From Bacteroidota bacterium (GTDB lineage Bacteria; Bacteroidota; Bacteroidia; Chitinophagales; LD1), in contig JAPLES010000007.1 in the NCBI GenBank assembly GCA_026391075.1, positions 30,233 through 94,232 of the forward strand: a DNA stretch of 64,000 nucleotides. The letters run 5' to 3'. A program made the translations under genes and the position numbers. The notes below the pieces were generated by a model. The model was given only the letters and a program-made list of their open reading frames with translations. It had not been told where the DNA came from and did not search any database. Of this stretch, positions 1-64,000 are shown piece after piece (positions within the stretch are counted from its first letter, which is position 1; each line of letters opens with the position of its first letter).

Positions 1-345
1 CTCAACACCGTCAACCGCAGAAAACAAGAACACCAAACCATCCAATACGCGAAGTGAACGATTCACTTCCACTGTAAAGTCAACGTGTCCGGGGGTATCA
101 ATAATGTTGATGTCATATTTCTTGTTCTGCCAATCCCAATGGCAACGGGTAGCAGCCGAAGTAATGGTAATGCCACGCTCCTGCTCTTGCTCCATCCAGT
201 CCATGGTAGCGGCACCTTCATGCACTTCACCAATCTTGTAGTTCACACCGGTGTAATACAAAATGCGCTCGGTAGTAGTTGTTTTACCCGCGTCAATGTG
301 TGCAGCAATTCCAATATTTCTCGTAAAACTTAAATCTTTTCCCAT
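1..345 (-). CDS. fusA: Elongation factor G, N-terminal part (truncated at window edge)
   Basis: Reverse complement from ATG at 345 reads [60 protein letters not shown], typical EF-G G1/G2 region; downstream of rpsG. Confidence 0.96.
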
Positions 346-406
346 TGTGTTTTTAGTGTTCTCTTAAACTGTATTTGTATTAAAGTCCCTAAGGGGATTC
401 AGCGGT

Positions 407-874
407 TTAGAATTTGAAGTGGGCAAACGCCTTGTTTGCTTCTGCCATTTTCTGTGTGTCTTCTTTCTTTTTGAAAGCACCACCTTCGCCTTTTGAGCCC
501 GCAATAATTTCTGAAGCTAATTTATCGGCCATTGACTTGCCGTTTCTATCGCGGCTGTACTGGATAATCCATTTCATAGCCATAGAAGCTTTTCTGTCTC
601 CTTTCACTTCTGTAGGAATCTGGAAGTTGGCTCCGCCAATTCTTCTTGATTTTACTTCTACCGAAGGACCAACGTTCTGCAACGCTTTTTTCCAAACTTC
701 CAAACCGTTTTCTTTAGTTCTCTCTTCAATTAAATCAAGAGCACCATAGAATACTGTATAGGCAGTTGATTTTTTGCCTTCATACATAATACGGTTTACA
801 AATTGCGTAACCATTACATCACTAAATTTAGGATCTGGCTGAACGTAACGTTTGGGAGCTTTTTTCTTTCTCAT
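407..874 (-). CDS. rpsG: 30S ribosomal protein S7
   Basis: MRKKKAPKRYVQPDPKFSD..., S7 family; str operon context. Confidence 0.97.
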   Translation of the reverse strand: MRKKKAPKRYVQPDPKFSDVMVTQFVNRIMYEGKKSTAYTVFYGALDLIEERTKENGLEVWKKALQNVGPSVEVKSRRIGGANFQIPTEVKGDRKASMAMKWIIQYSRDRNGKSMADKLASEIIAGSKGEGGAFKKKEDTQKMAEANKAFAHFKF

Positions 875-911
875 TGCTTTTTATTTCTGATTTCTTATTT
901 AGTTTTTCTGA

Positions 912-1316
912 CTATTTCTTTTTTGCAGGAGCTGCAACAGCACCGGCTTTAGGTCTCTTAGTTCCGTATTTAGAACGGCTCTTCTTACGGTTTTCAACAC
1001 CTGCAGTATCTAATGAACCGCGAACAATGTGATAACGAACACCCGGCAAATCTTTAACACGACCACCGCGAATCAATACAATTGAGTGCTCCTGTAAGTT
1101 GTGGCCTTCGCCTGGTATGTAGGCGATGATTTCAACGGCATTAGTCAAACGCACCTTTGCTACTTTGCGCAAAGCCGAGTTTGGTTTTTTAGGAGTTGTA
1201 GTGTAAACACGTGTGCAAACGCCACGTTTTTGCGGACAAGAATCCAGAGCACGGCTCTTCGATTTTGCACGGATAATATTGCGCGATTTTCTAACTAACT
1301 GTTGAATTGTAGGCAT
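912..1316 (-). CDS. rpsL: 30S ribosomal protein S12 (start chosen at [12 protein letters not shown], not the longer ORF start)
   Basis: [59 protein letters not shown]. Confidence 0.97.
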
Positions 1317-1542
1317 TCCTCTTTTATTTTGGGACGGCAAAAGTAGATTTATATTCCGAATTACAAAATCGGTTTTGAGGAAAAAAACGACAGCTATAAA
1401 CGCTTCGAAAGTAAATTGCAGCATGCTTGTTTTTACATCCGAATTTTAGCGATTGGCTTTACTAAACCTGTTACACAGCGTTTCAGTTTCTTTGTATAAT
1501 TACATTTACTAAATCACAGAACGCCCTTTTAAGAAGATACAA

Positions 1543-2439
1543 ATGCTATTACGACCACCTGCATTACAACAAGGAGATTCTATTTATCTCTTGAGCACCG
1601 CACGAAAAATTTCGTTGGAAGAATTGCAACCTGCTATTCAAACTTTTGAAACATGGGGATTGAAAGTGGTGATTGGAAAGACCATCGGAAAGGAGTTTCG
1701 CCAGTTTGCTGGAGATGATGCCGAGCGCAAAGAAGATTTTCAATTCGCATTGAACGACACAAGTATCAAAGCAATTATTTGCGCGCGTGGCGGTTATGGC
1801 ACTGTGCGCATGATGGATGATTTGAATTACGATGAGTTTATGAAACATCCGAAATGGGTGGTGGGGTTTAGCGATGTTACTTTTTTGCATACCGATATTT
1901 CAAACAACCTCGGCATTCAAACACTGCATGCTGTAATGCCTTTTAGTTTTTTAAAAGCAACACCCGAAGCCATTGAAACGTTGCGCAAAGAATTGTTCGG
2001 CATCAAAAACGAATTTGAAATTGCTCCGCATGAATTGAATCACATTGGTAATGCAGAAGGGATTTTAATAGGTGGAAATCTTTCGATTCTCTACAGTATT
2101 ACAGGAACAAAAAGCGGTATCAATACTTCAGGAAAAATTCTTTTTCTTGAAGATTTGGATGAATACCTCTACCACATTGACCGCATGATGATGAATCTGA
2201 AACGTTCGGGCAAGCTGAATGATTTAGCAGGATTAGTCGTTGGAAGTTTCACTGAAATGAAAGACAACAAGGTTGCTTTTGGTTGCACCGCTTACGACAT
2301 CATTGCCGAGCATGTGGCGGAGTTCAAGTATCCTGTTTGTTACAATTTTCCAGCGGGACATATTGAAGATAACCGCGCGCTTGTGATAGGTAGAAAATAT
2401 TCTATGCAGGTGAAACCAGATTCGGTAAAATTATTCTGA
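1543..2439 (+). CDS. S66 family LD-carboxypeptidase / MccF-like peptidase
   Basis: ICARGGYGTVRMMDDLNYD, VVGFSDVTFLH, GNLSILYSITGT motifs of peptidase S66. Confidence 0.9.
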   Translation: MLLRPPALQQGDSIYLLSTARKISLEELQPAIQTFETWGLKVVIGKTIGKEFRQFAGDDAERKEDFQFALNDTSIKAIICARGGYGTVRMMDDLNYDEFMKHPKWVVGFSDVTFLHTDISNNLGIQTLHAVMPFSFLKATPEAIETLRKELFGIKNEFEIAPHELNHIGNAEGILIGGNLSILYSITGTKSGINTSGKILFLEDLDEYLYHIDRMMMNLKRSGKLNDLAGLVVGSFTEMKDNKVAFGCTAYDIIAEHVAEFKYPVCYNFPAGHIEDNRALVIGRKYSMQVKPDSVKLF

Positions 2440-3023
2440 TGGATAATTGGTTAGAATATGCCGGTGTTTTTTTCGGAATTATTTACGTGCTGCTCGCTTC
2501 GCGCAGCAATATCTGGTGTTGGTTGGCGGGCATTATCAGCTCGGCCATTTATATCTACATCAATGTAACGCATCAGCTTTTTCAGGATGCTATTCTTCAA
2601 ACGTATTATGTGGTGGCGGGATTCTATGGTTGGTGGTTATGGAGCAGCCCCTCCCAAACCTTCCCCCAAGGAGAGGGCTTAAATGCAAAAACCAATTCAG
2701 GAGTAATTTCGTTTTCTCTTCAACAAAATGCGAAACTGATTTTCTTCGGTTCGTTACTTGTTCCTGTTTTTGGATTTGTGTTTTCTAAACTTGGCAATTC
2801 ACTTTCTTATTTCGATTCAACCGTAACTATTTTCAGTTTTATAGCCACCTGGATGACCGCAAAAAAGATTTTAGAGAACTGGCTTTTTTGGATTGTGATT
2901 GATTTGGTAGCAGCGGTTATGTATTACATTAAACACCTTGAACTTACTTCTGCTCTTTATGTTTTCTTTGCCCTGATTGCTATTTATGGATATTTTGAGT
3001 GGAAGAAAACTTTAGCGAAATGA
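2439..3023 (+). CDS. pnuC: Nicotinamide (riboside) transporter PnuC
   Basis: Multi-TM, NIWCWLAGIISSAIYIYI, YYVVAGFYGWWLW; overlaps NadR-like kinase gene. Confidence 0.85.
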   Translation: MDNWLEYAGVFFGIIYVLLASRSNIWCWLAGIISSAIYIYINVTHQLFQDAILQTYYVVAGFYGWWLWSSPSQTFPQGEGLNAKTNSGVISFSLQQNAKLIFFGSLLVPVFGFVFSKLGNSLSYFDSTVTIFSFIATWMTAKKILENWLFWIVIDLVAAVMYYIKHLELTSALYVFFALIAIYGYFEWKKTLAK

Positions 3024-3541
3024 TTTACAAAATTACGCTTACAGGAACTGAGTCAACCGGCAAGTCAACACTCGCGGAAAAACTTTCCATTCATTATAAA
3101 ACTATTCACGTTCCTGATTACTCGCGCTATTACATCGGACAATTGGAACGTGCTTATGCTTATACTGATGTAATGAAAATTGCGGAAGAAATTATTGAGC
3201 AGGAAAACAACATGATTCGCCAAGCCAATAAAATTTTGTTCAGCGATAACGACCTCATCAACATAAAAATTTGGTTGCAGTATTACAGATGGGATGTACC
3301 GCAATGGCTGAACGATGAAATAAAAAAACGCAAAAGCGATTTGTATTTGCTCTGTGATATTGATTTGCCCTGGATGCCCGACCCGCAACGCTCCAACCCA
3401 AACGACCGCACAGAATTATTCAACGAGTTCTCCAACGAATTGAACGCGTTGAACGCCAATTTCAAATTTGTAAGTGGCGCTTTGACCGACAGGACCGAAA
3501 TTGCCATTGCACACATTGATACGTTTTTGATTAATCAGTAG
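3020..3541 (+). CDS. NadR-like ribosylnicotinamide kinase / AAA ATPase
   Basis: ITLTGTESTGKSTLAEKL P-loop; ATGA overlap with pnuC stop; NAD salvage pair. Confidence 0.85.
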   Translation: MIYKITLTGTESTGKSTLAEKLSIHYKTIHVPDYSRYYIGQLERAYAYTDVMKIAEEIIEQENNMIRQANKILFSDNDLINIKIWLQYYRWDVPQWLNDEIKKRKSDLYLLCDIDLPWMPDPQRSNPNDRTELFNEFSNELNALNANFKFVSGALTDRTEIAIAHIDTFLINQ

Positions 3542-3587
3542 AAAAAACAATTTCCGTTTTGTATCGTATAATTTGCTTCCGAATACC

Positions 3588-5384
3588 ATGACCGAGAGTT
3601 CATCAGTTAAATCAGCTTTTGAGGAACAGATTGAAAATCTACTTGTCGAGTTTGAGCAACGCAAAAAACTCCGCGATACTACCTGTTCTCACATCGCACT
3701 TGAAGCACTTCACTTAGCAAAGGAGAAGGGCGATAAAGTGCTTTGGCTAAAAACTGCCACTACGCTCACACATTACTATGCCGACATTACCAGTGAGTTT
3801 GAAAAAGCCATTCAGTATTTGCAGGAAGTAGTTGAAGTATTAGATGATGAACTCGATGCTGAACAAAAATCAGAATTTTACAGGCGCATAGGTTTGAACT
3901 ACGATTACTTAGGCGAACTCATCAAATCGAAATTGGCGTACGATGATTCGGTTCGTTTGCTCGAAACCAAAACTGATTTAAGCGAAACAGGTTTCTTAAC
4001 GCTTGCGCGTTCGCTCTTCAACGAGTCGATTATTTATGGTGATTTAGGATTAGAAACTCTCTCGAAAGAATATTTACATAAAGCATTTGAATATTTTAAA
4101 AAAGCAAATTACAAACAGGGCATTTCGCGTTGTTATATTTCGTTTGGCATAGAGGCATACGACAAAAAGGATAACGGAAAAGCTTTGGAGTTTTATGAAA
4201 AAGCCATTGCTATTGCCGAAGAAATAAACGACACACCACCTTACTGCATTGCTATGGCAAACTGTGGAATTGTGTATGCCGATTTAGGCGAAAAAGAAAA
4301 AGCAATTGACTGTTCGGTGAAGGCGATGGAGCGCGTAAAAAATCAAACAAACAAACATTTTGAGTTGAGTATTTATCAATTGTCGGGGCGTATTTATCAG
4401 GTGGTGAAAGATTTTGAAAAGGCGAATGAACTTTTTACAACTGCCGATGGCATTTACGTTGACATGGGAAAAGTGGTTGACAATTTTGAGTTGTATAACT
4501 ACTGGTCAGAAACCTTGAATGAATTGGGCAGACATAAAGAAGCGTATGAAAAACTGCAACGCTTCATGAAACAAAAAGACGACCTGCATGAATTGAATAA
4601 GCAGGCAGAGTTGAGCGATGCCACACTCCGTTTTAAATATGAAGAAGGAAAGAAGGAGCAGGATTTACTGAAAAAGAAAAATGCAGAAATTGAAGAATAC
4701 GCGCACCAATTAGAGATGTCGAATTTTGAATTGAAACAGTTTGCCCACGTGGCTTCGCACGATATGAAGGAGCCGCTGCGCATGATTTCAAACTACTCGC
4801 AACTACTTGAAAAAAGTTTTAACGGCCAATTGAAAATTGACCAGAAAGATTATATCTACTACATTAACGATGGTGCCAAGCGAATGATGAATGTGATTCA
4901 GAGTCTGCTTCACCTTTCTAAAATTAATTCGACACAGCGAAAAGAGAACGTGAGTTTGAATGATGCGCTTGATGAAGTGCAGCATTTGCTCAAGCCGTAT
5001 ATCGAAGAAAAAAATGCGGTGATTAAATCTGCTTTGCTTCCTGAAATTTCTGCTGATAAAATTCACATGATTCAGTTGCTGCAAAATTTGGTGACGAACG
5101 GAATTAAATACAACCGCAATAAACAGCCCGTAGTTGAAATAGGATATTCGTCCACCGAAAAAAATCATTGCATTGAAGTGGCGGATAATGGAATTGGAAT
5201 TGCAAAGGAATACCGCGATAAGGTATTTATCATCTTTCAACGCTTGCACAACCGCAATGAATTTGACGGCACGGGCATTGGTCTTTCTATCTGCAAAAAA
5301 ATTATTGACTCGCTTAACGGCAAAATCTGGATTGAGGATTCTCCTCTTGGTGGAACAAAATTCTGTTTCACCATTCCAAAATAA
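3588..5384 (+). CDS. TPR-containing sensor histidine kinase
   Basis: TPR-like N-terminal region, HVASHDMKEPLRMISNYSQLL H-box, DNGIGIAKEYRDKVFIIFQRLH and GTGIGLSICKKI ATPase motifs. Confidence 0.88.
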   Translation: MTESSSVKSAFEEQIENLLVEFEQRKKLRDTTCSHIALEALHLAKEKGDKVLWLKTATTLTHYYADITSEFEKAIQYLQEVVEVLDDELDAEQKSEFYRRIGLNYDYLGELIKSKLAYDDSVRLLETKTDLSETGFLTLARSLFNESIIYGDLGLETLSKEYLHKAFEYFKKANYKQGISRCYISFGIEAYDKKDNGKALEFYEKAIAIAEEINDTPPYCIAMANCGIVYADLGEKEKAIDCSVKAMERVKNQTNKHFELSIYQLSGRIYQVVKDFEKANELFTTADGIYVDMGKVVDNFELYNYWSETLNELGRHKEAYEKLQRFMKQKDDLHELNKQAELSDATLRFKYEEGKKEQDLLKKKNAEIEEYAHQLEMSNFELKQFAHVASHDMKEPLRMISNYSQLLEKSFNGQLKIDQKDYIYYINDGAKRMMNVIQSLLHLSKINSTQRKENVSLNDALDEVQHLLKPYIEEKNAVIKSALLPEISADKIHMIQLLQNLVTNGIKYNRNKQPVVEIGYSSTEKNHCIEVADNGIGIAKEYRDKVFIIFQRLHNRNEFDGTGIGLSICKKIIDSLNGKIWIEDSPLGGTKFCFTIPK

Positions 5385-5435
5385 CAATTAAGAAACCTGC
5401 ACTTCTTATATTCGCTGCTTCAACATTAAAACGTT

Positions 5436-6446
5436 ATGCAGGCAATTATTCCCGTGGCGGGAGCCGGAACAAGGTTACGTCCGCTCACTTACACACAACC
5501 CAAGGTTTTAATTTCGGTAGCCGGAAAACCTATTCTTAGTTTTATCATTGACGAATTACAGGAAAACGGTATCACCGATTTCGTTTTTGTAATTGGCTAC
5601 CTCGGAGAAAAGATAAAAGAGTTTGTAGAAAAAAATTATCCGAAGCTCAATGCAAAATTTGTTCAGCAGGAAAAACGCGAAGGCTTGGGGCATGCGATAT
5701 GGATGGCAAAAGACCAACTTGATTTAGATAAAGAATTGGTGATTCACCTCGGGGATACCATCGTAGATATTGACATCAAAAAAATTCTTGCCGAACAGCA
5801 TTCAACACTTGTTGTAAAAAAAGTAGATAACCCACAGGCCTTTGGTGTGGCAGAAATTGATGCCGATGGATTTATTAAAAAAGTAGAAGAGAAGCCAATG
5901 ATACCCAAGAGCAATATGGCGCTAGTTGGTTTTTATTTTATAAAAGAAACACGAAAACTTTTTGACGCGCTTGGACACAACATTCAAAATAACCTGCGCA
6001 ACAACAATGAGTTTTATTTAACCGATGGCTTGCAGCAAATGATTAAGGATGGTGTGATTTTTAAAAGTCACAAAATTGAAAGCTGGTACGATGTAGGCAA
6101 AAAAGATATTCTGCTCGAAACGAACGCGCTGTTGTTGAAAAAGCTTGGCGATAAGGCAAGTAATAAAGGAGTGAGTGAAAACTCTATCATCGTTCCGCCT
6201 GTGCAAATTGCGGCAGGAGCAAAAATTAAAAACTCCATTATAGGCCCCAATGTCTCCATTGGTGAAAACACTGAAATAAATTATTCCATTATCAAAAATT
6301 CTATTGTTGGTTCATTCAGCAAATTAGAAAATATGGTGTTGCACTCATCGTTGATTGGAAGCGATTCAATCATCAAAGGATTGAGCCAGAGTTTGAACAT
6401 TGGAGATAATACGGAGATAGATTTGAGAGGGGAAAAACAAAATTAA
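5436..6446 (+). CDS. Sugar phosphate nucleotidyltransferase
   Basis: MQAIIPVAGAGTRLRPLTYTQPKVL signature plus C-terminal hexapeptide-like repeats. Confidence 0.92.
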   Translation: MQAIIPVAGAGTRLRPLTYTQPKVLISVAGKPILSFIIDELQENGITDFVFVIGYLGEKIKEFVEKNYPKLNAKFVQQEKREGLGHAIWMAKDQLDLDKELVIHLGDTIVDIDIKKILAEQHSTLVVKKVDNPQAFGVAEIDADGFIKKVEEKPMIPKSNMALVGFYFIKETRKLFDALGHNIQNNLRNNNEFYLTDGLQQMIKDGVIFKSHKIESWYDVGKKDILLETNALLLKKLGDKASNKGVSENSIIVPPVQIAAGAKIKNSIIGPNVSIGENTEINYSIIKNSIVGSFSKLENMVLHSSLIGSDSIIKGLSQSLNIGDNTEIDLRGEKQN

Positions 6447-6447
6447 T

Positions 6448-6903
6448 TAGCGAATTAGCGGATGTGAGAATTAGCGAATGAAAACCATTTAGAGTCACAA
6501 TGCAACAAGAATTTATTGACAAAAATCCAATTCTAAACCTGACTTTCAACTTTTCCTTAGCCGTTATTGAATATTGTAAACTACTCGATTCACAAAAGCA
6601 ATTTCAACTTTCAAAGCAACTGTTTCGCTCGGGAACTTCCATAGGAGCGAATGCACGCGAGGCGCAAAACGCAGAAAGCAAGGCAGACTTCATTCATAAA
6701 TTCAAAATTGCTGCAAAAGAAACAGACGAAACTCAGTATTGGTTGCTGCTCTGTAATCGCTCAAAAGATTTTCCCGACTCAACATTGTTACTTAAAAAGC
6801 TGGATGAGATTGATAAAGTTATTACTAAAATCATTTCCAGTTCAAAACTCAAAACCTGAATTTGTATTTCAATTCGCTAATCCGCTAATTCGCACATTCG
6901 CTA
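6448..6903 (+). mobile_element. Candidate element A: S23 four-helix-bundle gene bounded by two 4 x 8-bp word arrays in opposite orientation
   Basis: Left array 6448-6479 tagcgaat-tagcggat-gtgagaat-tagcgaat; right array 6872-6903 attcgcta-atccgcta-attcgcac-attcgcta. Confidence 0.5.
6500..6859 (+). CDS. Four helix bundle protein (S23 / 23S rRNA intervening-sequence protein family)
   Basis: LSKQLFRSGTSIGANAREAQNAESKADFIHKFKIAAKETDETQYWLLL matches the family pattern. Confidence 0.85.
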   Translation: MQQEFIDKNPILNLTFNFSLAVIEYCKLLDSQKQFQLSKQLFRSGTSIGANAREAQNAESKADFIHKFKIAAKETDETQYWLLLCNRSKDFPDSTLLLKKLDEIDKVITKIISSSKLKT

Positions 6904-6908
6904 ATTCT

Positions 6909-7847
6909 ATGAATCGTATCTGTCAGCTATTCAATATCCAGTATCCCATCATTCAAGCCGGCATGATTTGGTGCAGCGGTTGGCAACTTGCAAGTGCTGT
7001 AAGCAATGCGGGTGGATTAGGAATTATTGGAAGCGGCAGTATGTATCCCGAAATTTTGCGCGAGCAAATTCAAAAATGCAAAGCGGCAACATCAAAACCA
7101 TTTGGTGTAAACGTGCCGTTGCTTTATCCTGATATTGATGAACACATTGCCATTATTATTGAAGAAGGAGTGAAAATTGTTTTCACCAGCGCGGGAAATC
7201 CGAAAACGTGGACGAAACATTTGCAGCAACACGGCATTAAGGTGGTGCATGTAGTTTCTTCATCTAAGTTTGCTAAGAAGGTGGAAGATGCCGGCTGCGA
7301 TGCAGTCGTATGCGAGGGCTTTGAAGCAGGAGGACACAATGGAAAAGAAGAGACAACCACTTTTGTTTTAATTCCGCAGGTGCGTGCGGCTACTAATCTT
7401 CCATTGATTGCTGCGGGTGGAATTGGCACAGGTAAAGGAATGTTAGCGGCAATGGTTTTAGGTGCAGAAGGCGTTCAGATAGGAACAAGATTTGTGGCGA
7501 GTGTTGAATCATCGGGGCATGAGAATTTCAAAAACATCATAGTCAATGCACAGGAAGGTGACACGATGCTTTCTATGAAAAAAGTTGTTCCTGTTCGTTT
7601 GGTAAAAAATGATTTTCAAAAACGTATTCAGGATGCAGAAGATAAAGGAGCTAGCAAAGAAGAGCTCGAACAAATTCTCGGTCGCGCACGTGCTAAAAAA
7701 GGAATGTATGAAGGCGACATGAACGAGGGCGAATTGGAGATTGGTCAAATTGCTTCGTTTATAAAAGAGATAAAACCTGCGGCTGAAATTGTGAATGAAA
7801 TATGGAACGAGTTTCTTGAGGCAAAGAAAAATACAGCGACTCATTAG
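6909..7847 (+). CDS. Nitronate monooxygenase / 2-nitropropane dioxygenase-like flavoprotein
   Basis: MNRICQLFNIQYPIIQAGMIWCSGWQLASAVSNAGGLGIIGSG; start at ATG 6909 rather than the extended ORF. Confidence 0.9.
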   Translation: MNRICQLFNIQYPIIQAGMIWCSGWQLASAVSNAGGLGIIGSGSMYPEILREQIQKCKAATSKPFGVNVPLLYPDIDEHIAIIIEEGVKIVFTSAGNPKTWTKHLQQHGIKVVHVVSSSKFAKKVEDAGCDAVVCEGFEAGGHNGKEETTTFVLIPQVRAATNLPLIAAGGIGTGKGMLAAMVLGAEGVQIGTRFVASVESSGHENFKNIIVNAQEGDTMLSMKKVVPVRLVKNDFQKRIQDAEDKGASKEELEQILGRARAKKGMYEGDMNEGELEIGQIASFIKEIKPAAEIVNEIWNEFLEAKKNTATH

Positions 7848-7892
7848 TAAAACTGTTTAGGCTATTCAACCCTCTTTTATATTTTCGCCACT

Positions 7893-8600
7893 ATGCAATA
7901 CAAGCGCATCCTTCTAAAACTCAGCGGAGAATCTTTAATGGGCAGCAAGCAATTTGGCATTGATGCCGATATGGTGATGCTCTACGCCAACGAAATTAAA
8001 CAGGCAAGCGATTCGGGTGTACAGGTTGCCGTGGTAATTGGCGGAGGAAATATTTTTAGAGGAATACAGGCTACGGCAAACGGCATTGACAGAGTTCAAG
8101 GTGATTATATGGGAATGCTTGCCACCGTGATTAACAGCATGGCCTTGCAAAGCGGTTTAGAAAAAATTGGTGTAAGCACGCGTTTGCTCAGTGCTATTGA
8201 AATGAAAGAAATTGCCGAGCCGTTTATAAAGCGCAGAGCTGTTCGTCACTTAGAAAAAGGTCGCGTAGTAATTTTTGGTGCGGGTACAGGCAACCCTTAT
8301 TTTACTACTGACACAGCCGCAGCTTTACGCGCTACCGAAATTGAAGCCGATGTAATTTTGAAAGGAACAAGAGTAGATGGCATTTATGATTCAGACCCAG
8401 AGAAAAATCCGAAAGCGAAAAAATTTGACAAACTAAGTTTCGGTGATGCGCTAAAGAAAAAATTGAGCATAATGGATTTAACTGCGTTTACACTTTGTCA
8501 GGAAAATCATTTGCCCATTATTGTTTTTGATGTAAACAAAAAAGGCAATCTCAAAAAAGTCCTTGACGGAAAGAAGATTGGAACGATAGTGAGTGGTTGA
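7893..8600 (+). CDS. pyrH: UMP kinase
   Basis: [17 protein letters not shown]; followed by frr. Confidence 0.96.
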
Positions 8601-9146
8601 ATAGGTTAGATTAAGTTGAGTAAGTTAGATTAGGTTGATTCGTTTTATTTTTGAAAAAATTGGATTTGTTGTTTTTGTCTTTATAGCTCAATAAACTAAT
8701 CAACCAGTCACTCAATCAACCACACCATGGCAGGTTTTACCGAATTGGAAGTTTGGAAAGAGTGCCGCAGGTTGAGATTGGAAATAAGTACGCTCTGTAA
8801 AAAGTTTCCGAAGAGCGAAGATTATTTATTGAAGAATCAAATAATAAGAAGTTCGCGGTCAATAACTGCGAATATTGCTGAGGGACATGGGAGATTTCAT
8901 TACAAAGAAAATATTCAATATTGTAGGCAAGCGCGCGGCTCACTGGAGGAAACAAAAGACCATTTGATAACCGCCTTTGACGAAAAATATATTACCAAAG
9001 AAGAATTAAAAGAACTGAATACTATTTACGAGCAATGCTTGAAATTATTGAACGGATACATTGCTTACTTAAAAAAGAAAAGAGACGGAGAAGACCTATA
9101 AACTGAATCTAACTTAATCAACCACACTCATAATCAACTAAATCAT
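8593..9146 (+). mobile_element. Candidate element B: S23 four-helix-bundle gene with word arrays, inserted between pyrH and frr
   Basis: 8595-8640 19-bp tandem (gttgaataggttagattaa/gttgagtaagttagattag); 8697-8728 taatcaac-cagtcact-caatcaac-cacaccat; 9115-9146 taatcaac-cacactca-taatcaac-taaatcat. Confidence 0.5.
8727..9101 (+). CDS. Four helix bundle protein (S23 / IVS protein family)
   Basis: LEVWKECRRLRLEI..., IIRSSRSITANIAEGHGR signature. Confidence 0.9.
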   Translation: MAGFTELEVWKECRRLRLEISTLCKKFPKSEDYLLKNQIIRSSRSITANIAEGHGRFHYKENIQYCRQARGSLEETKDHLITAFDEKYITKEELKELNTIYEQCLKLLNGYIAYLKKKRDGEDL

Positions 9147-9711
9147 GACAGACGCAGACGTAAAAAAACTTTTAGACGAAACCAAAAGCCACATGCAAAA
9201 AGCATTGGAGCATTTTGAATTTGAACTTTCAAAAATAAGAGCGGGACGCGCCAACTCAGGCATGCTCGATGGTATTGAAGTAAATGCTTACGGTGCCATG
9301 ACTCCCATTTTTCAAGTAGGAAATATTTCTACTCCTGATGCAAGAACTCTTTCTATTCAACCGTGGGATGCTTCCATATTGCCCGAAATTGAAAAAGCAA
9401 TTTTGAAAGCGAACATCGGTATTACTCCACAAAATGATGGAAAAATTATTCGACTGAACATTCCTCAAATGACCGAAGAGCGAAGAAAAGATTTAGTGAA
9501 GAACGCGAAAGCTGAAGCGGAAAAATGCCGTATCTCTATTCGCACTATTCGCAAAGAGGCAAATGAACAAGTAAAGAAATTTCAAAAGGATGGATTGCCA
9601 GAAGACAGCGCCAAAAACGCTGAAACTTCAGTGCAGAATATCACCAACGATTTCTCGGGTAAAGTGGAAAAACACTTGGAAGTAAAAGAGAAAGAGGTAA
9701 TGACGGTGTAA
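9145..9711 (+). CDS. frr: Ribosome recycling factor
   Basis: KIRAGRANSGMLDGIEVNAYGAMTPIFQVGNISTPDARTLSIQPWD. Confidence 0.97.
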   Translation: MTDADVKKLLDETKSHMQKALEHFEFELSKIRAGRANSGMLDGIEVNAYGAMTPIFQVGNISTPDARTLSIQPWDASILPEIEKAILKANIGITPQNDGKIIRLNIPQMTEERRKDLVKNAKAEAEKCRISIRTIRKEANEQVKKFQKDGLPEDSAKNAETSVQNITNDFSGKVEKHLEVKEKEVMTV

Positions 9712-9745
9712 CTAACCGACAACAGACACAAGACAATACAGTTAA

Positions 9746-9784
9746 ATACAAACAGCCGGAGAATTTTCTTCGGCTGTTTGTATT
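9746..9784 (+). terminator. Hairpin downstream of frr
   Basis: aatacaaacagccg-gagaattttctt-cggctgtttgtatt, 14-bp perfect stem. Confidence 0.75.
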
Positions 9785-9824
9785 AAGCCCCATTTGTTGC
9801 ATCCCGCTTTAACGGGAAGGGGAT

Positions 9825-10844
9825 TTAAGGGTTCCACACCTTGGTTCCTTCGCTGCAATTAGTGCAGATATCAATCTCACTTCGCCCTTTTAAAATGCGT
9901 GAGCGAAACGAACGATATAAATCGCTCTGCCATATTTCGTTGAAAGTTTTGGAGTTTAAATCGCCTAACTGGTGTTGCGCATCTTTATCGAAACAACAGG
10001 GAACTATTTTACCATCCCAGGTAATTACGCAACTGTGCCACAGTTTCCAGCAGTGGTTAAGCAATTCATTTTTTATTTCGTACAAACCATCGCTCTGTTT
10101 TTTGTAGCGCGAATATTTATCGTTCTGCGGAATTAAATCGTTACCGTTTTTGTAATCGTAAATCTGCGCAGTTTTCAATTTCACTTCATCTACGCCTATT
10201 TCTTTAGCCAGAATATTCAATTCGTCAATCTGATGTTCGTTAGGTTTTACAACCAGGAACTGAAAAATAATATGCGGAGTTTTCGATTTCATCTCGCGCT
10301 TGGCGCGTATTAAATTTTTAGTGCCTTCTATTACCTTCTCTAAACTTCCACCAATGCGATACTGCTCGTAAGTTTGCTGTGTGGTACCGTCAATGGAAAC
10401 TAAAATACGGTCGAGTCCGCTCTCTACAGTTTCTCTTGCTTTGCGTTCTGTAAGAAAATGTGCGTTGGTAGAAGTAACCGTGTAAATATTTTTTTGCGAA
10501 GCGTATTGCACGAGCTCTAAAAACTTTGGATGCAGATAGGGCTCACCCTGAAAATAGAAGTAGAGGTAAATCAACTTATCGCCAATTTCATCTACAGTTT
10601 TTTTATAGAAATCGTAATTGAGATTTCCTGTAGGTCGCGTAAATGATTTTAAACCGCTGGGGCATTCGGGGCAACCCAGGTTGCAATTGGTTGTAGGTTC
10701 AATAGAAACATTAAAAGGAACTCCGAGCTGCACTGGCTGCTTTGTGAGTTTCGAATAATAGAATGAGGAAAGCACGCTCGCAGCATTCGCAATTTTTTTT
10801 GTGTTGAGCTTGGAAATAAACTGAAGCGTGTCGGAGAAATTCAT
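9825..10844 (-). CDS. Radical SAM/SPASM domain protein
   Basis: EPTTNCNLGCPECPSG, C-terminal CxxCxxG-like CCFDKD and CTNCSEG. Confidence 0.88.
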   Translation of the reverse strand: MNFSDTLQFISKLNTKKIANAASVLSSFYYSKLTKQPVQLGVPFNVSIEPTTNCNLGCPECPSGLKSFTRPTGNLNYDFYKKTVDEIGDKLIYLYFYFQGEPYLHPKFLELVQYASQKNIYTVTSTNAHFLTERKARETVESGLDRILVSIDGTTQQTYEQYRIGGSLEKVIEGTKNLIRAKREMKSKTPHIIFQFLVVKPNEHQIDELNILAKEIGVDEVKLKTAQIYDYKNGNDLIPQNDKYSRYKKQSDGLYEIKNELLNHCWKLWHSCVITWDGKIVPCCFDKDAQHQLGDLNSKTFNEIWQSDLYRSFRSRILKGRSEIDICTNCSEGTKVWNP

Positions 10845-10918
10845 GAAACGTAAATATAGGAAGTGACAAGTGCCGAAGAGTTAGTGCAGGATTATTCTGC
10901 TTTGTCGTTTTTAAATAC

Positions 10919-11776
10919 TTAGCCTAGAATCTTTTTCACTAATCCCTGCAACACCACTCCGGGTCCTACTTCAATAAACTCTGTTGCGCCATCAGCAGAC
11001 ATTTGTTTCACTGATTGTGTCCAGCGCACCGGTGAAGTAAGTTGTGCGATTAAGTTTTCTTTTATCACCTCAGGATTTGTTTCCGCTTTGGCAGAAACGT
11101 TTTGATACACTTCACAAACAGGCGTATTGAATTTTGTTTGATAGATGGCTTCTGCTAATTCTTTGCGCGCTGGTTCCATTAACGAAGAATGGAAAGCACC
11201 GCCCACTTGCAGCTTGATTACTTTGCGAACGCCTGCAGCTTTTATTTTTTCCATGGCTTCGTCAATTCCTTTTACGCTTCCAGAAATAACCAACTGACCA
11301 GGTGCATTGTAATTTGCAGCAACGACTACTTCATCTTTTATTTCCGCGCATATTGCTTCTATCTGCGCTTCGCTTTCATAATTTAAAACGGCTGCCATCG
11401 TAGAGGGCACTAACTCACAGGCACGCTGCATAGCTAATGCACGAACAGAAACTAATCGCAGTGCATCTTCAAAGTTCAATGTTTGATTAGCTACTAATGC
11501 AGAAAACTCTCCGAGAGAATGTCCGGCAACCATATCGGGCTTTACGTTTTCAAGTAATGCAAATGAAATTACCGAGTGCAAAAAAACTGCGGGCTGAGTA
11601 ACTTTGGTTTGTTTGAGTTCTTCATCGGTTCCTTCGAACATTATTCTTGAAATGCCAAAACCGAGTATTTCATCGGCACGATTAAACATTTGTCTGGCAG
11701 TTTCTGACTGCTCAAACAAATCTTTGCCCATTCCGGTGTATTGGGAGCCCTGACCAGGGAAGACGTATGCGACCAT
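10919..11776 (-). CDS. fabD: Malonyl-CoA-ACP transacylase
   Basis: VFPGQGSQYTGMGKDLFE, GHSLGEFSAL. Confidence 0.95.
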   Translation of the reverse strand: MVAYVFPGQGSQYTGMGKDLFEQSETARQMFNRADEILGFGISRIMFEGTDEELKQTKVTQPAVFLHSVISFALLENVKPDMVAGHSLGEFSALVANQTLNFEDALRLVSVRALAMQRACELVPSTMAAVLNYESEAQIEAICAEIKDEVVVAANYNAPGQLVISGSVKGIDEAMEKIKAAGVRKVIKLQVGGAFHSSLMEPARKELAEAIYQTKFNTPVCEVYQNVSAKAETNPEVIKENLIAQLTSPVRWTQSVKQMSADGATEFIEVGPGVVLQGLVKKILG

Positions 11777-11848
11777 TGAATATGTAAGATTGAATATTGA
11801 ACAAGAGGATTTGTATTAAATATTAATTCTTCAATTTTAAATCTTACA

Positions 11849-12448
11849 TCAGCTTAGTTTTGCGGATATAAGATTAATAAACTCACTGCGCGTTGACTGT
11901 TTTTCAAACTCTCCGGTGAATGCAGAAGTGGTTGTAACCGAGTTTTGTTTCGATACACCGCGCATCATCATGCATAAATGTTTTGCTTCAATTACGACAG
12001 CCACACCCAGCGGATTTAGGGCTTCCTGTATAGCATCGCGAACCTGAATGGTTAAACGTTCCTGCACTTGCAATCTTCTTGCAAACACATCTACTACACG
12101 AGCCAGCTTACTTAATCCAACAATCTTTCCGTTAGGGATATAAGCAATGTGTGCACGACCGAAAAACGGAAGCATGTGGTGTTCGCAGAGCGAATACAGT
12201 TCAATGTCTTTTACAATCACCATTTGGTTGTGCTTTTCATCGAACAAAGCACCGCGCAAAATTTCAACAGCATCTAACTCGTAACCCTGCGTTAAGAAGT
12301 GCATGGCTTTAGCAACTCTTTCGGGAGTTTTTTCCAAGCCATCGCGGGTTACATCTTCTCCCAATGCTTTTAAAATTTCACTGTAGTGGTCTTTAACCAG
12401 TGTAAGCGTTTCGGGATTATAGATTTCTTTTTTCTCGTAGTGTTTCAT
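11849..12448 (-). CDS. folE: GTP cyclohydrolase I
   Basis: [36 protein letters not shown]. Confidence 0.96.
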
Positions 12449-12457
12449 AGCGGGGTT

Positions 12458-12865
12458 TTATTCTCCGTAATACTCAACAAATATATTTTCTGTCTCTACT
12501 AACTTAATGCAATGCAATTGACAAGTAGTAATGTGCGGGGCAATCCATTTCCAAATCTGCTTCAATACATTCTCGGTGCTTGGTAATACACCTTTCAACT
12601 CCGGCACGTCCATGTTGAAGTTCTTATGGTCAAGGCGTTCAACAATTTCGCGCTTCATAATCTTAGCGAGTTCGTGCGCATTCATGATGAATCCTGTATC
12701 GGGATTCGGTTCTCCTTTCACGGTAACAAACACATCGAAGTTGTGACCGTGCCAGTTCTTATTAGCGCACTTGCCAAATACAGCATCGTTGTGTTCTTCT
12801 GTCCAACTTGGATTGAAGAGGCGATGCGCTCCGTTGAAATGTTCTCTTCTCGTGAGATATACCAT
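12458..12865 (-). CDS. 6-pyruvoyl-tetrahydropterin synthase / 6-carboxytetrahydropterin synthase family
   Basis: FGKCANKNWHGHNF, LDHKNFN, PSTENVLKQIW. Confidence 0.88.
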   Translation of the reverse strand: MVYLTRREHFNGAHRLFNPSWTEEHNDAVFGKCANKNWHGHNFDVFVTVKGEPNPDTGFIMNAHELAKIMKREIVERLDHKNFNMDVPELKGVLPSTENVLKQIWKWIAPHITTCQLHCIKLVETENIFVEYYGE

Positions 12866-12871
12866 TGCTTC

Positions 12872-14158
12872 CTACCCGTTATACTTTTCAAGAATCATCG
12901 CATGTCCGTGCGCACCGGCTGCACAAGCAGAGAGCAAAGCGTACTTGCCGTTCTCTTTTATCAATCTGTTTGCCGCAGTGGTTACTAAACGTGCACCGGT
13001 GGCACCGAACGGATGTCCGAGTGAAAGTGAGCCGCCCCACAAATTGAGTTTCTCCATTGGCACATTGCCTACTGCTTTATCTCTTCCTAATTTATTCTTT
13101 GCAAAATCATCACTTGCCATGCACTTGAGGTTTGCCATTATTTGACCGGCAAATGCTTCGTGAAATTCAAACACATCTATATCGCTGATGTTCATTCCTG
13201 TTTTGGTCAACAGCTTCGACATCGCATAAGTTGGACCTAACAACAATTCCTCATTCAAATCGCAACCGCTGAAAGTGTAGGAGTGCAAATATGCCTTTGG
13301 CTTCAATCCTAATTCCTTCGCTTTGTCTTCTGTCATTAGCAATACCACAGCCGCGCCATCGGTTAAGAAGGAGGCGTTGGCAGCAGTAATCGTTCCGCCT
13401 TCTTTTACGAATGCCGGTTTCAGTTTCGAAATCTTTTCCATCGTGGTATCAGCACGGAAGCCGTTATCTTTTGAAATGCGCTTGAACTTAGGCGCAGATT
13501 CCACCGGTGCAATTTCATGCGCGAGGATTCCATCAGCATCTGCCTTGGCAGCGAGTTGATGCGAGCGCACAGCAAACTCATCCTGCTCTTGACGTGTTAC
13601 GCCATAACGTGCAGCCAAAATATCGCAGTCGAGTCCCATTGTTTTGTTCGTGAGGAATTCGGCAATAGCGGGTGCCTCGGGTTTAAAATCAACCGGACGA
13701 AGTGTAGAAAGAAACTTCAACGAATCACCGAGACCTTTGAGTTTTTGCGCTTTGAATAATTTCTTGCGCATAGGTCGGTTGAACAAAATTGGGGCATCGC
13801 TTGCGCAGTCAGTTCCACCGGCAATTACCACATCGGCATCGCCATTTTGCAGCACGTGCATAGCAGTTACGATTGCCTGATTCGCGCTGATGCAAGCCAT
13901 CGTTACGGTGTGGCAAGGAGAGGTGTTCGGTATACCCGCAGTGAGCGCGGCTTCGCGCGCCACGTTGCTGGTTTTTACATTGGTAATAACGGTGCCCATA
14001 ACCACATAGCCCACCTGTTTAGGGTCAACGCCTGTTCTGTTGAGCAGCCCTTTGATGGCAAACTGCCCGAGCTGGTAGCTCATTAAATCCATATAATCGG
14101 TGCCCGAGCGCAGGAAGGGAGTGCGCGCTCCGTCTATTACTACTATTCGTTTGCTCAT
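12872..14158 (-). CDS. Acetyl-CoA C-acyltransferase (thiolase)
   Basis: VVIDGARTPFLRSGTDY, CISANQAI, NLWGGSLSLGHPFGATGARL, CAAGAHGHAMI. Confidence 0.92.
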   Translation of the reverse strand: MSKRIVVIDGARTPFLRSGTDYMDLMSYQLGQFAIKGLLNRTGVDPKQVGYVVMGTVITNVKTSNVAREAALTAGIPNTSPCHTVTMACISANQAIVTAMHVLQNGDADVVIAGGTDCASDAPILFNRPMRKKLFKAQKLKGLGDSLKFLSTLRPVDFKPEAPAIAEFLTNKTMGLDCDILAARYGVTRQEQDEFAVRSHQLAAKADADGILAHEIAPVESAPKFKRISKDNGFRADTTMEKISKLKPAFVKEGGTITAANASFLTDGAAVVLLMTEDKAKELGLKPKAYLHSYTFSGCDLNEELLLGPTYAMSKLLTKTGMNISDIDVFEFHEAFAGQIMANLKCMASDDFAKNKLGRDKAVGNVPMEKLNLWGGSLSLGHPFGATGARLVTTAANRLIKENGKYALLSACAAGAHGHAMILEKYNG

Positions 14159-14245
14159 GGTTGTTTTTTTGAGGGCGTGAAGATAGAAAAGTTAGTGGTT
14201 CACCGAATTAGCATCGTGGGGGTTCCCGCCTCAAAGCAGGCGGTC

Positions 14246-14306
14246 GCGCTATCGCTGCAAGTCCTCGCCCCAAAGCGGGCTGCGGGCTTTCCGCTCTATC
14301 GCTAAC
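14246..14306. repeat. Composite repeat copy 1 (outer arms shared with 55079-55147)
   Basis: gtcgcgctatcgctgcaagtcctc[gccccaaagcgggc]tgcgggctttccgctctatcgctaacc. Confidence 0.75.
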
Positions 14307-14422
14307 CCAAATACAAACAGCCGGTTCTGTCTTTTTGTATCATTATTACAAACAGAAAACTCCTGACGGAGTTGAATTCAAATTTGTATTTGCTCCATAG
14401 GAGACGTCTGTAAGTAGATTTT

Positions 14423-15289
14423 TTAAAAAATCCCATAAGGATATACGTAGTAGTAGCTTGAAGATTTTCTATACGGAAATTCATCAGCATTTTGTTGCCT
14501 ATCGTATTTCCCACGGAACTGATTTTCTTTCATCATTGTTACTGTCTTTACCTTAAACTCGTTGTCTACATAAAATTCATTAGTAAAATTTTCATTGGTA
14601 GAAAGGGTCAAAAAATTTCGAAAAGACAGAAAAATATTTTTCCCGGTTAATTGAGCCACCATGATTTTAGTGGTTTTCTTGTCGTTAAGACTTGAAGGAA
14701 CTATTTCTTCAGAAAAATTTTTCTTGTTGTATTCAACGAATGAAAAATCTGTCAAGTGCATAGTCGGTTTGAAAAAATTCGACTTTGGTGGAATGAAAGT
14801 TACCCTTTCTGGTTTTGACTTTGTAGAATTACTATAAGACTCTCCCACCGTAGTGCCAAGACTGAGATTAAAAACTTCTCCATAAGTTGTAACTCCTCCA
14901 TGGTTGGGCAATGTTATTATTGGTTTGAAAAAATCTTCCGAAAAAGTAAACGAATTTGAAGTATAGGTGGTTTTCGTATTAGTGAATTCCTCATCTTCCC
15001 AATAATTTAATTTAGTTGAATTACTAATGAGGGCACTTTTTTTCCAATCGACATAAATGGGAATACTTAGCTTATTGTAAATTGTAAAACTCATTATGCC
15101 TTTTTCAGCCCAAAAGTAGTAACTGACTAAGATTGAATCGTTCTCATAATAGCACACGTTTTCTTTTGTCTTTGTATTTACACAATCAACATCAATTACT
15201 TGCATCCATGTTCCACAGGACGAAATGAAACAAATTGAAAAAATGCTTGAAATCCAAAAGAGTTTTCTCATGTTAGTATTGTTTAGCAT
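14423..15289 (-). CDS. Hypothetical lipoprotein
   Basis: MRKLFWISSIFSICFISSCGTW lipobox-like N-terminus. Confidence 0.6.
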   Translation of the reverse strand: MLNNTNMRKLFWISSIFSICFISSCGTWMQVIDVDCVNTKTKENVCYYENDSILVSYYFWAEKGIMSFTIYNKLSIPIYVDWKKSALISNSTKLNYWEDEEFTNTKTTYTSNSFTFSEDFFKPIITLPNHGGVTTYGEVFNLSLGTTVGESYSNSTKSKPERVTFIPPKSNFFKPTMHLTDFSFVEYNKKNFSEEIVPSSLNDKKTTKIMVAQLTGKNIFLSFRNFLTLSTNENFTNEFYVDNEFKVKTVTMMKENQFRGKYDRQQNADEFPYRKSSSYYYVYPYGIF

Positions 15290-15353
15290 TTCAAAAGTAA
15301 ACTTCCTTTCCTTTCCCTCAAAATTTTCATTTCCAGTTTTTCACCACTCCCCT

Positions 15354-15563
15354 TTTTTGACCTTTCGAAACTTCGGTAGCCAATGCGTTGGTGCGTAGCA
15401 CAGTCAGAAGTTTCGCGGCAAAAAGGAACGAAGCAAAACACAAATCAAACGTTCACTTACAACATCGCAATCAAACCAAAGACTGTATTGAGCCAAGCCC
15501 TCCAAAAATGCGGAGCATATTTTTGGAAAGCTTTTTGGTTACTTTTTTGCTAAAAAAGTGACA
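15354..15563. repeat. Intergenic cluster of hairpins
   Basis: cgaaacttc...gaagtttcg; ccaa-tgcg-ttgg; ccaaaaatgcggagcatatttttgg; acttttttgctaaaaaagt. Confidence 0.6.
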
Positions 15564-15698
15564 GAAAAAATTCCTCTTGCACATTCAAAAAACTCTTTTT
15601 TCTTTTGCAACATCATTTAGAAAACAACATTTCATAACCCAACCTTCAGGTTCTCACAAAACCTAAAGACGGAACTTGAGGGACTAAAAATCTTCAAC

Positions 15699-16415
15699 AT
15701 GGAAACAGGACACGCAAAAAATGTAGCAAACTTCCAAATCCTTATCAACTCTTGTAATGGATACGGAGCCGCTTACAACCCCGCAAAAAACAGAATCAAA
15801 ATTGCCAACCTCACTACCGTGCATCAGGGTGGTGTCAATGCGCTTCAATTGGTCGACTCCAAACTCCCTGCCTTAGATGCCGCCATTGCCGACCGTCAGG
15901 AAGCTTACGGTGGGCTCAGCAAATTCTACACACGCATTGGTGCAGCCGTTGATGCTTCCGACCTCACTGCCGGACTCAAAAAAGATGCACACGCCATCAT
16001 TAAAAAAATCGTTGGTCAGCGCGCCACCCCCAAACCACCTAAAGCCGATTCAGAAAACGACAAAACGCATAGCGCCTCGCAAATGAGCTACGACCAGCGT
16101 CAGGAAAACTTCCAGAAACTTTACGAATTACTAAACGGCAGCACTGGCTACTCGCCAAACGAAACCGACCTTAAGGTAGCTGCCCTTCAAGCCGACCTTC
16201 AAATTCTTACAGACACAAACACAATTGCAAAGACAAATTACACACCTGTAGCAAACGCCCGTATCGCTCGCGATAAAGTTCTTTACGCTCCCGAAGAAGG
16301 GCTCTACGATTTACAAAACGAGGTAAAGAAATATGTAAAGTCCGTCTTCGGTGCCACAAGTGCCGAGTTCAAACAAATAAGCGGTCTAAAGTTTACCAAA
16401 CCTGGCAAGAAGTAA
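15699..16415 (+). CDS. Hypothetical protein
   Basis: METGHAKNVANFQILINSCNGYGAAYNPAKNRIKIANLTTV...; full-length ORF followed by a strong hairpin. Confidence 0.7.
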   Translation: METGHAKNVANFQILINSCNGYGAAYNPAKNRIKIANLTTVHQGGVNALQLVDSKLPALDAAIADRQEAYGGLSKFYTRIGAAVDASDLTAGLKKDAHAIIKKIVGQRATPKPPKADSENDKTHSASQMSYDQRQENFQKLYELLNGSTGYSPNETDLKVAALQADLQILTDTNTIAKTNYTPVANARIARDKVLYAPEEGLYDLQNEVKKYVKSVFGATSAEFKQISGLKFTKPGKK

Positions 16416-16437
16416 ACCTCCATCAACCTGTCCTCTT

Positions 16438-16472
16438 ATGCAAATTCCCTTCCTTCCGAAGGGAATTTGCAT
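16438..16472 (+). terminator. Hairpin downstream of 15699-16415
   Basis: atgcaaattccctt-ccttccg-aagggaatttgcat, 14-bp perfect stem. Confidence 0.7.
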
Positions 16473-16477
16473 TCTGC

Positions 16478-16604
16478 CAAAGCAACTAACCATCCTTTTC
16501 TTTCAAACAAGCGGAATGCTCCTTCAAATAACCATCCTGCTCCTTCAAATTAGCAGAATGTTCTTTCAAATAGCCATCATGCTTTCTCAAATAAGCAGAA
16601 TGTT
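16478..16604. repeat. 21-bp tandem repeat, about 5-6 units alternating between two variants
   Basis: ctttcaaacaagcggaatgct / ccttcaaataaccatcctgct / ccttcaaattagcagaatgtt / ctttcaaatagccatcatgct / ttctcaaataagcagaatgtt. Confidence 0.9.
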
Positions 16605-16858
16605 TTGCAAAACACTTGTCTTTGTATTCTGCATTGGCGGTTGAATGTCTGGTAGTTCTTTAAGCAAATAAAATTTCTGCCAACGCTCCGCATCTTCCGT
16701 CCTCCGCCATCTGCCAACCGTCAACTCAAACCCTCTCGTTGAAAATTCCTCCTCTGCTGTTAATTACTTCGCAAAATATTTGCCGCGCAATTTCTGCGCA
16801 AGATTATTTTCGCGCACGTTCCGAATATGAAAGAAGAGCGTAACCAAAATTTTTCACC

Positions 16859-18076
16859 ATGTCACAAGCTACAGCCACTATGAACCAACTCTCTGACCGC
16901 ATCAACCAAATGCAGGAATCTGCCACTATCAAAATGAGCAAAATGAGCCGCGAATTAAAAGCGCAGGGTCACGATGTAATTGATTTGAGTTTGGGCGAAC
17001 CCGATTTTGATACGCCTCAATACATTAAAGATGCAGCCAAGCTTGCCATTGACAAGGGCTATACCAAATACACGCCAGTGCCGGGCTACCCCGAGTTGCG
17101 TAAAGCCATTATGCAAAAGTTTAAGCGTGATAATAATCTCGATTATACCATGGAGCAGATTGTGGTTTCTACCGGAGCCAAACAATCTATTGCCAATGTG
17201 GTGTTGAGTTTAATAAATCCGGGCGATGAAGTTTTATTGCCCGCGCCTTACAGGGTTAGCTATGCCGCCATTGCCGAACTTGCCGAAGGCAAGTGCGTTG
17301 AAATTCCTACCACGATTGATTCTAATTTTAAAGTAACTGCCGATTTGCTGGAGCAATACATTACGCCTAAAACCAAGCTGATGATTTTTTCATCGCCTTG
17401 CAATCCTACGGGTTCGGTGTTTTCGCAAGATGAGTTGAAGGCGATTGCAGCTGTGGTGAAAAAACATCCTAACCTGTTTGTGCTGTGCGATGAAATTTAT
17501 GAATACATCAATTTCACCGGACAGAAGCATACAAGCTTAGCCGAGTTTGCCGAAATAAAAGAACAGGTAATTACGGTGAACGGTTTCAGTAAAGCTTTTG
17601 CTATGACTGGATGGAGACTGGGTTATATCGGTGCACCGCTTTTTATTGCTAAAGCATGCGACAAAATGCAGGGACAGTTTACTTCGGCTCCTTGCTCTAT
17701 CACTCAAAAAGCAGGCGAAGCCGCTTTGCTTGGCGATACCACTCCGAGTTTCGATATGGTGAAAGAATTTAAAAAGCGTAGAGATATTGTTTACGCATTG
17801 CTTAAAGAAATACCGGGATTGAAAGTGAATTTACCCGAGGGTGCTTTCTACTTCTTCTTCGATGTAAGTTCTTATTTCGGAAAAACATTTGAAGGCAAAG
17901 CGTTGAACACACCCGAAGATATTTCGTTGTTCTTATTGGCAGATGGCAAAATTGCTTTAGTAAGCGGTGAAAGCTTTGGCGATAAAAACTGTTTGCGCAT
18001 GAGCTATGCAACAAGCGAAGAGAAATTGGTGGAAGCGTGTAAGAGAATTAAAGAAGGGTTCGCAAAACTACAGTAG
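16859..18076 (+). CDS. Pyridoxal phosphate-dependent aminotransferase (aspartate aminotransferase family)
   Basis: VIDLSLGEPDFDTPQYI, SSPCNPTGSVFSQDEL, VNGFSKAFAMTGWRLGYIGAP. Confidence 0.94.
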   Translation: MSQATATMNQLSDRINQMQESATIKMSKMSRELKAQGHDVIDLSLGEPDFDTPQYIKDAAKLAIDKGYTKYTPVPGYPELRKAIMQKFKRDNNLDYTMEQIVVSTGAKQSIANVVLSLINPGDEVLLPAPYRVSYAAIAELAEGKCVEIPTTIDSNFKVTADLLEQYITPKTKLMIFSSPCNPTGSVFSQDELKAIAAVVKKHPNLFVLCDEIYEYINFTGQKHTSLAEFAEIKEQVITVNGFSKAFAMTGWRLGYIGAPLFIAKACDKMQGQFTSAPCSITQKAGEAALLGDTTPSFDMVKEFKKRRDIVYALLKEIPGLKVNLPEGAFYFFFDVSSYFGKTFEGKALNTPEDISLFLLADGKIALVSGESFGDKNCLRMSYATSEEKLVEACKRIKEGFAKLQ

Positions 18077-18152
18077 TTTACAGTTTGTCACAGCAGGGTT
18101 TCGTTTCGAACGCTGCGTTCAATTGCTCTAAAACGTATTTGTATTTTCATTT

Positions 18153-18184
18153 TCGAATTTTCAAATTCCCGAATTTATTAATTG
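18153..18184. repeat. Solo 4 x 8-bp word array (solo 1), 6 nt upstream of the next start codon
   Basis: tcgaattt-tcaaattc-ccgaattt-attaattg. Confidence 0.6.
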
Positions 18185-18190
18185 CAATAA

Positions 18191-19150
18191 ATGCCTACAC
18201 CTAAACTAAACTTCTCTAACCTCTCCGTCCTAATCATTGGCGATGTAATGGTTGACTTTTATTTATTCGGAGAAGTGAACCGCATTTCGCCCGAAGCACC
18301 TGTGCCTGTGGTTGAAATTGCGAGCAAGGAATCGCGCCCGGGTGGTGCGGCAAATGTTGCGCTTAATATTGCAGAACTCGGAGCAAAACCAATTTTGCTT
18401 TCCATGGTAGGAAGAGATTTAACAGGCAATTTGTTGATTAAAATGCTTCGCGATTTTGGTGTAAAGACCAATCATATTCTTCAAAACAAAAATCGCGTTA
18501 CCACTTTAAAGACTCGTGTGTTTGATGAAGACAAACAAGTAGTGCGCTTTGATGAAGAAGAAATTGAAGATGTAAACGAAGCGCAGGAAACTTTGCTCAT
18601 TAAAGAATTCAAAAAAATTCTTTTAAATGACAAACCCGATATCATCATCATTCAGGACTACAACAAAGGTGTGCTTACTAAATATTTCATTAAGCAGATT
18701 TTATTACTCGCCACCAAAACCGGAATACCGGTAGCTGTTGATCCTAAGGAGCGCAACTTTTTCGACTATCAGGCAATTGATTTATTCAAACCAAACTTGC
18801 GCGAATTTTCCGAAGCCATCGGTTATCGCATTAATTCAAAAAGCATTGAAAGCTTGCGCAGTGGTGCAGAAGAATTGCGCAGAAAGAATCGATTTAAAAA
18901 TTTAATGGTTACGCTTGGTGGCAATGGCATTTTTTGTTTCACCCGCGATGGAAATTCATTTATTGTTCCGGCTAAATCAATCAAAGCCGCTGATGTTTCG
19001 GGTGCCGGTGATACAGCTATTAGCATTGCCACACTTGCTTACGCACAAAAATATTCGCTCAAAGAAATTGCACAGTTTGCCAATAAAGCTGCGGCTGCTG
19101 TTTGTAAAAAAGTAGGCGTTACTCCGGTTAGTTTGAAGGAGATGAAATAA
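18191..19150 (+). CDS. PfkB-family carbohydrate kinase, RfaE1/HldE kinase-domain-like
   Basis: VLIIGDVMVDFYLFGEVNRISPEAPVPVVEI, SGAGDTAIS. Confidence 0.88.
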   Translation: MPTPKLNFSNLSVLIIGDVMVDFYLFGEVNRISPEAPVPVVEIASKESRPGGAANVALNIAELGAKPILLSMVGRDLTGNLLIKMLRDFGVKTNHILQNKNRVTTLKTRVFDEDKQVVRFDEEEIEDVNEAQETLLIKEFKKILLNDKPDIIIIQDYNKGVLTKYFIKQILLLATKTGIPVAVDPKERNFFDYQAIDLFKPNLREFSEAIGYRINSKSIESLRSGAEELRRKNRFKNLMVTLGGNGIFCFTRDGNSFIVPAKSIKAADVSGAGDTAISIATLAYAQKYSLKEIAQFANKAAAAVCKKVGVTPVSLKEMK

Positions 19151-19159
19151 AAAAACACG

Positions 19160-20557
19160 CTAACTCGCTTTCTCTTTTCCTCTCTTAAATATTTTCCCCT
19201 TTCCTTTAAACAAATCACTCACCTCACCGCGTATAGCGTCAACAGGTTTCATATTGGCGGCACTCCACGCAGGAATGAAACCGGCAAGTATTCCGGTTAC
19301 AATAGAAATGGAAAGTCCTATGAAAATATTTTGTGCCGTTATATAGAATTGGAAATCGGAACCGTTGCTGGCAACTATCCAACCTAACACTTGAAAAACA
19401 AGAATAACCAGTAAAAGCCCTATGAGTCCGCCAAACATACAAAGCATTATTGCTTCCAATAAAAACTCCAGCAATATGTAAACCTTGCGCGCGCCCATTG
19501 CTTTTTTAATTCCAATTTGATACACACGCTCCTGCACACTCACAAACATAATATTCGCAATGCCGAAGGTTCCCACCAGAATAGAAAAGCCGCCAATAAA
19601 CAAACCGGCAATATTGATGATGGAAAAAATAGAAGAGATAGCTTCAGTGAAAACACTGATTTGATTAATGGCAAAATCATCTTCTTCATAAGGCGATAAT
19701 CTGCGAATGGATCGCATAGCCCCTTTCAATTCATAGCGCAATTCGTCTATCGGCACTCCTGGTTTGGGGGCTATTTCGAGTAGCGGGTCATTGCCTATGT
19801 CGTTCATGTTTACAAACATGCTCATGAAACTAAATGGCACCATTACTTCATTATCGTGCGACAGACCAATCATATCGCTACCTTCTTTTTTCAGCACGCC
19901 TATCACCGTTACTTTCACCCCTCTAATTTTTATTTGTTCTCCTTCAATATGGTTTCTGCCTTCAAACAAAGCTTCGGCTACGGTACTGCCAATTAAAGCA
20001 ACTGCTTGCGCGTTGTTTGCCTCGCCTGTAGTAAAGTAACGCCCCTGTGTAAACTCTATTTCTTTAATTTGATTATAGTCGTACGATACTCCCAGTATCT
20101 GCACACGCTCTGCCACATGGTCTCCATAAATTACATTTGCTCCACCAGCTTGGTAAACAATGCAGCTACTTCGTGCGCCACTCATTTTTTGTTGTAATTG
20201 TTCCAACTCCCTACGATTGGTAGAAGGGCGGTTTATATACTTCCACCAGGGATAATCGGGACTCATGATCCAGGGCCATTTTTGCACATATAAAATATCT
20301 TTGCCCAATGAGGCAAACGATTTTTGAATATTCATTTCCATGGAGTTGACAGCGGTGCGCACCGATATAATGCAGAGAATACCGATGCTGATACCAATGA
20401 GCGAAAGGGTGGAGCGCAGTTTGGATGCGCGTATTTCAGCGAAGGATAAAACCAAACTTTGCCAAAAAATTTGAAGAAAAATACTCACGCGGCAAACGTA
20501 ATAAAAACTTACTAGCGCAACACGGGATTGACTTCGCCTTTTGCTAAACCAATTCAT
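19160..20557 (-). CDS. ABC transporter permease, MacB/FtsX family (true start probably downstream of ORF start)
   Basis: EIRASKLRSTLSLIGISIGILCIISVRTAV; VQERVYQIGIKKAMGARKVYILLEFLLEAI. Confidence 0.88.
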   Translation of the reverse strand: MNWFSKRRSQSRVALVSFYYVCRVSIFLQIFWQSLVLSFAEIRASKLRSTLSLIGISIGILCIISVRTAVNSMEMNIQKSFASLGKDILYVQKWPWIMSPDYPWWKYINRPSTNRRELEQLQQKMSGARSSCIVYQAGGANVIYGDHVAERVQILGVSYDYNQIKEIEFTQGRYFTTGEANNAQAVALIGSTVAEALFEGRNHIEGEQIKIRGVKVTVIGVLKKEGSDMIGLSHDNEVMVPFSFMSMFVNMNDIGNDPLLEIAPKPGVPIDELRYELKGAMRSIRRLSPYEEDDFAINQISVFTEAISSIFSIINIAGLFIGGFSILVGTFGIANIMFVSVQERVYQIGIKKAMGARKVYILLEFLLEAIMLCMFGGLIGLLLVILVFQVLGWIVASNGSDFQFYITAQNIFIGLSISIVTGILAGFIPAWSAANMKPVDAIRGEVSDLFKGKGKIFKRGKEKAS

Positions 20558-20653
20558 TTCTTGGCAAATCCAATTCCCCGATTATTTTTGCGCCCTCGAA
20601 AATTCAGAAACGTTCTGAAATTTTGAATTCCGTAAAATTCAAAAACAAATAAC

Positions 20654-21703
20654 ATGAAACTCTCCAGCTTTGGATTCAACATCCCAAAAGACGCAATAGC
20701 GCAGTATCCCGCAAAAAACCGTGACGATAGTAAACTGATGGTAATTGACCGCAGAACGGGAAAAATTGAACACAAAAAATTTCACGACATCCTCAAATAC
20801 TTTGGCGATGGCGATGTGCTTATTCTGAATAACACCAAAGTATTTCCTGCGCGCCTTTATGGAACCAAAGAAAAAACAGGTGCAAAGATTGAAGTGTTTC
20901 TGTTACGCGAGTTGAACCAAAAACAATTTCTGTGGGATGTGTTGGTAGACCCTGCTCGTAAAATTCGTGTAGGAAATAAATTGTATTTCGGAGCTAATGA
21001 TGATTTGATTGCAGAAGTAGTAGATAACACTACTTCGCGAGGAAGAACTATTCGTTTTCTTTTTGATGGCGACTACGATAAATTTAAAAAGGTGCTTTTT
21101 GGTTTGGGCGAAACACCACTACCTAAATATATTAAGCGTGACGTAGAGCCACTGGATGCCGAACGTTATCAAACTGTGTTTGCAAGAGTGGAAGGCGCTG
21201 TAGCAGCCCCTACTGCCGGTATGCACTTTAGCCGCGAGTTATTAAAGCGCATGGAAATAAAAGGTGTGGAGTTAGCTGAAGTAACGCTTCATACAGGACT
21301 AGGAACTTTCCGCACTATTGATGTAGAAGATCTTTCCAAACATAAAATGGATGCAGAAGAATTTATAATTCCTGATAAAGCGGTGAAAACGGTGAATCAT
21401 GCAAAAGATAATGGCAACAGAATTTGTGCAGTAGGCACTACTTCTATGCGTGCCATTGAATCTGCAGTTTCTGCTGAGCATTATTTAAAACCATTCAACG
21501 GCTGGACAAATCTTTTCATTCACCCGCCTTACGATTTTAGTATTGCTAACACCATGCTTACTAATTTCCATGCTCCCAAATCAAGCTTAATGATTATGGC
21601 TGCAGCATTTTGCGGTTACGATTTATTAATGAAAGCTTATGAGAGCGCAGCCAAGGAGAAATACAAATTTCTTTCGTATGGCGATGCCATGTTGATTTTA
21701 TAA
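20654..21703 (+). CDS. queA: S-adenosylmethionine:tRNA ribosyltransferase-isomerase
   Basis: [50 protein letters not shown]. Confidence 0.96.
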
Positions 21704-21733
21704 GCGCAGATAAAATTTCTTTCTATTTTTTCT

Positions 21734-22621
21734 TTACGCCTTCGGGTGCGCCTGCTTGTAAATGTTCTTGAGCTTATCAATAGTGTTGTGGGTGTAAACC
21801 TGCGTAGCTGCCAAACTGCTGTGACCGAGTAATTCTTTCACCGCGTTAATATCGGCTCCGTTATTCAAAAGGTGAGTGGCATAGGTATGACGAAGCGTGT
21901 GCGGACTTTTTTTCTCTACTGTAGTAACCAGATTCAAATATTTTTTCACTGTGCTGTAAACAAATCGTTCGCTTAGTTTATTGCCTTTCATATCGGTGAG
22001 CAAATAAATTTCAGAATGAGCTTCTTTTTTCAAATTTTTCTTTTGCTGCAGAAAAGTTTTAATGGCATTGCGTAGTTCGCTGTGAATAGGAATAATGCGC
22101 TCCTTATTTCTTTTGCCCAAAACCTTCAGTTGCGAATTGTAAGTATCTACATCACTTTCTTTCAAATGAATCAATTCGCTTCTACGCATGCCCGTGCCGT
22201 AAAGCAATTCAATTACCATTTTTGCTAGAAACCCTTCGTACCCTTCAGGGAACTCAATATCGTTTAGCAACTTTTCTGTTCCGGTTTGCTCCACAAAAGC
22301 AGGAAGTCGTTTCACGGGTTTAGGTGTTTGCACCTTAGACATCGGAGTTTTTTTTATTTCTCCTCTGCGTAACAAAAATTTATAAAATGATTTGAGTGCC
22401 GAAATTTTACGATTGATACTGCGGGCAGAAATTTTCTGCTCCATCATACTCACTATCCAGTTGCGGATATCAATATGCGTAGCAAGAATTATTTCCTGTT
22501 CAAACGATTTTAAGAAAAGCTCAAACTGCGCCAGGTCGTTGGCATACGCCACATGCGTATGCTTCGAAGAGCGTTTCTCGAACTCGATATAATTTAAAAA
22601 GGATTCTACCTGCGCGTGCAT
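21734..22621 (-). CDS. Tyrosine recombinase XerC/XerD family
   Basis: LLYGTGMRRSELIHL, HTLRHTYATHLLNNGADINAVKELLGHSSLAATQVYTH. Confidence 0.93.
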   Translation of the reverse strand: MHAQVESFLNYIEFEKRSSKHTHVAYANDLAQFELFLKSFEQEIILATHIDIRNWIVSMMEQKISARSINRKISALKSFYKFLLRRGEIKKTPMSKVQTPKPVKRLPAFVEQTGTEKLLNDIEFPEGYEGFLAKMVIELLYGTGMRRSELIHLKESDVDTYNSQLKVLGKRNKERIIPIHSELRNAIKTFLQQKKNLKKEAHSEIYLLTDMKGNKLSERFVYSTVKKYLNLVTTVEKKSPHTLRHTYATHLLNNGADINAVKELLGHSSLAATQVYTHNTIDKLKNIYKQAHPKA

Positions 22622-22696
22622 AATTCAAACATAGAACGTATGCCGGCTAATTCCATTGCAGTTTTCAACGGGAAGAAATGCGGTGTCCTTGTAAAA

Positions 22697-22800
22697 TCCA
22701 CCCTCTGCCGCTTCGCGGCATCTCCCGCCAGCGGGAGACAGGATTTGTCCTCCGCTGGCGGAGGTGGCACCGCAGCTTTGTGCGGGGTCGGAGGTGGATG
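22697..22800. repeat. Multi-hairpin palindromic cluster enclosed by an outer stem
   Basis: atccaccctc...tgccgcttcgcggca...tctcccgccagcgggaga...cctccgctggcggagg...accgcagctttgtgcggggt...gaggtggat. Confidence 0.8.
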
Positions 22801-22840
22801 TTTTTGAGTAAGTAAATTGTTGACTGAATGTGGTACAAAG

Positions 22841-22873
22841 AAAAAGCCCATCCTGTTTACAGAATGAGCTTTT
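22841..22873 (-). terminator. Terminator downstream of rpsU
   Basis: aaaaagcccatcctgtttacagaatgagctttt stem-loop. Confidence 0.7.
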
Positions 22874-22895
22874 ATATAGTTTGAACAGCAGAGGA

Positions 22896-23090
22896 CTAAC
22901 CTTCCGCTTCTCTCTTTAATGTTTCAATATAAGCAGCGTGCAACACCGTTTGTCTGCGTTTAATGCTTGGCTTAACAAACACCTGGCGCTCGCGAAGCTG
23001 ACGAAGGAAACCCGCTTTTTCGAATTTCTTTTTGTACTTCTTTAATGCTTTATCAATAGTATCCGATTCTCTTGCGTCAATAGTTAACAT
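22896..23090 (-). CDS. rpsU: 30S ribosomal protein S21
   Basis: ESDTIDKALKKYKKKFEKAGFLRQLRERQVFVKPSIKRR. Confidence 0.94.
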   Translation of the reverse strand: MLTIDARESDTIDKALKKYKKKFEKAGFLRQLRERQVFVKPSIKRRQTVLHAAYIETLKREAEG

Positions 23091-23143
23091 GCTTTTAAAA
23101 ATTTATGGACGGCAAAAATAAAAACTACGCTTAAATAACCAAA

Positions 23144-24337
23144 CTATATGTTCCCTTTCATTATCTCTCTCGAAATAACCAACTTCTGAATCTCCGAAGT
23201 TCCTTCGCCAATAGTGCAAAGCTTACTGTCGCGGTAGAATTTTTCTACAGGGAAATCCTTGGTGTAACCGTAACCGCCAAATATCTGAACGGCATCGGTA
23301 GAAACCTGCACAGCCACTTCGCTGGTATAGTATTTAGCAAAGGCAGATTCTTTAGTCATTTTCTTGTGCTCGTTCTTTAAAAACGCGGCTTGCATAGTGA
23401 GCAATTCGCCCGCTTCAATCTTCGTTGCCATATCAGCTAACTTAAAAGCTATTGCCTGAAAGTTCGCAATCGGCTGACCAAACTGCTCGCGCTCTTTGGC
23501 GTACTTCACACTAGCTTCATACGCACCTTTCGCAATTCCTAAACCGAGAGCAGCAATCGAAATTCTTCCGCCATCCAAAATGTGCATCGCCTGTTGAAAG
23601 CCTCTGCCTATTTCTTTTTCGCCACCCACCACATTTTCATCGGGCACAAAACAATCTTCAAAAATTACTTCGGCAGTTTCCGAAGCTCTCATACCAAGTT
23701 TGTTTTCTTTCTTTCCTGCTTTCAAACCTTTGGTTCCGCGCTCAATAATGAATGCAGTCATACCTTTGGTATCGAGCAATTCGCCTGTGCGAACGATAGC
23801 TACTACTACATCTCCTGTTGCTCCGTGGGTAATCCAGTTTTTGTTTCCGTTCAGCACCCAGCCGCCATCAACTTTTTTGGCAGTTACTTTCATGCGCATA
23901 GCATCGCTGCCTGTGTTGGCTTCGGTCAAAGCCCATGCACCAATCCATTCGCCAGTCGCAAGCTTAGGTAAATATTTTTTCTTCTGCTCTTCGGTACCGT
24001 GATAATAAATATGTCCGGTGCAAAGCGAATTGTGCGCAGCGGTTGAAAGACCAATGCTTCCACACACTTTCGAAATTTCTGAAACCACGTTTACATATTC
24101 GAAATACGAAAGACCGGAACCCGAATATTTTTCAGGAATATAAACTCCGAGGAAACCAAGCTCGCCCATTTTGTAAAACAAATCGCGTGGAAAAATTTGC
24201 TCTTCATCCCACTTCATAAAGTGCGGGCGAATTTCTTTCTCCGCAAAGTCCTTAATGGTTTGCGTAATCATTAGCTGATTCTCGCTGTAGTCGAAATTCA
24301 TTCCGGTTGATGTTTCTGAAGGGGCAATAGCGCTCAT
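23144..24337 (-). CDS. Acyl-CoA dehydrogenase
   Basis: [79 protein letters not shown]. Confidence 0.95.
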
Positions 24338-24421
24338 ATCGTTGGTTTAAAAGTTGCGGGTTACGTGTTGCTTGCTAATACAAAATTTAGGTGGCGAATA
24401 TAGAAATTTTGCCTGCGCTTC

Positions 24422-24958
24422 TTAATAGTTCATCAGCGAAACAATGTTCTTTGAATAGCGCAGAATTTTATCCTTGCCATTTAAAAAATCAAGTTCAGCA
24501 ATGAATGAAAAACCCGCCACGTTGCCGCCTTCCATTTGCACTAACTCAGCCGCTGCCATAGCAGTGCCACCGGTAGCCAACAGGTCATCGTGAATCATCA
24601 CATTCCATTTTGGTTTTACTACGCCAGTATGAATTTCGAGTGTGGCAGTTCCGTATTCTAAATCGTAAGTAAACGATTTTGTTTCGGCAGGCAGCTTACC
24701 TTTTTTGCGAACAGGGAAGAGCGGAATATTCAGTTTCTGTGCAATCAAAATGCCAATGAAAAATCCACGGCTTTCAATAGCGCAAACGGCATCTACCTTT
24801 CCGTGATTGTGCAAAAAATTATTGACGATGCTCTCTGCAATTTCATCGCAAAGTTTAGCATCTAAAAAGATAGGAGTAATGTCTTTGAATTGGATTCCCG
24901 GCTTGGGGAAATCGGGCACATTGCGAATGGCGAGGTCGAGTTTATCTTTTAATGTCAT
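24422..24958 (-). CDS. apt: Adenine phosphoribosyltransferase
   Basis: FPKPGIQFKDITPI, VMIHDDLLATGGTAMAA. Confidence 0.95.
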   Translation of the reverse strand: MTLKDKLDLAIRNVPDFPKPGIQFKDITPIFLDAKLCDEIAESIVNNFLHNHGKVDAVCAIESRGFFIGILIAQKLNIPLFPVRKKGKLPAETKSFTYDLEYGTATLEIHTGVVKPKWNVMIHDDLLATGGTAMAAAELVQMEGGNVAGFSFIAELDFLNGKDKILRYSKNIVSLMNY

Positions 24959-24999
24959 GTGGCGAACTTCTAAAAAGTTTCAAACTTTTTAGAAGTTAT

Positions 25000-25890
25000 T
25001 TATTTGAGTATCGAATTGATTTTTGCCTGTAAGTAACTTACCTCATTCTTGCTATACAAATCGCCTAATTGCAACAGAAACATGTAAAGGAAATCTCTCG
25101 GATAGCCCGCTTTCTCAATGCCCGCCAAACATTCATTCTCAAATTTCGAACGCGGGTCCATCTTCGTCATGGTCGAAAAAGATTTTTGATATTGAATCAG
25201 TTGATAGTTCTGCTCGGTGTTTGCGCCTTTCAATTTTGAAACACTCATGAGGCTGGCAGTAGTTTCTTTCGGCAGCTTATCTATATTAAACAAAGCCGAA
25301 GGCACTATCATTTTTGAAATAGCAGTATCGCTTTTAATCACGGCATTAGTGCTTCCGCTTTTTAATTCAGTCAGCATTTCAAAAAAATCTTTTGGGTTGC
25401 CTTCATCATCTGTAATTATGAAATTGTAATAAGCATCCTGACAAATCAGTTTTCGTTTTTCGCCATCATTGATGTAAACTAAAGTAGTTTGATGCGTGCA
25501 TTTGCCATCGCTCGCACTCATGTTATACAGATACGATTCAAAACCATAATGCGAAAGCAGCGCTCCGAAAATATAACTCGTCAGTCCGCACTTCGCAGTG
25601 CCGCTGTCATTGGCAAAAATGTCGAAGTAGCGAGGCAACTCAAACCACCGTATGTCCTGCACCTTATGATAATTATCGCACCAGTAATTCGGATAACTTC
25701 CGGTAATAATCACAGCGCACGCATACTTTCTGAGGAAAGTTGTTTTCTCTAAATCGGTTTTCATGGGGCGCATACACGAATCCATCACATGCTTGTGATG
25801 CAACCACGCAGTTGAATCCTGTGGCACCTGACTTTTTGCGGTGTTACAGAAAAGAAGAAAGCCGAGAAAAAGTTTGAAAGTGATTTTCAT
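25000..25890 (-). CDS. Secreted hypothetical protein, possible transglutaminase-like Cys/His/Asp fold
   Basis: Signal peptide MKITFKLFLGFLLFCNTAKSQ; AKCGLTSYIFGALL / CTHQTTLVYI / LICQDAYYN. Confidence 0.5.
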   Translation of the reverse strand: MKITFKLFLGFLLFCNTAKSQVPQDSTAWLHHKHVMDSCMRPMKTDLEKTTFLRKYACAVIITGSYPNYWCDNYHKVQDIRWFELPRYFDIFANDSGTAKCGLTSYIFGALLSHYGFESYLYNMSASDGKCTHQTTLVYINDGEKRKLICQDAYYNFIITDDEGNPKDFFEMLTELKSGSTNAVIKSDTAISKMIVPSALFNIDKLPKETTASLMSVSKLKGANTEQNYQLIQYQKSFSTMTKMDPRSKFENECLAGIEKAGYPRDFLYMFLLQLGDLYSKNEVSYLQAKINSILK

Positions 25891-25982
25891 GCGCAACAGA
25901 TTCTGATATTTAATTCGTAAGATAGAGTGCAAAGTATATTTTGCGGCTCGTCCAAGCCATAATTTTAAGCATAATTTGTTCG

Positions 25983-27236
25983 ATGCGAAGTTTATTCAAA
26001 TCAATTTTTGTTTTCGTTTTCTTTTTGGCAATTGCTGAAATTGCCTTGCGCATGGCAGGTTATAAGCCCGGAAAAATTTCTTACTCACCTTGGAATAAAG
26101 AAGTGAAACATCTCTCGGTTCATGATGGATTTACTGCTGACAGCAACGGAATTTTTAAAGTAGCTGCGAATTCAAAGCATTGGATTGATTCGGTGATTCA
26201 GCTACACAAAAACGATGGAGATTACAAAGCTGACAGAAACATTCCTGACTCGCTCGTGTATGAAGTTTACTCGCTCGGTTACGAAAGTTTAAATCTTGTG
26301 CATGCGAAAACGCATAATGAACTCACAACTTTTTATCAGCGAATTAAAAATGAGAAGAACGTTGAAAATGATTTTCATGAAGCAGTAAAGAATTACGTGG
26401 AGCATCCCGTTAACAGCGATGGATTCAGAAGTATTGAGTTCAAACAAAACAAATCTGCCAAGAAGAAAATTTTATTGATTGGTGATTCATTCACCTGGGG
26501 GCACTCCTCTTCTGACATTACGAATTCATTTGCCGATATTTTGCTGTCGAAAGAATATGCGGTTTACAACGCGGGCATCAGCGGAGCAGACCCTGCACAG
26601 TATGCTGCCATTGCCGAAAAATATATTCCGATGTTGCGTCCCGACATAGTGATTGTCAATTTTTATTTGGGAAACGATGTGCAGTATTTTGAAAGAAAGG
26701 CGGAACCGTACAAACCAATTTTCTTTGCTACTAACGCGGGCAATTTAATTGCCTGTCCTTACGCCACTTATTTTTCCGATGCAAAAGCCGCTTACGATTT
26801 CATGGCGAAGAACTCTCACCTTTCAAATGCTGATGTTTTCAAAACAGTTTGTTCTAAAACATCAATCGCCACTTTGCTATGGATGACGTTTAGGAAATTT
26901 GGTTGGGTGTGGGATTGCCCCGAGGAATACAAAGAGTATTTCTCTAGCGAATTGAGCAGAGAGCAAAAGGAACCAACGGCAAACTTGCTGATGAAACAAA
27001 TAGAAATGTTGTGCGCAAAAAACAATTCGCGCTTTATTCTCGCCATTATTCCCGAGCGGAAAACACTTCGGTTGTCGAAAGTGAGCGAATACAAAAATCT
27101 TTTTCCGCAACAAAATTATTTTTACCCCGCTTCATTATCTATTCGTGATTACCATTCAGATGATGGTCACTTTAATGATGAAGGACAGAAAACTTACAGC
27201 AAATTTTTGATTGAGCTACTCGAAAAGAACCATTGA
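25983..27236 (+). CDS. SGNH/GDSL-like hydrolase, membrane-anchored
   Basis: KKILLIGDSFTWGHSSSD and IVIVNFYLGNDVQYF motifs, late H (SDDGHFNDEG). Confidence 0.75.
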   Translation: MRSLFKSIFVFVFFLAIAEIALRMAGYKPGKISYSPWNKEVKHLSVHDGFTADSNGIFKVAANSKHWIDSVIQLHKNDGDYKADRNIPDSLVYEVYSLGYESLNLVHAKTHNELTTFYQRIKNEKNVENDFHEAVKNYVEHPVNSDGFRSIEFKQNKSAKKKILLIGDSFTWGHSSSDITNSFADILLSKEYAVYNAGISGADPAQYAAIAEKYIPMLRPDIVIVNFYLGNDVQYFERKAEPYKPIFFATNAGNLIACPYATYFSDAKAAYDFMAKNSHLSNADVFKTVCSKTSIATLLWMTFRKFGWVWDCPEEYKEYFSSELSREQKEPTANLLMKQIEMLCAKNNSRFILAIIPERKTLRLSKVSEYKNLFPQQNYFYPASLSIRDYHSDDGHFNDEGQKTYSKFLIELLEKNH

Positions 27237-28287
27237 CAAATTGAACAAGCCGTATTTAAGTATTGTTATTGCCGGGCGAAACGACAACTATGGTGGCGAT
27301 TTCAATCAGCGTTTGCAAAACACGCTCGACTGGATAAATCACTGGATCAACCATTTTCAATTGCCCACTGAAATTGTTTTCGTGAATTATAATCCGGTAA
27401 ATGACAATGTAGCCATTGAGGAGATGATAAAATTTCCTGCTTCCACAGAATTTATTTCAACGCGTATAATTGAAGTGTCGAATGAAATTCATGATGTGTT
27501 GGTCGAAGAAGAATTGCGCAAACCCGTTCCGATTTTTGAATTCATTGCGAAGAACGCAGGGATACGAAGAGCAAATGGAAAATTTATTCTTTGCACGAAT
27601 GCCGATGTGGTTTTCGACCCCCAAATTTTTGAATTCATGTCAAAGCAAAATTTAGAAGAAGGAGTTTTTTACCGTTCGACACGAGTTGATTTTAGTGTGA
27701 AAGAGAAATTGGTTTTTGGAGGTGATGCAAAACAGTTTCTTCATCAGATTCAGCAAAACGTTTTTAAATTTTTTATGCGTGGAGGAACATATCTGCTTCG
27801 ACCTCCTTTTCAGTTGCATACAACTTTCAAATTGCTTGCTGCTTATAATTTCATTCGCAGAATTTTTTATAGCGCCATTTATCCGTTTCATAAAATCACG
27901 CGCGTCTTTCATATTCCTTACTCCGAAGAATTGTTTACGTTTCAGTATGCCTGCAATGCATCGGGCGATTTTTTTCTGATGGATAAGGAAAGTTGGCTGA
28001 AAGAAAGAGGTTATCCCGAAGACACATGGATTGCAACGCACACCGATTCACTTCATTTATTAATGACGGCAGTTTGCGGAGTGAAGCAAAAAAATCTTCC
28101 ATGGTTGGTTTATCATCAGGAGCATGAGCGCAGATTTGATTTTGATAAAGAGAATCATGATATGAATCTGATGTATCATCACCTGCTTAAAAATGGTACG
28201 GTGATGATGAATCAAAAATGTTCGTTCAACACAAACACCGATGACTGGGGAATTTTCAACTTTGAACTTTCAGAAACTGAAATATAA
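27211..28287 (+). CDS. Glycosyltransferase-like (GT-A/GT2 type), paralogue 1
   Basis: YLSIVIAGRNDNYGGDFNQR..., NAGIRRANGKFILCTNADVVF. Confidence 0.75.
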   Translation: MSYSKRTIDKLNKPYLSIVIAGRNDNYGGDFNQRLQNTLDWINHWINHFQLPTEIVFVNYNPVNDNVAIEEMIKFPASTEFISTRIIEVSNEIHDVLVEEELRKPVPIFEFIAKNAGIRRANGKFILCTNADVVFDPQIFEFMSKQNLEEGVFYRSTRVDFSVKEKLVFGGDAKQFLHQIQQNVFKFFMRGGTYLLRPPFQLHTTFKLLAAYNFIRRIFYSAIYPFHKITRVFHIPYSEELFTFQYACNASGDFFLMDKESWLKERGYPEDTWIATHTDSLHLLMTAVCGVKQKNLPWLVYHQEHERRFDFDKENHDMNLMYHHLLKNGTVMMNQKCSFNTNTDDWGIFNFELSETEI

Positions 28288-29329
28288 AATGAAGGAGCCG
28301 TATTTATCCATTGTAGTTACATCGCGCAACGATAATCACGGAGGTGATTTGTTGAAGCGCATGACTGCATTTGTCAATGGACTGCTTCATCAAAGCAGAA
28401 AGTTTTCATTAGATGCAGAACTGATTATTGTGGAGTGGAATCCGCCAGCCGATAGACCTTTACTGAAAGATGTTTTGCCCAAACCAACGAAAGACGATGT
28501 GTTGAGCATTCGATACATCACTGTGCCGAACGAAATTCACAAGCCGTACTTTACAGGCAAATCAATTCATCTTTTTCAAATGATTGCAAAGAATGTGGGC
28601 ATACGAAGAGCACGCGGTAAATTTATTCTTTGCACCAACATTGATATTCTGTTTGCCGATGAATGTATTGGACGATTGAATAGAAAAGACTTTGAAGAGA
28701 ATATTTTTTATCGTACTAATCGTTTAGATGCAGGAGCCGGTTTACTTGCCTTCGAGAAATTTGATGAGCAAATTTCGTTTGCGAAGAATCATGTGATAAA
28801 ACGCATTGGTAAAAATGAAACACTCAAGCATGTTCGCGGTGTTCCCGATTTCTTTTACAACTTTAATTACCCGATGAAAGCACTCGATTATTTCTGGGGT
28901 TGGTACGACAAGATTCGTCTCGGAGATTTTTATGAACTGGCCATGTTGGACACGGTGGCTTGCGGAGACTTTACTTTGATGAGTCGCGAAGCATGGTTGA
29001 AAATTGATGGCTATCCTGAACTGGATTTGTATTCGATTCATGTGGATACGATTGCGCTTTACGCAGCGCATTTGCAGGGAATGAAGCAGCAGATTTTTAA
29101 TTACAAGGAATGTGTTTATCACATTTATCACGAGGAAGGATGGGAAAGTATTGACGATGCCATTAAGATGTTGAACTTTATGGCGCGTAAACCTTCGCTC
29201 GATTGGTGGTTGGTGGTAAAGGCAACTTTGCAGATGTTGAAGGAAGGGAAAACGAAATACAATTTGAACAAACCCGATTGGGGATTTGCAGATACAAAAT
29301 TTGAAGAGCACGAATTTAACCCCGCATAA
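28268..29329 (+). CDS. Glycosyltransferase-like (GT-A/GT2 type), paralogue 2 (5' end overlaps paralogue 1; start uncertain)
   Basis: YLSIVVTSRNDNHGGDLLKR..., NVGIRRARGKFILCTNIDILF. Confidence 0.75.
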   Translation, partial: FQKLKYKMKEPYLSIVVTSRNDNHGGDLLKRMTAFVNGLLHQSRKFSLDAELIIVEWNPPADRPLLKDVLPKPTKDDVLSIRYITVPNEIHKPYFTGKSIHLFQMIAKNVGIRRARGKFILCTNIDILFADECIGRLNRKDFEENIFYRTNRLDAGAGLLAFEKFDEQISFAKNHVIKRIGKNETLKHVRGVPDFFYNFNYPMKALDYFWGWYDKIRLGDFYELAMLDTVACGDFTLMSREAWLKIDGYPELDLYSIHVDTIALYAAHLQGMKQQIFNYKECVYHIYHEEGWESIDDAIKMLNFMARKPSLDWWLVVKATLQMLKEGKTKYNLNKPDWGFADTKFEEHEFNPA

Positions 29330-29338
29330 AAGCAGAAT

Positions 29339-30442
29339 TTGGAAACCATTGGCATTATAGGAATTGGCAAATTGGGATTGTGTTTCGCTCTTAATTTAGA
29401 GCGGGCTGGCTATGCTGTGTTAGGTGCAGATGTGAGTGACGCGTATGTGAATGCGCTCAATGAGAAATCTTTTTTCTCCTATGAACCGCAGGTGAATGAG
29501 TATTTGACAGAGAGTAAAAATTTCAAAGCAACTAATTCGTTAACTCAAATTTTGCAAAGCACCGCGCAAAAAATTTTCATTATGGTGGCAACACCTTCAT
29601 TGGCAGATGGCAGTTACGACCATTCGCAAATTGAAAGAGTGACCGATGAAATTATTGTAGCAGGAAAAACGGAGAGCAAAAAACATTTGGTTATCGGTTG
29701 CACAACTATGCCGGGCTATTGCGATAAGCTTGCGAAAAAAATGGAAGCGTATAACTACTCGGTTAGTTACAATCCTGAGTTTATTGCACAAGGTTCTATT
29801 ATTCATAATCAACAAAATCCTTCTCAAATTTTAATTGGAGAAGCCGATGCAAATGCAGGCGATGCGATTGAGAAAATTTTGAAATTACTTGCGGTTACTA
29901 ATCCTGTTGTTTGTCGCATGAATAGGTTGAGTGCAGAAATTACAAAGTTGGCGACCAACTGTTTTATCACCACAAAAATTTCTTTCGCTAATTCTATTGG
30001 CGATTTAGCGAAGCAGAGTGGAGCCGATGCCGAAAAAATTCTCAACGCCATAGGCAGCGATGCGCGAATCGGAAATCAGTTTCTGCAATACGGATTCGGT
30101 TTTGGCGGTCCTTGCTTTCCTCGTGATAATCGCGCACTCAAAAAGTTTGCTGAAAATGTAAATGCCGATTTGCCGATTAGCGAAGCCACCGACAAAGTCA
30201 ATCAGCAGCATCTGGAGTTTCAGTTCGAGACAATGCTGAAAGAGAATTCCGTTGATGAAAAAATTATTTTCGAAGGTGTGGCTTATAAAGAAGGAACGGT
30301 TTACATCGATGAATCACAAAAGCTTTTGCTTGCAATTAAGTTAGCCAACGCAGGACGACAAGTGGTGATTCGCGATTCGAAAAAGGTAATTGATGAAGTG
30401 CGCGGGCTTTATCCTGATTTGTTCATTTTTGTTGAACGTTGA
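29339..30442 (+). CDS. UDP-glucose/GDP-mannose dehydrogenase family protein (TTG start)
   Basis: IGIIGIGKLGLCFALNLERAGYAVLGADVS, YNPEFIAQGSII, FGFGGPCFPRDNRAL. Confidence 0.88.
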   Translation: METIGIIGIGKLGLCFALNLERAGYAVLGADVSDAYVNALNEKSFFSYEPQVNEYLTESKNFKATNSLTQILQSTAQKIFIMVATPSLADGSYDHSQIERVTDEIIVAGKTESKKHLVIGCTTMPGYCDKLAKKMEAYNYSVSYNPEFIAQGSIIHNQQNPSQILIGEADANAGDAIEKILKLLAVTNPVVCRMNRLSAEITKLATNCFITTKISFANSIGDLAKQSGADAEKILNAIGSDARIGNQFLQYGFGFGGPCFPRDNRALKKFAENVNADLPISEATDKVNQQHLEFQFETMLKENSVDEKIIFEGVAYKEGTVYIDESQKLLLAIKLANAGRQVVIRDSKKVIDEVRGLYPDLFIFVER

Positions 30443-33252
30443 AAATGGCGAAGGAAAAACCACCACATAAAAAACCAGTAGCTACAAACAATCAATCGGG
30501 TATTCTTTACGCGGTAATTTTTGTTTTCAGTTTTTTGATTTACGCCAATTCTATTTTTAATAATTACAATCTTGATGATGAGCTCGTAACCGAAAATCAT
30601 CGGCTTACCAAAGACGGAATCAGTGCTATTCCTTCCATATTAACCGAACCGTATTACAAAGACAAAAGCGGTTACTCTTACGAGTATCGTCCTGTTGTTT
30701 TGATTTCGTTTGCGGTGGAGCATTCGCTGTTTGGCGAGAATCCGCACATCAGTCACTTCATTAATGTGCTGTTGTATTCGTTGTTATGTGTTTTGCTTTT
30801 TTATGTATTGGCATTGTTGCTGAATAGTTGTTCTGTTATTCTTCCTTTTTTAATCACAATCATTTTTGCTGCGCATCCTATCCACACCGAAATTGTGGCA
30901 AGCATCAAAAACCGCGATGAAATTTTTGCTGTTGGTTTTGCACTACTTGCATTGTTGAGTGCCTTGCGTTTTATTGATTCTAAGAAGTGGTTTTATCTGT
31001 TGTTGCTGGCGCTTGCCTTTGTTGCTTCGTTGCTTTCAAAACAAACCACTAACGTGTTTATCGTTTTTATTCCAGTGATGCTGATTGTGTTTCGTAAAAT
31101 CAAATTCAGTCAGGCAATGTTGTTGTTCTTTATGCTTGTTGCGGTTGCTTTTCCTGTAATGAACATTCCCAATATTTCAGGCAAGCTGAAAATTATTTCT
31201 GCGGCTTTTCTGTTTGTGTCGTTTATGTTTTTGTTGATGAACAATTTTTTCAGCGCAGAAGGATTCAAGGATTTTGTTTCTAAATTCAACCAAAAGATGA
31301 AATCTGCTTTTAAAACAGATGCGGTTGTTGCAAACGCAAATGCGCAATGGATTGCAGAAGCGAAAGGTTTTTTGAAACTCAACTTCTTTCTATTTTATTT
31401 TCTTCCCGCTCTTGTACTTACTTCACTTGGGTTTTACGGGTTGTTCTTTCATCATCTTGTTGTATTGTATGCCGCTGTAGTTTTGTTGTGTGCTCTTTTC
31501 TACTTCGCCAATGCAGAAGGCAAAACCATCGTGTTGCTTTCGCTAGCCTCAATTGTTATTTCAGTTGTGGTGATTGGAGGGTTGCCCGATAAATTTTTGC
31601 TCTATGCTTTACTGACTTTTGTTGTGTTGACTCTTTTTAATTCAAAAGGAATTCTGAAATTTATTTCAGCGGTTCTTGCGCTTGCTGTTTGCGCGCTTCT
31701 TTTTGTTCAACACGATTTCCGTTTCGTTATCATTCTCATGCTTTATGCAGGCTTCTACTTTCAACAGCTTCGGTTATTGAAATTTGCAGGCATTGGAATT
31801 TTAGTCGCAACATCTTTATTGGTTGCTTTTAAATTCTTTGCTCATAAACATGGCGATGTAAATTTCCTTTTGCTGTTTCTGCCAATGAGCGCCCTCGTTT
31901 GGTTTCTGCATTTCCGTAAAATAGAAATCAAGAGAAGTCTGTTGACTATTTATGTGTTTCTGTTTGCAGGGCTTGCACTTTCTTGGAATCAAATTCAATT
32001 GCCGGGTAATCCTGTTGAAATAAAAAACACACTTACAAAACTCGACTGGAAAAATCCGGTGAACATCAATCCTGAAAATGTAAATCGTCCGCTGATTTTT
32101 ATTGAAAATCCTGTAGGCAAAACAGAACCATTCAATATTCAATTGGGAACTGCAGCCGACATCTTGCTCAAATATTTCAAATTGATTCTTGTTCCTTACC
32201 CAATGTCGTTCTACTACGGATACAGTTATATCACTGCGCATTCTGTTACAGATATTACTTCCATAATAGGGCTGCTTCTTTACTTCAGTTTGTTTCTACT
32301 TTCTGTTTTTCTAATGAAGAAAGATAGTGTGACAGCTTTCGGAATTTTGTTTTTCATTTTCTGTATTTCAGCCTACACCAATATTGTAGTGCCCGTTCCG
32401 GGAATGATGGCTGACCGTTTTCTTTTTATTCCATCACTTGGATTTGCATTTGTTATTGCTTCGCTTTTGCTCAAAATTTTTAAAACAGATTTTTCTTTTG
32501 TTCAAAAAACTTTCTCATGGAGTTCTATTTCGTCACGATTGCGCTATTCCATTATCACGTTGTTGCTTTTCTATTCGGTGGTTGTAATTTCAAGAAACAC
32601 TGATTGGAAAGACCACCTTACTTTGTTCCGTCACGATATTTCAGCAGTAGAAAATTCAGCACAGGCACAGAATCTATTGGGATTGTATGCCTTCATGCAA
32701 TCAAAAGATGCTGACCAAATGCAGCGCAAACAATTGCTCGAAGAAGCTGCTGTTCATTTTAAAAAAGCGTTGGAGGTTTATCCAAATTACCTGAACCCTG
32801 CTTACGATTTAGGAAAAGTGTATGAAGGTCTTGGGCAAAAAGATGAAGCGTTTGCACAGTATCAATCTGCCATGAAAATTGATACAAACTTTGATGCACC
32901 ATGTTTCAGTATGGCAGTAATGCTGCATAACAAAGGAAAGGTGGAAGAAGCGATTTACTATTACGAACGATATGTAAAAATGTATACTAACGACATGAAA
33001 GTGTATGCGAATTTATCTTTGGCTTATTACAGTTTGAAACAGTTCGACAAATCAATTGAAACGAATCATCGCGCATTAGCAGCTAATCCAAATGAAGTTG
33101 AACCTTTGATTAACATTGCTAAAACGTATCGATATTTGAATCTGACGGACAGCGCTATTTATTATTACGAAAAAGCTTTGATGGTTAGTCCGAACGACCC
33201 ACGAGCATTTCCCGATTATCAGAAATTAAAAACACAACAGGTAAGTCAATAG
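30439..33252 (+). CDS. TMTC/DUF1736-like multi-TM glycosyltransferase with C-terminal TPRs
   Basis: N-terminal EYRPVVLISFAVEHSLFG and AHPIHTEIVASIKNRDE; C-terminal TPR repeats; long extra TM segment in the middle. Confidence 0.7.
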   Translation: MKMAKEKPPHKKPVATNNQSGILYAVIFVFSFLIYANSIFNNYNLDDELVTENHRLTKDGISAIPSILTEPYYKDKSGYSYEYRPVVLISFAVEHSLFGENPHISHFINVLLYSLLCVLLFYVLALLLNSCSVILPFLITIIFAAHPIHTEIVASIKNRDEIFAVGFALLALLSALRFIDSKKWFYLLLLALAFVASLLSKQTTNVFIVFIPVMLIVFRKIKFSQAMLLFFMLVAVAFPVMNIPNISGKLKIISAAFLFVSFMFLLMNNFFSAEGFKDFVSKFNQKMKSAFKTDAVVANANAQWIAEAKGFLKLNFFLFYFLPALVLTSLGFYGLFFHHLVVLYAAVVLLCALFYFANAEGKTIVLLSLASIVISVVVIGGLPDKFLLYALLTFVVLTLFNSKGILKFISAVLALAVCALLFVQHDFRFVIILMLYAGFYFQQLRLLKFAGIGILVATSLLVAFKFFAHKHGDVNFLLLFLPMSALVWFLHFRKIEIKRSLLTIYVFLFAGLALSWNQIQLPGNPVEIKNTLTKLDWKNPVNINPENVNRPLIFIENPVGKTEPFNIQLGTAADILLKYFKLILVPYPMSFYYGYSYITAHSVTDITSIIGLLLYFSLFLLSVFLMKKDSVTAFGILFFIFCISAYTNIVVPVPGMMADRFLFIPSLGFAFVIASLLLKIFKTDFSFVQKTFSWSSISSRLRYSIITLLLFYSVVVISRNTDWKDHLTLFRHDISAVENSAQAQNLLGLYAFMQSKDADQMQRKQLLEEAAVHFKKALEVYPNYLNPAYDLGKVYEGLGQKDEAFAQYQSAMKIDTNFDAPCFSMAVMLHNKGKVEEAIYYYERYVKMYTNDMKVYANLSLAYYSLKQFDKSIETNHRALAANPNEVEPLINIAKTYRYLNLTDSAIYYYEKALMVSPNDPRAFPDYQKLKTQQVSQ

Positions 33253-33253
33253 C

Positions 33254-34165
33254 ATGAATCACTTTTGCACCATCACCACAGCCGACCACGCTTACAAAGT
33301 TTTTGCTCTTAGCGAATCGCTGATGGCTTATGATGAAAGTATTTCGTTGCATGTGTTAGTGATTGATGATTCATTTCCGTCTTCGCCATTTCCGCAGATA
33401 AAAATTTATTTTTTGAAAGATGTGAATGCAGAAACGGTTGCACAGAATATTATTTCTAAATACAAAACACAGCGCGATAAATTACGATGGAGCATGAAAC
33501 CCGCTTTCATGAAACATCTGCTTTCGAAACCGGAAATTGACCAACTTATTTACCTCGATAACGATATTTTCTTCTGCAACGAGTTTCAGTTCCTGTTCGA
33601 TTATCTCGATGAATATTCTTTTGCCTTAACTCCGCACAATTACGAACGCACACCCGACCACAGTCAGAACATGTTGGAAGCAAACTATCGTGTGGGACTT
33701 TATAACGCAGGTTTTGTAGGAGCCAATAAATCCGCGCTTGATACTTTGCAGTGGTGGGCTGAATGTTGTTTGTATCGCTGCGAAAAAAATCCATTCAGAG
33801 GAACGTTTGACGACCAAAAATATCTTGACCTTATTCCTGTTATGCGCGAAGATGCGCTGGTTGTTCGTCATCAAGGGTGTAATGTGGCAGAGTGGAATCG
33901 CTACGTATGTGTGCGCGAAAAGATGGATGACGAAGTTTTAATCAATGGAAAATTTCCAGTGGTGTTTATTCATTTCAATTACACCACTATTCGAGAAATA
34001 CTTAAGGGAAATGATTTGCTGCTCAATGAATATTTCAACAGCTACATGAGTTCGCTCACTAAATATTCTCCGGAAATCACCAAAGCATCGCTCTACAAGA
34101 AGCCGACAACAATTGAAGCGCTGAAATATTATATCTGGAAAGTGTTTACGCAAAAAGGCTGGTAA
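33254..34165 (+). CDS. Nucleotide-diphospho-sugar transferase-like glycosyltransferase
   Basis: PAFMKHLLSKPEIDQLIYLDNDIFFCNEFQFLFDYL (DxD), YNAGFVGANKSA. Confidence 0.75.
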   Translation: MNHFCTITTADHAYKVFALSESLMAYDESISLHVLVIDDSFPSSPFPQIKIYFLKDVNAETVAQNIISKYKTQRDKLRWSMKPAFMKHLLSKPEIDQLIYLDNDIFFCNEFQFLFDYLDEYSFALTPHNYERTPDHSQNMLEANYRVGLYNAGFVGANKSALDTLQWWAECCLYRCEKNPFRGTFDDQKYLDLIPVMREDALVVRHQGCNVAEWNRYVCVREKMDDEVLINGKFPVVFIHFNYTTIREILKGNDLLLNEYFNSYMSSLTKYSPEITKASLYKKPTTIEALKYYIWKVFTQKGW

Positions 34166-34960
34166 TTACATCTTAAACAAATCTCCCCACAGGCGCTGTC
34201 CGCCATCTACATAAACAGTTTCACCTGTAATGAAACGTGCCATAGGGCTGCAAAGAAAAAGAGTGAGGTAGGCAACTTCATCAATAGTACCCAATCTTTT
34301 TGCGGGAATAGATTCTTCAATGCCTTTGAGAAATTCCTGCGGATATTGGTCAAGCCCGGTGCTTTTGATAATGCCCGGAGCAACTGCATTCACCTGAATA
34401 TTGTGTTTACTCCACTCCACCGCAAGGCTCATGGTTAAGTTTTCAACTCCGGCACGTGCCGCACCCGTGTGCGCCATAGATGGAAATCCGCGATAGATAT
34501 TGGCAATGATGTTGATGATGCTTCCTTCTTTTTGTTTAAAGAAAAAAGTCTTCGCCATGGTTTGCGTCATATACCAGGTGCCGTTCAAATTATTATTGAT
34601 AACAGCATTCCATCCTTTTACAGAAATGTCTTCGGCAAGAGAAGGAAACTGTCCGCCTGCGTTATTAATAAGAATATCGAGTTTGCCTTCGTGGTCTCCG
34701 ATGTTTTTCGCTAACGCTTCTACCTGTTCAATTTCCCGGGTGTCGCAAATGGCGTAACGAACAGCAACCTCACCCAAACCCTCTCCGAAGGAGAGGGCTT
34801 TCAATTTCTCTACTGCCGCCTTAAGCCTGTCTTCTTTGCGTGAGCAAATAATTACAGTTGCACCAAGTTGCAATAGTTGTTGCGTAATGGCAAAACCAAT
34901 TCCGCTCCCACCTCCGGTAACTAGTGCTACTTTATTTTCAAAAAGTTTTTCTCTAAACAT
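34166..34960 (-). CDS. SDR family oxidoreductase
   Basis: KVALVTGGGSGIGFAITQQLLQLG, NNAGGQFPS. Confidence 0.93.
   Translation of the reverse strand: MFREKLFENKVALVTGGGSGIGFAITQQLLQLGATVIICSRKEDRLKAAVEKLKALSFGEGLGEVAVRYAICDTREIEQVEALAKNIGDHEGKLDILINNAGGQFPSLAEDISVKGWNAVINNNLNGTWYMTQTMAKTFFFKQKEGSIINIIANIYRGFPSMAHTGAARAGVENLTMSLAVEWSKHNIQVNAVAPGIIKSTGLDQYPQEFLKGIEESIPAKRLGTIDEVAYLTLFLCSPMARFITGETVYVDGGQRLWGDLFKM
34766..34804. repeat. In-frame palindromic repeat (CTCTCC family) inside SDR gene
   Basis: aacctcacccaaaccctctccgaaggagagggctttcaa, encodes LSFGEGLGEV. Confidence 0.85.
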
Positions 34961-34978
34961 TTTGTGGTTGTATTTTGT

Positions 34979-35020
34979 ATTAAAGTCCTCCCCTTCTGGG
35001 AGGATTTAGGTGGGGTTGTT
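34979..35020. repeat. Intergenic palindromic repeat (CTCCCC family)
   Basis: attaaagtcctccccttctgggaggatttaggtggggttgtt. Confidence 0.8.
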
Positions 35021-35880
35021 TAATTAGTTAATGGCTTGTTCAACATGGCTCTCGTTTCTTCAATACTCGCAACTTCTCTTCCCATCATGCGAACTAATTT
35101 TGCTGCGGCTTCAATCAATTCTCCGTTGCTCTTCGCCATTTCACCTTCAGGTAAATAGAAATTATCTTCCAGTCCTGCGCGAATATTTCCATCAATGGTA
35201 ATTGCTGCAGCAATGGCTTGCCATTGTTTTCTTCCAATACCAATCACCTGCCACATAGAACCTTCAGGCACACTTGCCGCCTGATGCAAAAGATTTTTTG
35301 TAGAAATCGGAATTCCGCCCAACACACCCATCACAAAACTGAATACATAAGGTTTCTGCAAAAGCCCCATATCAATCAGTGGGTTCGCGTTATTAATGTG
35401 TCCGTTGTCGAACACTTCCATTTCCGGAATAGTTCCTACTTCTTTCATCTTCTCTAAGTAAAACTGAATTTCGGAAAATGGATTTTGAAAAACAAAATCG
35501 TGATAAAACATTTTTGCTTTCGAAGAATAAATTCCATAGTTCATGGAACCCATGTTCAATGCAGCCATGTCGGGTTTCAAAGCGGTGATGTGTTGAATAC
35601 GCTCTTCTTTACTTAAGCCAATGGCACCCGTGCTGTAGTTGATAAGCGCAGTAGGGCAAAGCAAACGAACTTCTTCACCTATCTGTCTATATGTTTCAAT
35701 ATCATAAGCAGGCGCGCCATTTTCCTGCCGTGCATGTATATGCAAAATACTCGCACCGGCATCTACAGCACGTTTGCCTTCGAGTGCAATTTCTTTTGGC
35801 GTGTAAGGAATGTATGGACATTGTGCACGCGATGCAAGAACGCCTGTGAGTGATGCAGTGATAATGATTTTCTTAGCCAT
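35020..35880 (-). CDS. BKACE family (3-keto-5-aminohexanoate cleavage enzyme-like) protein
   Basis: MAKKIIITASLTG, HIHARQENG, NYSTG, DNGH motifs. Confidence 0.85.
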   Translation of the reverse strand: MAKKIIITASLTGVLASRAQCPYIPYTPKEIALEGKRAVDAGASILHIHARQENGAPAYDIETYRQIGEEVRLLCPTALINYSTGAIGLSKEERIQHITALKPDMAALNMGSMNYGIYSSKAKMFYHDFVFQNPFSEIQFYLEKMKEVGTIPEMEVFDNGHINNANPLIDMGLLQKPYVFSFVMGVLGGIPISTKNLLHQAASVPEGSMWQVIGIGRKQWQAIAAAITIDGNIRAGLEDNFYLPEGEMAKSNGELIEAAAKLVRMMGREVASIEETRAMLNKPLTN

Positions 35881-35998
35881 TGAGAGAGTAATTAGTAGTT
35901 AGTAAATAGTATTTAGATAAATCCAATTCTGTAGTTTCTGTTTTGTGCTGCTGCTTACTTGTTTCATCCCGTCTGTTTCAGCGGGAGCCGCTGATTTT

Positions 35999-36817
35999 TT
36001 ATCCCTTCCACACTGGTTTTCTCTTTTCAATAAATGCTGCCATGCCTTCGGCTGCATCTTCGGTTTGAATGCACTCGCCCAACATTTGCTTTAAATATTG
36101 ATGCGCGTCTGCCTCAGGAATATTTTTCAAATTATCAAACGCTTCTAAACCTAAACGAATTGCAGAAGGAGAGAACTGAAAAATTTCATCAACTAGCAAT
36201 TGAACTTCTTCATCCAATTTATTTTGCTCTACCACTTTGCTTACGAGTCCTATCTTTTCAGCATCGGTTGCAGTCAATGTTTTTGCTCTTATACATAAAT
36301 CTAAAACGGTGCGTGGCGGCATAATCTGCAACAAACTCTGCATTACTTGAAAAGGATAAAGTCCGCGTTTTACTTCTGGCAAACTAAAGGTAGCGTTTGA
36401 TGAAGCCACAACATGAGAGCAGCCGCATACAATTAAAAAACCTCCTGCATAAACTGGCGCGTGAACTTTTGCAATACAAGGTTTATGAAGTGAATTGAAA
36501 ACATTTCCAATCACCACTTCGCCATTTGGTTCTGGAACGGTAGAAGTAGTTTCTTCTGTGGCACCTGAAAAAGCTTTTAAATCGGCACCCGCGCAAAACA
36601 CATCTCCCTTGGCTGCTATCACCACTGCCCATACATCGCTTGTGTAATGCGCGTAAGTAAGCGCGTAAGCCAACTCTTTAAACAAAACAGGATTCAATGC
36701 ATTCTTTTTCTCAGCACGATTAAGCGTAAGCGTGAGCAGATGATTTTTTTCTTCCACCAATAAATGCGCAAACTTATGTTGCTTGAGTTGAAGTGTTTGG
36801 TCGGCTGTGTAAATCAT
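35999..36817 (-). CDS. Enoyl-CoA hydratase/isomerase family protein
   Basis: LTLNRAEKKNALNPVLFKEL, GDVFCAGADLKAFSG. Confidence 0.9.
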   Translation of the reverse strand: MIYTADQTLQLKQHKFAHLLVEEKNHLLTLTLNRAEKKNALNPVLFKELAYALTYAHYTSDVWAVVIAAKGDVFCAGADLKAFSGATEETTSTVPEPNGEVVIGNVFNSLHKPCIAKVHAPVYAGGFLIVCGCSHVVASSNATFSLPEVKRGLYPFQVMQSLLQIMPPRTVLDLCIRAKTLTATDAEKIGLVSKVVEQNKLDEEVQLLVDEIFQFSPSAIRLGLEAFDNLKNIPEADAHQYLKQMLGECIQTEDAAEGMAAFIEKRKPVWKG

Positions 36818-36888
36818 GTGCGGTAAAATTTTGAAGCGCGCTAATGTATGATGTTTGAAAGAAAACAGAAACTGATGTTAGTGGTGTT

Positions 36889-39135
36889 TTACAAAATCAA
36901 CAACCCGTTTTCGCGCAATTGAATACCCGCTTTTGATTTCAGTAAAGTGGGAAACGCTTTCTCAAATTCTGAATAAAGCATCGGTGCGTTTTTACCGATA
37001 ATCAATTTTGGAAAAATTTCCATCAATCGTTTTGCTTCGCTTGCAGGAAGGTGCATTTGCCAATCTCTTTTCTTGTCGCAAAACTCCAGTTCTGCCATTT
37101 CAATTTTCTTTTTTCCTTGGCTTACTTCAAAGAAATTGACACTTGGCATATTTCCTAACCAAACAACTATCGCATTCTGCTTCGGTGAGGTGTGGCTGTC
37201 TTTTCCTCCCCCTTCTTGAAGGGGAAGGTGTCCGCCTTTGGCGGACAGATAGGGTAAACATTTCTCAATGTAGTCAGGAGCAACTGTAGTCTTCGGAGTT
37301 TTGAACTCAAACCAATTCTTCAAAGGAAAATCCAAACCAACGCCATGCATAAAATTGAAAAGCGATTTGCTTAGTCCATCACCAAACAAATCATGATTGG
37401 CTCCTTGCGGGTCATCGTGATATAAATCGTTATCGGCAAAGCCGCCAAAATCGGGATCAGTGCGCTGCACCATAAATTGTGAAGGGTTCAAACCAACGGG
37501 GCTATGCGAGGTCATTGCAAAGCGATGCCAGAAACCCGATTGCAATGCTTCATTCAAAAACAATTGTCGCACCATTTCGAGCGCATCAATTGTTTCCTGT
37601 GCGGTTTGTGTAGGGAATCCATACATTAAATAAGCGTGAACCATTATGCCCGCCTGAGTAAATGCATCTGCCACACGCGCCACCTGCGCCACGGTTACTC
37701 CCTTTTTCATCATGCTTAGTAATCTGTCAGAGGCAACTTCCAATCCACCGGCTACGGCAATACATCCCGATGCTTTGAGCAGTTTGGCTAAGTCAGGAGT
37801 AAAAGTTTTTTCGAAACGAATATTCGTCCACCAGGTCACCGTAATTTTTCTGCGAATAATTTCCAAAGCCAAATCGCGCAGCAAAGCAGGCGGAGCGGCT
37901 TCATCTACAAAATGAAAACCGTTCTGATTGGTTTGCGCAATAATGGTTTCAATTCTATCGCAAAGAATTTCGGCATTAAGTGGCTCATAATTTTTAATGT
38001 AGTCGAGCGAAATATCACAGAACGAACATTTGCCCCAATAGCAACCATGCGCCAGCGTAAGTTTATTCCATCGTCCATCGCTCCACAAACGGTGCATGGG
38101 GTTTGCCACTTCAATTACCGAAAGATATTCATCCAATAAAAAATCGCTGTAATCGGGAGTTCCCGTTTCGCGTTGAGCAACATCTTTTTCTTTAGCCGCA
38201 TTGCAGTAAATCACTTTGCCTTTTTCGCGCAGGTAAATCCGCTTCAATTCTTTCGCACTTCGCTTACCGTTTAAATGTTCGAGCAAAAATTCTATAGGTG
38301 CTTCGCCATCATCTAAACTTATGTAGTCAATAAAGTCGAACACACGCGGGTCGTGCAAACTTCTTAGTTCAGTGTTCGCATAACCACCACCAAGCACAAT
38401 TTTTATAGCAGGATATTTCTTCTTTATGAACTGACCGCACTTCAAGGCACCAAAAAGATTTCCCGGAAAAGGAACCGATAAACAAACCACAGTCGGTTTC
38501 CATTGTTTTATTTTCTCTTCGAGTATCTCTTCTAAAAAATCGGTGATAATTGAATTCTGCGCCAGCAAAGATTTTTCAATTTCATCAAAATGATTGGCGG
38601 TTCTCCCAAGCCGCTCGGCATAGCGGCTGAAACCAAAATGCGGGTCAACTGCCTCTTTAATTAAATCACCGAGGTCTTCTAAATAAAGGGTGGCGAGGTG
38701 GCGCGCTTTATCTTGAATGCCCATAGTCCCGAACGCCCATTCCAAGTCTTCGAGTTGCGAAAACCGCGATGCCTCGGGCAAATAAGTTCTGTCGCAAATG
38801 GAATGAGCCAGCGTTGGATTCTTGTTTTGCAGAAAACGAATTACGGCATCAATTGTTTTGATGTACTCCTGATGTAGAGAATAAATGCGAAAACTATTTT
38901 CAGATAATTCCAGGTCGAACATTTCTAAATGCGAGAACATTTTCCGCAAACCTGCTGAAGAGAAAAGTCGCAGAATAAGTTCTATGCCTAAATCTGCCTG
39001 ATGCGATTCAACATTCTTGATATTCAAAAAACCTTTGAGATAAGCCGTTGCAGGATACGGAGTATTGAGTTGTGTAAATGGCGGAGTAAGAAGTAGAACT
39101 TTTTGTTTCAAAATGCAGAATGATTGTAATGGCAA
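36889..39135 (-). CDS. B12-binding-domain radical SAM protein
   Basis: VLGGGYANTEL B12-like region; LAHGCYWGKCSFCDI CxxxCxxC-type motif. Confidence 0.88.
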   Translation of the reverse strand: MPLQSFCILKQKVLLLTPPFTQLNTPYPATAYLKGFLNIKNVESHQADLGIELILRLFSSAGLRKMFSHLEMFDLELSENSFRIYSLHQEYIKTIDAVIRFLQNKNPTLAHSICDRTYLPEASRFSQLEDLEWAFGTMGIQDKARHLATLYLEDLGDLIKEAVDPHFGFSRYAERLGRTANHFDEIEKSLLAQNSIITDFLEEILEEKIKQWKPTVVCLSVPFPGNLFGALKCGQFIKKKYPAIKIVLGGGYANTELRSLHDPRVFDFIDYISLDDGEAPIEFLLEHLNGKRSAKELKRIYLREKGKVIYCNAAKEKDVAQRETGTPDYSDFLLDEYLSVIEVANPMHRLWSDGRWNKLTLAHGCYWGKCSFCDISLDYIKNYEPLNAEILCDRIETIIAQTNQNGFHFVDEAAPPALLRDLALEIIRRKITVTWWTNIRFEKTFTPDLAKLLKASGCIAVAGGLEVASDRLLSMMKKGVTVAQVARVADAFTQAGIMVHAYLMYGFPTQTAQETIDALEMVRQLFLNEALQSGFWHRFAMTSHSPVGLNPSQFMVQRTDPDFGGFADNDLYHDDPQGANHDLFGDGLSKSLFNFMHGVGLDFPLKNWFEFKTPKTTVAPDYIEKCLPYLSAKGGHLPLQEGGGKDSHTSPKQNAIVVWLGNMPSVNFFEVSQGKKKIEMAELEFCDKKRDWQMHLPASEAKRLMEIFPKLIIGKNAPMLYSEFEKAFPTLLKSKAGIQLRENGLLIL
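37204..37259. repeat. In-frame double palindrome inside radical SAM gene
   Basis: tcctcccccttcttgaaggggaaggtgtccgcctttggcggacagatagggtaaac, encodes LPYLSAKGGHLPLQEGGG. Confidence 0.85.
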
Positions 39136-39220
39136 TGATAAGGAAGTGCAGTTGCATTTTGGGCTATAAAGTCATCTGTAGTTCTTGCTAATCTTTTCAA
39201 AAAATAATCCCCTATAATTA

Positions 39221-39253
39221 AAAAGCCCTTCACATTTTGTTGTGAAGGGCTTT
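39221..39253 (-). terminator. Terminator hairpin
   Basis: aaaagcccttcacattttgttgtgaagggcttt. Confidence 0.8.
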
Positions 39254-39270
39254 GAAGTTTGATTCAACTA

Positions 39271-39771
39271 TTATTTAGAATAGCCGCAAAGAACACCGAA
39301 CATTAAGCCTAATGAAACTGCCCAGTAGCCGAAGTTTATCAAAATATATTTCCATCCTCTTCTTTCGTACAAGGCACGGGTGGCTTGCAAAGGCAATACA
39401 AAAAAGATTGCGGTAATAACACCATGTAGTGCTCCATGCCCAAAAGTACGGAAACTGTTTCCGTAAATACCCATCATACTAGCCAAGTCTTCTTTGGCAG
39501 TAGCAATAGCCACTCCATGTTCAGGCATTACCAAGGATTGAAAACCGTATTGATGAATGCAAAGTGTATGTCCAAAGAACGCCATCATAAAACTGAAGAC
39601 ATAACCCAGACCCAATACTAGAGGCATGTTTATGCCCTTTGCACTTTCTTCTGTTAGGCCTGCGCCTGCCATCCAGGCTTTGCCGAACACTTTGGGGTTA
39701 TACCATATAAAGCCTATGATTGTTGGAATAAGTGCCGCCAAGGCGGTAACTAACATGTTTGGTTGTAACAT
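39271..39771 (-). CDS. DUF1761-like membrane protein
   Basis: ALIPTIIGFIWYNPKVFGKAWMAGAGLTEESAKG. Confidence 0.8.
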   Translation of the reverse strand: MLQPNMLVTALAALIPTIIGFIWYNPKVFGKAWMAGAGLTEESAKGINMPLVLGLGYVFSFMMAFFGHTLCIHQYGFQSLVMPEHGVAIATAKEDLASMMGIYGNSFRTFGHGALHGVITAIFFVLPLQATRALYERRGWKYILINFGYWAVSLGLMFGVLCGYSK

Positions 39772-39863
39772 AAAAATTTGGGTTTTGGTTTAGTCGAAAG
39801 TAAATAGTTTAGTTGTAGCACAAACCATGTTATCAACATCAATTCATTGTTGATTATATCAAC

Positions 39864-41030
39864 TTAAAGTTTCGGCAATTCCTTTTTTATAAAATCAACT
39901 ACACCGCAAACTTTAATAATTGCTGAATGAGGATAGGTGTCGGCATTGGGAGTAATAACAAAATTTTGTTTGCTCTTTAATTCAGCAATGCAATAATGAA
40001 AACCCTTGCTAACCGTTGGCGCGTTGCTTAATTTAATTTCAATACACGCTACAATCTTATTGCCCTTCTCCAACACCACATCACATTCAGCACCATCGTG
40101 CGTGCGGTAATAATACATCCGCAAGTTTTTCGGCAATTGTTTTCTAATTTCTTCCACCACATAACCTTCCCAACTATTGCCCACTTGTGGATTGCCCATT
40201 AACGCATCAAGTGTTTCGATGCTCAATAAGCGATGCAACAAACCTGTATCGCGGATATAAATTTTAGGTGCTTTTACCAATCGTTTTTTTGTATTGTGCG
40301 CATATGCTGACAAGCGATGAATAATAAATGCGCCTTCTAAAAATTCGAGATAGCGATTGATGGTTGGTGCCGTAACTCCCAATGAACCCGCAAAGGTTTC
40401 TGCTTTCCAAATGCCGCCATGAAAGTGCGCCAGCATTTGCCAGAAGCGATTCATGATTTGGCGAGGAAAAGTAGTATTGAACAACACATTCAAATCGCGC
40501 TCAACATACGTGCGAATAAAATCGTCCATCCACTTTAATGCTATGGCATTTGATTTTGCTAAATACGACAATGGAAATCCACCTCGAAACCAATGCTTAT
40601 TCAAAACAAATTTTTCATCGAGTTCCGAAATAGAGAATGGACTCAATTCCACATAAGCAATTCTTCCCGCTAATGATTCTGAAACGCCCCTTACTAATTC
40701 GGGCGAAGCCGAGCCAAGCAAAACAAACCTGCCGGGCTTACGATATTCATCAATGAGAGGTCGTAGTGCTTTAAAAAGTGCAGGCATGGTTTGCACTTCG
40801 TCAATCACAACGCACATTTCTTTTTGTTCTTCTAAAAATGCTTCTGCATCATGTAGTTTAACGACATCACTTTGCTTTTCCAAATCTAAATGGAGTGTTT
40901 TTCTTTTGGTGGCAGGCACCATGGCTTTTGCCAAAGTAGTTTTGCCACACTGTCTTGGACCCAATATGCACACCGCTGGAAAATGCTTGAGCAAGTAGAG
41001 TAATTCTTTTTCTGTATCTCTTATTATCAT
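39864..41030 (-). CDS. ATP-binding protein, AAA_14 + DUF4143
   Basis: VCILGPRQCGKTTLAKAM, VVIDEVQTMPALFKALRPLID, RFVLLGSASPELV. Confidence 0.93.
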   Translation of the reverse strand: MIIRDTEKELLYLLKHFPAVCILGPRQCGKTTLAKAMVPATKRKTLHLDLEKQSDVVKLHDAEAFLEEQKEMCVVIDEVQTMPALFKALRPLIDEYRKPGRFVLLGSASPELVRGVSESLAGRIAYVELSPFSISELDEKFVLNKHWFRGGFPLSYLAKSNAIALKWMDDFIRTYVERDLNVLFNTTFPRQIMNRFWQMLAHFHGGIWKAETFAGSLGVTAPTINRYLEFLEGAFIIHRLSAYAHNTKKRLVKAPKIYIRDTGLLHRLLSIETLDALMGNPQVGNSWEGYVVEEIRKQLPKNLRMYYYRTHDGAECDVVLEKGNKIVACIEIKLSNAPTVSKGFHYCIAELKSKQNFVITPNADTYPHSAIIKVCGVVDFIKKELPKL

Positions 41031-41046
41031 ATTGCAAGTATAAAAA

Positions 41047-41091
41047 CAAACCCCGATAAATCAAAATTGAATTTTGATATATCGGGGTTTG
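41047..41091 (-). terminator. Terminator hairpin after dehydrogenase E1 gene
   Basis: caaaccccgataaatcaaaattgaattttgatatatcggggtttg. Confidence 0.8.
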
Positions 41092-41109
41092 TAATTTTGC
41101 GGTTTTGTC

Positions 41110-43125
41110 TTAATAATTAAGTAATTCATTTATTTTTTTACCCAACCTCTCCTTCGCCAAAAAATTCTTTTCTAACGAAAGCGCAAACGGAACAGGAGTA
41201 TCAAGCGAAGCGCAACGCATAACAGGCGCATCGAGATATTGAAAAAAGTTTTCTGTAATCCAGGCAGAAATTTCTGCGCCAATACCACCCACTAAAGTGT
41301 CTTCATGTAGGATTAAAACCTTGCCTGTTTTTTTTACAGTGGCAGCAATTGCTTCTTTATCAAAAGGTAGAAGCGTTCTCAAATCAAGAATATCGGCTGT
41401 TAAGCCCTCTCCTTCGGAGAGGGTTTGGGAGAGGTGCTCCATTGCCCAATGCACTCCCGCTCCATAAGTAATAATCGAAACATCTTCTCCTTCACTAACT
41501 AAATTTGCTTTCCCTATTTCAATGGTGTAATAATCATCGGGCACTTCGCCTTCTATGCTGCGGTAAAGCGCTTTGTGTTCAAAATACATCACCGGATTTG
41601 GGTCTTCAATTGCCGCACACAACAAACCTTTTGCATCGTAAGCAGAACTCGGAAAAACAATTTTCAACCCCGGCACATGAAAAAACCATGCTTCATTACT
41701 TTGCGAATGAAAAGGCCCTGCACCTAAACCTGCACCAGTGGGCATGCGCACCACCACATCTGCATTTTGCCCCCAGCGCCAATATGATTTAGCGAGATTG
41801 TTTACGATAGGATTGAAACCTGTAGAAACAAAATCGGCAAACTGCATTTCAACCACGCTCTTTATTCCTTTTACACTTAAACCAAGTGCGGCACTTAAAA
41901 TTCCGCTCTCGCAAATTGGAGTGTTGCGCACGCGCTCGTTTCCAAATTTTTCTACAAAGCCATCAGTTATTTTGAAAACACCACCATACTCCGCTACGTC
42001 TTGCCCCATGATGACGAGGTCGGGATACTTCTCCATGGATTGTTTTAATCCATTCGAAATCGCATCTACAAAACGCAGTGTCCGATGTCGGGTGTCCGAT
42101 GTTGGATGTAACTGCAATTCACTTCGGACTTCGGACTTCGGACTTCGGACCATATAAACTTCCTGCTCTTCTTTTTCTGTTGTGTGTTCTACTTCCGGTT
42201 GTTTATCTGCTGCATCAAATGCGGCACGGACTTCTTTGTCGTAATCCTGTTTCAGCATTTCGGGATAGTCGGGAGAAATAATTCCTGCTTCGATCAACCA
42301 GTTTTCGTAATTCATCACCGGGTCTTTCTTGCCCCATTCTTCAATCAATTCTTTCGGCACATATTTTACTCCGCTGGCTTCTTCGTGTCCGCGCATACGG
42401 AACGTCATGCACTCCAACAAAACGGGAAAAGGTTTTTTGCGCATTTGTTTGCCGAGTTCTTTCACCGAGTGATAAACTTCGAGAATATTGTTTCCGTCAA
42501 TCGTCATTCCTTTCATGCCGTAACCAACAGCGCGATCGGCTAATTGTTTGCAACGAAATTGCTCGTTAGTTGGCGTAGAGAGTCCGTAGCCGTTGTTTTC
42601 AATCAAAATAATTATTGGCAAATCCCACACGGCTGCAATGTTGCATGCTTCGTGAAAATCGCCTTCGCTGGTTCCACCATCACCGGTAAAGGCAACGGTA
42701 ATTTTTTTTTCTTTTTTAAGTTTTGATGCGAGTGCAATTCCATCGCCAACACAAAGTTGCGGACCGAGGTGCGAAATCATTCCTACAATATGATGTTCGT
42801 TGGTACCGAAATGAAAACTTCTTTCGCGCCCTTGCGAAAAACCATTTTGTTTTCCTTGAAATTGTTCGAAGAGTTGTTGCAAATTACAATGGCGTGTAGT
42901 GAACACTCCGAGGTTGCGGTGCAGTGGACAAACGTATTCGTCTTCATCAAGCGCAGCTGTAACACCAACAGAAATTGCTTCTTGTCCAATGCCACTAAAC
43001 CATTTACTCACCCTTCCCTGACGAAGTAGTTTCAACATGCGCTCTTCAATTACTCTTGGTTTAAGAATAAGTTGGTAGAGGCGAATCAGTTCTTCGTTAG
43101 TTAAATTCTTCCTTTCAAAATTCAT
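41110..43125 (-). CDS. 2-oxoacid dehydrogenase E1, fused alpha and beta subunits
   Basis: alpha: TGDGGTSEGDFHEACNIAAVWDLPIIILIENNGYGLSTP; beta: VIMGQDVAEYGGVFKIT, PIVNNLAKSYWRWG. Confidence 0.9.
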   Translation of the reverse strand: MNFERKNLTNEELIRLYQLILKPRVIEERMLKLLRQGRVSKWFSGIGQEAISVGVTAALDEDEYVCPLHRNLGVFTTRHCNLQQLFEQFQGKQNGFSQGRERSFHFGTNEHHIVGMISHLGPQLCVGDGIALASKLKKEKKITVAFTGDGGTSEGDFHEACNIAAVWDLPIIILIENNGYGLSTPTNEQFRCKQLADRAVGYGMKGMTIDGNNILEVYHSVKELGKQMRKKPFPVLLECMTFRMRGHEEASGVKYVPKELIEEWGKKDPVMNYENWLIEAGIISPDYPEMLKQDYDKEVRAAFDAADKQPEVEHTTEKEEQEVYMVRSPKSEVRSELQLHPTSDTRHRTLRFVDAISNGLKQSMEKYPDLVIMGQDVAEYGGVFKITDGFVEKFGNERVRNTPICESGILSAALGLSVKGIKSVVEMQFADFVSTGFNPIVNNLAKSYWRWGQNADVVVRMPTGAGLGAGPFHSQSNEAWFFHVPGLKIVFPSSAYDAKGLLCAAIEDPNPVMYFEHKALYRSIEGEVPDDYYTIEIGKANLVSEGEDVSIITYGAGVHWAMEHLSQTLSEGEGLTADILDLRTLLPFDKEAIAATVKKTGKVLILHEDTLVGGIGAEISAWITENFFQYLDAPVMRCASLDTPVPFALSLEKNFLAKERLGKKINELLNY
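41400..41440. repeat. In-frame palindromic repeat (CTCTCC family) in E1 beta part
   Basis: ttaagccctctccttcggagagggtttgggagaggtgctcc, encodes HLSQTLSEGEGL. Confidence 0.88.
42078..42150. repeat. 7-bp-word inverted repeat inserted in frame between E1 alpha and beta domains
   Basis: tgtccga-tgtcggg-tgtccga-tgttgga...acttcgg x4; encodes RSPKSEVRSELQLHPTSDTRHRTLR. Confidence 0.85.
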
Positions 43126-43269
43126 TTGCTATAAAAATTTAGCAGTGGACAAATGGAACTACGTTTCATGTGGCGAAGTAATCAGGAAATCAGGAAAATG
43201 GAAAATCAGTTTTCTTTTTACTTTAACATCGGCTTAGTTAAAATTCATTACTCATTTTAAACCCAGAAC

Positions 43270-44826
43270 ATGAAAAGAATTTTTTTACTCTTCGCATCAA
43301 GTCTTTCACTCGTTTTTCTTTCTCCAAAAACATTCAGTCAGCAATGCGCTGACTGTCGCTACGTTTCGCCCATCTTCGATTCGGTAACGATGGAAACTAT
43401 ACAGTTTGGTAGAGGCGTAAGAGCAGGCGGTGATACTCAAGAACTCTACATGGATATTTACCAACCGTATGGCGATACTCTTAGCAGCAGACCTTTAGCC
43501 ATTTTTGCTTTTGGTGGCGCATACATTGGTGGTAGTCGTGATGACTGGTATGTGAAACTGGTGTGCGAGCACCTCACAAAAGCAGGCTACGTAGTAGCCG
43601 CCATTGATTACCGTATTTATGATGACCTAACCCAGATGGTCACCGAAATTTTCAGTGCATTTCCTCCCCAGCAGATGCGCATCTTTTTTCGACCTATGCA
43701 GGATATGCGCGGAGCAGTGCAATATTTCAAAGCAGATTATTCAGAGTTAGGAAACAACTATCGAATTGACACCAACAAAATTTTGATTGGTGGTGCATCT
43801 TCCGGTGCTATAACTTCGCTCATGACTGCTTACTGCGATAAAGACAGCGAGATGGCGGAAATGGCAGGTGGCTCACTTGCCCCACTTAATGCACTCGGGG
43901 GGTTTTATAGCTCTTCAGGATTTTATCCGAATTATAGTTGGCATGCTGCGGGCACATTCAATGTGTCGGGTGCGCTTATTAATGCCAATTGGATTGAGCC
44001 GGGTGATGTTCCTGTTATTTGTGCCCATGGCGATGCCGACCAGGTAGTGCCTTACAAGAAAGGAGGTTTTGCGGGGCTTACTCTGGGAACTTTTGATATG
44101 GAAGGAAGTTATCTGGTTGATTCGGTAGCCCGAAGCAAAGGTGTGTGCAGTTATCTCTATACTATGGAAGGTCGCGACCATCCTTCGGAGAGTATGGGCA
44201 TTGAATATTTTATGAGCGTTGTTTACCGCATGATGCTGCGAATGAAAGCAGTCATCAGCAACCAATCTTTTTGCTGCGCTCTCAACGTAGATATTACTCC
44301 GGGCGATACGCTTCTTTATTTACCCAATGCACCGATTGCATCTACTTTAACGGCTGTAGTTACTAACGATAATGGAAATGCTTCAATACAATGGTGCACT
44401 ATGCCATGCAGTGTTACTTCAAGTACAAATTCAATTACCGTTACTGCCGATTCAACTTTGAAATATGTGGCGGCTACTGTAAGCGAAGGCAATTGTCTTT
44501 CTGCCGATTTGCATATAGTATATGACAGCACTCAATTGACTTCTTTAGCAAAAGAAATGGATGAAATTATTTTCTCTGTGTATCCACAACCCGCTTCTTC
44601 TGTTTTAAATTTTGTAGCAGATTTAAGTAAGAGCAAAACAAAAAGTGGAGTGATTGAATTGAGAAATGTGCTCGGACAAAAAGTTTACGAACAATCATTT
44701 TATACTTTGAATCAACAATTGAAAACAACGATTGATGTTAGCACATTGCCTGCGGCAAATTATTTGCTGAGTATTTCGATGGGTGGAATAAAGGTGGGCT
44801 CGAAGAGGATAATGGTAACTAGATAA
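43270..44826 (+). CDS. Alpha/beta hydrolase (esterase/lipase-like) with T9SS C-terminal sorting domain
   Basis: FAFGGAYIGGSRDDWY, IGGASSGAITSLM; C-terminal VYPQPASSVLNFVADLS...GGIKVGSKRIMV. Confidence 0.85.
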   Translation: MKRIFLLFASSLSLVFLSPKTFSQQCADCRYVSPIFDSVTMETIQFGRGVRAGGDTQELYMDIYQPYGDTLSSRPLAIFAFGGAYIGGSRDDWYVKLVCEHLTKAGYVVAAIDYRIYDDLTQMVTEIFSAFPPQQMRIFFRPMQDMRGAVQYFKADYSELGNNYRIDTNKILIGGASSGAITSLMTAYCDKDSEMAEMAGGSLAPLNALGGFYSSSGFYPNYSWHAAGTFNVSGALINANWIEPGDVPVICAHGDADQVVPYKKGGFAGLTLGTFDMEGSYLVDSVARSKGVCSYLYTMEGRDHPSESMGIEYFMSVVYRMMLRMKAVISNQSFCCALNVDITPGDTLLYLPNAPIASTLTAVVTNDNGNASIQWCTMPCSVTSSTNSITVTADSTLKYVAATVSEGNCLSADLHIVYDSTQLTSLAKEMDEIIFSVYPQPASSVLNFVADLSKSKTKSGVIELRNVLGQKVYEQSFYTLNQQLKTTIDVSTLPAANYLLSISMGGIKVGSKRIMVTR

Positions 44827-44851
44827 TTTATTTGCTTGATACGAAGGTTTT

Positions 44852-44881
44852 AAAATAGTCGTCTGAAGGGATGACTATTTT
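44852..44881 (+). terminator. Terminator hairpin
   Basis: aaaatagtcgtctgaagggatgactatttt. Confidence 0.7.
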
Positions 44882-44910
44882 ATTTTTACTCAACTTCGAA
44901 AGAATTTAAA

Positions 44911-46698
44911 ATGGAACAAGCAGTTAACATACAAAAGAGATTAACCGAACTGGAGCAGATTATTGCTACATCTACCGATGCTATGGAGCGGATAAAAGCG
45001 ATTGATGAGTACGGTACCTGGTGCTTGAATAACCGCTTGCCCCTAAACATTGAATGGGCAAAAGAATCACTTCAACTTTCGCAGCAGTTGAATTATAAAA
45101 TCGGCATCTTCGGAAGTGCCACTAACTGTGGTTATTACTACGGAATACATAATGACTTTCCCACCTCGCAGCATTATCTTTTCCAGGCATTGGAGGTAAG
45201 CCGCGAAACCGGCTCTGAAGAAGATTATCCTATTACCCTGAGCAACATAGCCAACAATTATGAGCTAATGGGCGAGTTAGACACCGCCATGAAATATATT
45301 CATGAAGCAATTGAAATAAATGAACGCATAGGTAGCAAACAGTTAGTCCGTAACTTTGCGATACTGGCAGGCATTTATTATGCGCTGGAGCGGTTTGATA
45401 AATCAATGGAGTATTTCAGAAAGGCGGAAGTTCTGGCTATAGCTCAAAATAATCAATCGGCACTAGCCATGTATGTGGGCAACGTGGGGCATTGTTATCA
45501 TGAGATGAAAGATTATGGAAAAGCCATTGACCAGTTTTCAAAAGCGTTGGAAATAAATCAAGCTATGAATATTGAAATGGGCATTGCCAATAACACAGGC
45601 AGCTTAGGTCATGTTTACATGGATTTAAAAAATTACGACCGCGCGGTGGAATACCTGGAGAAGTCGGTTGAACTTACCCGTAAAATTGATTTTAAAATAA
45701 GCTCGGCAAACTATCTTTCGTGCCTCGGAACTATTTATGTCGCATCGGACAATCCGAAACTTGATGCAGCAAAGGCGGAGGCTTTTCTTTTAGAAGCTGA
45801 AGAAATAGCCAACGCCATTCAGGCTAAGGAGGTGCAACAGTCAACGGCTGAAAGACTGAGCGATTTTTATAAGCAAACAAAAAACTGGGAAAAATTTGCA
45901 GAGTATGTAGAGCGTGCGCACCAAATGGAAAAAGAAATGCGCACTGCCGATGCCATTAAATCTGCCACCAGTTACGAAGCTAAAAAGCAATTAGCTGTGG
46001 AAGAAGCCACACGAAAAGCCACCGAAAAAATTCTTCACAATATTCTTCCGCAAAAAATAGCGGAGCGAATTAAAAATGGGGAAGAAGAAATTATTGAGCG
46101 ATTTGAAAATTGTTCAGTGCTGTTTGCTGATATGGTAGGCTTTACCAAATGGAGCGAAAAGAAAAATGTAAACGAGTTGGGAGCCACACTCAATCATATT
46201 TTCAGCCTGTTTGATAAACTGGCGAATGAGTTTGGTGTAGAAAAGATAAAAACCATTGGCGATGCGTACATGTGTGTAAGCGGCTTACCCGAACCCTGCT
46301 ATGACCATGCCGAGCGAATGGCACGGATGGCTTTGGCCATGAACGAAAAAATTCATGCGGCATATCCTGATGGCGAAATAAAACTGCGCATAGGCGTACA
46401 CACCGGTGAAGTAGTAGCAGGTGTTATTGGCAAAAATAAATACGCTTACGATTTATGGGGCGATACGGTAAACACCGCCAGCCGAATGGAAAGCCATGGA
46501 GTGGAAAATAAAATTCAGGTGAGTGAGGAATTTAAAAGCCACCTCTCCCAAACCCTCTCCTCCCGCGTAAGGCGGGATGAAACAGAAGGAGAGGGCTTAA
46601 ATACAAATACAGACTTTGTATTTGAAGCACGAGGAGAGATTGAAGTGAAAGGTAAAGGAAAAATGAAACCATTTTTCCTGCAAAAGAAAGTTGAATGA
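44911..46698 (+). CDS. TPR-containing class III adenylate/guanylate cyclase
   Basis: TPR repeats; ENCSVLFADMVGFTKWSEK, GDAYMCVSGLPEPC, YDLWGDTVNTASRMESHG. Confidence 0.92.
   Translation: MEQAVNIQKRLTELEQIIATSTDAMERIKAIDEYGTWCLNNRLPLNIEWAKESLQLSQQLNYKIGIFGSATNCGYYYGIHNDFPTSQHYLFQALEVSRETGSEEDYPITLSNIANNYELMGELDTAMKYIHEAIEINERIGSKQLVRNFAILAGIYYALERFDKSMEYFRKAEVLAIAQNNQSALAMYVGNVGHCYHEMKDYGKAIDQFSKALEINQAMNIEMGIANNTGSLGHVYMDLKNYDRAVEYLEKSVELTRKIDFKISSANYLSCLGTIYVASDNPKLDAAKAEAFLLEAEEIANAIQAKEVQQSTAERLSDFYKQTKNWEKFAEYVERAHQMEKEMRTADAIKSATSYEAKKQLAVEEATRKATEKILHNILPQKIAERIKNGEEEIIERFENCSVLFADMVGFTKWSEKKNVNELGATLNHIFSLFDKLANEFGVEKIKTIGDAYMCVSGLPEPCYDHAERMARMALAMNEKIHAAYPDGEIKLRIGVHTGEVVAGVIGKNKYAYDLWGDTVNTASRMESHGVENKIQVSEEFKSHLSQTLSSRVRRDETEGEGLNTNTDFVFEARGEIEVKGKGKMKPFFLQKKVE
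46538..46612. repeat. Nested palindromic repeat in frame near the cyclase C-terminus
   Basis: acctctcccaaaccctctcc[tcccgcgtaaggcgggatgaaacagaa]ggagagggcttaaatacaaatac. Confidence 0.88.
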
Positions 46699-46750
46699 GT
46701 GAAGCGAATGAAATCCCGATTTTTATCGGGAGGAAGATGAAGACGTGGCT

Positions 46751-46790
46751 GTTGAAGTCCTCCCCTTCGGGGAGGATTTAGGAGGGGTGG
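46751..46790. repeat. Intergenic palindromic repeat (CTCCCC family)
   Basis: gttgaagtcctccccttcggggaggatttaggaggggtgg. Confidence 0.8.
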
Positions 46791-46815
46791 TTATTTATTC
46801 TTCTATTTTCCACAC

Positions 46816-47970
46816 GTGAAAAAATTCTTTTCCGTTGTTTTGATTATTGCTTTCGTTGCGGGTGTTTACTTATGGCTGGTGAAGTCGCCAACCGTTAAGC
46901 ATTGGAACCACAAAGCACCTCTTACTTCTCTTCCTGACTCTGCCAATCCTTATTTTCAAAAACTCGATACCTTCTTTACCAATCGAAGCTTGCAAAACGG
47001 TTTCAGTGGCAGCGTGCTCATTTCTAAAAACGGAAACTGCGTTTACAATAAATGTTTTGGCTACTGCGATTACCGCAGTAAAAATTTAATGAGCGATACC
47101 AATTCGTTTCAATTGGCTTCGGTGTCAAAAACATTTACGGCTACTGCGGTGCTGTGGTGTGCAGAGCACGATATGCTTTCGTTAGATGATGAACTGCAAA
47201 AGTTCTTTCCGCAATTTCCTTATGCGCAGGTACGCATAAAAGATTTGCTGAGCCACCGCAGCGGCTTGCCCAACTATCTTTATTTCTGCTCGCGCAAATG
47301 CAACAAGGGCGAGTATTTAAACAACGAACAGGTGCTGGCGATTATGCAAACCGAAAAGCCCGCGCCTTATGCTTTGCCCAATAGAAAATTTGAATACTGC
47401 AATACCAATTACCTACTGCTTGCTTTAGTAGTTGAAAAAGTTTCGGGCAAAAAATTCAGTGCGTTTATGCGCGAAACATTTTTTGAACCGCTTGAAATGG
47501 AGCACACGTTTATTTACAATCACGAAGATTCGCTAAGCCGCAAAATAGCAGTGAGCTATAATTCGAAATGGGAAATACAGCAGGATGATTGCTTTGACGG
47601 TGTAGTTGGCGACAAGGGAGTTTACAGCACGGTGAGCGATATCTTTAAATGGGACAAAGCATTTTACGATGGCAAATTGCTTTCGCAGCAAATGATGAAG
47701 CAGGCTTACGCGCCACGTAGTTTTGAGCACCCGGGCAAACGAAATTACGGTTATGGTTGGCGGCTATTGCAGCAGCCCGATGGAAATTATTTAGTGTATC
47801 ACAACGGTTGGTGGCATGGCAATAACACGGTGTTCTATCGTTATATTCAGGATACCACGGCTGTCATTATTCTTTCGAACCGCTATAATAAATGGGTGTA
47901 TGGTGTGCAGCCCGTTTTTAATATTCTGTATGGAAATAAAAACGGTGATGGAGGGTTTAGTGAGGAATGA
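46816..47970 (+). CDS. Serine hydrolase, beta-lactamase/class C family
   Basis: FQLASVSKTFTATAVLW (SxxK), YCNTNY (YxN), LLSHRSGLPNY. Confidence 0.9.
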   Translation: MKKFFSVVLIIAFVAGVYLWLVKSPTVKHWNHKAPLTSLPDSANPYFQKLDTFFTNRSLQNGFSGSVLISKNGNCVYNKCFGYCDYRSKNLMSDTNSFQLASVSKTFTATAVLWCAEHDMLSLDDELQKFFPQFPYAQVRIKDLLSHRSGLPNYLYFCSRKCNKGEYLNNEQVLAIMQTEKPAPYALPNRKFEYCNTNYLLLALVVEKVSGKKFSAFMRETFFEPLEMEHTFIYNHEDSLSRKIAVSYNSKWEIQQDDCFDGVVGDKGVYSTVSDIFKWDKAFYDGKLLSQQMMKQAYAPRSFEHPGKRNYGYGWRLLQQPDGNYLVYHNGWWHGNNTVFYRYIQDTTAVIILSNRYNKWVYGVQPVFNILYGNKNGDGGFSEE

Positions 47971-47983
47971 AGAGAATGCTGAA

Positions 47984-48012
47984 TTGAATGCAAAGTATTT
48001 TTATTAGCTTTG
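47984..48012 (+). promoter_or_regulatory. Bacteroidota-type promoter candidate for the UPF0175/DUF3368 module
   Basis: ttg-N18-tagcTTTG, 4 nt before ATG 48017. Confidence 0.55.
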
Positions 48013-48016
48013 GTAA

Positions 48017-48244
48017 ATGAAAACGTTAACGCTTCAAGTGCCCGATACTTTTGATATGGATGATAGCTCATTAGCTATGTTGGTAGCTACACAACTCTAT
48101 GAGCAAGGCAAATTATCTTTAGGACAAGCTGCTGAATTGGTAGGTTTGAGCAAACGAACGTTTGCCGAGGTGTTGGGTAAATACAATGTTTCGGTTTTTA
48201 ATTATCCTGCTACCGACCTCTCCAGAGATGTAAAAAATGCCTAA
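48017..48244 (+). CDS. UPF0175 family protein (antitoxin-like)
   Basis: MLVATQLYEQGKLSLGQAAELVGLSKRTFAEVLGKYNVSVFNY. Confidence 0.88.
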   Translation: MKTLTLQVPDTFDMDDSSLAMLVATQLYEQGKLSLGQAAELVGLSKRTFAEVLGKYNVSVFNYPATDLSRDVKNA

Positions 48245-48692
48245 GACCATTATTTCAGATATCAGTTGCTTCATCATTCTTTCCAACATTGGAGAACTGG
48301 ATTTGCTTCAAAAAATTTATGGACGAGTGCTCACTACTATTGAAGTAGCTGATGAATTTGGAGAGCCGCTGCCCGATTGGGTGGAAATAAAAGGTGCGGC
48401 AGACAAATACACCAAACAAATTCTTGAACTGCAATAAGATAAGGGCGAAGCAAGTGCTATTGCACTGGCTTTAGAAAGCACGCCTTGCAGTATTATACTT
48501 GATGATTACAAAGCCCGAAAGATTGCCGCAAATTTGGGACTAGAAATAACCGGAACTAACGGTGTAATTATTAAAGCAAAACTCAACGGAATTATCCCTT
48601 CGGTTAAACCATATTTAGAGAAAATACGGAACACCGATTTTAGGATTAGTGATGAAATTGAATTGCAGGCATTAAAGGAAGCAGGAGAATAA
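48237..48692 (+). pseudogene. DUF3368 / PIN-like toxin interrupted by one in-frame TAA at 48435-48437
   Basis: MPKTIISDISCFIILSNIGELDLLQKIYGRVLTTIEVADEFG...ILELQ*DKGEASAIALALESTPCSIILDDYKARKIAANLGLEITGTNGVIIKAKLNGII... Confidence 0.75.
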
Positions 48693-48765
48693 ATTTGAAG
48701 CCGAGTAACAAACTATTTCAGTAAAGAGCCGTGAACGAGTTGATAAACGGTGAGAACGTTCCGTT

Positions 48766-48948
48766 CTATACTAAAGACAATTTTTCTTTTATTTCTTTTC
48801 GAACCTGTTCCACGTCTTTTCCTTTTCCTGTTGGGCGGGCGAGTAATTCTTTTAGTTCAGCAGCGGTAGCCTTTCTGCCTAAGCCGAAAGCTAAATCACG
48901 AGCGGTTAGTTTTTTTACCGGCTTCTTTGAAAAGAGTATTTGCTTCAT
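48766..48948 (-). CDS. Small hypothetical protein
   Basis: MKQILFSKKPVKKLTARDLAFGLGRKATAAELKELLARPTGKGKDVEQVRKEIKEKLSLV. Confidence 0.5.
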   Translation of the reverse strand: MKQILFSKKPVKKLTARDLAFGLGRKATAAELKELLARPTGKGKDVEQVRKEIKEKLSLV

Positions 48949-49041
48949 ACTTCGAAAATAATAAAAGCCCCTCAAACCCGCCAATGCGTTTTTGTTTTAA
49001 GTTTGACCAATAAATTTTTCACGAAGGAGCGATAAGTATAC

Positions 49042-50508
49042 ATGGGAGTAATACAAAGACAGGGAATAAAAAACACCATTAGTTCTTATGCAGGAATTCT
49101 GCTGGGTTTTGTTTCGCTCATTGTTATTCAGCCGCAGTTTTTAAAGCCCGAAGAAATTGGATTGGCGCGGGTGTTGTTCGCTTTTTCATCGCTCATCTCT
49201 ACGTTTATTCCTATAGGGGTAAACAATCTCACCATTAAATATTTTCCGCATTTCCGAAACCGCGAGAAAAGTCATTACGGCTTTTTTGGTTTCATGCTTT
49301 TGTTTCCGCTGATTGGTTTTTTGGTTTCTACGGTAGGACTGGTAGTGTTTAAGGAATTTATTATTGCGCAATACCGCAGAGAGAGCCCGCTCATTATTGA
49401 TTACTTCAATTACATTTTTCCGTTCAGTTTCTTTCTGGCTTTTGGTTCGGTGATAACTACGTATTTGATTTCGCTTTTTAAAACTACGGTGCCTTCGTAT
49501 TTAAATGATGTGTATTCGCGCGCGGCTTATATTGTTTTGGTGGTAGCGTATTATTTTCATTGGCTTACGCTGCCGCAGTTTATGGGCGGCTACGTAGCGG
49601 TGTATGCACTCCAACTTTTACTGCTCATTATTTACCTCGTAAAAATTGATTCGCCTTCATTAAAAATTGACTGGAGCTTTTTCAAAAAGCAAGGCATGCG
49701 CGAAATGCTCAGTTTCGGTTTGCTGCTTTCGTTTGCCAGTATTGCGGCTATTGGTTTAAAAACACTTGACTCGGTTATGATTGGTAAATTTTTGCCGCTG
49801 AGCTTTGTGGGAATTTATACGATAGCGTCATTTATACCCACCATTATTGAAACACCGCTTAACGCGCTCGACCGAATTGTTACCGCAAAAGTAGCTCATG
49901 CCGTGGTAGAGAATGATATGGACGATGTGAAAGATGTGTACTACAAATCGGTAAAATATCTTTCGCTCATTGGAGGATTGTTGTTTGTAGGTATCAATTG
50001 CAACATCACTTTTCTTTTGGCACTTGTGGGCAAGGCGTATGAGCAGGGCATTGAAGTGGTTTGGATTATTTCTATCGGTTCACTCATAAGCATGTTTGGC
50101 GGAGCCAACACGAGTATCATTTTTTATTCTTCAAAATACTGGCAGGGTGCGTTATTGCTTTTGCTGTTGGTTATAATTACGTTCATCAATAACATGCTGC
50201 TTATTCCAAGGTTTGGTATCAACGGTGCGGCTATGTCAACAGCTATTTCATCGCTGCTTTATACTGCCATTAAGTTCTTCATCGTTCATCGTAAATTTAA
50301 ATTTCAGCCATATACTATTGACACCGTAAAAGTGATAGGGCTTGTGTTGTTGTGTGTGGGTATTAATTTTCTGCTGCCTGTTTTTGATTCAGCTATTTTA
50401 AACATTGCCCTGCGCAGTTCTGTTTTAGGTGGCACTTATTTGTTGCTCACTTATCTGCTTAAGCTTGTTCCCGAGTTTCATAATTATTTGCCTTGGGTTA
50501 AAAAGTAA
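49042..50508 (+). CDS. Polysaccharide biosynthesis protein / flippase (Wzx/MATE-like)
   Basis: MGVIQRQGIKNTISSYAGILLGFVSLIVIQPQFLKPEEIGLARVLFAFSSLIS, multi-TM. Confidence 0.88.
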   Translation: MGVIQRQGIKNTISSYAGILLGFVSLIVIQPQFLKPEEIGLARVLFAFSSLISTFIPIGVNNLTIKYFPHFRNREKSHYGFFGFMLLFPLIGFLVSTVGLVVFKEFIIAQYRRESPLIIDYFNYIFPFSFFLAFGSVITTYLISLFKTTVPSYLNDVYSRAAYIVLVVAYYFHWLTLPQFMGGYVAVYALQLLLLIIYLVKIDSPSLKIDWSFFKKQGMREMLSFGLLLSFASIAAIGLKTLDSVMIGKFLPLSFVGIYTIASFIPTIIETPLNALDRIVTAKVAHAVVENDMDDVKDVYYKSVKYLSLIGGLLFVGINCNITFLLALVGKAYEQGIEVVWIISIGSLISMFGGANTSIIFYSSKYWQGALLLLLLVIITFINNMLLIPRFGINGAAMSTAISSLLYTAIKFFIVHRKFKFQPYTIDTVKVIGLVLLCVGINFLLPVFDSAILNIALRSSVLGGTYLLLTYLLKLVPEFHNYLPWVKK

Positions 50509-50561
50509 ATGTCTTTCTTCCTGCAAATCTTTTCCTATTTTGTTTCTACAATCCTTGCATC

Positions 50562-53189
50562 ATGACAAAACTTGTACTCTTGCTTGCGTTTTTGATTAGC
50601 GCAAACTTACTTCAGGCACAAAAAGAATACGATAAATGGTATTTCGGCAATCAGGCAGCCATTGATTTTTCTTCCGGCACAGCAACACCTTTGCTCAATA
50701 GTTCAATGGATGCCATAGATAATCCTGCGAGCATTTCTGACTCACTGGGCAACCTACTTTTTTACTCCGATGGTATAGAAGTTTACAATCGCAATCATAT
50801 CCTAATGCCAAACGGAAGTGGTTTGCTAGGTAGTCTTTCGGGCGGGCATACTGCAACGGCCGTTCGTAAACCGGGTATTTCCAATCTCTATTACTTATTT
50901 ACCCTCGATGCCTTTGCAAGTTCAAACGGTTTGCGCTATAACATCATTGATATGAATTTGAATGGGGGATTAGGAGATATTGTTTCGGGTCAAAAAAATA
51001 TTGTACTACTCAATCCTGCATCGGAACAAATTGTTCCCGTAGTACACGCTAATGGAAATGATATTTGGATTGTTACTCACCCTTGGAATTCATCTTCATT
51101 TAATTCATACCTAATCACCTGTAGTGGATTGAACACTTCTCCTGTTGTTTCAACAGTGGGAAACTCGCGCAGTGGTTCAACCAATAATGCACCGGGTCAA
51201 ATAAATATAAGCGCGCAAAGCAATCGCATTGCTACTGTTACTTACGGTACAGGAACATTTGAATTGTTTGATTTCAATAACGCAACCGGTGCGCTTTCCA
51301 ATCCATTAAGTTTTTCGGGCTATAACAATCCTTGGTCGGTTGAATTTTCTGCCGATGGCAACAAACTTTATTTGAACGGATGGACGACTCAGTATGTTTA
51401 TCAGTTTGATTTAACTACTTATACGCAAGCCGCAATTTCTGCTTCGCAGATTAATCTTGGAAACGTTACTGGACCGGGTTCGCCATATTTTACAGGCTAT
51501 ATGCAGCGTGGTCCTGATAATAAAATATACATAGCCGTATATCTCGATAGTTATTTAGCCGTAATCAATAATCCAAATGTGGCAGGAGCGGGTTGCAATT
51601 TAGTTGATGATGGATTTGATTTAGGGACTATGTCAAGCAGTGCAGGCTTACCAAATAAAGTGGTAGTAACTCATGGAAGTCTAACACTCACCCTCGGCTC
51701 CGACACTTCCTACTGCGGTAACTTCACTCAAATACTCACTACTGGTAATGAAAACACTTTGTGGAGTACCGGAGTAACTGCCGCACAAATTACGGTGAGC
51801 ACACCAGGTATTTATTGGGCAGCAACTAATAGCAGTTGCGGTAATGCGAGTGATACAATTGTGATTAGTGTAGGTTCACTTCCTGCACTGGTTCAATTAC
51901 CTAACGACACTTCTTACTGTGGAAGTTTTTCGCAAACACTTTCTACAGGTAATGCAAATACACTTTGGAGTACTGGCGCAACGGCTTCGCAAATTACTGT
52001 TACCAGCACAGGAATTTACTGGGCGCAAAACAGCAATGGCTGTGGCACCACGGCTGATACTATTGTCATTAGCACAAGTCCATCCATCAGCATCAACCTT
52101 GGCAACGACACCGCTTTGTGTGTGGGGCATTCGCTTACTTTAAATGCTACTACGCCCACCGCTACTTACCATTGGCAAAATTCTTCTACTAACGCAACAC
52201 TCAACCTAAGTAGTGCGGGTACTTATGCTGTAACTGTTACTACCAGCGCAGGTTGTACCGCAAGCGATGCAATTAATGTAACGCAATACAGTTTATTGCT
52301 CACCGCATCTGCTACAAATGCAGGCTGTGGTTTAAACAACGGCACAGCAATAGTTATTGCTAGCAACGGCAATGCGCCTTATAATTTCAATTGGAGCAAC
52401 AGCATTCAAAACGATAGTTTACAAAATCTTGCACAAGGCAGTTACACCGTAACAGTAATGGATAATGGCGGCTGCTCAGCTACGGCCGGTGTTTTTGTAG
52501 ATACTTCGGGCATTGGCTCCGTACAAATTACAATTAATATTTCAACGCCTATATGCAGTAGCGATAGCGTACACATCTGCGCTCCTTCTGGCTATCAAAA
52601 TTATTTATGGAACACCGGGCAAAGTTCTACTTGCATTTACACATCGCACGCGGGCAACTATTATGTAACCGTTACAGATAACACCAATTGCACTTCTAGT
52701 TCTAATCATTTAGCAGTGCAAGTTTATCCTTTGCCATCGGTTTCTATCAGTGTAAATGGCAATATGCTTACCGCGTTTAATGCTATTTCGTATCAATGGT
52801 TTTTTAACGGCAATCCAATTTCGGGAGCTACTGCAGATACTTTACTGGCTACGCAACAAGGCAACTACACCTTACAAATTACCGACAGCAACGGTTGTAA
52901 TGCCGTGTCGAACATTATTTTCATAAACACCGCCATCAATGATTTTTCGAACAATGCAGAAGTAAGCGTGTTTCCTAATCCTAATCAAAACAGCAGTTGG
53001 CAAATAAACTCAACTGCACTTTGGCTCAATGCCGAAATCAATTTGTTTGATGTAAACGGCTCGGTGGTTTTTAAAAGCATTTTAAAAACTGCAGAAACAA
53101 AAATGGAAACCGATTTGCCGCGGGGTATTTATCTACTCAAAATAATTTCGGGCGAAAAAATTTGTGTGAGGAAATTGGTGAGGTTGTAG
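50562..53189 (+). CDS. T9SS-sorted surface protein with tandem Cys-containing Ig-like repeats
   Basis: WYFGNQAAIDFSSGTATPL...; repeated DTSYCG-F-Q-L-TGN-NTLWSTG-TA-QITV-GIYWA; C-terminal VFPNPNQNSSWQIN...GIYLLKIISGEKICVRKLV. Confidence 0.88.
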   Translation: MTKLVLLLAFLISANLLQAQKEYDKWYFGNQAAIDFSSGTATPLLNSSMDAIDNPASISDSLGNLLFYSDGIEVYNRNHILMPNGSGLLGSLSGGHTATAVRKPGISNLYYLFTLDAFASSNGLRYNIIDMNLNGGLGDIVSGQKNIVLLNPASEQIVPVVHANGNDIWIVTHPWNSSSFNSYLITCSGLNTSPVVSTVGNSRSGSTNNAPGQINISAQSNRIATVTYGTGTFELFDFNNATGALSNPLSFSGYNNPWSVEFSADGNKLYLNGWTTQYVYQFDLTTYTQAAISASQINLGNVTGPGSPYFTGYMQRGPDNKIYIAVYLDSYLAVINNPNVAGAGCNLVDDGFDLGTMSSSAGLPNKVVVTHGSLTLTLGSDTSYCGNFTQILTTGNENTLWSTGVTAAQITVSTPGIYWAATNSSCGNASDTIVISVGSLPALVQLPNDTSYCGSFSQTLSTGNANTLWSTGATASQITVTSTGIYWAQNSNGCGTTADTIVISTSPSISINLGNDTALCVGHSLTLNATTPTATYHWQNSSTNATLNLSSAGTYAVTVTTSAGCTASDAINVTQYSLLLTASATNAGCGLNNGTAIVIASNGNAPYNFNWSNSIQNDSLQNLAQGSYTVTVMDNGGCSATAGVFVDTSGIGSVQITINISTPICSSDSVHICAPSGYQNYLWNTGQSSTCIYTSHAGNYYVTVTDNTNCTSSSNHLAVQVYPLPSVSISVNGNMLTAFNAISYQWFFNGNPISGATADTLLATQQGNYTLQITDSNGCNAVSNIIFINTAINDFSNNAEVSVFPNPNQNSSWQINSTALWLNAEINLFDVNGSVVFKSILKTAETKMETDLPRGIYLLKIISGEKICVRKLVRL

Positions 53190-53228
53190 GTTTATACCTT
53201 TACAAAAAGGTTGTTAGTTTTGGTAAGC

Positions 53229-53519
53229 ATGAAATGCACGACTATAAAATATACTAATCATGCCATCGAATACATGGCCAAGAGAGGAATAGTTGAAGAA
53301 GAAGCGGAGAAAGTAATACGCGAAGGGATGGTGATAGAAGAATATGTAAACGATAAACCTTTTCCCAGCAAACTAATACTTTCGTTTATTGATAAAAGGC
53401 CTATACATTTGGTTTTAGCTTATGATGAAGAAACAGCTACCTGTTTTGTAATAACCGCTTACGAACCCAATCTTGAAAAATTTGAAATTGATTTTAAAAC
53501 ACGAAAAAAGAAACCATGA
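53229..53519 (+). CDS. DUF4258-like protein, candidate toxin
   Basis: YTNHAIEYMAKRGIVEEEAEKVIREG...; overlaps YgiT-type zinc finger gene. Confidence 0.75.
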   Translation: MKCTTIKYTNHAIEYMAKRGIVEEEAEKVIREGMVIEEYVNDKPFPSKLILSFIDKRPIHLVLAYDEETATCFVITAYEPNLEKFEIDFKTRKKKP

Positions 53520-53743
53520 CCTGTTTCATCTGCAAATCCGGAAGCTACATTCCTGGTAAAGTCACTGTTAAATTAGAACGCGACTCGGCTATTGTTCTTA
53601 TAAAAGAAGTGCCAGCAGAAGTGTGCGATACTTGCGCCAACTATTTGCTTAGTCAGCAAACCAGTAAAACAGTTTTAGCTATTGCCAAACAAAGATTTGA
53701 TAGCGGTACCGAACTGGAAGTAATAAAGCTATTGGCGGCATAA
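53516..53743 (+). CDS. YgiT-type zinc finger protein (MqsA-like N-terminal antitoxin)
   Basis: CFICKSG...VCDTCANYLLSQQTSKTVLAIAKQ, CxxC/CxxC. Confidence 0.8.
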   Translation: MTCFICKSGSYIPGKVTVKLERDSAIVLIKEVPAEVCDTCANYLLSQQTSKTVLAIAKQRFDSGTELEVIKLLAA

Positions 53744-53816
53744 ACCTTAACACCATTCCATTTGAAATCAAAAAATGCAACATGGCTTATTCCTTTGAAA
53801 AACTAAACCCCTTCTC

Positions 53817-55031
53817 ATGAAAAAACTTTTCACGCTTGTGCTCATCATTTCTGCACTCCACAACTTTGCACAAATTCCTCAGAGCTTCAACTATCAGGCA
53901 GTGGCGCGAAATGCAAGTGGAGTAATTTTATCAGGTCAAAATATTTCTGTCAAATTCACCATACTCGATGGTTTCCCTGGGGGAAGTTTGGTTTACATGG
54001 AAACGCATTCAAGCCTTCTCACCAATGCCTTCGGATTGTTCACCACACAAGTAGGTACTGGCACTGTTATCATTGGAACATTCGGCAGCATTAATTGGGC
54101 TACCGGTCATAAATATTTGAAAGTAGAATTCGATCCTAACAATGGAACAAACTATACCGACATGGGCACCACACAATTACTGAGCGTGCCTTTTGCTTTG
54201 TATGCAGTAACCAGTAGCAATGGACCCGTTGGTGCAACGGGAGTAACAGGACCAAGCGGTGATACCGGTTTAACAGGTTCTACGGGCGCAACAGGTGCGC
54301 AAGGAGTTCCCGGCAACGGAACAGTAAATGGCACTTTAAATTATGTTTCAAAATTTACACCCGATAGCACTACGCTCGGCAACTCGCAAATTTTTGATGA
54401 CGGCATTAACGTGGGCATAGGCACGGTTACACCGCATGTGAAGCTGAGTGTAAACGGAAGCGCGCTTGTAAAAACGCTAACCACAAGCGATGCCGATTTT
54501 GCTGGCGATGTAAACGAGTGCGACAATTGCTACAATAATGTTGTGTTCACCGACTTCACCACCGCCATGACCGGTCTCAGCATTCGTTGTACCGATTATT
54601 TTGAAGGCAGCATAAACATGAACGGAGCCAAACTGCCCGAACTGTTACAGAACGTGGCAGATTGGTACGGTGCTAACGGTCTCACTACTGCCGGCAGCGC
54701 TACTAATACGCAAGATGTTGGAGTTGACAACGCAACACACTCCTGTAACTGTCCTGATAATTATGTAGCCACGGGAATTGAAATTTATGCATCAGACAGA
54801 TTAGATGGAAGAATGAAATTACGTTGCGCGCCTTTAAAAACCGGACTTGTAACTACTAATACTGGAATTGGATTGCGAAGCGCTTTTAATATTCCTTACG
54901 ACAACGTTGACAACACGCGTTTCATGGGTATTTGTCCATTGGGCATGTATGTAAAAGGCATTTCAATGTATGCCGCCAGTAAATTAGATAACCAATTGTG
55001 TGTTTACTGCACGGGAGTTCGAGAAAATTAA
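53817..55031 (+). CDS. Secreted collagen-like (GXY) repeat protein with Cys-rich C-terminal region
   Basis: GPVGATGVTGPSGDTGLTGSTGATGAQGVPG; signal peptide. Confidence 0.8.
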   Translation: MKKLFTLVLIISALHNFAQIPQSFNYQAVARNASGVILSGQNISVKFTILDGFPGGSLVYMETHSSLLTNAFGLFTTQVGTGTVIIGTFGSINWATGHKYLKVEFDPNNGTNYTDMGTTQLLSVPFALYAVTSSNGPVGATGVTGPSGDTGLTGSTGATGAQGVPGNGTVNGTLNYVSKFTPDSTTLGNSQIFDDGINVGIGTVTPHVKLSVNGSALVKTLTTSDADFAGDVNECDNCYNNVVFTDFTTAMTGLSIRCTDYFEGSINMNGAKLPELLQNVADWYGANGLTTAGSATNTQDVGVDNATHSCNCPDNYVATGIEIYASDRLDGRMKLRCAPLKTGLVTTNTGIGLRSAFNIPYDNVDNTRFMGICPLGMYVKGISMYAASKLDNQLCVYCTGVREN

Positions 55032-55078
55032 AATCATTAGGCAGTTACCCGATGCTACGCAATTAACCACGCCATCGG

Positions 55079-55147
55079 GTCGCGCTATCCGTTACAAGTC
55101 CTCTCCGCCTTTGGCGTATGCGGGCTTTCCACTTCTATCGCTAACCG
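55079..55147. repeat. Composite repeat copy 2 (see 14246-14306)
   Basis: gtcgcgctatccgttacaagtcctc[tccgcctttggcg]tatgcgggctttccacttctatcgctaacc. Confidence 0.75.
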
Positions 55148-55234
55148 GCTTCGAGTTTTAGTTTTGTTTTAAGCGGTAGTAAAAAAACAGCCGCGCATCT
55201 ATCAACGTAAAAAGGTTTTTCTTGCGTAGTAAAT

Positions 55235-55268
55235 AAAAAAGCGCTCTGAAAAAATCAGAACGCTTTTT
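55235..55268. terminator. Terminator hairpin between convergent genes
   Basis: aaaaaagcgctctgaaaaaatcagaacgcttttt. Confidence 0.75.
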
Positions 55269-55320
55269 GCATTTGTATTCAAGTCTCCTTTTGTTTCACC
55301 CCGTTTTTGCGGGAAGGGTT

Positions 55321-56160
55321 TTATTTAGCAGCGCCTCTTTCCACTCTCTTGAAAGAAGTAACGGTCAATCCACTTTCCGCTCCACCCAAAACCTGTGCAA
55401 CAGTTTTGCTCCCGTCTTTTACAAATGGCTGTGTAAGCAAAGTATTTTCTTTGATGTAAGAGTTCACAGCGTTCTCAGCTATTTTATCTAAAATATTTTC
55501 AGGTTTGCCTGAAGCTGCTGCCTTCTCACGTGCAATTCCTTTTTCTCTTGCCAATACTTCAGCAGAAACTCCTGCCGCATCAACTGCCAATGGATTCATT
55601 GCAGCTATCTGCATAGCCACATCCTTTCCTACAGTAGAAACAGCTTCGTTTAAACCTTTGTTTAGCGCTACTAACACACCAATTTTATTTCCCATGTGGT
55701 TATAGGCTACTACGCTTTCGCCTTCAACTGTTTCGTAAGCCGATACATTGATCAACTCACCAATTGCCGAAACTTTTTCTTGTACCTGAGCCTTTACGGT
55801 CGAGCCGTTTAGATCTAACTCCAACAAGGCGTCTAGGCTGGCAGGATTTTGTGCTAATGCTAAATCTGCAATATCTGTAGCAAACTTTACGAAGGTTTCG
55901 TTCTTGCCTACAAAATCCGATTCGCATGAAAGATATACTGCTACACCTTTTTTGTTATCGGCACTTGTTTTTGCAATCACCACACCTTCAGCTGCTGCAC
56001 GACCTGCGCGAAGCTCCGCTACTTTAGCTCCTTTCTTTCTTAAAAAATCTATCGCGGCTTGCACATCACCGTTTGCTTCGGTCAATGCTTTTTTGCAATC
56101 CATTAAACCTGCACCGGTCAGGTTTCTTAATTCGTTTACTTGTGCTGCTGTTACTGCCAT
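55321..56160 (-). CDS. tsf: Translation elongation factor Ts
   Basis: MAVTAAQVNELRNLTGAGLMDCKKALTEANGDVQAAIDFLRKKG. Confidence 0.96.
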   Translation of the reverse strand: MAVTAAQVNELRNLTGAGLMDCKKALTEANGDVQAAIDFLRKKGAKVAELRAGRAAAEGVVIAKTSADNKKGVAVYLSCESDFVGKNETFVKFATDIADLALAQNPASLDALLELDLNGSTVKAQVQEKVSAIGELINVSAYETVEGESVVAYNHMGNKIGVLVALNKGLNEAVSTVGKDVAMQIAAMNPLAVDAAGVSAEVLAREKGIAREKAAASGKPENILDKIAENAVNSYIKENTLLTQPFVKDGSKTVAQVLGGAESGLTVTSFKRVERGAAK

Positions 56161-56234
56161 TGTATTGATTATTTTTTGTTGATTATTGATTATGTCCATT
56201 GTCTAAAATCTATTGTCCGCTGTCTTTTCAAAAT

Positions 56235-56266
56235 GAAGCAGCCAAGTCAATTAACCTGGCTGCTTC
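56235..56266 (-). terminator. Hairpin between rpsB and tsf
   Basis: gaagcagccaagtcaattaacctggctgcttc. Confidence 0.5.
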
Positions 56267-56278
56267 TGTATATCATTT

Positions 56279-56310
56279 CCGAATTTTCAAATTCTCGAAT
56301 TTCCGAATTA
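56279..56310. repeat. Solo 4 x 8-bp word array (solo 2), overlapping the rpsB stop codon
   Basis: ccgaattt-tcaaattc-tcgaattt-ccgaatta. Confidence 0.65.
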
Positions 56311-57222
56311 GAACTTCTTTGGTCCACCGGTTCCGGCTCCTGTTCTAGGTCTGTTTCCACCGCCCGAACCACCGCGGGTGTTACCACCACCACCTGTTCC
56401 GCCTGTACGTTTCTTCAAAGGAGGACGACCTTTATCGTCTTTCTTACCCTTGTCCTGTGTTTCTTCATCATCAAAACGCTGTCTTTCGCTAAATTCTTCT
56501 TCGCCTTCAACACCGTCAACACCTTCTTGCGAAGCTGAACGTTCAGCTAAACCTTCGGCAATTGCATCGGCAATGTAATTAGTCAAAATAGCAATTGATT
56601 TGGCTGCATCATCGTTTCCGGGAATAGCGAAATCAACTTTAGTAGGGTCGCTATTGGTATCTACAATACCAAAGGTGTTGATGTTTAAGCGCTGTGCTTC
56701 TTTCAAAGCAATGTTCTCATGCATAATGTCTACCAAGAACAAAGCAGCAGGCACACGGTTCATGTTTGCCACACCACCCAACACTTTTTCCATTTTATCT
56801 TTCTCGCGGCTCAGCACCAATTTCTCTTTCTTAGTTACACTCTCAAGCGTTCCGTCTTCCAGCCTTTTTTCAATGCTTTGCATTTTCTTAATACTCTTAC
56901 GAATCGTGGTAAAGTTAGTCAACATTCCACCCAACCATCTCTCAGTTACGAAAGGCATGCCTGTGCGTTTTGCTGCTTCTTTTACTACTTCTTTCGCTTG
57001 TTTTTTAGTAGCCACAAACATTATTTTGCGTCCGCTGCGTGCAATAGCTTTTGCGGCTTGCGCTGCTTCTTCTAATTTTTCAGCCGTGCGGTTTAAATCA
57101 ATAATGTGAATACCTTTCTTTTCACCAAAGATGAAAGGCAACATTTTAGGATTCCACTTTCTGCGCAGGTGACCAAAGTGAACCTGTGCGTCTAACAGTG
57201 CTTTATGTTCTATTTTTTCCAT
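56308..57222 (-). CDS. rpsB: 30S ribosomal protein S2 with long low-complexity C-terminal tail
   Basis: ALLDAQVHFGHLRRKWNPKMLPFIFGEKKGIHIIDL...; tail GNTRGGSGGGNRPRTGAGTGGPKKF. Confidence 0.96.
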   Translation of the reverse strand: MEKIEHKALLDAQVHFGHLRRKWNPKMLPFIFGEKKGIHIIDLNRTAEKLEEAAQAAKAIARSGRKIMFVATKKQAKEVVKEAAKRTGMPFVTERWLGGMLTNFTTIRKSIKKMQSIEKRLEDGTLESVTKKEKLVLSREKDKMEKVLGGVANMNRVPAALFLVDIMHENIALKEAQRLNINTFGIVDTNSDPTKVDFAIPGNDDAAKSIAILTNYIADAIAEGLAERSASQEGVDGVEGEEEFSERQRFDDEETQDKGKKDDKGRPPLKKRTGGTGGGGNTRGGSGGGNRPRTGAGTGGPKKF

Positions 57223-57253
57223 GTTCTTTTTCTTGATTGTGTTCAACAAATGA

Positions 57254-57637
57254 TTAACGCTTACTGAATTGTTCCTGTTTACGAGCCTTGCGCAAACCTG
57301 TCTTTTTACGCTCCACTTTGCGGGCATCTCTGCGTAACAGTTTTGCCTTTTTCAATGGAGGTCTTTTTTCAGGATTGTCAACAATAAGCGCACGGGCTAC
57401 AGCTAATGAAATAGCTTCTGCCTGTCCTTTAATTCCACCGCCAAACACGTTGATAGATACATCGTATTTACCTTCGCTTTCGCTGGTTTTAAAAGGGGCT
57501 TCCACTTTATTTTGCAAATAAGTGAGCGGAAAAAAATCTTTGTAGTCTTTTCCGTTGATGGTAATAGTTCCGTTGCCGGCTGTCATTGTAGCGCGGGCAA
57601 CCGATGCTTTTCTTCTTCCTACAGTTACTTTATTCAT
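57254..57637 (-). CDS. rpsI: 30S ribosomal protein S9
   Basis: VGRRKASVARATMTAGNGTITINGKDY...GLRKARKQEQFSKR. Confidence 0.97.
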   Translation of the reverse strand: MNKVTVGRRKASVARATMTAGNGTITINGKDYKDFFPLTYLQNKVEAPFKTSESEGKYDVSINVFGGGIKGQAEAISLAVARALIVDNPEKRPPLKKAKLLRRDARKVERKKTGLRKARKQEQFSKR

Positions 57638-57640
57638 AAT

Positions 57641-58078
57641 TTATAAAGCTTTAGGTTTTTGTGCTGAATGCGGATGCTCGGCACCTTCGTAAACAAATAA
57701 TTTCTTGAACAATTTATCGCCCAATGAACTTTTTGGAAGCATTCCTTTTACAGCATGCTCAATCAGCTTGTTTGGGTTCTTGTCAATAACCTGTTGTGGA
57801 GTAGCAAAACGCTGCCCGCCAGGGTATCCTGTAAAATGAACCAACGGACGGTCGGTCATTTTCTTTCCGGTCATTTTTACTTTTGCCGAGTTAATAACGA
57901 TAACATAATCGCCATTGTCGTTGTTTGGAGTGAAAGTAGCTTTGTGTTTACCGCGTAATACCGATGCTATTCTCGAAGTCATTCTGCCAAGAGTTGCTCC
58001 GTCTGCATCTACGATAAACCATTCGCGTTTCAAATCTTTTTCAGCCACAGTGCGTGTGCTATAACTGCGTGATTTCAT
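57641..58078 (-). CDS. rplM: 50S ribosomal protein L13
   Basis: REWFIVDADGATLGRMTSRIASVLRGKHKATFTP. Confidence 0.97.
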   Translation of the reverse strand: MKSRSYSTRTVAEKDLKREWFIVDADGATLGRMTSRIASVLRGKHKATFTPNNDNGDYVIVINSAKVKMTGKKMTDRPLVHFTGYPGGQRFATPQQVIDKNPNKLIEHAVKGMLPKSSLGDKLFKKLFVYEGAEHPHSAQKPKAL

Positions 58079-58393
58079 TGTTGAATAGTTTAATTTTAAT
58101 GATTACCTTTTTTAAAAGGGAGCGCAAAAGTAAAATCGGCATTCAGGTTTCCAAACATTTTGCCACATAAATTTTCGAGCACCCTTGTAATACGCTGGAA
58201 AACAGGTGAACAAAAGTATTCCTTTAAAAATGCTTGGTGATTAAATGACAATAAAATGCATTAAGAATGATAACCGATAATATGATCACGAATAGCTGCA
58301 ACGACAAATTCCCAAATTTCTGCTTTTCTTACTTATTAACTTTGTATTTGTAATTCCATTTCTACATTTTTTCCAACTAAAAAATAAACAATT

Positions 58394-58933
58394 ATGAAAA
58401 ACGTATTGCTCACAATCTCCATCCTCGTTATGGCTTCGTCTTTAGTATCTGCTCAGGTACCTGAATTTAAAAACACAATTATGGTTGTAAAGTCTGATGG
58501 AACTTTAGACAAAACCGAAAAACAAACTGCTACTTTGAAAAACAAAGGTGGAAACAGAGGTGGCGGATGGGGCTACAGTTTCGGTGCTTCTGGTGATATG
58601 GAATATATCACATTACAAGGTTTAAAATCACCTGTTCGCTTAGCTTCAGGTACCACGTTTATTGTAAAACTAACCGATGCAGAAACCGATCCTGAATCAG
58701 CTTTCTACTTAACCGAAGTAGTTGTTGCTAAAAACACACGTGAAATTTATACTAAGAAAGATTCTGGTCGTTCCGTAAAAGAAAAGTAGGTGAAACTTAC
58801 TTACGAAAAAGTTGAACCAGGTGTTTATAAAATTAAAACTGATGCTTTGAAACCGGCAACTGAATATGGTTTTGTTCCGGTTGGTCAAGCTGCAAAAGGA
58901 GAATCTATCGTTTTCCTTTTTGGAACTAACTAA
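58394..58933 (+). pseudogene. Secreted hypothetical protein interrupted by in-frame TAG at 58787-58789
   Basis: MKNVLLTISILVMASSLVSAQVPEFKN...SGRSVKEK*VKLTYEKVEPGVYKIKTDALKPATEYGFVPVGQAAKGESIVFLFGTN*, same frame throughout. Confidence 0.65.
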
Positions 58934-58954
58934 TCTTCCTTAACCTCTTTTTTG

Positions 58955-58986
58955 CAAACCCCGCTTCAGCAATGTAGCGGGGTTTG
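58955..58986 (+). terminator. Terminator hairpin
   Basis: caaaccccgcttcagcaatgtagcggggtttg. Confidence 0.8.
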
Positions 58987-59079
58987 TTATTTAAAACCCA
59001 TATCCTTCAAATTTTATCACCTTTGTAAAATATTCTTTTTGTCAGCGCGTCTTACTCTTATACCCTGAAAAAAAGAAGT

Positions 59080-59667
59080 ATGGTAACTACCTTAAGCATT
59101 TCAATGGCCGACATTCAGAATGATTCAATTCGCGAAGCTGTAAACAAGGAAAGCAGACGTTTGCTTGAGTTTATACGGAAGCGTGTTCCTACACAGGAAG
59201 ATGCGGAAGATGTTCTTCAGGATGTTTTTTATGAGTTGATAAACACTTACCGTTTGATGAAACCTGTAGAGCAATTAGCTTCATGGATGTTTACAGTGGC
59301 GCGCAATAAAATTACTGACCGCTATCGTAAAAAGAAACCTACTTTACTAGAAGATCACTTTGCCATTCGTGCTGGCGATGATGGAGATCGTTTAGATATT
59401 TCAGATTTTTTGCCGTCAAACACCAACTCGCCAGATACAGACATGATGCGAGAAGCAATTATGACGAGTCTTGTGAATGCCTTAGATGAACTACCTAAAG
59501 AACAGCGCGATGTATTTGTTATGCATGAAGTAGAAGACAAAAGCTTTCAGGAAATTTCGGAAATAACCGGAGCGAACGTGAATACACTTTTATCACGCAA
59601 AAGATATGCAGTGCTGTTTCTACGCGAACGAATGCAGAATTTATATGACGACTTGTTGACGAGCTAA
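59080..59667 (+). CDS. RNA polymerase sigma factor, ECF/sigma-70 family
   Basis: RVPTQEDAEDVLQDVFYELINTYRLMKPVEQLASWMFTVARNKITDRYRKKK; LPKEQRDVFVMHEVEDKSFQEISEITGANVNTLLSRKRYAVLFLR. Confidence 0.94.
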   Translation: MVTTLSISMADIQNDSIREAVNKESRRLLEFIRKRVPTQEDAEDVLQDVFYELINTYRLMKPVEQLASWMFTVARNKITDRYRKKKPTLLEDHFAIRAGDDGDRLDISDFLPSNTNSPDTDMMREAIMTSLVNALDELPKEQRDVFVMHEVEDKSFQEISEITGANVNTLLSRKRYAVLFLRERMQNLYDDLLTS

Positions 59668-59755
59668 ACCTGCCTGCCGGTAGGCTGGCTTTGAACCTGT
59701 GAAGCATTCATCATCGTTATGAATTGGACTTATTAAAAACACTAAAACATTATTT

Positions 59756-60085
59756 ATGAAATGGATTTTACGCGGACTCGGAATTTGTGCAGTCGTTGTA
59801 TTGGCTTTCTTTTTATTTGGCTACGTAACCATGTATTTGTGGAACTGGCTAATCGTTTACCTGTTTCATCTTCCTGCTATTGATTTTAAAATGGCAATCG
59901 GCTTAGTCGTGCTTTCCAAGCTTTTATTCGGTGGAATAAAAATGAACCACAGTGGTGGTGGATGGGGTAAGCGCAAAATGTGGAAAGCGAAATGGGAAAG
60001 CATGAGCGAAGAAGACCGCAATAAATTTCAAAGCGAATTTGCAGAACGTTGCAAAATGAAATGGGGCAAAAAAATGGATTGTTGA
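59756..60085 (+). CDS. Small membrane protein downstream of ECF sigma factor
   Basis: Two hydrophobic segments then a charged tail MWKAKWESMSEEDRNKFQSEFAERCKMKWGKK. Confidence 0.65.
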   Translation: MKWILRGLGICAVVVLAFFLFGYVTMYLWNWLIVYLFHLPAIDFKMAIGLVVLSKLLFGGIKMNHSGGGWGKRKMWKAKWESMSEEDRNKFQSEFAERCKMKWGKKMDC

Positions 60086-60103
60086 AATAACGGATGATTG
60101 TAT

Positions 60104-60152
60104 AAAACACAAGAGGCATTCTTCTTTCGAAGAATGCCTCTTGTGTTTTTTT
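60104..60152. terminator. Strong bidirectional-looking terminator
   Basis: aaaacacaagaggcattcttctttcgaagaatgcctcttgtgtttt. Confidence 0.88.
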
Positions 60153-60181
60153 GCGTAATGGTGATTCATTGCACTTCATTT

Positions 60182-60213
60182 TCAAATTCTCACATTTTCG
60201 AATTTCCGAATTG
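60182..60213. repeat. Solo 4 x 8-bp word array (solo 3), next to the P450 stop codon
   Basis: tcaaattc-tcacattt-tcgaattt-ccgaattg. Confidence 0.65.
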
Positions 60214-60217
60214 GCAG

Positions 60218-61585
60218 TTAACGCTTTTCTACCTTCATCATCATTCCATACTTAGGTCGTAGCGTAATCAACGGTTCGGGTTCAACAGGAAAATTTTCTT
60301 TCAACCGAAACTTGTATTTGCGATACATCAGTATCAGAATAATCTGCATTTCCATAATTGCAAAATTGTTTCCTATGCAAAGGCGCGGACCTCCGCCAAA
60401 CGGAAAGTAAACGTAACGGTCAATATTGTTTTTCAGTTCAGGAGCAAAGCGCTCGGGTTTAAACTTCAACGGCTCATCCCAATACTTTTCACTGTGATGG
60501 AAATACCAAATTGGCATTAAGACATTGGTCATTTTTTTAATCCTGTATCCACCAATTTCATCTTCTTCGGTATTTCTCCTGCCCACAATCCATGCCGGTG
60601 GAAACAAACGCATACTCTCATCAATTACCTGGCGCACATATTGAAAACCAAGAACATTTTGGAAGTTGAGTTCAACTCCTGCATCTAACTTCTCGTCAAT
60701 TTCCTTAATCATCTTTGCTTCAGCTTCTGGGTTCTGCGAGAGCAAATAAAGCGTCCATGCCATTGCGTTAGCAGTAGTTTCATTACCCGCAATAAAAATG
60801 GTCATTACTTCATCGCGAAGTTGTTTGTTATCCATCGCTTCGCCTGTTTCTTCGTCCCGCGCATCAAGCAACATCGAAAGCAAATCGCTTTTCGAAATAC
60901 CTTCCTTTCGTCTCTTATCAATAATGTCGAAAATGATTTTGTCGAGAATCTTTATCGCCTTGCGCTCCTTCACATTTGCTGGAGTCGGAAACAGCGGTGG
61001 AAAGCGAATAGGGGCATTCAACTTATCTGTTGCATACTGATTCAACAACGTAATCTGACGGCTTATTAGGTCAGCTTTATCCTCAACGCCATTACTAAAA
61101 ATAGCTTCCGAAATAATTTCCAAAGTGAGGTTGGTCATTTGCGGTGCCACATCATAGTACTCCCCGCTCTCCGCTTTCGACTTCATGCTATCTACTTCAT
61201 TCTGTGCTCGTCTCACCATCATAGCGGTAAGGTCAGCCAGTTTCTGCTTATGAAACGCAAGTTGTGCTAATCTGCGTTGCTTCTTCCAAAACTCTCCTTC
61301 GCTGGTAAGCAATCCATTACCCAATAAAAGTTTGAGCATATCATAAGCCAGACTCTTTTGATAGTTCTTGTTGTTGTCAACCAGAACATATTTAGCGTAT
61401 TCAGGTTTGGCAGCTATTACCAAGCGTGTTAGTGGGAGAGAGAGAGAAAAAATCTCTCCATACTTTGCAATTAAATCGGGCATTACCATATGTGCGTTCT
61501 CGCGCAGTAAATAGCCACTACCAAACAGCCAGTGCTTTTCCTTAGGAAATGGCGGGACAGTTTTTTTTGCTTCTAAAGTTTCCAT
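60218..61585 (-). CDS. Cytochrome P450
   Basis: AGNETTANAMAWTLYLL, ESMRLFPPAW (ExxR), FPFGGGPRLCIGNNFA heme motif. Confidence 0.96.
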   Translation of the reverse strand: METLEAKKTVPPFPKEKHWLFGSGYLLRENAHMVMPDLIAKYGEIFSLSLPLTRLVIAAKPEYAKYVLVDNNKNYQKSLAYDMLKLLLGNGLLTSEGEFWKKQRRLAQLAFHKQKLADLTAMMVRRAQNEVDSMKSKAESGEYYDVAPQMTNLTLEIISEAIFSNGVEDKADLISRQITLLNQYATDKLNAPIRFPPLFPTPANVKERKAIKILDKIIFDIIDKRRKEGISKSDLLSMLLDARDEETGEAMDNKQLRDEVMTIFIAGNETTANAMAWTLYLLSQNPEAEAKMIKEIDEKLDAGVELNFQNVLGFQYVRQVIDESMRLFPPAWIVGRRNTEEDEIGGYRIKKMTNVLMPIWYFHHSEKYWDEPLKFKPERFAPELKNNIDRYVYFPFGGGPRLCIGNNFAIMEMQIILILMYRKYKFRLKENFPVEPEPLITLRPKYGMMMKVEKR

Positions 61586-61662
61586 ATAATTTCTCTTTCT
61601 GTTTTACTGAGTGTAAAGATGCTTATAAATCTTTCAAGAGAGTTATCTTAATTACAGAAATA

Positions 61663-61692
61663 AAAAAACCCATTCATTGCTGAATGGGTTTT
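61663..61692 (-). terminator. Terminator downstream of rplQ
   Basis: aaaaaacccattcattgctgaatgggtttt. Confidence 0.8.
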
Positions 61693-61708
61693 CATTTTAT
61701 CCTTTGGC

Positions 61709-62191
61709 TTATTCTTCAGCCGGTTTCTCTTCTGTAGTTTTCTTAGCAGTAGCTTTTTTAGTTGTTCCTGCTCTTCTTGTTTTCTTCTTCGGCTCTGCAG
61801 TTTTACCGGCATTTTTATTTTGAGTATAGAGGTCGTTGAAATCTACCAACTCAATCATTGCCATTTCAGCAGAATCACCAGCACGGAAACCAGTCTTGAT
61901 AACGCGTGTGTAACCACCCGGGCGGTTGCCTACTTTACCACCTACTGTTCCAAACAATTCAGTAATGCTTTCTTTATCGCGAAGTAAACTGAACACCAAT
62001 CTGCGATTGTGTGTAGTGTTTTCTTTGCTACGAGAAATAATCGGTTCAACATAGCCTCTCAAAGCTTTCGCTTTAGCAAGGGTAGTGAAGATTCTCTTGT
62101 GCTGAATCAATGAAATAGCCAAGTTCATCATCAACGCGTGACGATGTGCTGTCTTTCTGCCTAAGTTATTTACCTTATCTCCGTGTCTCAT
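61709..62191 (-). CDS. rplQ: 50S ribosomal protein L17
   Basis: [52 protein letters not shown]. Confidence 0.97.
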
Positions 62192-62226
62192 TGCTTTATA
62201 TTTTTAATACTAATTACTACTGCTAT

Positions 62227-63213
62227 TTATTGCTCGTCTAATTTGAACTTAGCTAAGTCCATTCCAAAGCCCAATCCCTTTTCAATCAACAACGCTTCAA
62301 TTTCCACCAATGATTTCTTACCAAAGTTGCGGAATTTCAAAAGGTCGTTTGTGTTGAACTGAACCAACATTTCCAACGAATCGATTTTTGCTGCTTTCAA
62401 GCAATTGAATGCACGAACCGAAAGGTCTAAATCTTCCAATGGCGTTTTCAAAAGTTTGCGCATGTGCAATACGTGCTCGTCAACCATTTCAGTTTCACCT
62501 GATGATGGAGTATCAAAAGAAATATGCTCATCTGTAATCAACATCAAGTGCTGAATCAAAATGCGTGATGCATCTTTCACCGCTTCTTCCGGATGAATAG
62601 TTCCATCAGTAGAAACTTCTAAAACTAATTTTTCGAAGTCAACGCGTTGTTCAACGCGAAAAGGTTCAACAGAATATTTTACGTTTTTGATAGGCGTGTA
62701 AATAGCATCAATTGGAATGTATCCAATTGCATGTTCTTTTGAGTTTTCGTCAGCAGCTACGTATCCGCGACCTTTGCTTATAGTCAATTCAATTTCCAAA
62801 TTTACGTGACCTTCCATATTGCACAAAACCAATTCAGGATTCATTACCTGATAAACGTTAGTATGCTTTTCAATATGCTCAGCCTTAAATTGCGGTTGAT
62901 TCTTCAACGCTATATAAATTTTGTCAGCAGCTGTTTCATCATCCATCACCTTCTTCAAACGAACTTGCTTCAAGTTAAGCACTAATTCAGTTACATCTTC
63001 CAACACACCCTTGATGGTAGAAAACTCATGGTCAATTCCCGAAATTTTAATACCGCTGATAGCATAACCTTCAAGCGATGAAAGAAGAACTCTGCGAAGT
63101 GCATTACCTACAGTTACTCCAAAGCCGGGTTCGAGGGGTTTAAATTCAAAAGTGCCTTCGAAATCAGTTGCTTTTTGAAGAGTAATCTTATCGGGTTTTT
63201 GAAAAGTAAGCAT
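62227..63213 (-). CDS. rpoA: DNA-directed RNA polymerase subunit alpha
   Basis: FKPLEPGFGVTVGNALRRVLLSSLEGYAI; alpha-CTD LDLSVRAFNCLKAAKI. Confidence 0.98.
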   Translation of the reverse strand: MLTFQKPDKITLQKATDFEGTFEFKPLEPGFGVTVGNALRRVLLSSLEGYAISGIKISGIDHEFSTIKGVLEDVTELVLNLKQVRLKKVMDDETAADKIYIALKNQPQFKAEHIEKHTNVYQVMNPELVLCNMEGHVNLEIELTISKGRGYVAADENSKEHAIGYIPIDAIYTPIKNVKYSVEPFRVEQRVDFEKLVLEVSTDGTIHPEEAVKDASRILIQHLMLITDEHISFDTPSSGETEMVDEHVLHMRKLLKTPLEDLDLSVRAFNCLKAAKIDSLEMLVQFNTNDLLKFRNFGKKSLVEIEALLIEKGLGFGMDLAKFKLDEQ

Positions 63214-63285
63214 GTATAGTTGTTTTAGATTTTTGAAATGAATATTTTAAAACGGCTTTGCCGAAAACGAATTCGGCAAAGTTTA

Positions 63286-63891
63286 TTACTTAGAATACAA
63301 CTCGACAATCAACTGCTCGTTGATGTTCTCCGGTATATTTTCTCTTTCCGGAAAATCAACAAAGGTTCCTTCTACATTTTTTTCATCTACTACTAACCAG
63401 TTGAATCTCTTTCCTTGTCTGCCAATAGAATCCTGCACTACAGTCAGGTTCTTTGAACGCTCACGTAAACCTACTTTATCGCCTGCTTTCAACGTGAAAG
63501 ATGGAACACCTACTACATCACCATTTACTGTAACGTGGTTGTGAATTACTAACTGACGAGCCTGTGCACGTGAAGCAGCAAAGCCCAAGCGGTAAAGCGT
63601 ATTATCTAATCTCGCTTCCAAAAGTTTCAACAGGTTTTCACCGGTAACACCTTTTTTTCGTGCTGCTTTTTCAAACAAATTTCTGAACTGGCGCTCAAGC
63701 AAACCATAAGTATATTTTGCCTTTTGCTTTTCCTGCAACTGAACCGAATATTCCGATGCAGTCTTTCTCTTCTTAGCCATTCCGTGTTGTCCCGGTGGAT
63801 AGCTTCTCTTATCGAAATATTTATCGGGTCCGAAAATAGCTTCGCCAAACTTGCGGGAAATTCTTGTTGTAGGTCCTGTATATCTTGCCAT
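63286..63891 (-). CDS. rpsD: 30S ribosomal protein S4
   Basis: [37 protein letters not shown]. Confidence 0.98.
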
Positions 63892-63928
63892 AACTTATTC
63901 TTCTTAGTTTCTTGTTTCGTAATTTTGA

Positions 63929-64000
63929 CTACACTCTTCTTTTCTTCGGTGGACGACAACCGTTGTGAGGAATTGGAGTAGTATCATTAATAATAGTTAC
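63929..64000 (-). CDS. rpsK: 30S ribosomal protein S11, C-terminal part (truncated at window edge)
   Basis: Reverse complement reads VTIINDTTPIPHNGCRPPKKRRV*. Confidence 0.95.
   Translation of the reverse strand, partial: VTIINDTTPIPHNGCRPPKKRRV

Follow-up and report, generated by a model that had tools for sequence, protein, structure and literature searches.

The literature still assigns no function to proteins of the S23 family; genes for them reside in intervening sequences (IVS) of rRNA genes, which are removed by RNase III (PMC4990558). Heptamer repeats constitute a second body of relevant observations. GGGAATC repeats are found in Xanthomonas and GGGGA(C/T)T repeats in Nostoc, and heptanucleotide repeats have also been reported in Calothrix (all PMC4692102). 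TAACTGA heptamers occur in Beggiatoaceae, cyanobacteria and some Bacteroidetes as 7-bp direct repeats directly 5' of start codons (PMC4679880). The window analyzed here is a stretch of 64,000 nucleotides (G000:C19:30233-94232) from the 3.6-Mb genome of a member of the Bacteroidota. We designate this genome G000, and all positions given below are those of the window.

S23 elements in the window

Element A comprises an intact S23 gene that is framed by two arrays of short words and lies between two operon genes (Table 1). The encoded protein, S23-A, matches TIGR02436 (E 1.7e-26, 92.6 bits, curated cut-off 24) and PF05635 (E 6.3e-21, 75 bits, curated cut-off 33.8). The left words tagcgaat, tagcggat, gtgagaat and tagcgaat (6448-6479) start 1 nt past the stop codon of the nucleotidyltransferase gene (6444-6446), and the right words attcgcta, atccgcta, attcgcac and attcgcta (6872-6903) end 5 nt before the ATG at position 6909. 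Both arrays are present just as an earlier note on this DNA had described them. In the RNA fold, the arrays base-pair end to end with the gene in the loop (z -2.81), and element A thus possesses the complementary, stem-forming ends of an IVS. No match to an Rfam family was found in the window. The element has period 8 and a word of its own; the named heptamers GGGAATC and TAACTGA are not its unit, and S23 loci with period 7 likewise have words other than these.

Table 1. Positions of elements A and B, their host genes and a solo array within the window
Feature	Position	Strand	Remarks
Upstream host gene, nucleotidyltransferase	5436..6446	+	
Element A, left array, four 8-bp words	6445..6479	+	begins at stop codon of upstream gene
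Element A, S23/four-helix-bundle ORF, 119 aa	6500..6859	+	TIGR02436, PF05635; PDB 2RLD, E 1.2e-21
Element A, right array, inverse of left	6871..6906	+	just 5' of ATG of next gene (6909)
Downstream host gene, NMO/FabK-like	6909..7847	+	directly preceded by empty spacer in G004, G017, G001, G010 and G016
Element B, left array, ggttagattaagttgagtaagttagattaggttgatt type	8601..8640	+	coordinates read from sequence
Element B, internal right-type array	8693..8721	+	just 5' of S23-B start codon; coordinates read from sequence
Element B, S23/four-helix-bundle ORF, 124 aa	8727..9101	+	
Element B, right array	9102..9144	+	fills spacer as far as frr start codon
Solo period-7 array, acttcgg x4	42114..42157	.	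small nearby inverted partner of another phase; no adjoining S23 ORF

A second S23 element, B, is located at 8601-9144 between a gene of the amino-acid kinase family in the position of pyrH and frr. Elements A and B belong to one operon and carry different words, and the periodicity of the arrays in element B is poor. With its additional array at 8693-8721, element B joins L002, L138 and L108 as elements with three arrays, one of the left and two of the right type. In such elements, the right-type arrays precede the start codon of the S23 gene and that of the next gene, so that the left array has two potential pairing partners. A link of S23 with phages was rejected because S23-B had no match among 50,697 phage records.

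Arrays at S23 loci in general

Framing by arrays is the rule for S23 genes and not an oddity of one locus. When the flanks of all S23 loci in G000 were read by eye, short-word arrays were seen at 12 of 12; each locus has a word of its own, and the arrays take up most of the space between a stop codon and the following start codon. Among Bacteroidota, significant arrays of period 7 or 8 were detected at 112 of 153 S23 loci (73%) as opposed to 27 of 400 ordinary genes (6.8%). Significant periodicity of any kind was present at 115 S23 loci, so that all but three had period 7 or 8. Complementarity of the two flanks is specific for the locus: the median inverted-match score was 33 within loci and 13 between mismatched loci (77 S23 loci from G000 and relatives), and 57 of the 77 exceeded the 95% point of the mismatched-pair control. 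Flanks that had not been clipped match in inverted orientation as well. A score of at least 26 was reached by 52 of these 77 loci and by only 4 of 400 ordinary genes. The result was repeated with 76 named Bacteroidota S23 loci that had been fetched separately and of which a few share contigs with the relatives already used (54/76). About one quarter of the S23 loci are without a clear array or without clear complementarity. In 126 of 163 loci, the S23 gene and the genes on either side of it share one orientation. The arrays are asymmetric, with G on the left and C on the right (342:101); we rejected this asymmetry as evidence for a function at the RNA level because an inverted repeat exhibits it in both orientations.

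Taken together, we are almost certain that arrays with a 7/8-bp period are genuinely associated with S23 genes. According to the earlier note, the arrays would have to be taken as coincidental low-complexity sequence if other S23 loci lacked them or if close relatives had them at many unrelated loci but no ORF. Neither outcome was obtained: arrays were found at the other S23 loci, and those with a period of 7 or 8 bp are far rarer at ordinary genes. Arrays lacking an ORF do exist, however. Coincidence, for which AT-richness alone could be brought forward, is refuted by these multi-locus controls and has a negligible chance of being correct.

Period, word and S23 phylogeny

On the S23 tree, only 5 changes between period 7 and period 8 are needed, compared with a mean of 32.6 after shuffling (0/500), although the link between period and clade is less strong than this count implies, as the tree is based on few columns and near-copies inflate clustering. 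The clade around S23-A exclusively contains members with period 8 (68/68), while period 7 prevails in the other main clade (33/37). The word consensus is R-A-T-[TG]-[TA]-G-N-Y for period 8 and A-G-[TA]-[TA]-N-T-N for period 7. Between different loci, there is a weak but significant correlation of word similarity with similarity of the S23 proteins (rho 0.20, Mantel 0/500). Word and S23 clade also move jointly to new loci, as in the pairs L008/L133 and L012/L118: aattagcgaattagcggatg recurs at the unrelated loci of S23-A and L133, and the greater part of a 34-bp arm is common to L012 and L118, at different loci. The match of array period and word with the S23 clade argues, if indirectly, for recognition of the arrays by the encoded protein. 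Arrays of period 8 most often consist of five words, albeit with a wide spread. The solved relatives, 2RLD and 2GSC, contain five chains per crystal entry, and the protein from X. campestris has been described as a homopentamer (PMC4990558). From these numbers we infer that each subunit may bind one word.

Word order and pairing of the arms

It had been noted for element A that every word is inverted while the order of the words is kept. This is literally true there (31/32 for kept order versus 25/32 for hairpin order), but the words are nearly identical and the score is therefore weakly distinctive: 2 of 24 word permutations, i.e. 1/12, also reach 31. A version of the kept-order test with five words gave p 0.017. 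Over 108 loci, the signal is stronger for hairpin (antiparallel) order with a mean mid-rank of 0.336 (Wilcoxon 5e-8, 20 loci with p<0.05), while kept order yields 0.404 and nine loci with p<0.05. Of what the earlier note expected at S23 loci, periodicity is thus found, at 7 or 8 bp, whereas conserved word order is not general, and we rejected order-preserving inversion as a mechanism.

For the acyl-CoA dehydrogenase site, seven related copies were compared; their arms form a 27-bp hairpin with 91.9% of cells paired. Five pairs have changed on both sides. The covariation score is higher than in all 500 shuffles and in all slid registers; taken by itself, the count of two-sided pairs does not exceed the shuffles (110/500). 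These results point at a maintained hairpin but not uniquely at pairing in RNA, as template switching (quasi-palindrome correction) could likewise keep the arms alike. Complementary arms, hairpin order, two-sided changes and the RNA fold would all be in line with a plain IVS-like RNA element, the arms of which are kept only for pairing in the mRNA and RNase III-like removal, just as S23-bearing rRNA IVS are removed by RNase III (PMC4990558). S23 would then not read the word, and slippage within the stem would have produced the periodicity incidentally. Such an element appears rather unlikely to us since it leaves the restriction of the period to 7 or 8, its match with the S23 clade, the common word consensus and the existence of solo arrays with the same period unexplained.

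Presence, absence and selection

Judged from genome comparison, the array-ORF-array cassette is mobile, because close relatives have empty sites. The comparison of the empty locus, as proposed in the earlier note, revealed a spacer of about 10 nt without any element at site A in five genomes (Table 1), including G004, in which the downstream protein is 96% identical. At site B, the element is confined to G000 and G015 among nine genomes read. At the sdhB site, the native spacer, exactly or nearly TAAAAATTTGACACG, is common to G004, G010 and G017; S23 elements with different words are found there in G000 and G001. The spacer at the acyl-CoA dehydrogenase site has probably been hit more than once, as the S23 protein from G000 falls outside the clade present there in other genomes. 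Presence and absence at orthologous sites are thus accompanied by copies at unrelated sites, as is expected for a mobile element. The idea of an IVS-like mobile element accordingly keeps its S23 gene, its complementary and pairable ends, its presence/absence pattern and the joint travel of gene and array; what has to be given up is order-preserving inversion as the defining trait.

When junctions were inspected for target-site duplications, a copy of the word was noticed in the native spacer at sites A (TAATTAGCGAATG in G004) and B (AATCAACCAA in G017 and G001) only, and the empty sites have diverged widely. Such copies would not be expected from a pure transposon model. The possibility that the word is copied from the target spacer was rejected: neither the acyl-CoA dehydrogenase site nor the nuoH site fits it, and words travel along with the S23 clade. 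At most, the copies reflect a site preference or a footprint.

Strong purifying selection acts on the S23 genes, with dN/dS of 0.03-0.12 in the eight pairs that could be measured. In a beta-oxidation gene cluster, several spacers are occupied by S23 genes. Several such spacers of one cluster hold elements with different words within the same genome in the cases of L001 and L002 (G000:C39) and of L096 and L135 (G011:C179). At L007, L010, L109 and L111, the S23 reading frame has an internal stop while the arrays are still recognizable, indicating that cassettes also decay. Purifying selection and long residence in the beta-oxidation cluster would fit a cis-regulatory module, in which S23 autoregulates the host operon with the right-type array as operator and the left array as its competing partner, mobility being rare and incidental. 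The position of right-type arrays directly 5' of start codons, in element B those of both the S23 gene and frr, agrees with this. Recent presence/absence, the many unrelated host operons and the persistence of broken S23 genes speak against it, and we deem regulation of this kind very unlikely as the main explanation.

Arrays without a reading frame

In 450 kb of G000, strong tandem arrays were found with lags of 7 (18 arrays) and 8 (4 arrays), and none with lags of 5, 6, 9, 10 or 11. Fifteen of the 22 are not situated beside an S23 gene. Strong arrays are rare in two S23-bearing relatives (1 per 200 kb each). S23-bearing genomes together have 24 strong arrays in 850 kb, 22 of them from G000, and five S23-free genomes have a single one in 732 kb. 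The number of arrays per genome does not simply track that of S23 genes. These numbers neither prove nor exclude a dependence on S23; G000 is unusually rich. The S23-free genus member G013 features four strong arrays of period 9 in 159 kb (L305-L314), a period seen nowhere else. At the sdhB site of G015 (L147) and at an HTH gene site of G017 (L168), hairpins that lack a reading frame and carry words like ACCACATAGGCACATAGAACACATAG occupy spacers that hold S23 elements in other genomes. Site A of G015 contains an inverted repeat that differs from element A, has no reading frame and measures about 130 bp, AGCCCCTAAATCCCCGAAGGGGACTT ... CCCCTTCGGGGAGATTTAGAGGGGCT (L050); the gene upstream of it seems to take its stop codon from this repeat.

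Solo arrays are compatible with a purely mutational origin, in which slippage creates arrays, template switching keeps the arms alike, neither has a function, and S23 genes merely sit in tolerant spacers. An excess of heptamers and slippage have both been suggested in other bacteria (PMC4692102), and the close copies of element B in G000 and G015 differ at uncompensated positions. Mutation alone is nevertheless a decidedly unlikely cause, given the frequency of arrays at S23 loci compared with ordinary genes, the dependence of the period on the S23 clade and the movement of words with the gene to new loci.

Occurrence outside the Bacteroidota

The array-S23-array layout was found in three phyla, Bacteroidota, cyanobacteria and, on a plasmid, Gemmatimonadota. 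Our plasmid sample comprised 18 S23 loci, 17 of them cyanobacterial and one from Gemmatimonadota; 14 of the 18 have significant arrays, with periods of 7 (12) or 8 (2) only. A Nostoc edaphicum plasmid carries the arrays (agtaggg)n and (tccctac)n. On cyanobacterial plasmids, S23 genes are also present within cas operons (L281, L284, L292), in the orders cas6-S23-cas4 (twice) and cas10-S23-cmr3. At one plasmid locus, L281, the arrays are direct and not inverted.

Proposed function of the cassette

Element A may represent one copy of a widespread cassette consisting of a word array, an S23 gene and an inverted word array that inserts between co-transcribed genes. A homopentamer of S23 would read the array, perhaps with one word per subunit, in analogy to TRAP, a ring-shaped RNA-binding protein. 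In the operon transcript, the arrays would anneal and form a long stem whose loop holds the S23 gene, similar to the S23-coding IVS of 23S rRNA. Formation of the stem would render the insertion tolerable, and the segment may be excised or regulated. Hairpins without an ORF, like solo arrays, could be non-autonomous derivatives or sites acted on in trans. To our knowledge, S23 has no known catalytic domain. We give an even chance to this combination of an IVS-like, intercistronic mobile cassette with arrays that are recognized by an S23 pentamer and able to pair in the transcript. It builds on the observed arrays, their complementarity, the link of period and word with the clade, presence and absence of elements, joint travel of gene and word and selection on the protein; binding by S23, excision from the transcript and the chemistry of transposition are steps we infer. 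Several observations count against it, namely the quarter of loci without clear array or complementarity, the direct arrays of L281, the abundance of solo arrays in G000 and their loose relation to S23 numbers, the different words in one operon, the poor period of element B and the word copies in the native spacers at sites A and B.

As word length (7 or 8) follows the family branch of the protein, our data suggest that the 7-letter DNA repeats, which are widespread and have lacked an explanation, have S23 as their partner. Intergenic tandem 7-bp repeats have been reported from bacteria on several occasions with no agent assigned; the S23 model would link them to one. It is conceivable, though we are inclined to doubt it, that S23 rings read words in nucleic acid, each clade its own 7- or 8-nt word with one per subunit, that the cassettes form a separate mobile class distinct from known transposon types, introns and retroelements, and that they are the source of the heptamer repeats in cyanobacteria, Xanthomonas and Beggiatoaceae. 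The match of period and clade joins the S23 family and the heptamer repeats such that one binding assay could test both. If this link is right, a common mobile cassette would be tolerated inside essential operons, and S23 would be a compact ring protein reading short words.

Comparison with known systems

Avd from diversity-generating retroelements is a homologous four-helix-bundle protein (PMC10053308). A profile search of G000 for reverse transcriptase (PF00078) gave no match while controls were positive, and a link to such retroelements was therefore rejected. The ORF-less hairpins resemble MITEs and REP-type palindromes in occupying the same kind of spacer but differ from them by their word arrays with a 7/8-bp period.

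Element A resembles the rRNA IVS of Coxiella, Leptospira and Brucella, which likewise have an S23 gene in the insert, complementary, stem-forming ends and a sporadic distribution (PMC4990558). Size is also similar, about 430 nt for the rRNA IVS (PMC4990558) and about 460 nt for element A. In contrast to these IVS, element A lies between protein genes, encoding the nucleotidyltransferase and the NMO/FabK-like protein, and not inside a 16S or 23S rRNA gene, and ends of its type are tandem 7/8-bp arrays specific to the S23 clade. While the S23 gene of the Coxiella IVS has been reported to decay (PMC4990558), strong purifying selection is evident here.

The term S23 does not appear in the main text of either PMC4692102 or PMC4679880, and in a search of open-access full text, with subscription papers and preprints outside its scope, we found no paper that joins S23 with TAACTGA or GGGAATC repeats. 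TAACTGA matches the right-arm consensus of period-7 S23 arrays; the repeats frame no reading frame, and S1, Csp and Csr proteins have been proposed as binders (PMC4679880). The GGGAATC and GGGGA(C/T)T repeats share with S23 arrays the 7-bp unit, the low copy number, the frequent occurrence as convergent pairs and the position between co-oriented genes, with the G-strand after the stop codon and the C-strand before the start codon (PMC4692102). A single such word dominates each genome, no gene has been linked to it, and formation of G-quadruplexes has been proposed (PMC4692102). S23 arrays, on the other hand, comprise many words, most of them without runs of G, and they frame an S23 gene.
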